IMG/VR virus record: IMGVR_UViG_3300021964_000668
Span: 1 to 21,264 of that record
DNA length: 21,264 nt
Direction: 5' to 3' (one strand)
Source: a virus
In this document: positions 1-21,264 of the stretch, in pieces
Layout of the letters: each line of letters begins with the position of its first letter
Position numbering within the stretch: the stretch's first letter is position 1
The notes under the pieces: generated by a model
The model's database searches: none
Told to the model about the DNA's origin: nothing
Seen by the model: only the letters and a program-made list of their open reading frames with translations
Made by a program: the position numbers and the translations under genes

Positions 1-162
1 CAGATGATCGTTGACAGACAGGTGCCGTTTATATATGATGAATGCACAGACATTGAGTTACAAGTCAAAGGATCAGCAGGCACACAGTTTGTTGGTGTGT
101 TTGGCGAAGGCATCCTACACGAAAAAGATCGTCAAACACATCTTAATAACCTAAGCCCATAA
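1..162 (+). CDS. 3' end of an unidentified gene (53 codons visible)
   Basis: An open frame enters from the left edge and stops with TAA at 160-162. An in-frame ATG at base 4 could be a start, but nothing upstream is visible, so I treat this as a C-terminal fragment. The visible part is mixed in composition, with a glycine-containing stretch (GTQFVGVFGEG) and a polar tail ending in NNLSP. I recognise no domain. The gene lies on the same strand as the next gene, 44 bases before it. Function unknown. Confidence 0.55.
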   Translation, partial: QMIVDRQVPFIYDECTDIELQVKGSAGTQFVGVFGEGILHEKDRQTHLNNLSP

Positions 163-195
163 AAGATTATAGGAAACTCGTTAACATATAATCGC

Positions 196-201
196 TAAAT
201 A
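196..201 (+). promoter_or_regulatory. T4-like late promoter motif TAAATA, apparently giving a leaderless mRNA
   Basis: GCTAAATA lies five bases before the ATG at 207. In T4 the late motif TATAAATA spans about -13 to -6, which would place +1 on the A of the start codon. There is no Shine-Dalgarno at a usable distance; the only AGGA is more than 30 bases upstream. The match is to the cyanophage-style late form [CG]TAAATA. No transcription start has been measured. Confidence 0.5.
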
Positions 202-206
202 TTTAC

Positions 207-1331
207 ATGGCTTTAGTAACACGACCACTTGTATTAACCCCTGCAGAAGCAATTAATCCTACTCTAATAGAAACTAAACTTAGATCTATTGTGGGCGCAG
301 ATTCTTTAGAAGATTACGATTACGAAACTAGGCATGTCCCAAGACCAATTACAACTAGTTCCTATGATAGTTCTGAACAGCGCATCAAGGCGCTCTCTCA
401 AGGTATACCTAAAGATGTGCAGACCTTATACATTTTTGAAGCATTAGACGCCATTATAACCATAGTTCCTGGACTACAAAATTTACTAGATAACATTGTT
501 ATTATTCCAGAACTTAATATTACTCTAGCTGATTATCTAGAATCAGCTAATTCAGTCAAAGCTAAGATTAAGGCCTATGCTGAAAGTGTTCCTAATTGGA
601 AAGATGCATTTGCTGACCTGGGCATACCTATACCAGACCTAGGAGATATTGAGCAAGAAGTACAACTTGCAATGGACAAATTGGCTAATCTTAAAGATGC
701 AATTCTCATTGATCAAACTATTGCACAATTTGTTAGTACTTCAGCAGGAACAATGGCGAACTACTTTACATCTCCACCTTACACTTATGCAGTAGGTGCA
801 TTTGCAGCAGTGGTTAATGAATATTATGGATTAAGTTTCCCTTCAGAACAAGAAGTAAGGGATGCTGTATCTAAGATATTTACTTTTCCTAGTATAGATC
901 AAGTTGTACCTGAAATACCCGAAGTCAGTGATTTACAAAATGCTATTATAGATGCATCAGGAGATGCAAAAGATTTTGCTATAGAGGCTTATGATACTGC
1001 AAAGAACACCCTTGCTAACTTTATTCCGGGTACTAACTTTCCCGACAGTATTACAATTGGTATAGACGGTGTGCTGACTTACTCATATAATTTTGGTGAC
1101 AGTCCTTTAGAACAACCTTACGAACTAGAACGGGCTATAGTTGATTTACACGGTATAGGAATAAATGATTTAGCCGCTTGGACAGTTGGACAAATTGAAA
1201 CAGTTCTTAATGTAATAGGAGAACTTGGCATTCCAGTTTTTCCTACTCCTAACATAGGCATTGATTTGTATATACAAGAAGCTCTTATTAATGATCCTAT
1301 TGCAGAACCAATCGAACTTGAATTAGTGTAA
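207..1331 (+). CDS. Unknown late protein, 374 aa, putative virion component
   Basis: The frame is clean and starts at ATG 207, directly behind a TAAATA late motif, with no Shine-Dalgarno. The protein is acidic and rich in Ile, Leu, Pro and Asp. It has helix-prone central segments (about residues 75-185) and a C-terminal half with repeated proline-containing turns such as GIPIPD and GIPVFPTPNIG. There is no signal peptide, no convincing membrane segment and no catalytic motif I can name. The late promoter and lack of enzyme motifs suggest a structural or assembly protein, but this is inference. The gene is followed by a long hairpin and then by a gene on the opposite strand. Confidence 0.6.
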   Translation: MALVTRPLVLTPAEAINPTLIETKLRSIVGADSLEDYDYETRHVPRPITTSSYDSSEQRIKALSQGIPKDVQTLYIFEALDAIITIVPGLQNLLDNIVIIPELNITLADYLESANSVKAKIKAYAESVPNWKDAFADLGIPIPDLGDIEQEVQLAMDKLANLKDAILIDQTIAQFVSTSAGTMANYFTSPPYTYAVGAFAAVVNEYYGLSFPSEQEVRDAVSKIFTFPSIDQVVPEIPEVSDLQNAIIDASGDAKDFAIEAYDTAKNTLANFIPGTNFPDSITIGIDGVLTYSYNFGDSPLEQPYELERAIVDLHGIGINDLAAWTVGQIETVLNVIGELGIPVFPTPNIGIDLYIQEALINDPIAEPIELELV

Positions 1332-1341
1332 AATAGATTAA

Positions 1342-1410
1342 CCCCTGCTAACTTTTGGAAAGTTTGAGTTTTTCAGTGCTCAGGGACTTTCTCGATTTCG
1401 TTAGCAGGGG
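1342..1410. other. Long stepped hairpin between convergent genes
   Basis: The outer arms CCCCTGCTAAC (1342-1352) and GTTAGCAGGGG (1400-1410) pair over 11 bp. Inside them, GAAAGT (1358-1363) pairs with ACTTTC (1386-1391), and TGAG (1365-1368) pairs with CTCA (1379-1382). The result is a 69-base rod with internal loops. It lies just past the stop of the plus-strand gene (1331) and ahead of the end of the minus-strand gene (1471). No T-run follows on the plus strand, so it is not a textbook intrinsic terminator. It could act as a bidirectional terminator, an mRNA 3' stabiliser or a small RNA. Confidence 0.5.
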
Positions 1411-1470
1411 CTGCTTTGTACTATCTATTATTAAAGGGCTATGCCCCGTCTATTATTATAGTTTATGTTA

Positions 1471-1755
1471 TTATTTATTGCTATTCACAAATGCATAGAA
1501 CTTTTCAGCTGCTTCTAGTACAGCATCAATACCTGGTACTTCTGGCATTGTTACTGTGTTCACAACTTCGCCTGTTTTTGGATCACGTGTTACAGTTTGT
1601 TCCCAGCCATTAAATTTGGCATGAAAATCGCTCCATACATTATCTTTGGCCATTTCTAATACCTGTGTGCGGATTTCATAGCCGTTTTTGTTTGTTGATA
1701 CTTTAGGTGTGAATGACTTCATAAATTCAGCCATTTCTTGTGGTGTTTTGAACAT
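1471..1755 (-). CDS. Conserved-looking phage hypothetical protein, 94 aa
   Basis: The start ATG is at 1755, preceded by a good Shine-Dalgarno (AAGGAG, 6 bases before the ATG). The protein is amphipathic, mostly helical and without membrane segments. It begins MFKTPQEMAEFMKSF and ends in an Ala/Glu-rich helix (VLEAAEKFYAFV). The central part (NGYEIRTQVLEMAKDNV, then GWEQTV and a TMPEVPG turn) resembles, from memory, small uncharacterised proteins of T4-like cyanophages. I cannot confirm that without a search. Its start region lies downstream of the small-gene chain on the same strand, and it probably has its own promoter at 1805-1833. Confidence 0.72.
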   Translation of the reverse strand: MFKTPQEMAEFMKSFTPKVSTNKNGYEIRTQVLEMAKDNVWSDFHAKFNGWEQTVTRDPKTGEVVNTVTMPEVPGIDAVLEAAEKFYAFVNSNK

Positions 1756-1804
1756 AGTATTCTCCTTAGTGTGTGTGTATGTTCGTTACTTTAGTAACTT
1801 TACT

Positions 1805-1833
1805 AATGTAACACGTTTATTTATCAATGTCAA
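1805..1833 (-). promoter_or_regulatory. Minus-strand promoter, sigma70-like, with an embedded TAAATA
   Basis: On the minus strand TTGACA (1833-1828) is followed after 17 bases by TACATT (1810-1805). The spacer also holds GATAAATA (TAAATA at 1823-1818), so the site could be read as an early or a late promoter. The TGA stop of the 16-aa microgene lies inside the -35 box. Downstream, GTTACTTTAGTAAC (plus strand about 1785-1798) is a dyad that could be an operator or a 5' hairpin. Confidence 0.45.
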
Positions 1834-1880
1834 CTGTTGCCATTAAAAAATTTGGCTTCTTCATCTGTATATGGCCACAT
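1830..1880 (-). CDS. Microprotein, 16 aa (WPYTDEE)
   Basis: This tiny frame reads MWPYTDEEAKFFNGNS and ends with TGA. Its ATG overlaps the TAA of the preceding 37-aa gene (TAATG), and a Shine-Dalgarno AGGAG lies about 9 bases upstream, exactly as for the other genes in the chain. That regular architecture is the reason for calling it a gene despite its length. The aromatic-Pro-Tyr-Thr-acidic core looks like a compact motif rather than random sequence. I have an impression of similar WPYT-E-E peptides elsewhere in marine alphaproteobacteria and their phages, which I cannot verify. Function unknown. Confidence 0.5.
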   Translation of the reverse strand: MWPYTDEEAKFFNGNS

Positions 1881-1993
1881 TATAGTGCTCCTGCATAGTG
1901 CAAACCGTTAAGCACCATAATAGCAGATAGGACTACTAGCATACCAAATAAAATAACTATGCCCTGTAAATATTCTTTACCTTTAACCTGCAT
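1880..1993 (-). CDS. Small single-span membrane protein, 37 aa
   Basis: The start ATG at 1993 has a strong Shine-Dalgarno (GAGGAG) inside the end of the preceding gene, and the two frames overlap by 11 bases. After a short charged N-terminus (MQVKGKEYLQ), residues 11-29 form one hydrophobic helix (GIVILFGMLVVLSAIMVLN) with a short tail (GLHYAGAL). It is thus a predicted one-pass inner-membrane peptide. Its TAA overlaps the ATG of the next microgene. Small phage membrane peptides often modulate host membranes or lysis, but nothing here identifies a specific role. Confidence 0.62.
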   Translation of the reverse strand: MQVKGKEYLQGIVILFGMLVVLSAIMVLNGLHYAGAL

Positions 1994-2195
1994 TTGTAGA
2001 CTCCTCAACTTTCTTTAACATTAATATCTTTGCTTCGTCATAGTAGCCCATACGTGCTAATTCAGAAGCTGCTCTTGCTCTACCTGCATTTTCGCCGAAA
2101 GCAATTACACCTACAAAGGATGCTAATAATACCTTACGAATAACATCACAAAATTTACATGTAAATGTCCAGTATGTTTGTGCTAATGTACTCAT
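1983..2195 (-). CDS. Small protein, 70 aa, with an ASELARMGYYDEAK motif
   Basis: The ATG at 2195 overlaps the TGA of the DUF1127 gene (ATGA), with an AGGGAG Shine-Dalgarno upstream. Residues 1-35 include a hydrophobic helix (KVLLASFVGVIAF) with two nearby cysteines (CKFC). Residues 36-60 form a charged helix GRARAASELARMGYYDEAK, a layout that resembles the helix of DUF1127-type small proteins (RELSRLSDHEL...). It could be a membrane-tethered relative or partner of the neighbouring DUF1127 protein. Function unknown. Confidence 0.68.
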   Translation of the reverse strand: MSTLAQTYWTFTCKFCDVIRKVLLASFVGVIAFGENAGRARAASELARMGYYDEAKILMLKKVEESTNAG

Positions 2196-2401
2196 TTGTA
2201 AAATTCTCCCTTTGCAATAGATATTATGTCTGATCGTCCAATTCCTAAATCGTGGAGTTCGTGATCACTAAGTCTTGAAAGTTCTCTGATTGTTCTGCGC
2301 TCCAGTGCCTTGCGAGCTCTATTGCGTTGAATGTTACGGATTAGGTCCGCTAGTCCATCAAAATTTAACCAATTTGCTGCTGTTAAAATTGCCTGTGTCA
2401 T
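2192..2401 (-). CDS. DUF1127 domain small protein, 69 aa
   Basis: The C-terminal half (about residues 30-62) carries the DUF1127 signature: a basic Arg-rich stretch (RNRARKALERRTIRELSRL), then SDHELHDLGIGRSDI. DUF1127 proteins are small, Arg-rich and abundant in alphaproteobacteria. Some family members are known to bind RNA and influence RNA turnover and phosphate or stress responses. The start ATG at 2401 overlaps the TAA of the upstream 57-aa gene, with AGGAG about 10 bases upstream. Finding it in a phage operon suggests a host-derived regulator, possibly acting on RNA. That role is inference; the domain call is fairly firm. Confidence 0.85.
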   Translation of the reverse strand: MTQAILTAANWLNFDGLADLIRNIQRNRARKALERRTIRELSRLSDHELHDLGIGRSDIISIAKGEFYK

Positions 2402-2574
2402 TATGTGTTCACTCCTATAATTGGGGCTTTGCCGTTATTGTTCAACATGTAGTAATAAGCATACTGCCAATCGTTTTTGTACTCTGTACGTGCCCAAATA
2501 AGAATGTCATGATCCCAACGTGAGGAGTTGCGTCCAAACATACTCACAAGGCTGTTTACTATGGATTTAACCAT
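2401..2574 (-). CDS. First gene of the minus-strand small-protein operon, 57 aa
   Basis: The frame starts at ATG 2574, with AGGAGA about 7 bases upstream, and ends in TAA overlapping the next ATG (TAATG at 2401). The N-terminus is MVKSIVNSLVSMFGRNSSRW, followed by an aromatic segment (DILIWARTEYKNDWQYAYYYM) and a short polar tail. It is too short for many gene callers, but the strong Shine-Dalgarno, overlapping architecture and position at the head of the operon support it. I recognise no family. Confidence 0.66.
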   Translation of the reverse strand: MVKSIVNSLVSMFGRNSSRWDHDILIWARTEYKNDWQYAYYYMLNNNGKAPIIGVNT

Positions 2575-2745
2575 TTTTGTTCTCCTTGAATGTTATGGAT
2601 GCTTGAGGAAAGCAATACCCCGGAACTTCCCCGGCGGTGCAAGTACCTTTGGTACTCGTCAATCACTTGTAACGGATGGATAATCCGCATTGTCTATCCA
2701 ATGTGTCTATGTGTGGTGCAACAAAACTATTATACTTTCGTTGTA
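2575..2745 (-). promoter_or_regulatory. Structured 5' leader of the minus-strand small-gene operon
   Basis: About 170 bases separate the minus-strand late promoter from the first ATG, which is long for this genome. On the minus strand several hairpins are visible: CGGAT/ATCCG around TATCC, AGTACC-AAA-GGTACT, and a CCGGGG-containing segment just before the Shine-Dalgarno region. The folded region has GC-rich blocks in an AT-rich genome, which suggests a functional RNA (riboswitch, protein-binding leader or stabiliser). It matches no riboswitch class I can name. Confidence 0.4.
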
Positions 2746-2751
2746 CCTGTG

Positions 2752-2759
2752 TATTTATA
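2752..2759 (-). promoter_or_regulatory. Late promoter TATAAATA (minus strand)
   Basis: Read on the minus strand, 2759-2752 is TATAAATA, an exact match to the T4 late consensus. It would drive the small-gene operon beginning at 2574. A TATAAT also occurs a little downstream on the same strand but has no -35 box at the right spacing. Confidence 0.55.
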
Positions 2760-2831
2760 TAATAGTACAGCCATGCTTACTTATTTCCTAGTGCTTTTTT
2801 TGCATGAGTGTAATTACATTTTTGCATAGAT

Positions 2832-2881
2832 CACCTTTTGAGTAATAATATTACTCTTTAAGGTGCGCTAAATTAACGCAC
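2832..2881. other. Two overlapping, mutually exclusive hairpins
   Basis: CACCTT (2832-2837) and GAGTAAT (2840-2846) pair with ATTACTC (2850-2856) and AAGGTG (2860-2865), giving a strong stem of about 34 bases. The last bases of its 3' arm also belong to GTGCG (863-867 of the 2000s block), which can pair with CGCAC (2877-2881). Only one of the two can form at a time. The element lies in the divergent gap between the minus-strand late promoter and the plus-strand late promoter of the permease. It may insulate the two units or regulate read-through. Confidence 0.4.
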
Positions 2882-2925
2882 TAAACTATTTTCTCGACTT
2901 ATAAATTAATTTACAAAATATCATG

Positions 2926-2931
2926 TAAATA
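2926..2931 (+). promoter_or_regulatory. Late promoter motif GTAAATA upstream of the permease gene
   Basis: TAAATA at 2926-2931 would set +1 near 2937, right at the first stem of the leader RNA (CCAAGC begins at 2938). That agreement between promoter and RNA 5' end supports both calls. Confidence 0.45.
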
Positions 2932-3000
2932 AGATTGCCAAGCATACGTCGAGCTTGGTCTTATTAGTGAGCGACGGGGTAAAGCCGTCAAGCGAGGAGA
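2931..3000 (+). promoter_or_regulatory. Structured leader with possible pseudoknot before the permease gene
   Basis: CCAAGC (2938-2943) pairs with GCTTGG (2953-2958) around a 9-base loop, and AAGA/TCTT can extend the stem. The loop contains CGTCG (2947-2951), complementary to CGACG (2972-2976) downstream, which would make an H-type pseudoknot. The same downstream bases overlap a second hairpin, GACGG (2973-2977) with CCGTC (2985-2989), immediately before the GAGGAG Shine-Dalgarno. Two competing folds next to a ribosome-binding site is riboswitch-like geometry. I do not recognise a known class. Confidence 0.45.
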
Positions 3001-3006
3001 TAAAAA

Positions 3007-3978
3007 ATGGACGCATTCACTCTATGGAGCCTTGTTGGGTTCCTGCTTGCCGCATATGCGGTTATAGCAAACGATTCAGTACAGACTCTCGGTACATGGA
3101 TGGCTAGTAACAATGAGAGATTCAACTATAAAACATTATGGGCCGCGGCAAGTGCAGTGTTGCTTGCAACCCTGTGGTATGGTTGGAGTGTAAATGGTGG
3201 TGACATCAGTTACGAACGACTAACTAGAATACCTTGGCAAGAAGTCCAATGGTATCATGCGGCCGCACCTGCTATCTTAGTAGCACTTACTAGACTTGGT
3301 GTGCCTGTATCAACTTCATTCTTGGTTCTATCAGTATTTGCTTCAACCTTTGTGTTAGAGAAAATGCTTATGAAATCGATTATGGGTTATGGTGTTGCAG
3401 CGGCATTTGCTTATGTGATTTGGTTTGCAATACACAAGTTCTTTAGTAAGTGGTATGATGAAACACAGCCAGTAACGGAGAGCAATAAGAAGTTTTGGCG
3501 TATCGCACAATGGGTAGCAACAGGCGGCTTGTGGTGGACATGGCTAAGTCATGACATGGCAAACATCGCAGTGTTCCTACCACGGATAGTGCCAGTAGAT
3601 ATGATGATCTTTATATCATTTGTGTTTGTTGCAGGCTTGTTCTTTATGTTTAGAGAAAAAGGCGGCAAGATACAACAGATTGTTCTAGAGAAACACAACA
3701 CTCGTTATGTACGAAGTGCAACACTGATTGACTTGTTCTATTGGATGTGCTTGTTCTTCTTCAAAGAACTAAACGACATTCCAATGAGTACAACATGGGT
3801 GTTTGTAGGTTTGCTTGCAGGACGAGAACTAGCTATGGCAACATACTTTGGCAAAGTTAAGACCAAAAGCGTGTTTCCACTAGTAGCAAGGGACTTTGGT
3901 AAGATGATGGTAGGCTTAGGTGCAAGTGTTGCACTGGTGCTGATGATCCATTATATTATTGTACCTAGCGGACTTTAA
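3007..3978 (+). CDS. PiT-like inorganic phosphate permease homologue, 323 aa
   Basis: This is a very hydrophobic protein with about eight predicted membrane segments. It shows the twofold pattern of the PiT/PHO4 family: an AND-x-x-Q motif (residues 21-25) with PVSTSF (100-105) in the first half, and HDMAN (182-186) with MSTTWVFVG (260-268) in the second. Family members have GANDVAN and VSTT signatures at matching places and import phosphate using a cation gradient. At 323 aa it is shorter than most bacterial PiT proteins. Start ATG 3007 has GAGGAG about 6 bases before it. It is transcribed alone, behind a late promoter and structured leader, and ends at a bidirectional terminator. It probably acts in the host inner membrane; the exact substrate is inferred. 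Confidence 0.72.
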   Translation: MDAFTLWSLVGFLLAAYAVIANDSVQTLGTWMASNNERFNYKTLWAAASAVLLATLWYGWSVNGGDISYERLTRIPWQEVQWYHAAAPAILVALTRLGVPVSTSFLVLSVFASTFVLEKMLMKSIMGYGVAAAFAYVIWFAIHKFFSKWYDETQPVTESNKKFWRIAQWVATGGLWWTWLSHDMANIAVFLPRIVPVDMMIFISFVFVAGLFFMFREKGGKIQQIVLEKHNTRYVRSATLIDLFYWMCLFFFKELNDIPMSTTWVFVGLLAGRELAMATYFGKVKTKSVFPLVARDFGKMMVGLGASVALVLMIHYIIVPSGL

Positions 3979-3985
3979 TAAAAGT

Positions 3986-4014
3986 AAGGCAGTGAATCGG
4001 CGCACTGCCTTTTC
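3986..4014. terminator. Bidirectional terminator between permease and lipase genes
   Basis: AAGGCAGTG (3986-3994) pairs with CACTGCCTT (4003-4011) around an 8-base loop, and T-rich sequence (TTTTCTTTT) follows on the plus strand. On the minus strand the hairpin is followed by ACTTTTATT, so it can serve both convergent genes. Confidence 0.82.
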
Positions 4015-4027
4015 TTTTGAACTTCTA

Positions 4028-4810
4028 TTATTTTTGGCTGTTCTCTTTTCCTGAAGCATACATTTCAAGATAGTTTGTGTAATTAGTCATTGAATGATCT
4101 GAAAAATTATCAATTGAGCCTTGCTTTAAGCCCATCCACATACCACGAATTCTATCTTTGAACCTTTGAAAGCCTGAAGGATTCCTTACATTACCATAAG
4201 CGTTCATGTAATGTTCCTCGCCGTGATGTCTGTATCCCATTATCCATAATGGCACTCTGGTAACAATATCATTATTGTTTACCCAACGGTGATGATCAAC
4301 ATCCAAACTATTCACATAACCTCTCCATCCTACTCTAGGAGAGCCATATGTGTATAGTTCAATCGGGTTGTTTAAATTATTATCATGCTTGCAACGACTA
4401 GCCATTATTGTTGCCATCGCGGCACCTAGACTGTGCCCACAGAACCATAACTTTTTGTTGGAGTTAACTTTTCTGTTTAAATCTTCTTGCACCATAGGCC
4501 ATATATCGTCAACTTCTTTTTTGAATCCTTTGTGTACACGACTTACTGTTTCTGCCATAACTGGAATTGCTCTCAAATCAGCTTTGATATCATTAAATTG
4601 TGTAGGCTGTGTACCCCTACAAGCAATTACTAGATCTTCTTTATTCATAAAGCGGTATGCTTGTGCTCCGTCTTTATCATAAAATTCTATTGTTGTAAAT
4701 CCTAATTTTTTTGCTTGACTTGTCGCTTCATCTACGTTATAATACGATATACTAGATAATTTTGCAAATAATAAGGATCTTTCTTTGAAATTTAGTTTAG
4801 ATATTTCCAT
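4028..4810 (-). CDS. Class 3 lipase-like alpha/beta hydrolase, 260 aa
   Basis: The protein has the full Lipase_3 layout. A strand with CRGTQP (residues 64-69) is the likely oxyanion region. The nucleophile elbow GHSLGAAMA carries Ser127, the likely acid is Asp181 in NNNDIVTRVP, and the likely His is His239 in FSDHS. YGSPRVG (155-161) is also typical. There is no signal peptide, so it probably acts inside the host or in the virion on acylglycerols or phospholipids; the substrate is not evident. The start ATG at 4810 has a perfect AGGAGG upstream and a minus-strand late motif. Being monocistronic and late, it could help with membrane breakdown at lysis or lipid remodelling; both are inference. 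Confidence 0.85.
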   Translation of the reverse strand: MEISKLNFKERSLLFAKLSSISYYNVDEATSQAKKLGFTTIEFYDKDGAQAYRFMNKEDLVIACRGTQPTQFNDIKADLRAIPVMAETVSRVHKGFKKEVDDIWPMVQEDLNRKVNSNKKLWFCGHSLGAAMATIMASRCKHDNNLNNPIELYTYGSPRVGWRGYVNSLDVDHHRWVNNNDIVTRVPLWIMGYRHHGEEHYMNAYGNVRNPSGFQRFKDRIRGMWMGLKQGSIDNFSDHSMTNYTNYLEMYASGKENSQK

Positions 4811-4837
4811 TGTAGCCCTCCTAAGTTGTACTAATCA

Positions 4838-4858
4838 TATTTATTCTTACGCTAAATA
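4838..4858. promoter_or_regulatory. Divergent pair of late promoter motifs
   Basis: TAAATA occurs on the minus strand at 4843-4838 (toward the lipase) and on the plus strand at 4853-4858 as GCTAAATA (toward the 4876 operon), only nine bases apart. Both downstream genes have a Shine-Dalgarno between motif and ATG. Confidence 0.55.
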
Positions 4859-4875
4859 GTTTAACGGAGAGTCTA

Positions 4876-5139
4876 ATGAAAAAGAGAACACGTTCTATAC
4901 TTGATGAACTAAACAATTTGCATAGAAGCAATACAGATCACCTTGTAGAATCTACAGGATGTAATATTATTGAAAGTGCTATCAACTTCTTAAATAGAAT
5001 AAGCGACAATTATGATGATGCAACAGCAAGTGAAATAGAACGACGTTTCCTTAATAGCATCAAGTCAGGTGATATACGCAAATTTAAACGCTCAATACAT
5101 AAAGTGATTGAGTCCAGAGAGAACATAAATGATTATTAA
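4876..5139 (+). CDS. Hypothetical protein, 87 aa, first gene of the nucleotidyltransferase operon
   Basis: Start ATG 4876 has GGAGAG about 7 bases upstream and follows a late motif. The protein is small, charged and helical (MKKRTRSILDELNNLHRS...), with many Asn, Ser, Glu and Arg and no membrane segment. Its end overlaps the next gene by 11 bases, so the two are probably translationally coupled. It may be a partner of the nucleotidyltransferase that follows. I recognise no family. Confidence 0.7.
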   Translation: MKKRTRSILDELNNLHRSNTDHLVESTGCNIIESAINFLNRISDNYDDATASEIERRFLNSIKSGDIRKFKRSIHKVIESRENINDY

Positions 5140-5944
5140 AGAAAGTAACAATGTATTTAAAAAGGATCCGAAGGATCGTGAAACTCGTCTAACATCTCGT
5201 ATTCCAACATCAGCAGTTAGGCCTACTGTTGACTACATTGAAAAAATTACAGGTTTAGAGTTTGTAGAAGAGGATTTATTAGGTAGTACTGGAAAGAAAT
5301 CACATCCAGACGGAACTTTTGAAAAGAACTCTTCAGGCGATTTGGATCTTAACACAGACCTTAACAAAATTACCAAAGAAGAATTAATTGCAAAACTTGT
5401 AGCATGGTGCAAGAAACAAGGCATTCCAGATTTAGAAATTATGAACAAGGGTAGAACCTTTACAGCAGGATGGGTAGCAGATGCAGGGCTTCAAGTACAT
5501 TTCCGTGTCCCTATTCAAGGCGGCAAAGGTTATGTACAAGCAGACTTTATGTTAACTACTAAACCAGATTATCAGCGTGGGGCCAAACGCGGCGGAACAG
5601 AACAATACACAGGTAAAGACAGAGCTGTACTACTTGCTAGTCTTGCAAGAGGTAGAGGCTACAAATTTAGCCCGACTAAAGGCGTAGTTGATCCAAACAA
5701 TGGTGATGCAGTTGTTGCTGATAATTGGAATGAAATTGCAGAAATTCTATTAGGTAAAGGTGCTAAAGAACCTGACACACATACAGTAGAAAGTATGTTA
5801 GCAAAATTAAAGAGTGATCCAAACTACGAAGAACTAATTGCTCCGTGGAAAGAAGCAATGGAAAAAGAAGGCAAGAGTGTTCCAGAATCGAGTGATACTC
5901 TATACAAAGAATTAACCCGTATAAGAGAACTAGCAGGCATATGA
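5129..5944 (+). CDS. Pol-beta-type nucleotidyltransferase, 271 aa
   Basis: Residues 52-73 carry the nucleotidyltransferase signature: GST (52-54), then after a short loop SGDLDLNTD with Asp71 and Asp73, the metal-binding DxD. A third acidic residue is likely Asp139 in VQADF, on a following strand. This is the GS...DxD...D arrangement of the Pol-beta superfamily (tRNA CCA-adding, antibiotic-modifying and MNT-like enzymes). The substrate cannot be read from sequence. The N-terminus MIIKES fits the short leader shared by neighbouring proteins. It overlaps the preceding gene by 11 bases and the following one by 4, and sits just ahead of a ligase-like protein, suggesting a paired nucleic-acid or protein modification system. 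Confidence 0.72.
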   Translation: MIIKESNNVFKKDPKDRETRLTSRIPTSAVRPTVDYIEKITGLEFVEEDLLGSTGKKSHPDGTFEKNSSGDLDLNTDLNKITKEELIAKLVAWCKKQGIPDLEIMNKGRTFTAGWVADAGLQVHFRVPIQGGKGYVQADFMLTTKPDYQRGAKRGGTEQYTGKDRAVLLASLARGRGYKFSPTKGVVDPNNGDAVVADNWNEIAEILLGKGAKEPDTHTVESMLAKLKSDPNYEELIAPWKEAMEKEGKSVPESSDTLYKELTRIRELAGI

Positions 5945-7203
5945 GATTCAGTGAAATAAAAAAATATAAGACAGGCCCAGCTGGTCAACTTAACGGTCAA
6001 GACGCCTTTAGGAAAAAAAGTAAACCTGGCGGCAACGAAACACCGCATCCGGCTAGAGGTAAACTTGTAGGCGAAAGTCTACTTAAAGAAGCAGAAGCAA
6101 GAATACAACACCTAGAAGACGTTATCTTTTGGGAAGGTAGTAAAGGTGCTATGCGAGCTTTGCAAGCACTTCGTAGTATGGAACAGGAGGGTCACAAAGA
6201 TGTCACAATCAAATGGGATGGATCTCCCGCACTCATTTTTGGTCGCAATGCAGATGGAGAGTTTATCCTCTCTGACAAAGGCGGATTCAACAAAAGCACA
6301 CCCGAAAGAGCCAAGAGTGCAGATGAAATTAAAAACTTCATGCTCAACCGTGGAGGTGGAGCGAAGCGAGATGATCCGGAGCGTATAGCATTTGCTAATA
6401 ATATGGCAAGCATTTTTCCTTTATTTGAAAAAGCTGTACCGGAAGATTTCAGAGGATACTTTAAAGGCGACCTACTTTATTATACAACACCGCCAGTAAA
6501 AGATGGCGACTTTGTATTCAAACCAAATCCAACAGGAGTTACCTACGCAATTAACACAAAGTCAGATCTAGGAAAAAGGATAAGCAAAAGTAAGACGGGT
6601 ATTGTTATACATAGAATAGTTGACGAAGAAGGTAATGAAGGCCCGTTAAAAGACTTTGATATTTTCCAAGGCAATGCTGTATTAGTAGTACCGCCTGTTA
6701 CAGCACTAGGACCTGTTGAAGTTGATAATGAACAACTTAATTCTTTAGAAACTGTTATTAAGAAAAATGCTAAAGGTATAGATGAATTGTTAAATGAACC
6801 TGCACTTAGAGCAAATCAAATGACAGACTTTCCTAAATTATTATATGCGTATATTAATAGCAAGGTTGACACTGGCTTAACTAATTTAGGCGGCGACTTT
6901 GCTCAATGGTTGCAAACAGCAAAAATAAGTGAAAAGAAAAAAGCAAAGGTATTAGAATATATAAAGATGCACATGAGTGCATTTAAAAGTTTATGGACAA
7001 CTGTATCAACTTTACAAAGAGTGAAGGATGATATAATTGCAAAACTTGACGCACAAGATCAAGGCATCAAACAAAGCATGGGTGGGCAAAAAGGTGGCGA
7101 AGGCTATGTAATGGCACACCCAGGCGGTGATTTGAAATTAGTGCCGCGAGCAACATTTACTGCGGGATCTAGAGCCGCAAGACAACAAGGTAAGGAGAAC
7201 TAG
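5941..7203 (+). CDS. Ligase-like covalent nucleotidyltransferase candidate, 420 aa
   Basis: Residues 90-102 read IKWDGSPALIFGR. K91-x-D-G resembles motif I of the ATP/GTP-dependent ligase and capping-enzyme superfamily, where the lysine is adenylated, and Arg102 could be the trailing conserved arginine. Further candidates in order are YFKGDLLYY (173-181, motif III-like with Asp for Glu), FVFKPNPTGV (191-200) and TGIVIHRI (219-226, motif IV-like). From memory it resembles an uncharacterised family common in T4-like marine phages (DUF6267). The C-terminal 150 residues are helical and charged, ending Gly/Arg-rich. It overlaps the upstream gene by 4 bases. The active-site reading is tentative. 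Confidence 0.6.
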   Translation: MRFSEIKKYKTGPAGQLNGQDAFRKKSKPGGNETPHPARGKLVGESLLKEAEARIQHLEDVIFWEGSKGAMRALQALRSMEQEGHKDVTIKWDGSPALIFGRNADGEFILSDKGGFNKSTPERAKSADEIKNFMLNRGGGAKRDDPERIAFANNMASIFPLFEKAVPEDFRGYFKGDLLYYTTPPVKDGDFVFKPNPTGVTYAINTKSDLGKRISKSKTGIVIHRIVDEEGNEGPLKDFDIFQGNAVLVVPPVTALGPVEVDNEQLNSLETVIKKNAKGIDELLNEPALRANQMTDFPKLLYAYINSKVDTGLTNLGGDFAQWLQTAKISEKKKAKVLEYIKMHMSAFKSLWTTVSTLQRVKDDIIAKLDAQDQGIKQSMGGQKGGEGYVMAHPGGDLKLVPRATFTAGSRAARQQGKEN

Positions 7204-7204
7204 A

Positions 7205-7606
7205 ATGAAAATGAAAGATATTAAAGAAGCCTTTGGCGACCCGGATTATGGTTTAAAGGGACATGGTGCTGAATTAGACATCGATGATAAAGATATGGAT
7301 GACAAAGCAACAACAGCTATGGCTGTCAGGTTGTTACGAGCAACAGACTATGATGATGGTGATACTATTACCACTGATGACGGCAAAAAATTTAAAGTAA
7401 GCAAAGCCAGAGCTACAGCTATAAGAGGTGTAATTGGCCCAGGTAGTCCTTTAAAAAGTAATGACAAAGGAAGACTTGATAATATGCTAAAGAAGTCAAG
7501 TAATTTTGAAAAAGTTATGAAAGGTAAGTCTAAGGAAGAAGTAGAGAAAATCCTAGGTGCAATGCTGGGAGCAGTGGATATGGCAGAACCGAGCAAATAT
7601 CTATAA
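7205..7606 (+). CDS. Hypothetical protein, 133 aa, operon member
   Basis: Start ATG 7205 lies one base after the preceding stop, with AAGGAG about 6 bases upstream. The protein begins MKMKDIKEAFGD, matching the short N-terminal pattern of several neighbours. An Asp-rich segment (LDIDDKDMDDKA) follows, then a mixed domain with DDGDTITTDDGKKFKVS and a C-terminal helical part. The DDG-KKF-VS run suggests a small beta-hairpin domain. There are no catalytic motifs or membrane segments. It overlaps the next start by one base (TAATG). Function unknown; a small virion or assembly protein is possible. Confidence 0.7.
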   Translation: MKMKDIKEAFGDPDYGLKGHGAELDIDDKDMDDKATTAMAVRLLRATDYDDGDTITTDDGKKFKVSKARATAIRGVIGPGSPLKSNDKGRLDNMLKKSSNFEKVMKGKSKEEVEKILGAMLGAVDMAEPSKYL

Positions 7607-8472
7607 TGAACTTTATTCAAGAATTACACGAAGCAAGATTAACACGTAACGAAAACAATGTTAGGACATTGACCTACACAGATTGTTGTGAACGCCTGTA
7701 TCTTAGTTTAATGATTCTTGAATTATTAAGAAAATTTCCAAAATATAGCATGGCAGCAAGAGCCTATGCAAAAAATACTACAAGTGATGGACTTTACCGT
7801 TATTACAAAATAAGTGGCACAGACTTATATAATTTCATTTATTTTGTAAATGGTGACGAGTCAGCTATTGGAAGATTAAAAGATCCAGGAGCGGCTCAGA
7901 GGCTGAGAGACAAAACATCCTTACCATTAATGTCTCTCAACAGTTATTTAAAATCTATAGCTAACGGCCAATCTATTCGTAAACCTAGTGAAATGTTTAT
8001 TAGGATAGAATCAAATTTAGGTATAACAAACAGTACCTACAAAGAAATACGTAGAAGTATTACAAATTTTGACTCAATAGGCATAGAAGGAAGAAAAACG
8101 GCTGTTACAAAATTGTTGTTTGCCACAAGAGCTAAGTTAAGAAGCAGTGACCTAATTGATGATTTAGAAAAACTCGCAAGCCAAAAAGACTTAGAAAGCG
8201 GTACAGTAACTGACCAAGAACCTACAGTAAGTTTGCCTGATATTACAACAGACGGAAAAGATCTAAGTCTGTATAGATATCTTGTAGGGGTCGAAAATCT
8301 GATGATGACAAAACGTTTTCTAGATCAAGCAAAACAGGGCAAAAGTGTAAGTGGTAATATGGTGCAAGGATATATGCCTGCTATAAAAATGCTTGATGAT
8401 ATAGTCAAAGCTGGCCCTGGCTATGTACAAATGCTAAGAGCATTACATAATAGAGCCAAAAAGGGCCGTTAA
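7606..8472 (+). CDS. Hypothetical protein, 288 aa, last gene of the operon
   Basis: The ATG at 7606 overlaps the previous stop (TAATG). The N-terminus MNFIQELHEARLT closely resembles the capsid-targeting peptide of T4 internal proteins (MKTYQEFIAEAR type), with a potential cleavage point after LHE. The rest is mainly helical and basic, with Tyr-rich stretches (DGLYRYYKISGTDLYNFIYFVNGDE), and has no membrane segment or recognisable catalytic motif. It could be a head-packaged protein processed by the prohead protease. That is inference from the N-terminus alone. Confidence 0.7.
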   Translation: MNFIQELHEARLTRNENNVRTLTYTDCCERLYLSLMILELLRKFPKYSMAARAYAKNTTSDGLYRYYKISGTDLYNFIYFVNGDESAIGRLKDPGAAQRLRDKTSLPLMSLNSYLKSIANGQSIRKPSEMFIRIESNLGITNSTYKEIRRSITNFDSIGIEGRKTAVTKLLFATRAKLRSSDLIDDLEKLASQKDLESGTVTDQEPTVSLPDITTDGKDLSLYRYLVGVENLMMTKRFLDQAKQGKSVSGNMVQGYMPAIKMLDDIVKAGPGYVQMLRALHNRAKKGR

Positions 8473-8495
8473 ACCATATATTTTCCTAAAGAGAC

Positions 8496-8501
8496 TAAAT
8501 A
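8496..8501 (+). promoter_or_regulatory. Late promoter motif ACTAAATA before the 8557 gene
   Basis: TAAATA at 8496-8501 would start transcription near 8507. The transcript would then carry a small 5' hairpin, TTCAC (8513-8517) with GTGAA (8523-8527), before a good Shine-Dalgarno (AGGAGA) and ATG 8557. A 5' hairpin plus a strong terminator suggests a stable, abundant mRNA. Confidence 0.52.
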
Positions 8502-8556
8502 ATAATAACAAGTTCACAGAGAGTGAATTTGCCATTAGAGAAATAGGAGAAATAAA

Positions 8557-8904
8557 ATGGCAGGACCAGGATTTGGCGCTATTGCAGGCGTCGACAATTA
8601 TAACGTAACATCCGGCAACGGTTTAGGTGGAGTAACACACATTGTAGAAGTTGGTGTTGGCGGTGGAGCAATTTCACAAGCACAACTAGAAGGTATCGTA
8701 AACGGTATCACTACAGGAGCTTCACTTGTAAATTCAAATGCACAAAGTGATGCATTCACAGTAGCCGCTATTGGACCTTTCACAGCCGGCGTAACTACAG
8801 CCGCGAAGATGGCCCTACAAGGTACAGGTACACCTAATACAGCAGACGCTGGCGAGTATTTTGCTGCCGCAACTGTTGCTATTGATGTAACATTTACTGA
8901 CTAA
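8557..8904 (+). CDS. Small Gly/Ala-rich protein, 115 aa, likely abundant virion protein
   Basis: It has its own late promoter, a 5' hairpin, a strong Shine-Dalgarno (AGGAGA) and a strong terminator, so it is a single-gene, highly expressed unit. The protein is low in charge and rich in Gly, Ala, Thr and Val (MAGPGFGAIAGVDNYNVTSG...). It has alternating beta-prone segments, almost no Lys or Arg, and a beta-like end (VAIDVTFTD). There is no signal peptide or transmembrane helix. This composition fits a decoration or other structural protein. I do not recognise the family. Confidence 0.74.
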   Translation: MAGPGFGAIAGVDNYNVTSGNGLGGVTHIVEVGVGGGAISQAQLEGIVNGITTGASLVNSNAQSDAFTVAAIGPFTAGVTTAAKMALQGTGTPNTADAGEYFAAATVAIDVTFTD

Positions 8905-8926
8905 TCCTAACTACCTTAGGAACCAA

Positions 8927-8957
8927 AGCGCCACTTTTGTTAGTGGCGCTTTTTTTT
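8927..8957 (+). terminator. Strong intrinsic terminator
   Basis: AGCGCCACT (8927-8935) pairs perfectly with AGTGGCGCT (8942-8950) around a 6-base loop, followed by eight T (8950-8957). A weaker hairpin, CCTAA/TTAGG, precedes it at about 8906-8920. The next late promoter begins only six bases after the T-run. Confidence 0.92.
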
Positions 8958-8962
8958 GGCCG

Positions 8963-8968
8963 TAAATA
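8963..8968 (+). promoter_or_regulatory. Late promoter motif GTAAATA, apparently leaderless
   Basis: TAAATA ends at 8968, so by T4 geometry +1 falls on 8974, the A of the ATG. No Shine-Dalgarno exists between motif and ATG. The upstream terminator makes an independent promoter here necessary. Confidence 0.55.
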
Positions 8969-8973
8969 GTATC

Positions 8974-9342
8974 ATGCAAGTTATCATTGAAACTGTTGTT
9001 GATGTCACAGAAACAAAAGCTCGTCGAGGCGATGATAAATTTCTAGTTGATCAACAAAACAATTATAATACTCTGATACAAACTATTGGCTTACGAGTTA
9101 ACCCTAGTCCAATATCTTGCGAAACAAATCAATCTGATCACAAAATTTTTGGAAAAAACAAAGTTTGGAAAGTTATTGTTGATTTTGAATATCAACAAGG
9201 ATTAACAAAAGATATGCTAGTTGAAGATTTTCATTTAGTGCCATTTATAAGTAATTTAGAAGAAACCTTTAATGTTACCAAACCAGTTTTCATTACAAAA
9301 GGTAAAGATACTAATATTATTTTCAAGGTAGATGATAAATAA
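8974..9342 (+). CDS. Hypothetical protein, 122 aa, start placed at ATG 8974
   Basis: I choose ATG 8974 over an upstream TTG at 8956, because the TTG lies in the T-run of the terminator and before the late promoter, so it would not be on the mRNA. The protein starts MQVIIETVVDVTETKARRGD and is a mixed alpha/beta, moderately acidic domain with several beta-prone stretches (WKVIVDFEY, NIIFKVDDK). It has no membrane segment or catalytic motif. Translation would be from a leaderless mRNA. Function unknown. Confidence 0.65.
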   Translation: MQVIIETVVDVTETKARRGDDKFLVDQQNNYNTLIQTIGLRVNPSPISCETNQSDHKIFGKNKVWKVIVDFEYQQGLTKDMLVEDFHLVPFISNLEETFNVTKPVFITKGKDTNIIFKVDDK

Positions 9343-9430
9343 CTTTGTATAAGGCAAAAAAAGGCATCCATTCATTAGGCCAACTAAGAGTTTACTAATT
9401 GCCCAAGGGTAAGGGTACAATGGAGTTAAG

Positions 9431-9670
9431 ATGGCACAGCCAACAGATCTTGAAAAAGAAAATTTAGAAGCACACGTAGACTTATGTGCCCAGCGATATG
9501 AAGTCTTAGAAGGTCGCCTCACCAAAATCGAAGAAAAAGTAGAACATATTCACAATGATATTGTTCATGGTAACAAGTCAATGATAAAAGTTATTATAGG
9601 TGCCACCGGAACAATCGTAGCAGGACTACTTTCAACTATAGTAGTACTCCTACTAAATTTTTCAAATTAA
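9431..9670 (+). CDS. Small tail-anchored membrane protein, 79 aa (XhlA-like layout)
   Basis: Residues 5-45 form a charged helix with coiled-coil character (LEGRLTKIEEKVEHIHNDI). Residues 52-77 are one hydrophobic helix (IKVIIGATGTIVAGLLSTIVVLLL) at the C-terminus. This layout matches haemolysin XhlA-type and similar phage proteins involved in lysis or membrane association, though the sequence match is only by pattern. Start ATG 9431 has GGAG about 7 bases upstream. It is preceded by 88 non-coding bases in which I see no clear promoter. A lysis role is inference. Confidence 0.65.
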   Translation: MAQPTDLEKENLEAHVDLCAQRYEVLEGRLTKIEEKVEHIHNDIVHGNKSMIKVIIGATGTIVAGLLSTIVVLLLNFSN

Positions 9671-9681
9671 ATTTTCCAACA

Positions 9682-9687
9682 TAAATA
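9682..9687 (+). promoter_or_regulatory. Late promoter motif ATAAATA, apparently leaderless
   Basis: CATAAATA ends four bases before the ATG at 9692, so predicted +1 is within one base of the start codon. There is no Shine-Dalgarno. This is the third example of this arrangement in the window. Confidence 0.5.
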
Positions 9688-9691
9688 CATT

Positions 9692-9988
9692 ATGCTGTTA
9701 AGAGAACTTACATCCACGATTGATGAAAGACAAATATGGGCCCGATCCGGGAAGAAGGTTGTACGCAAATATAGATGTACATCTGGATCTAGGAAAGGAC
9801 GTATTGTTGCGAAAATGGCTCAGTGTTTTGCAGCTCCTGATGTCAAAAAACGTTTTGCCCTTAAACGTCTTAAAGCACGTCTAGGGGGAAGAATGGCTCG
9901 AAAGGCAAAGAAGACTAAACGGGTGAATCCAGCAAGCCGTAGAGTTCAAGCTCTTAACCGTAAACCTAAAGTGGCTAAAAGAAGATGA
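9692..9988 (+). CDS. Very basic protein A of a tandem pair, 98 aa
   Basis: The protein is extremely rich in Lys and Arg, with few acidic residues beyond the N-terminus. It starts MLLRELTSTIDERQIW. A core VRKYRCTSGSRKGRIVAK with Cys29 and Cys45 follows, then a basic tail (ARKAKKTKRVNPASRRVQALNRK). The next gene is a paralogue with the same order of motifs. The charge suggests nucleic-acid binding, and the N-terminus fits a cleavable capsid-targeting peptide, so a DNA-associated head protein is plausible. The two cysteines could bind metal or be structural. The end overlaps the next start by 4 bases (ATGA). Confidence 0.72.
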   Translation: MLLRELTSTIDERQIWARSGKKVVRKYRCTSGSRKGRIVAKMAQCFAAPDVKKRFALKRLKARLGGRMARKAKKTKRVNPASRRVQALNRKPKVAKRR

Positions 9989-10284
9989 TTCTACGTGAAC
10001 TATTTACAGAAGGTGTTACACAGATATGGAGTAGAGCAGGCTCTAAGAATGTGAGAAAATACCGTTGTACTTCAGGCACAAGAAAAGGTAGAATTGTTGC
10101 TAAACCTAGCACCTGCACAGCACCAAAAAATATGAAGCAAGCTGTGTCATTAAAAAGAACAAAAGCTCGTAAAGGTAGTATAATTAAAATTAAGACTACA
10201 CGTACTAAGAGAGCAAATCCAGCTAGTCGTAGACTTGTTAAGCTCAACAGAAGAAAATATTCTGGTAGGAGAAAAAGCAAATGA
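9985..10284 (+). CDS. Very basic protein B, paralogue of the preceding gene, 99 aa
   Basis: It shares with its neighbour the start ILREL, QIW-R-G, VRKYRCTSG-RKGRIVAK, a second Cys (Cys28 and Cys44 here), LKR-KAR, TKR-NPASRR and LNR. Between these blocks the two differ strongly, so the duplication is old and both copies appear maintained. The tail ends GRRKSK. Highly basic small proteins of this kind usually bind DNA or RNA. It overlaps both neighbours by 4 bases, so the three genes 9692-10892 are probably co-translated. Confidence 0.72.
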   Translation: MILRELFTEGVTQIWSRAGSKNVRKYRCTSGTRKGRIVAKPSTCTAPKNMKQAVSLKRTKARKGSIIKIKTTRTKRANPASRRLVKLNRRKYSGRRKSK

Positions 10285-10892
10285 GATTTGATGAATTCAA
10301 AGAAGATGCTGTTCAAAACCTAGCAGAGCGAAAAAATTTAACAGAACAACAACTAGACGAAATTTTGCCAGTCGTTATGGGTATTGCTAGGGCTGCAGGC
10401 GGTGTAACTAGAGCATTAGGCGCCGTAGGAAGAGTTGCTACCGGTGCAGCAAGAGCAGTAGGCGGTGCTGCTAGAGCAGTAGGTGGCGCGGCGAAATCAG
10501 TAGGCGGAGCTGCAAGGTCTGCAGGAGCGGCTGCTCAAAAAGGTGTACAAGGCACTGCAAGAGGAATGAGGAAAGTACACAAAGGTGCTGAAAACGTAGG
10601 TAATTTTGTTTACCAAAACACTCCAGACAGATTAAAGAAAAAAGCAACAGACTATGCAGTAAGTGCTGCGGAAAAAAAGCTAGGAAAAGCAAAAACGCAG
10701 ATGCTTAAGAAAGCAATCAAACCAGGAAGCCAAATAGAGCTACCAACTGATCAAAAAAATCAACAAAAAAAAGCACGGTTTAAAGTCGGAAGTGTAAAGG
10801 GCAATAAAGTAACTGTGCAAAACCCTCAGCGTAAGCCAGGGGAACCAGAAGCGTTTACATTTGACATAAATGATCTAGAGGATCATGTCTAA
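10281..10892 (+). CDS. Ala/Gly heptad-repeat basic protein, 203 aa
   Basis: After an N-terminus MRFDEFKEDAVQNLAERKNL there is a region of four near-identical heptads of the form GAARAVG (residues 55-82), each with one basic residue. A basic helical segment (KKKATDYAVSAAEKKLGKAK) and a C-terminal small domain with beta-like FKVGSVKGNKVTVQNP follow. The repeat resembles histone H1-like or glycine-zipper segments: it could bind DNA or insert in membranes. Late context and the N-terminal FKE/LAE sites favour a packaged head protein. Function not established. Confidence 0.7.
   Translation: MRFDEFKEDAVQNLAERKNLTEQQLDEILPVVMGIARAAGGVTRALGAVGRVATGAARAVGGAARAVGGAAKSVGGAARSAGAAAQKGVQGTARGMRKVHKGAENVGNFVYQNTPDRLKKKATDYAVSAAEKKLGKAKTQMLKKAIKPGSQIELPTDQKNQQKKARFKVGSVKGNKVTVQNPQRKPGEPEAFTFDINDLEDHV
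10443..10526 (+). repeat. Four tandem 21-base coding repeats (GAARAVG heptads)
   Basis: Four in-frame units encode GAARAVG, GAARAVG, GAAKSVG and GAARSAG. The DNA differs at synonymous positions between units, so the repeat is kept at protein level rather than being a recent DNA duplication. Confidence 0.8.
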
Positions 10893-11107
10893 TGAAGATG
10901 AATGATATATTAGAAAATTTTGTTATATATACCTCTAATGAAGAAAAAGAGTTGTTAGATACAATAGATGGTATAAGAGAATTACAAAGTTTTGGGGAAA
11001 GAGAAAGAGTCATAATTGAATCTCTTATTCGCAAAAGTTTAGTAAGTAAAATACAAAAAAATGGTTCTACCTTGGTAATGCGCAATGAAACACAAACAAC
11101 TAGCTAA
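10892..11107 (+). CDS. Hypothetical protein, 71 aa
   Basis: The ATG at 10892 overlaps the previous stop (TAATG). The protein begins MKMNDILENFV, again the shared N-terminal pattern, and is a small charged helical protein (TSNEEKELLDTIDGIREL..., ESLIRKSLVSKI). It overlaps the next frame by 23 bases. Its winged-helix-like size and charge could suit a regulator, but no DNA-binding motif is clear. Function unknown. Confidence 0.65.
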   Translation: MKMNDILENFVIYTSNEEKELLDTIDGIRELQSFGERERVIIESLIRKSLVSKIQKNGSTLVMRNETQTTS

Positions 11108-11504
11108 AGATTTAGATGAAATTCTTAACCGTGTGATAGATCATACTGTGTTTCCTTATGTCAAGGGCAACAGTATTAGGATAAAGCAATACGCGGTTAG
11201 GAAAAGCAAAGTTGGATATTTGATATATGATTGTAAATCAAATGCGCAAGTGCAAAAAACATTTAGTAAAGCGGCCGCATTAGCTTTGGCGAAAACAAAA
11301 GCCCAGGGATATAACTACGAAAAAAATATTATGGATTGGGACAGCGTGATTGAAAAATACTTTAACGATGCTTTATTCTATAACCACACAATGAAAGTGT
11401 CTAAAGATAACTTCAAACGTGAAATTGCAGAAACACGATATGATATTGCAAAGACTACAGTTATAGATTATAAATCAAAGTTAGAAAAAATTATTTACAG
11501 CTAG
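11085..11504 (+). CDS. Hypothetical protein, 139 aa
   Basis: The frame starts at ATG 11085 inside the preceding gene. The protein is basic, with an N-terminal helix (MKHKQLAKDLDEILNRVIDH), a beta-like part (SIRIKQYAVRKSKVGYLIYDCKSN), then helices rich in Lys and Ala (KAAALALAKTKAQG). The YAVR-KVGYLIYD-K-FSKAAALALAK arrangement looks like a small fold used by phage accessory proteins, but I cannot assign it. The last gene before a new late promoter. Confidence 0.7.
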   Translation: MKHKQLAKDLDEILNRVIDHTVFPYVKGNSIRIKQYAVRKSKVGYLIYDCKSNAQVQKTFSKAAALALAKTKAQGYNYEKNIMDWDSVIEKYFNDALFYNHTMKVSKDNFKREIAETRYDIAKTTVIDYKSKLEKIIYS

Positions 11505-11511
11505 TATTTGA

Positions 11512-11517
11512 TAAATA
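11512..11517 (+). promoter_or_regulatory. Late promoter motif GATAAATA before the 11548 gene
   Basis: TAAATA at 11512-11517 (within TGATAAATAAATATAA) precedes a Shine-Dalgarno-like GGGAAGAG and ATG 11548. The predicted leader is about 25 bases. Confidence 0.55.
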
Positions 11518-11547
11518 AATATAACAAATAGTTTGGGAAGAGTAACA

Positions 11548-12321
11548 ATGAACATTAGAGAAATTGGAAAACCATTAAATTCAACTATGATTAATGAAAA
11601 CATCGCTAAGAAATTTGGTGAAAAAATTAATCTAGATAAATTTACTATTGAGCAATTAGAAGATGCACGTAATAAAGTGCGTACAAAACTAAGCCAATAC
11701 GAAACTAACGAAAGTTTTGATAAAGTCTTTAAAGATGATTCTTATCAAAAAAACAAAATGTTCTTAGAACTTCTAAATACAGCAATTGAAGAACGTGCTG
11801 AATCCCAAACTGGTTCCGTTGTAAAAGAAGGTGCTGAAGACACTGCAGAATTAGTAATGGCGGCAAAAGATATGGTCGACCGTATTACAAGTTGGATGGA
11901 AGACACAGCAGAAATGCAAACAGAATCAATGCTAGAACTAGCAGATGCTATCCGAGACGAAATGGGTACCGAACAAAGCGAATCTTTTGTAGCTGCAGTC
12001 AAACCTGCCCTAGAGCAATTATACGGAACATTAGAAACAACTCGTGAAAGCCTTACAGCAGGTGTTGGTATGTTGACCGGTGAAGGTGAGCCTATGGACA
12101 CAATGGGTGCTGACGACGAAATGGACATGGAGCCAACTGTAGACGCTGAAGATGACATTGATGCAGGCGACGATATGGATACTGTTGATGTAGACGGCGA
12201 CGATGAGTTTGCTGGTGCAGAAACAGCCGCAGGTGGTGAAGAAGAAGCAGGCCGTGCAAAACGTGAAAGTATTGAGCGTAGCAGAGGCATTGCTAAATTA
12301 TTAGCTTCAAAAAAAAAATAA
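11548..12321 (+). CDS. Acidic helical protein, 257 aa, prohead-core/scaffold-like
   Basis: I choose ATG 11548 (Shine-Dalgarno GGGAAGAG) over an in-frame TTG at 11533. The N-terminal half is helical and ordered (FTIEQLEDARNKVRTKLSQYE; KNKMFLELLNTAIEER). A middle part reads DMVDRITSWMEDTAEMQTESMLELADAIRDEMG. Residues about 185-235 form a low-complexity acidic Asp/Glu/Met tail, followed by a basic end (RSRGIAKLLASKKK). The helical-plus-acidic layout suits a capsid core or scaffold protein, and it resembles, from memory, virion proteins of T4-like marine phages. The gene ends at a run of ten A with an open -1 frame behind it. Confidence 0.7.
   Translation: MNIREIGKPLNSTMINENIAKKFGEKINLDKFTIEQLEDARNKVRTKLSQYETNESFDKVFKDDSYQKNKMFLELLNTAIEERAESQTGSVVKEGAEDTAELVMAAKDMVDRITSWMEDTAEMQTESMLELADAIRDEMGTEQSESFVAAVKPALEQLYGTLETTRESLTAGVGMLTGEGEPMDTMGADDEMDMEPTVDAEDDIDAGDDMDTVDVDGDDEFAGAETAAGGEEEAGRAKRESIERSRGIAKLLASKKK
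12309..12318 (+). other. A10 slippery run at the end of the 11548 gene (candidate frameshift site)
   Basis: Ten A (12309-12318) encode the final KKK before TAA (12319-12321). A -1 slip on AAA-AAA would continue as ATA-AAT-GAA and remain open for 98 codons to 12614. A hairpin GGTTCT (12347-12352) with AGAACC (12362-12367) lies about 28 bases downstream. No close Shine-Dalgarno-like enhancer precedes it. Transcriptional slippage on A10 would give the same product. Confidence 0.45.
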
Positions 12322-12614
12322 ATGAATCCCTAGAAAAGGTTGTTCAGGTTCTAAATACACAAGAACCAGGCACTAAACTGACTTGGGATGAACTAGATAC
12401 CCTAATGAAAAATGTAGGCGTTCCTGAATTCAACAAAGATTCTTTTGAAAAAATGTATCAAAATGATCAAACCTTGCAAGACATGCTCAAATACGATCCA
12501 GAAGGTGTTACTTTATACAGTGATGACGCTGATAAATTGGGCAGTTCACGCAAAAAATCCAAAAACACTGTTTCAAGTATGGCAAAACGTGCAGTTGATT
12601 TAACTGACCTATAA
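12318..12614 (+). CDS. -1 frame continuation or separate small gene (98 codons; ATG possible at 12405)
   Basis: From 12318 the frame reads INESLEKVVQVLNTQEPGT..., then LTWDELDTLMKNVGVPEF and NKDSFEKMYQNDQTLQDMLKYDPEG, ending RAVDLTDL. The part before the first ATG (12405) is as protein-like as the part after it, and no Shine-Dalgarno precedes 12405. That argues against a 69-aa gene starting there. A frameshift fusion with the upstream protein (about 355 aa in total), an unusual start codon, or a homopolymer error in the assembly are the alternatives. The domain is small, acidic and helical, with no family recognised. Confidence 0.5.
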   Translation: MNESLEKVVQVLNTQEPGTKLTWDELDTLMKNVGVPEFNKDSFEKMYQNDQTLQDMLKYDPEGVTLYSDDADKLGSSRKKSKNTVSSMAKRAVDLTDL

Positions 12615-12620
12615 TTTTTC

Positions 12621-12649
12621 TTGACATATGCGATTGTTATTGCTATAAT
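12621..12649 (+). promoter_or_regulatory. Consensus sigma70 promoter before the nuclease gene
   Basis: TTGACA (12621-12626), a 17-base spacer and TATAAT (12644-12649) make a perfect consensus promoter, typical of phage early genes read by unmodified host polymerase. Transcription would begin about 12656, giving a very short leader with AGGA before the TTG start at 12674. Confidence 0.85.
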
Positions 12650-12673
12650 AGTATAAATTATAGGAAAATTACT

Positions 12674-13354
12674 TTGACATTAATCACAGAACGTTATCAA
12701 TACACCCCCATTAACCGTAAAGAAATAAACGGCAAGCGGCTCTATGCTACCCCCGACGGAAATGCAGTGGCCTCTGTAACAACTATCCTTGACGCCACCA
12801 AAGATAAGACACACCTCATTGCTTGGCGTAAGAGGGTGGGTGAACAAAAAGCACAAGAGATTGTAACAGAAGCGGCGGGGGTTGGTACCCGGATGCACAA
12901 ATACCTTGAGGACTACATTGAATATGGCGAGTGGCCTACTCCAGGCTCTAACCCATATGCAAAACAAGCACACGGTATGGCAGAGGTAATCAGAGAAAAT
13001 GCACTAGCCCATGTAGATGAAATATGGGGCTCTGAGGTAAATTTATATATGCCCAATATGTATGCCGGTACAACTGACCTAGTAGGACAATATAAAGGTC
13101 AACCCTCAATCATGGACTTCAAGCAAACTAACAAGCCTAAGAAGGTTGAATGGGTAGTTGACTACTTCCTACAACTTGTGGCATATGCAGAAGCACACAA
13201 TGAAATATACGGCACTAACATTCGCGAAGGGCATGTGTTTATGTGCAGTCGTGCTGGAGAATATCAACAGTTTGATGTATGGCCAGATGAATACGACGAG
13301 TGGAGAAACGAATGGTACAATAGAGTGTATCAATTCTATGAACAACACGGCTAA
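12674..13354 (+). CDS. PD-(D/E)XK family exonuclease-like protein, 226 aa
   Basis: Motifs of RecB/Cas4-type PD-(D/E)XK nucleases appear in order: an N-terminal SVTTIL (34-39); GTRMHKYLED with His75 and Glu79; Asp135 in AGTTDLVG; Asp148-x-Lys150 in IMDFKQT; and Gln167/Tyr171 in QLVAYAE, the motif IV pattern. Such enzymes cut DNA with metal ions and serve in recombination, repair or host DNA degradation. The start is TTG at 12674, with AGGA 8 bases upstream; there is no better ATG. It stands alone behind a consensus early promoter, so it probably acts soon after infection. The stop TAA lies inside the next late promoter motif. Confidence 0.83.
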   Translation: MTLITERYQYTPINRKEINGKRLYATPDGNAVASVTTILDATKDKTHLIAWRKRVGEQKAQEIVTEAAGVGTRMHKYLEDYIEYGEWPTPGSNPYAKQAHGMAEVIRENALAHVDEIWGSEVNLYMPNMYAGTTDLVGQYKGQPSIMDFKQTNKPKKVEWVVDYFLQLVAYAEAHNEIYGTNIREGHVFMCSRAGEYQQFDVWPDEYDEWRNEWYNRVYQFYEQHG

Positions 13355-13357
13355 ATA
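13352..13357 (+). promoter_or_regulatory. Late promoter motif GCTAAATA containing the upstream stop codon
   Basis: TAAATA at 13352-13357: its first three bases are the TAA stop of the nuclease gene. A Shine-Dalgarno AGGAG and ATG 13378 follow. Confidence 0.52.
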
Positions 13358-13377
13358 TGTTTAACAGGAGAATATAG

Positions 13378-15036
13378 ATGGCTGTAGTACAAATTAGTCG
13401 GATACAAATCAGAAGAGGAAGAAAAAATAGTGGATCAGGACTTCCTCAGCTCGCAAGCGGAGAGCTAGGCTGGGCTATTGATTCAAGAGAATTATATATT
13501 GGTAATGGTGCAGTGTCAGAAGGTGCACCAGCTGTTGGTAATACCAAGGTATTAACTGAACATGATGATATTTTTCAGTTTGCTAATACCTATACATATA
13601 AAGTGGACAGAGCCTATATTCAAACTGGACCATCTGCATCTACTCCTATTGAAAGATCTCTCCAAACTAGATTAGATGAGATCGTAAGTATTAAAAGTTT
13701 CGGTCCAGACGGCGAAACCGGCACTGATCAAACAGAATCTATTCAAAGAGCTATCGATAATTTGTATGTAAACAACAGCACTAAAACTAATCCTAGTGCT
13801 AGAGAAGTATTGTATTTTCCGGCAGGCACATATGAAATAAGTGACACAATTTATATCCCGCCTTATGTATCTATAGCAGGTGCAGGTAAGCAAAAAACAA
13901 AAATTGTAATGACAGGGACTAATCATGCGTTTGAAACTGTAAACTTTACAAGTTCTCCCGGATCTCCTGCAACTAACCATGCCACTGATGATGAAGACAA
14001 TCAAGCACAATATATTCGTATAAGCGACATGACAATAGAATTACAAAATCAGTCTAAATGTTTCGTATTAGAAAATTGTAAACACAGTAACTTTAATAAT
14101 TTAGAAATGATAGGACCATGGGATTCATCTGACCCTGTTAATGCTGACAGCGTTGCATTTGAAATAAATGGATCAAGCCTTATTTCAACATCTAGTAAAG
14201 AAAACGATTTTGTTGATATTGATATATCTGGGTTTTCAACTGCAATCAAATCAACTACTGATATAACATATAATACATTTAAAAATTGTAGATTTACTGT
14301 TAATAGTGTTTCATTTGAATTAGGAGACCAAAATACAAAAGGTACTCCAGGTTCTCAAACACTTGGTCCAAGCAGTAACCTTATACAAAATTGCTACTTT
14401 ATAGATATTAATACTCATGCTATTAATATAGACGCAGGTACGAAAAACATTATTAGAGACAATTACTTTATTAATGTAGGTAATGATGGAAACGGCACAG
14501 AAGAAAATCCAGCTCATTCAGTAGTAAGATTGATAGATAGTGGTAATTTAATAAGTGGAGTACAATTTGATAGGACAGAAGCATTGGCTCCTTACCTAGT
14601 TGGATCATCAGATGTTGTTCCTTATACACCTGAAGTAGAGGGATTATCTTTCTATGATAATGATGCGATCATTTCATCAAATCTAACACAGATTTTGCCT
14701 ACCAACGCAACTGAACTATTTAGATTACCTTCAGATACTATTAGAACATATGAAATAGAATATGTATTCCAAGCAAGTGGTTCTACTTCACAAGGTATTC
14801 GCAAAGGAAAACTTAGTATCCATGTAGATCCAACTGCAACAGGAGCGCAGGCAGAGTCATCAGTTGACGATGATTACACCTGGACAGGACTTTCGTCAGA
14901 TGGCGATGCTTTACAGTTCTATGTAGAGCTTGTTGATCTAGATAATGATTTGCTCAAAGAAACAGCAGTAGTAAAATACAGCAATACTCTTGCTGGTCAA
15001 GGAAACATCAGGTACCAAATTAACAGTTATACTTAA
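13378..15036 (+). CDS. Beta-helix tail fibre/tailspike-like protein, 552 aa
   Basis: Residues 7-45 (RIQIRRG... LASGELGWAIDSRELYIGNG) match the N-terminal module seen in many phage fibre and receptor-binding proteins. From about residue 105 a pectate-lyase-3-like right-handed beta-helix follows: SIKSFGPDGETGTDQTESIQRAID, then FPAGTYEISDTIYIPPYVSIAGAG, with repeated N-rich turns up to about 430. Residues 455-552 form a separate beta-rich C-terminal domain. Such proteins bind, and sometimes cleave, cell-surface polysaccharide. No catalytic residues can be named. It has a late promoter and AGGAG Shine-Dalgarno, and overlaps the next gene by one base (TAATG). Confidence 0.8.
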   Translation: MAVVQISRIQIRRGRKNSGSGLPQLASGELGWAIDSRELYIGNGAVSEGAPAVGNTKVLTEHDDIFQFANTYTYKVDRAYIQTGPSASTPIERSLQTRLDEIVSIKSFGPDGETGTDQTESIQRAIDNLYVNNSTKTNPSAREVLYFPAGTYEISDTIYIPPYVSIAGAGKQKTKIVMTGTNHAFETVNFTSSPGSPATNHATDDEDNQAQYIRISDMTIELQNQSKCFVLENCKHSNFNNLEMIGPWDSSDPVNADSVAFEINGSSLISTSSKENDFVDIDISGFSTAIKSTTDITYNTFKNCRFTVNSVSFELGDQNTKGTPGSQTLGPSSNLIQNCYFIDINTHAINIDAGTKNIIRDNYFINVGNDGNGTEENPAHSVVRLIDSGNLISGVQFDRTEALAPYLVGSSDVVPYTPEVEGLSFYDNDAIISSNLTQILPTNATELFRLPSDTIRTYEIEYVFQASGSTSQGIRKGKLSIHVDPTATGAQAESSVDDDYTWTGLSSDGDALQFYVELVDLDNDLLKETAVVKYSNTLAGQGNIRYQINSYT

Positions 15037-15452
15037 TGACTTATGAAAAAAGACTAAAAGATTGGTCACAATTTAGAGAAGGCTTGACAAAATCTGAAAA
15101 TCCATTGCAGGATGTGGTAAATTATTATCTTGACTTTCCTGTTGTTAGCATATATACTGATCCATGGGAACCTAAGACTTGGCCAAGTCCTTGGGAACTA
15201 ATTGAAGAAAATGAGTATTGTGAGTATTGCATTATTCTAGGAATGTGTTATACTATACAATTAAGTGAGTGCTTTAGTGATGCTAACATCGAGATACATA
15301 TAGGTATAGATGAAGCAAATTCAAGCTATTATTATCTACTTTATGTAGACAGGAAGGTATTAGGTTATGATAAAGAAACTTATGTTGACAAGGATTCAAT
15401 CCCATCAAGTTTCCGCACACAAAAAATATACCACATGCCAATCAAACAATAA
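15036..15452 (+). CDS. Small acidic protein, 138 aa, partner of the tail protein
   Basis: The start overlaps the tail gene stop, so the two are probably translated together. The protein is acidic and rich in Tyr, Trp and Cys, with a motif DPWEPKTWPSPWELIEEN (about residues 42-59) and a Cys-containing stretch (EYCEYCIILGMC). Mixed alpha/beta, no membrane segment. From memory a WPxPWELI motif recurs in hypothetical proteins of T4-like marine phages. It may assist folding or assembly of the tail protein, which is inferred from position only. Its stop TAA lies inside a TAAATA motif. Confidence 0.68.
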   Translation: MTYEKRLKDWSQFREGLTKSENPLQDVVNYYLDFPVVSIYTDPWEPKTWPSPWELIEENEYCEYCIILGMCYTIQLSECFSDANIEIHIGIDEANSSYYYLLYVDRKVLGYDKETYVDKDSIPSSFRTQKIYHMPIKQ

Positions 15453-15455
15453 ATA
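15450..15455 (+). promoter_or_regulatory. Late-type motif ATAAATA before nrdA, containing the upstream stop codon
   Basis: TAAATA at 15450-15455 begins with the TAA of the previous gene; ATG 15483 follows behind a GGGAG Shine-Dalgarno. Ribonucleotide reductase is usually early or middle in T4-like phages, and I see no clear sigma70 promoter here. The motif may be accidental or nrdA may be read through. Confidence 0.35.
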
Positions 15456-15482
15456 TCAAACTAATCAGAAAAGGGAGTTAAC

Positions 15483-17786
15483 ATGTCAAACGGTACAATG
15501 ATCGTTAAGCGCGATGGCACCCGCGAAAACCTTAACATCGATAAAATTCATAAGGTAGTTGAATTTGCATGTGAAGGACTAGCAGGAGTCAGCAGTTCAC
15601 AAATTGAAATGAATGCAAATATTCAATTCTACGATGGAATGAGCACAAGTGAAATTCAAGAAATCTTAGTTAGAAGCGCCAACGATCTTATATCGTTAGA
15701 AGCACCAAATTATCAATATGCCGCGGCACGTTTGTTATTATACGGAACATATAAAGATGTATTTGGTGATTATAAAACTTTACCATTTATTGATATGGTT
15801 AAAGAAAATATTTCGCGTGGCGTTTATGATCCCGAAATTCTAGAAACATACACACCAGATGAACTAGAAAAATTAGATAGTTATATACATCATAAACGTG
15901 ATGAAAACTTTACATATGCAGGGTTGCGTCAAGTGGTTGACAAATACCTTTGTCAAGATAGGTCATCAGGACAACTGTTTGAAACTCCGCAATATATGTA
16001 TATGATGATTGCCGCAACTTTATTTGCTAACTACCCAAAAGAGGACAGACTATACTACGTAAGGAGGTATTACGATGCGACCTCATTATTTAAAATCAAT
16101 ATCCCGACGCCGGTCATGGCTGGGGTTAGGACTCCTGTACGACAGTTTGCATCTTGTGTACTTGTGGATTCTGCTGACACTCTTGATTCTATTTTTGCCA
16201 GTGATATGGCTATCGGCCGTTATACTGCCCAAAGGGCGGGTATCGGAATCAACAGTGGCAGGATACGTGCAGTCAATTCGAAAATCCGTGGAGGGGAAGT
16301 CGCACACACCGGAATCGTCCCATTCCTCAAAAAATTCGAAAGCACAGTAAGATGTTGTACACAGAATGGTGTACGTGGCGGTAGTGCAACTGTGCATTTC
16401 CCACTTTGGCATTATGAAATTGAAGATATACTAGTGCTTAAAAACAACAAAGGTACAGAAGACAATCGTGTTCGTAAACTAGACTATTCAATTCAACTTA
16501 ATAAATTGATGTATGAACGCTTGTTAGAGGGCGGAGAAATTACATTGTTTAGTCCACAGGATGTTCCTGGTTTATACGATGCATTCTATTCTGACCAGGA
16601 CAAGTTCAAAGAACTGTATGAGATGTACGAAAGAAAGACCAGCATTAGAAAGAAGAAGATTGATGCTATGGAATTGTTCTCTGCACTGATCAAAGAACGT
16701 GCAGAGACAGGACGTATCTACATTATGAATGTAGATCATGCGAATACTCACAGTTCATTCAAAGATACTGTATACATGAGTAACTTGTGTCAAGAGATTA
16801 CACTACCGACTAAGCCGCTTAACCATATTGATGATCCCGAAGGCGAAATCGCTTTGTGTATTCTAAGTGCTATTAATGTAGGAACCTTAAAGTCATTAGA
16901 TGATTTAGAGGAATTGTGCGATCTTGCTGTCCGTGCGCTAGAAGAAATTATTGACTATCAGCGTTATCCAATCAAAGCGGCAGAGATTAGCACCAAAGCG
17001 AGACGCTCATTAGGCGTTGGCTATATTGGTCTTGCTCACTATCTTGCAAAAAATCATGTCAAGTATGATGATAAAGATGCATGGCAACTGGTACACGATC
17101 TAACAGAAGCATTCCAATACTATCTACTTAGGGCAAGTAATAAACTCGCAAAAGAACGCGGAGCATGTGAATATTTTGATAGAACTAAATACTCCGATGG
17201 CATCCTTCCTATTGATACATACAAAAAGGATGTAGATACTATTGTGGAGAATAAATTAAATTATGATTGGTCTGCTCTTAGAAAAGACATTACCGAATAC
17301 GGCTTACGGCACAGCACATTGTCCGCACAGATGCCATCGGAGAGCAGTTCCGTTGTGTCGAACGCAACAAACGGAATTGAGCCACCTAGAGGATACTTGT
17401 CCGTTAAGAAGTCAAAGAAAGGGCCTCTTAAGCAGATTGTTCCACAATATCAAAGTCTTAAGGCGCACTACACCCTGTTGTGGGACATGCCTAGCAACGA
17501 AGGTTATATCAACGTAGTTGCAGTGATGCAAAAGTTCTTTGACCAAGCCATTAGTGGTAACTGGTCATACAACCCAACACATTTTGAGAATAATGAAGTA
17601 CCCATGAGTGTAATGCTACAAGATATGCTAAACACTTACAAATATGGTTGGAAAACAAGTTACTATCAAAACACTTATGATTATAAGACTGATGGTGATA
17701 TGATAGAGGAAGAAGCACCGCAAGCAGTAGAATTACCTCAGTCTACTGAAGAAGAGGACGATCTTTGCGAAGCGTGTGCAATTTAG
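15483..17786 (+). CDS. nrdA: Class Ia ribonucleoside-diphosphate reductase, alpha subunit, 767 aa
   Basis: It reduces ribonucleoside diphosphates to deoxy forms, supplying dNTPs for phage DNA synthesis, with NrdB and a glutaredoxin. The N-terminus (VKRDGTRENLNIDKIHKVV) is an ATP-cone, the allosteric activity site. Active-site residues are intact: Cys225 in RQFASC, Asn434/Cys436/Glu438 in NLCQE and Cys459 in ALC. MPSESSS and NATNGIEPPRGY are hallmark sequences. The C-terminal CEAC (Cys762, Cys765) is the redox shuttle pair. Full length, no intron or split. Start ATG 15483 has a GGGAG Shine-Dalgarno. nrdB follows 51 bases later with its own promoter. Confidence 0.97.
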   Translation: MSNGTMIVKRDGTRENLNIDKIHKVVEFACEGLAGVSSSQIEMNANIQFYDGMSTSEIQEILVRSANDLISLEAPNYQYAAARLLLYGTYKDVFGDYKTLPFIDMVKENISRGVYDPEILETYTPDELEKLDSYIHHKRDENFTYAGLRQVVDKYLCQDRSSGQLFETPQYMYMMIAATLFANYPKEDRLYYVRRYYDATSLFKINIPTPVMAGVRTPVRQFASCVLVDSADTLDSIFASDMAIGRYTAQRAGIGINSGRIRAVNSKIRGGEVAHTGIVPFLKKFESTVRCCTQNGVRGGSATVHFPLWHYEIEDILVLKNNKGTEDNRVRKLDYSIQLNKLMYERLLEGGEITLFSPQDVPGLYDAFYSDQDKFKELYEMYERKTSIRKKKIDAMELFSALIKERAETGRIYIMNVDHANTHSSFKDTVYMSNLCQEITLPTKPLNHIDDPEGEIALCILSAINVGTLKSLDDLEELCDLAVRALEEIIDYQRYPIKAAEISTKARRSLGVGYIGLAHYLAKNHVKYDDKDAWQLVHDLTEAFQYYLLRASNKLAKERGACEYFDRTKYSDGILPIDTYKKDVDTIVENKLNYDWSALRKDITEYGLRHSTLSAQMPSESSSVVSNATNGIEPPRGYLSVKKSKKGPLKQIVPQYQSLKAHYTLLWDMPSNEGYINVVAVMQKFFDQAISGNWSYNPTHFENNEVPMSVMLQDMLNTYKYGWKTSYYQNTYDYKTDGDMIEEEAPQAVELPQSTEEEDDLCEACAI

Positions 17787-17789
17787 AGG

Positions 17790-17817
17790 TTGACTGTATA
17801 TCAAAAAGATGTATAAT
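17790..17817 (+). promoter_or_regulatory. Sigma70-type promoter before nrdB
   Basis: TTGACT (17790-17795), a 16-base spacer and TATAAT (17812-17817) lie in the 51-base gap between nrdA and nrdB. An AAGGA Shine-Dalgarno follows before ATG 17838. This gives nrdB and the genes behind it independent early expression. Confidence 0.75.
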
Positions 17818-17837
17818 AGTATTATAAGGATGAAAAA

Positions 17838-18941
17838 ATGGCAAAGACTGTATTCAATCAAGAAAAAGTAGACTTTACAAAACAAAACATGTTCTTCGGA
17901 GCAGATCAAAATACGCAGAGATACGATACATTTCGTTTCCCTGTGTTTGACAAACTTAATCAAACTATGCTTGGTTACTTTTGGCGACCAGAAGAAGTAA
18001 GCCTACAAAAAGATCGTGCAGACTTTGCTAACTTCCGTCCAGAGCAAAAGCATATCTTTACATCAAATCTCAAGTATCAAACACTGCTTGATAGTGTACA
18101 GGGACGTGGTCCATGCCTAGCATTTCTACCGCATGTATCATTACCTGAGCTAGAAGGCTGTATTGTTACTTGGGACTTCTTCGAAACAATTCACTCACGG
18201 TCGTATACACATATTATGAAAAACGTGTATCCGGATCCAACTGAAGTATTTGATACTATTCTAGATGATGAAAAGATTATTGAGAGAGCAACCAGTGTTA
18301 CAAAAAACTATGATGCTTTCACTGAAGCCGCGGACGCATTTACCCATAATAACAAAGGATCGATGCGTGATGTTAAAAAGAAGTTGTTCCTTGCAATGAT
18401 GAATGTAAACATTCTAGAAGGATTACGCTTCTATGTTTCATTTGCTTGCACATTTGCCTTTGGCGAACTCAAACTTATGGAAGGTAGTGCAAAGATTATT
18501 TCACTTATTGCTCGTGACGAAGCACAACACCTTGCACTTAGTACACACATTCTTAAAAATTGGATATCAGGTAAGGATGATCCTGAAATGGTTAGTATTG
18601 CAAAAGAGTGCGAAGAAGAAGTATATGAAATGTGGCGAACTTGTGTAGCAGAAGAAAAGTCTTGGGCAAACTATTTGTTCAAAGACGGAAGTATCATAGG
18701 ACTGAACGAAGCCCTATTACATCAGTATGTTGAACACATTGCTAATCGCAGACTGAAAGCACTAGGATACAATACTATTTTTGATGCACCAGTAAATACA
18801 AATCCATTACCGTGGACACAACACTGGTTGAATAGTTCAGGACTACAAGTTGCCCCACAAGAAACCGAAGTTGAATCATATATCATTGGTGGCATCAAAC
18901 AAGATGTTGACAAAGATAAACTTAAAGGATTTAGTTTATGA
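17838..18941 (+). CDS. nrdB: Class Ia ribonucleoside-diphosphate reductase, beta subunit, 367 aa
   Basis: It holds the di-iron centre and tyrosyl radical used by NrdA. Ligands and radical site are all present: Asp85, Glu116 and His119 with radical Tyr123 in ETIHSRSY, Glu194 in LEGLRFYVSF, and Glu228/His231 in ARDEAQH. The length is usual for the family. The C-terminal tail (VDKDKLKGFSL) is the usual flexible peptide that docks on the alpha subunit. Start ATG 17838 has AGGA upstream. The stop overlaps the glutaredoxin start by 4 bases, so the pair is coupled. Confidence 0.97.
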   Translation: MAKTVFNQEKVDFTKQNMFFGADQNTQRYDTFRFPVFDKLNQTMLGYFWRPEEVSLQKDRADFANFRPEQKHIFTSNLKYQTLLDSVQGRGPCLAFLPHVSLPELEGCIVTWDFFETIHSRSYTHIMKNVYPDPTEVFDTILDDEKIIERATSVTKNYDAFTEAADAFTHNNKGSMRDVKKKLFLAMMNVNILEGLRFYVSFACTFAFGELKLMEGSAKIISLIARDEAQHLALSTHILKNWISGKDDPEMVSIAKECEEEVYEMWRTCVAEEKSWANYLFKDGSIIGLNEALLHQYVEHIANRRLKALGYNTIFDAPVNTNPLPWTQHWLNSSGLQVAPQETEVESYIIGGIKQDVDKDKLKGFSL

Positions 18942-19207
18942 AAACTATAGTTTGGAGTAAGCCTTCTTGTCCAAATTGCACAAAGGCTAAGGCTCTATTG
19001 AATAAATTAGAAATACAATTTGAAGAAAGGTCATTTGGATCAGGCTGGGAGCCAGAACAACTGTTTGAACAATGCAGTGCAGAAGGTTTACCACAACCAA
19101 GGACCGTTCCACAAATTTGGTTACAAGGAAAATATATTGGCGGCTACGATCAATTAGCTGACTATATTGAAAACACAAACTTTAACGGAACAGGACACGG
19201 ACAATAA
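18938..19207 (+). CDS. Glutaredoxin, 89 aa
   Basis: A thioredoxin-fold protein with the active site CPNC (residues 9-12, in SKPSCPNCTKAKALL), the conserved cis-Pro segment RTVPQIW (about 58-64) and GGYDQL near the C-terminus. It most likely re-reduces the NrdA C-terminal cysteines, as phage NrdC/NrdH-type proteins do. Coupled to nrdB by a 4-base overlap, and it overlaps the next start by one base. I leave the symbol blank because nrdC, nrdH and grx naming differs between phages. Confidence 0.93.
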   Translation: MKTIVWSKPSCPNCTKAKALLNKLEIQFEERSFGSGWEPEQLFEQCSAEGLPQPRTVPQIWLQGKYIGGYDQLADYIENTNFNGTGHGQ

Positions 19208-19494
19208 TGCTTATTGAAGCACCATATAAAGTAGGTGACACTGTCACTATCAAAACAGCCGCTGGGGAAGAAATTATTGCAAGGTTAGATAGCGAAGAAG
19301 GATCTAAACTCAAGATAAAGAAACCGATGGCACTCACAGCCGCAAATGGAGGACTTGGATTAGTGCCTTGGGCATTTACAGTCGACCAGGAAAGTATTAT
19401 CACTCTAAATACAGAGGCGGTAATGTTTATTGCAAAAACCGAATCAGGTATGGCAAAACAATACATAGAAAGCACTACTGGCTTAACAGTATAA
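19207..19494 (+). CDS. Phage hypothetical protein with small beta-barrel look, 95 aa
   Basis: The ATG overlaps the glutaredoxin stop (TAATG). The N-terminal 45 residues (YKVGDTVTIKTAAGEEIIARLDSEEGSKLKIKKP) alternate beta strands and charged turns, like an Sm-like or KOW-like small barrel. The C-terminal half (VMFIAKTESGMAKQYIESTTG) is helical. From memory it resembles conserved hypothetical proteins next to ribonucleotide reductase genes or in tail regions of T4-like cyanophages. Role unknown; RNA binding is possible given the fold guess. Confidence 0.72.
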   Translation: MLIEAPYKVGDTVTIKTAAGEEIIARLDSEEGSKLKIKKPMALTAANGGLGLVPWAFTVDQESIITLNTEAVMFIAKTESGMAKQYIESTTGLTV

Positions 19495-19510
19495 TATAGG
19501 AGAAAAAATA

Positions 19511-19690
19511 ATGACTACAACTCATGAGCAAATCGTACAGGCGTTTAATAACTATCTAGCAGAAGCAGAAACCTTTGATGAAAAAGGTGTAAAGGCAGCC
19601 GCTGCAAGAGCCCGTAAAGCACTAGGAGATTTAGGAAAGTTGACTAAATCACGTAGAGCTGAAATTCAAGAGAAAAAGAACTCAATGTAA
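19511..19690 (+). CDS. Small basic helical protein, 59 aa
   Basis: This short gene has a clear AGGAGA Shine-Dalgarno, ATG 19511 and TAA 19688-19690. The protein is helical: an acidic N-terminus (MTTTHEQIVQAFNNYLAEAE), then a basic Ala-rich helix (KGVKAAAARARKALGDLGKL) and a tail TKSRRAEIQEKKNSM. The Ala/Lys/Arg helix recalls small histone-like DNA-binding proteins; similar short proteins occur in T4-like cyanophages from memory. Its stop overlaps the next start (TAATG). Confidence 0.72.
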   Translation: MTTTHEQIVQAFNNYLAEAETFDEKGVKAAAARARKALGDLGKLTKSRRAEIQEKKNSM

Positions 19691-19899
19691 TGAGTGGACA
19701 ACGGCGCTGGCTTAAATTATGGGCTAGAACTGTTGGAATGCCAGTTGGCATCACAGACGACGATAAGCCAGAGTTTCTTCCGATAACACAAGACGATGTA
19801 AGGAAGGCTCTGGCTTTTCGCACCTTTTGGATCATACTTCATATTATAACATGTTGTATGATTATCGCAGGCAATGCAAAAAGTTTATTTTTTGATTGA
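19690..19899 (+). CDS. Small membrane protein, 69 aa
   Basis: The ATG overlaps the previous stop. The basic N-terminus (MSGQRRWLKLWARTVG) is followed by a short acidic segment (DDDKPEFLPITQDDVRKAL) and one hydrophobic helix (FWIILHIITCCMIIAGNA, about residues 47-64) near the C-terminus. It is probably a one-pass inner-membrane protein with the N-terminus in the cytoplasm. Its TGA stop lies inside the TTGACA box of the tmRNA promoter. Function unknown. Confidence 0.68.
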   Translation: MSGQRRWLKLWARTVGMPVGITDDDKPEFLPITQDDVRKALAFRTFWIILHIITCCMIIAGNAKSLFFD

Positions 19900-19926
19900 C
19901 ACTAGACTAAAATAGTGTTATAAATA
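19896..19926 (+). promoter_or_regulatory. Dual early/late promoter of the tmRNA gene
   Basis: TTGACA (19896-19901), a 17-base spacer and TATAAA (19919-19924) form a near-consensus sigma70 promoter. The -10 region extends to TATAAATA (19919-19926), an exact T4 late motif. Transcription would start at about 19931-19933, immediately before the acceptor half of the tmRNA. Confidence 0.75.
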
Positions 19927-19930
19927 GACT

Positions 19931-20220
19931 GTAACGTTGAAGCCAATCAACAACGAACTGGACCCGGGGGCAGTACCCGGCGCCTCCACCATAAACACAT
20001 TTACGGAGTGTGCTTATGATGGGGGCGAAATAGGATCGACAGGCGTAAGAGAGAACGTGGAGTTGCCCGGATCTAAGCACGGTTATCGCGAAGAAAACTT
20101 ATAGTTGCAAATGATAACTATCAGCCAGAAATGGCACTAGCGGCCTAGTGTAGGCACGTAGGGGTTGGCGACTTACCTGGCAACAGAAAAGTCGTTTCAC
20201 TTTTGCAATAGAGATTTTCC
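19931..20220 (+). ncRNA. ssrA: Circularly permuted (two-piece) transfer-messenger RNA
   Basis: The 3' acceptor half comes first and ends in encoded CCTCCACCA (CCA at 19989-19991). A 29-base spacer follows, then the 5' half GGGGGCGAAATAGGATCGACAGG at 20021. The acceptor stem GGGGGCG (20021-20027) pairs with CGCCTCC (19981-19987) over 7 bp with G-U at the third pair, the alanine identity element. ACGTT (19934-19938) and GCC (19942-19944) pair with AACGT (20054-20058) and GGC (20042-20044). The tag frame 20107-20148 reads ANDNYQPEMALAA, then TAG, ending in a ClpXP-type LAA. GTTG/CAAC and CGACTT/AAGTCG (20164-20194) interleave as a pseudoknot. Permuted ssrA is known in alphaproteobacteria and some cyanobacteria. 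The RNA rescues stalled ribosomes. Outer ends are approximate. Confidence 0.93.
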
Positions 20221-20240
20221 ATCCAAGATAATTAGTTTGT

Positions 20241-20274
20241 AGTTTAGTATAAACTAAACTCTTTTCATGAAAAG
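20241..20274 (+). other. Hairpin plus 14-base palindrome between tmRNA and the outer-membrane gene
   Basis: AGTTTAGT (20241-20248) pairs with ACTAAACT (20253-20260) around ATAA, followed directly by the perfect palindrome CTTTTCATGAAAAG (20261-20274). No T-run follows, so it is at best a weak terminator. It may be an RNA processing site or a protein-binding site allowing partial read-through into the downstream gene. Confidence 0.45.
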
Positions 20275-20291
20275 CTAGAAGGATAAAATTA

Positions 20292-20879
20292 ATGAAAAAG
20301 ACATTTGCAACGGCCGCAATGGCCGTTTTGATGTCATCTGCTGTAATGGCTGATGACTATGACAACACTGCCTACAGCATAAGTGCTGATAGTACAACTT
20401 GGGGACTAAGTCTTACAACTGGTAATACTACAGATTATGGCGATGATGCACAAACACTAGATATTCATACGAATGGTGATGGCATTAACTTTGGTGTAAC
20501 ATTTATTGAAACAGGGACAGATATGGATTACAGAGCAACTGCATCGTCTACAATTCAAGGAAATATTGCCTATTTACGTGCTGGTGTAAGTTATGACTGG
20601 GGTGATAATTTTGCTACCGAAGAACTGCGTTTTTCACCTGTAGTCGGTGTTGAAAAAACAATAGGTTCATATAAACCTTTTGCAGAACTAGGTTATGATT
20701 ATAAATCATTAGAAGGTGATTACTTAGATTTTGATGCGGCTGATAGTCATGCGACTGTTGGTGTAGCATACAATCTTACAGAATCAGCCGCAGTTACGGC
20801 AACTGTGACACGTGAAATGGACAAAGACTTTGACAAAACAGATCAAGAGCTTGGACTAGGATTTAGTGTAAAGTTCTAA
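20292..20879 (+). CDS. Secreted outer-membrane beta-barrel-like protein, 195 aa
   Basis: The N-terminus is a clear Sec signal peptide (MKKTFATAAMAVLMSSAVMA, cleavage after Ala20). The mature part alternates amphipathic beta strands with polar Asp/Gly/Asn turns, and the last strand ends LGLGFSVKF with a terminal Phe, the signal for outer-membrane assembly. Size and strand count fit a small 8-strand barrel (OmpA/OmpX or YfaZ type). It has an AAGGA Shine-Dalgarno, no obvious promoter of its own except via the tmRNA, and a strong terminator. A phage-made outer-membrane protein could block superinfection, alter permeability or mimic a host porin; none is shown. Confidence 0.82.
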   Translation: MKKTFATAAMAVLMSSAVMADDYDNTAYSISADSTTWGLSLTTGNTTDYGDDAQTLDIHTNGDGINFGVTFIETGTDMDYRATASSTIQGNIAYLRAGVSYDWGDNFATEELRFSPVVGVEKTIGSYKPFAELGYDYKSLEGDYLDFDAADSHATVGVAYNLTESAAVTATVTREMDKDFDKTDQELGLGFSVKF

Positions 20880-20900
20880 TTGGATTTTTCACATTTCAAA

Positions 20901-20927
20901 AAGGCTGCTTTATGCAGCCTTTTTTTG
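20901..20927 (+). terminator. Strong intrinsic terminator after the outer-membrane gene
   Basis: AAGGCTGC (20901-20908) pairs with GCAGCCTT (20914-20921) around TTTAT, followed by a T-run to 20927. Textbook intrinsic terminator. Confidence 0.93.
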
Positions 20928-20941
20928 TGACTTTATTTTGG

Positions 20942-20947
20942 TAAATA
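20942..20947 (+). promoter_or_regulatory. Late promoter motif GTAAATA before the 20972 gene
   Basis: TAAATA at 20942-20947 lies right after the terminator and ahead of a GGGAGG Shine-Dalgarno and ATG 20972. Confidence 0.55.
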
Positions 20948-20971
20948 CAATATAACGATTGGGAGGTTGTT

Positions 20972-21118
20972 ATGGCACGTTCAGCAATAGGGTCGTCTGT
21001 CGTCGAGAGGACGAAAAAGAAGACCAGTATCGGCGCAAAACATTCAATGATTAAAACTAGTAGTATGAATAAATCTACAAAACGCGGATACAAAAAGTAT
21101 CGTGGTCAAGGAAGATAA
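20972..21118 (+). CDS. Small basic phage protein, 48 aa (ends KKYRGQGR)
   Basis: The frame starts at ATG 20972 behind a strong GGGAGG and ends in TAA 21116-21118. The protein begins MARSAIGSSVVERTKKKTSIG and ends RGYKKYRGQGR. It is rich in Lys, Arg and Ser and probably binds nucleic acid or is a small virion component. From memory, very similar short proteins with this beginning and ending are found across T4-like cyanophages, which supports the phage assignment. Separated from the previous gene by a terminator and a late motif. Confidence 0.78.
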   Translation: MARSAIGSSVVERTKKKTSIGAKHSMIKTSSMNKSTKRGYKKYRGQGR

Positions 21119-21139
21119 TTATTTAAAAAGGAAAACAAA

Positions 21140-21264
21140 ATGAGTTGGTACAATCCGTCCACATGGGGACACGATATAGAAGATGCGTATAATGATGCTG
21201 CTGGTGCAGTAAACAGTGCAACAGGATGGGTCGATGATAACATTATTGAACCAACTGCTCACTA
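21140..21264 (+). CDS. 5' part of a small protein gene, cut by the window edge
   Basis: ATG 21140 follows AAGGAAAA as a Shine-Dalgarno, 21 bases after the preceding stop. The 41 visible codons read MSWYNPSTWGHDIEDAYNDA... and continue off the edge. The N-terminus is aromatic and acidic, followed by Ala/Asn-rich sequence (AAGAVNSATGWVDDNI). No family can be assigned from this fragment. Confidence 0.6.
   Translation, partial: MSWYNPSTWGHDIEDAYNDAAGAVNSATGWVDDNIIEPTAH

Follow-up and report, generated by a model that had tools for sequence, protein, structure and literature searches.

The presence of tmRNA genes in phages is established. They were reported in 402 of 18,146 phage genomes and fell into 133 unique structures, of which 53 are two-piece and 50 of these marine or aquatic (Buchholz et al. 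2022, PMC9004378), and the tmRNA database held 79 bacteriophage sequences in 2025. No dedicated paper was found under the phrase "phage-encoded tmRNA". A cultured representative is Methylophilales phage Melnitz (MZ577097), a marine T4-like phage whose tmRNA was placed behind an early promoter (PMC9004378). In the marine T4-like phages S-PM2 and Syn9, overlapping early and late promoters stand before one gene and are thought to yield a middle mode of expression (PMC2984593).

The stretch analysed here (hereafter the window) is one whole IMG/VR record of 21,264 bases. Covariance models identify in it a circularly permuted (two-piece) tmRNA gene of the alphaproteobacterial type (Table 1), as a preceding sequence-only reading had proposed. 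The Rfam model RF01849 (alpha_tmRNA) matched 19892-20197 (+) in cmscan with 134.6 bits against a gathering threshold of 50 (E 4.8e-37), and RF04321 (tmRNA_permuted) matched 19931-20148 with 108.3 bits. Membership in RF01849 is further marked by the gene order with acceptor stem and CCA, by P2 and PK1, and by a tag frame with a stop and a hydrophobic C-terminus. The interval first proposed, 19896-20220, does enclose promoter and RNA, but its last ~20 nt lie past the 3' hairpin. The acceptor stem comprises 7 bp (20021-20027 with 19981-19987) and includes the G3-U70 pair, G20023-U19985. The intervening segment has partly complementary ends (AAACACA and TGTGCTT) and holds no ORF.

Table 1. Features of the tmRNA locus in the window
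Feature	Position	Strand	Basis
Hybrid promoter (-35 TTGACA 19896-19901, 17-nt spacer, TATAAATA 19919-19926)	19896..19926	+	
RNA body	about 19931-20197	+	
Acceptor piece	19931..19991	+	Rfam match, alignment covariation
P2 5' strands, acceptor piece	19931-19935; 19953-19955, 19958-19960	+	
Acceptor-piece hairpin GUUGA/UCAAC	within 19931..19991	+	
T arm	19964-19980	+	covariation, 26 viral homologues
Acceptor 3' strand CGCCTCC	19981-19987	+	sequence
Discriminator A, then encoded CCA	CCA 19989-19991	+	sequence
Intervening segment, 29 nt, presumed removed	19992..20020	+	sequence
Coding piece before tag (first base G 20021)	20021..20106	+	
P2 3' strands, coding piece	20040-20046 and 20062-20066	+	
PK1 stems	20067-20069/20080-20082 and 20077-20079/20086-20089	+	
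Tag frame GCA...GCC = ANDNYQPEMALAA, 13 codons	20107-20145	+	sequence
Tag stop TAG	20146-20148	+	sequence
3' hairpin CGACUU-ACCUGGCAACAGAA-AAGUCG	20169..20194	+	sequence

ARAGORN did not detect the gene in the window, a negative result that was discounted as a limit of the tool. A downstream Rfam candidate, osmY, was dismissed as weak (E 0.13, below threshold), and a scan of the window for intrinsic terminators returned none.

In view of the 53 two-piece examples in Buchholz et al., the tmRNA database, matching isolate phages and a pattern scan of IMG/VR that gave at least 119 stretches, the window tmRNA is not a novel class. It shares with the permuted tmRNAs of Alphaproteobacteria (RF01849, Caulobacter type) the gene order, G-U acceptor stem, P2, PK1 and the ANDN start of the tag, whereas its promoter is of another kind and its 3' domain is shorter. 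Cellular alphaproteobacterial genes reach ~250-312 bits (best 150 rows of a class sample), and the window scores about half of this because its 3' domain is shortened. Like the window, Melnitz is a marine T4-like phage with an alphaproteobacterial-type permuted tmRNA, TTGACA-N18-TATAAATA upstream and no SmpB found. Unlike the window, it carries an ORF overlapping the intervening segment and a glutamine riboswitch (RF01739) just downstream of the tmRNA, and its tag and genomic neighbours differ. No RF01739 match appeared in window 19850-20400 at E up to 1, and the riboswitch, found beside the tmRNA in Melnitz and in few other phages, is not a defining trait of phage tmRNAs in general. Phage DSS3_MAL1 (MN602268) likewise encodes a permuted tmRNA (118.7 bits), although this one adjoins tRNAs rather than nrd genes; a GOLLD RNA (L239:776-1239, 160.5 bits) also lies next to it. 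Other phages of Ruegeria, Rhodobacter, Phaeobacter and Mesorhizobium gave short DNA matches over parts of the TLD.

The structure was examined in an alignment of 26 viral homologues of the window tmRNA, and covariation there shows that its pairing is maintained by selection. RNAalifold returned 26 pairs, and compensatory changes occurred in 14 of these; across 32 named pairs including PK1, 95.2% of cells were paired. Cells changed on both sides numbered 114 against a shuffle mean of 32.7, with 0 of 500 shuffles as high. Sliding the partners by 1-3 columns lowered pairing to 35-47%, a control that is flattered by a structure derived in part from the same alignment; the evidence from two-sided changes does not rest solely on this. 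The acceptor helix was paired and its U-G pair retained in all 26 homologues, the P2 helices were 98-99% paired and the PK1 stems 87% and 77%, again with two-sided changes, and a 2-pair helix between these was paired in 85%. The acceptor strands, G-U pair, P2, pseudoknot and 13-codon tag recognized earlier are borne out by the sequence, and P2 and the pseudoknot by covariation as well. The AACAGAA of the 3' hairpin was invariant, partly by choice since rows were cut at this motif, and its flanking stems vary. The nearest relative, viral contig L100, is 89% identical to the window over 3.4 kb, and between the two, CUG/CAG in P2 is replaced by CAG/CUG, while both sides of the T stem have changed. 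The tag codons of this pair are only 48% identical, against 85-96% for the flanking genes.

The tmRNA locus is phage DNA. The nrdA and nrdB genes of the window match phage families, and among named relatives nrdB is closest in DNA to that of pelagiphages Mosig and HTVC008M and of cyanophages. Dozens of viral contigs share all or part of the order nrdA-nrdB-glutaredoxin-p19207-Hc1-tmRNA (45 matched at nrdB, 34 at Hc1), which disfavours an assembly join between host and phage and agrees with the initial placement of the gene among phage genes. The RNA type and a DUF1127 protein (PF06568, E 4.7e-11) at 2192-2401 (-) weakly suggest an alphaproteobacterial host; the DUF1127 family is common in Alphaproteobacteria. 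SmpB (Pfam PF01668) was found in none of 16 related records, which include four of 133-168 kb and may be fragments; the Melnitz record carries a complete-genome annotation, and control genomes were positive. Use of host SmpB by the phage tmRNA is therefore probable.

Several other features of the region were recorded. A 722-base stretch from the tmRNA 3' end (20198-20919) is missing in L100, which rejoins at window 20920, and contains an ORF (20292-20879) with a signal peptide and a barrel-like character. A class 3 lipase (PF01764, E 1.3e-24; 4028-4810, -) lies on the strand opposite to most window genes, and two overlapping tandem paralogous basic proteins (9692-9988 and 9985-10284, +) belong to no Pfam family. 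In marine virus AG-345-O18, a manA RNA (L238:765-962) occurs near an Hc1 homologue.

The promoter had been described from the letters as fitting both sigma70 and T4-late rules, and this description stands. By sequence match, TATAAATA is the exact T4-late consensus, which requires no -35 of its own, and doubles as the -10 element, and the -35 element overlaps the final codons of ORF 19690-19899. The promoter scan program did not list this hybrid because it requires T at the last -10 position. TATAAATA lies upstream in 69 of 88 unique viral tmRNAs versus 0 of 46 unique bacterial loci, with 0.0035 expected per scanned interval at the rate at which it occurs in these contigs, and a perfect TTGACA stands 16-18 nt before it at 57 of 83 tmRNA sites versus 1 of 122 other sites; these counts are not independent because the contigs were picked by tmRNA patterns and are related. 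The 47 distinct spacers (<70% identity) average 35% pairwise identity, which indicates that both boxes are retained while the spacer drifts. A spacer hairpin, ACACTA...TAGTGT, occurs in the window and some close relatives; it was set aside as a general feature, with 9 of 47 spacers beating shuffles at p<=0.05. The arrangement TTGACA-N16-18-TATAAATA before most phage tmRNAs seems to be a new feature, and no description of the promoter statistics or of the nested ORFs treated below was met in the literature examined. The overlapping promoters of S-PM2 and Syn9 also join early and late elements, but they stand at homologues of T4 middle genes rather than at a tmRNA with one shared -10.

The tag of the window retains the ANDN start and the LAA end, and its middle is less odd than was first claimed. 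Exactly the same tag occurs in 12 other viral stretches, kindred viral tags (YAPEMALAA, NQPEMALAA, QQPEMALAA and YEPEMALAA) form an x-PEMALAA family, and ANDNEMALAA is encoded by several sampled cellular tmRNAs nearest in the tRNA-like part. Of the 54 distinct viral tags 44 end in LAA, versus 13 of 32 bacterial ones, rough fractions because the bacterial set is an Alphaproteobacteria sample biased towards strong or similar matches, and the tag-calling script expects an A-rich end; they lend no support to the suggestion that tagged proteins are handled differently. The tag diverges fast among close relatives. A genome search for x-PEMxLAA gave three matches: one in Rhizobium was rejected as a tmRNA tag, the genome having a different tmRNA, and another (L124, PALK01000009.1) is binned as a Rickettsiales MAG yet viral in IMG/VR. 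The third, in a 335-kb contig binned as Neomarinimicrobiota (L123, PBPT01000016.1), belongs to a tmRNA behind a phage-type promoter. Long viral tags of 24-31 residues are predicted in L094, L098, L015 and others, in L021, L104 and L061, and in L111, L158 and L164; one example, ANDNALSNVTFVDFSAPVTAVNEDFALAA, occurs in 11 contigs.

With a probability of roughly 0.85, the locus is a working phage copy of an alphaproteobacterial-type two-piece tmRNA, a trans-translation RNA made throughout infection. For processing, charging, timing, protease fate and benefit to the phage, we infer the following course. A single precursor from one promoter would be read early by the host sigma70 RNA polymerase and also by the phage T4-type late sigma, and tRNA-processing enzymes would cut out the intervening 29 nt, so that the mature molecule would consist of an acceptor RNA and a coding RNA held together by the acceptor stem and P2. 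The G3-U70 pair would allow host AlaRS to charge this molecule, which SmpB and EF-Tu of the host would bring to ribosomes that have stalled on broken mRNA; there the nascent chain would receive A+ANDNYQPEMALAA and the ribosome would be freed. The LAA end may then direct the product to host ClpXP-type proteases, and the extra tmRNA supply could keep ribosomes working while host and phage mRNAs degrade. It is plausible, as suggested earlier, that the decay of phage mRNA may be what stalls the ribosomes concerned. To our knowledge, ribosome rescue during phage takeover has been little tested.

A covariance score about half that of cellular copies, together with the rapid turnover of tags, might suggest a captured host gene fragment or a degenerate remnant without function, but compensatory changes in P2, the T arm and PK1, open tags, and conserved promoter and synteny make this very improbable. 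Phage tmRNAs of this type are, on these data, widespread and selected RNAs, not stray host pieces. Alternatively, the RNA might be a decoy or dominant negative, occupying SmpB or ribosomes of the host and thereby blocking its trans-translation. A precedent is phage DS6A, which has a TLD-only tmRNA; strong inhibition of tmRNA by a similar molecule is on record (PMC4131195). As phage SmpB was not found, such an RNA could titrate the host protein. Yet a decoy would need neither tag nor PK1, whereas PK1 covaries and most of the 54 distinct viral tags retain the reading frame with its stop, the ANDN start and the LAA end, and we regard the decoy as unlikely.

Slightly less probable still is an early role of the RNA in marking host proteins for degradation so that their amino acids can be reused, as proposed for Melnitz (Buchholz et al. 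2022, PMC9004378). The sigma70 -35/-10 elements and the retained LAA degron agree with it, but the -10 is a full T4-late TATAAATA in most relatives, Melnitz included, which makes early-only expression unlikely, and tmRNA targets stalled chains, not finished proteins. The dual promoter predicts early and late expression, in contrast to the early-only reading in the one paper found on a cultured relative, Melnitz. A wider proposal, held tentatively and with the odds somewhat against it, is that a family of marine T4-like phages controls trans-translation itself: its tmRNA, almost alone among T4-late-box genes in these contigs, would have a fused sigma70/T4-late promoter and be made during all of infection, with a fast-changing tag and host SmpB.

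Several viral permuted tmRNAs outside the window also carry small ORFs within the intervening segment that would be discarded, some with a purine-rich stretch before the ATG. The longest-ORF shuffle p was 0.001-0.03 in seven segments (two near-identical) and 0.0025 in Melnitz, whose nested ORF (54 aa) extends into the coding piece; the rest tested were not significant. Nested ORFs were also seen at L155, L151, L145, L160, L153/L166 and L002. One 75-codon ORF is nested at L233:1501-1725 and L235:1501-1725, whose tmRNAs differ, and the same ORF stands free of any tmRNA at L236:1501-1725 with 88% identity. In this comparison 12 codon differences are synonymous and 9 non-synonymous, and third positions account for 13 of the 21 base changes.
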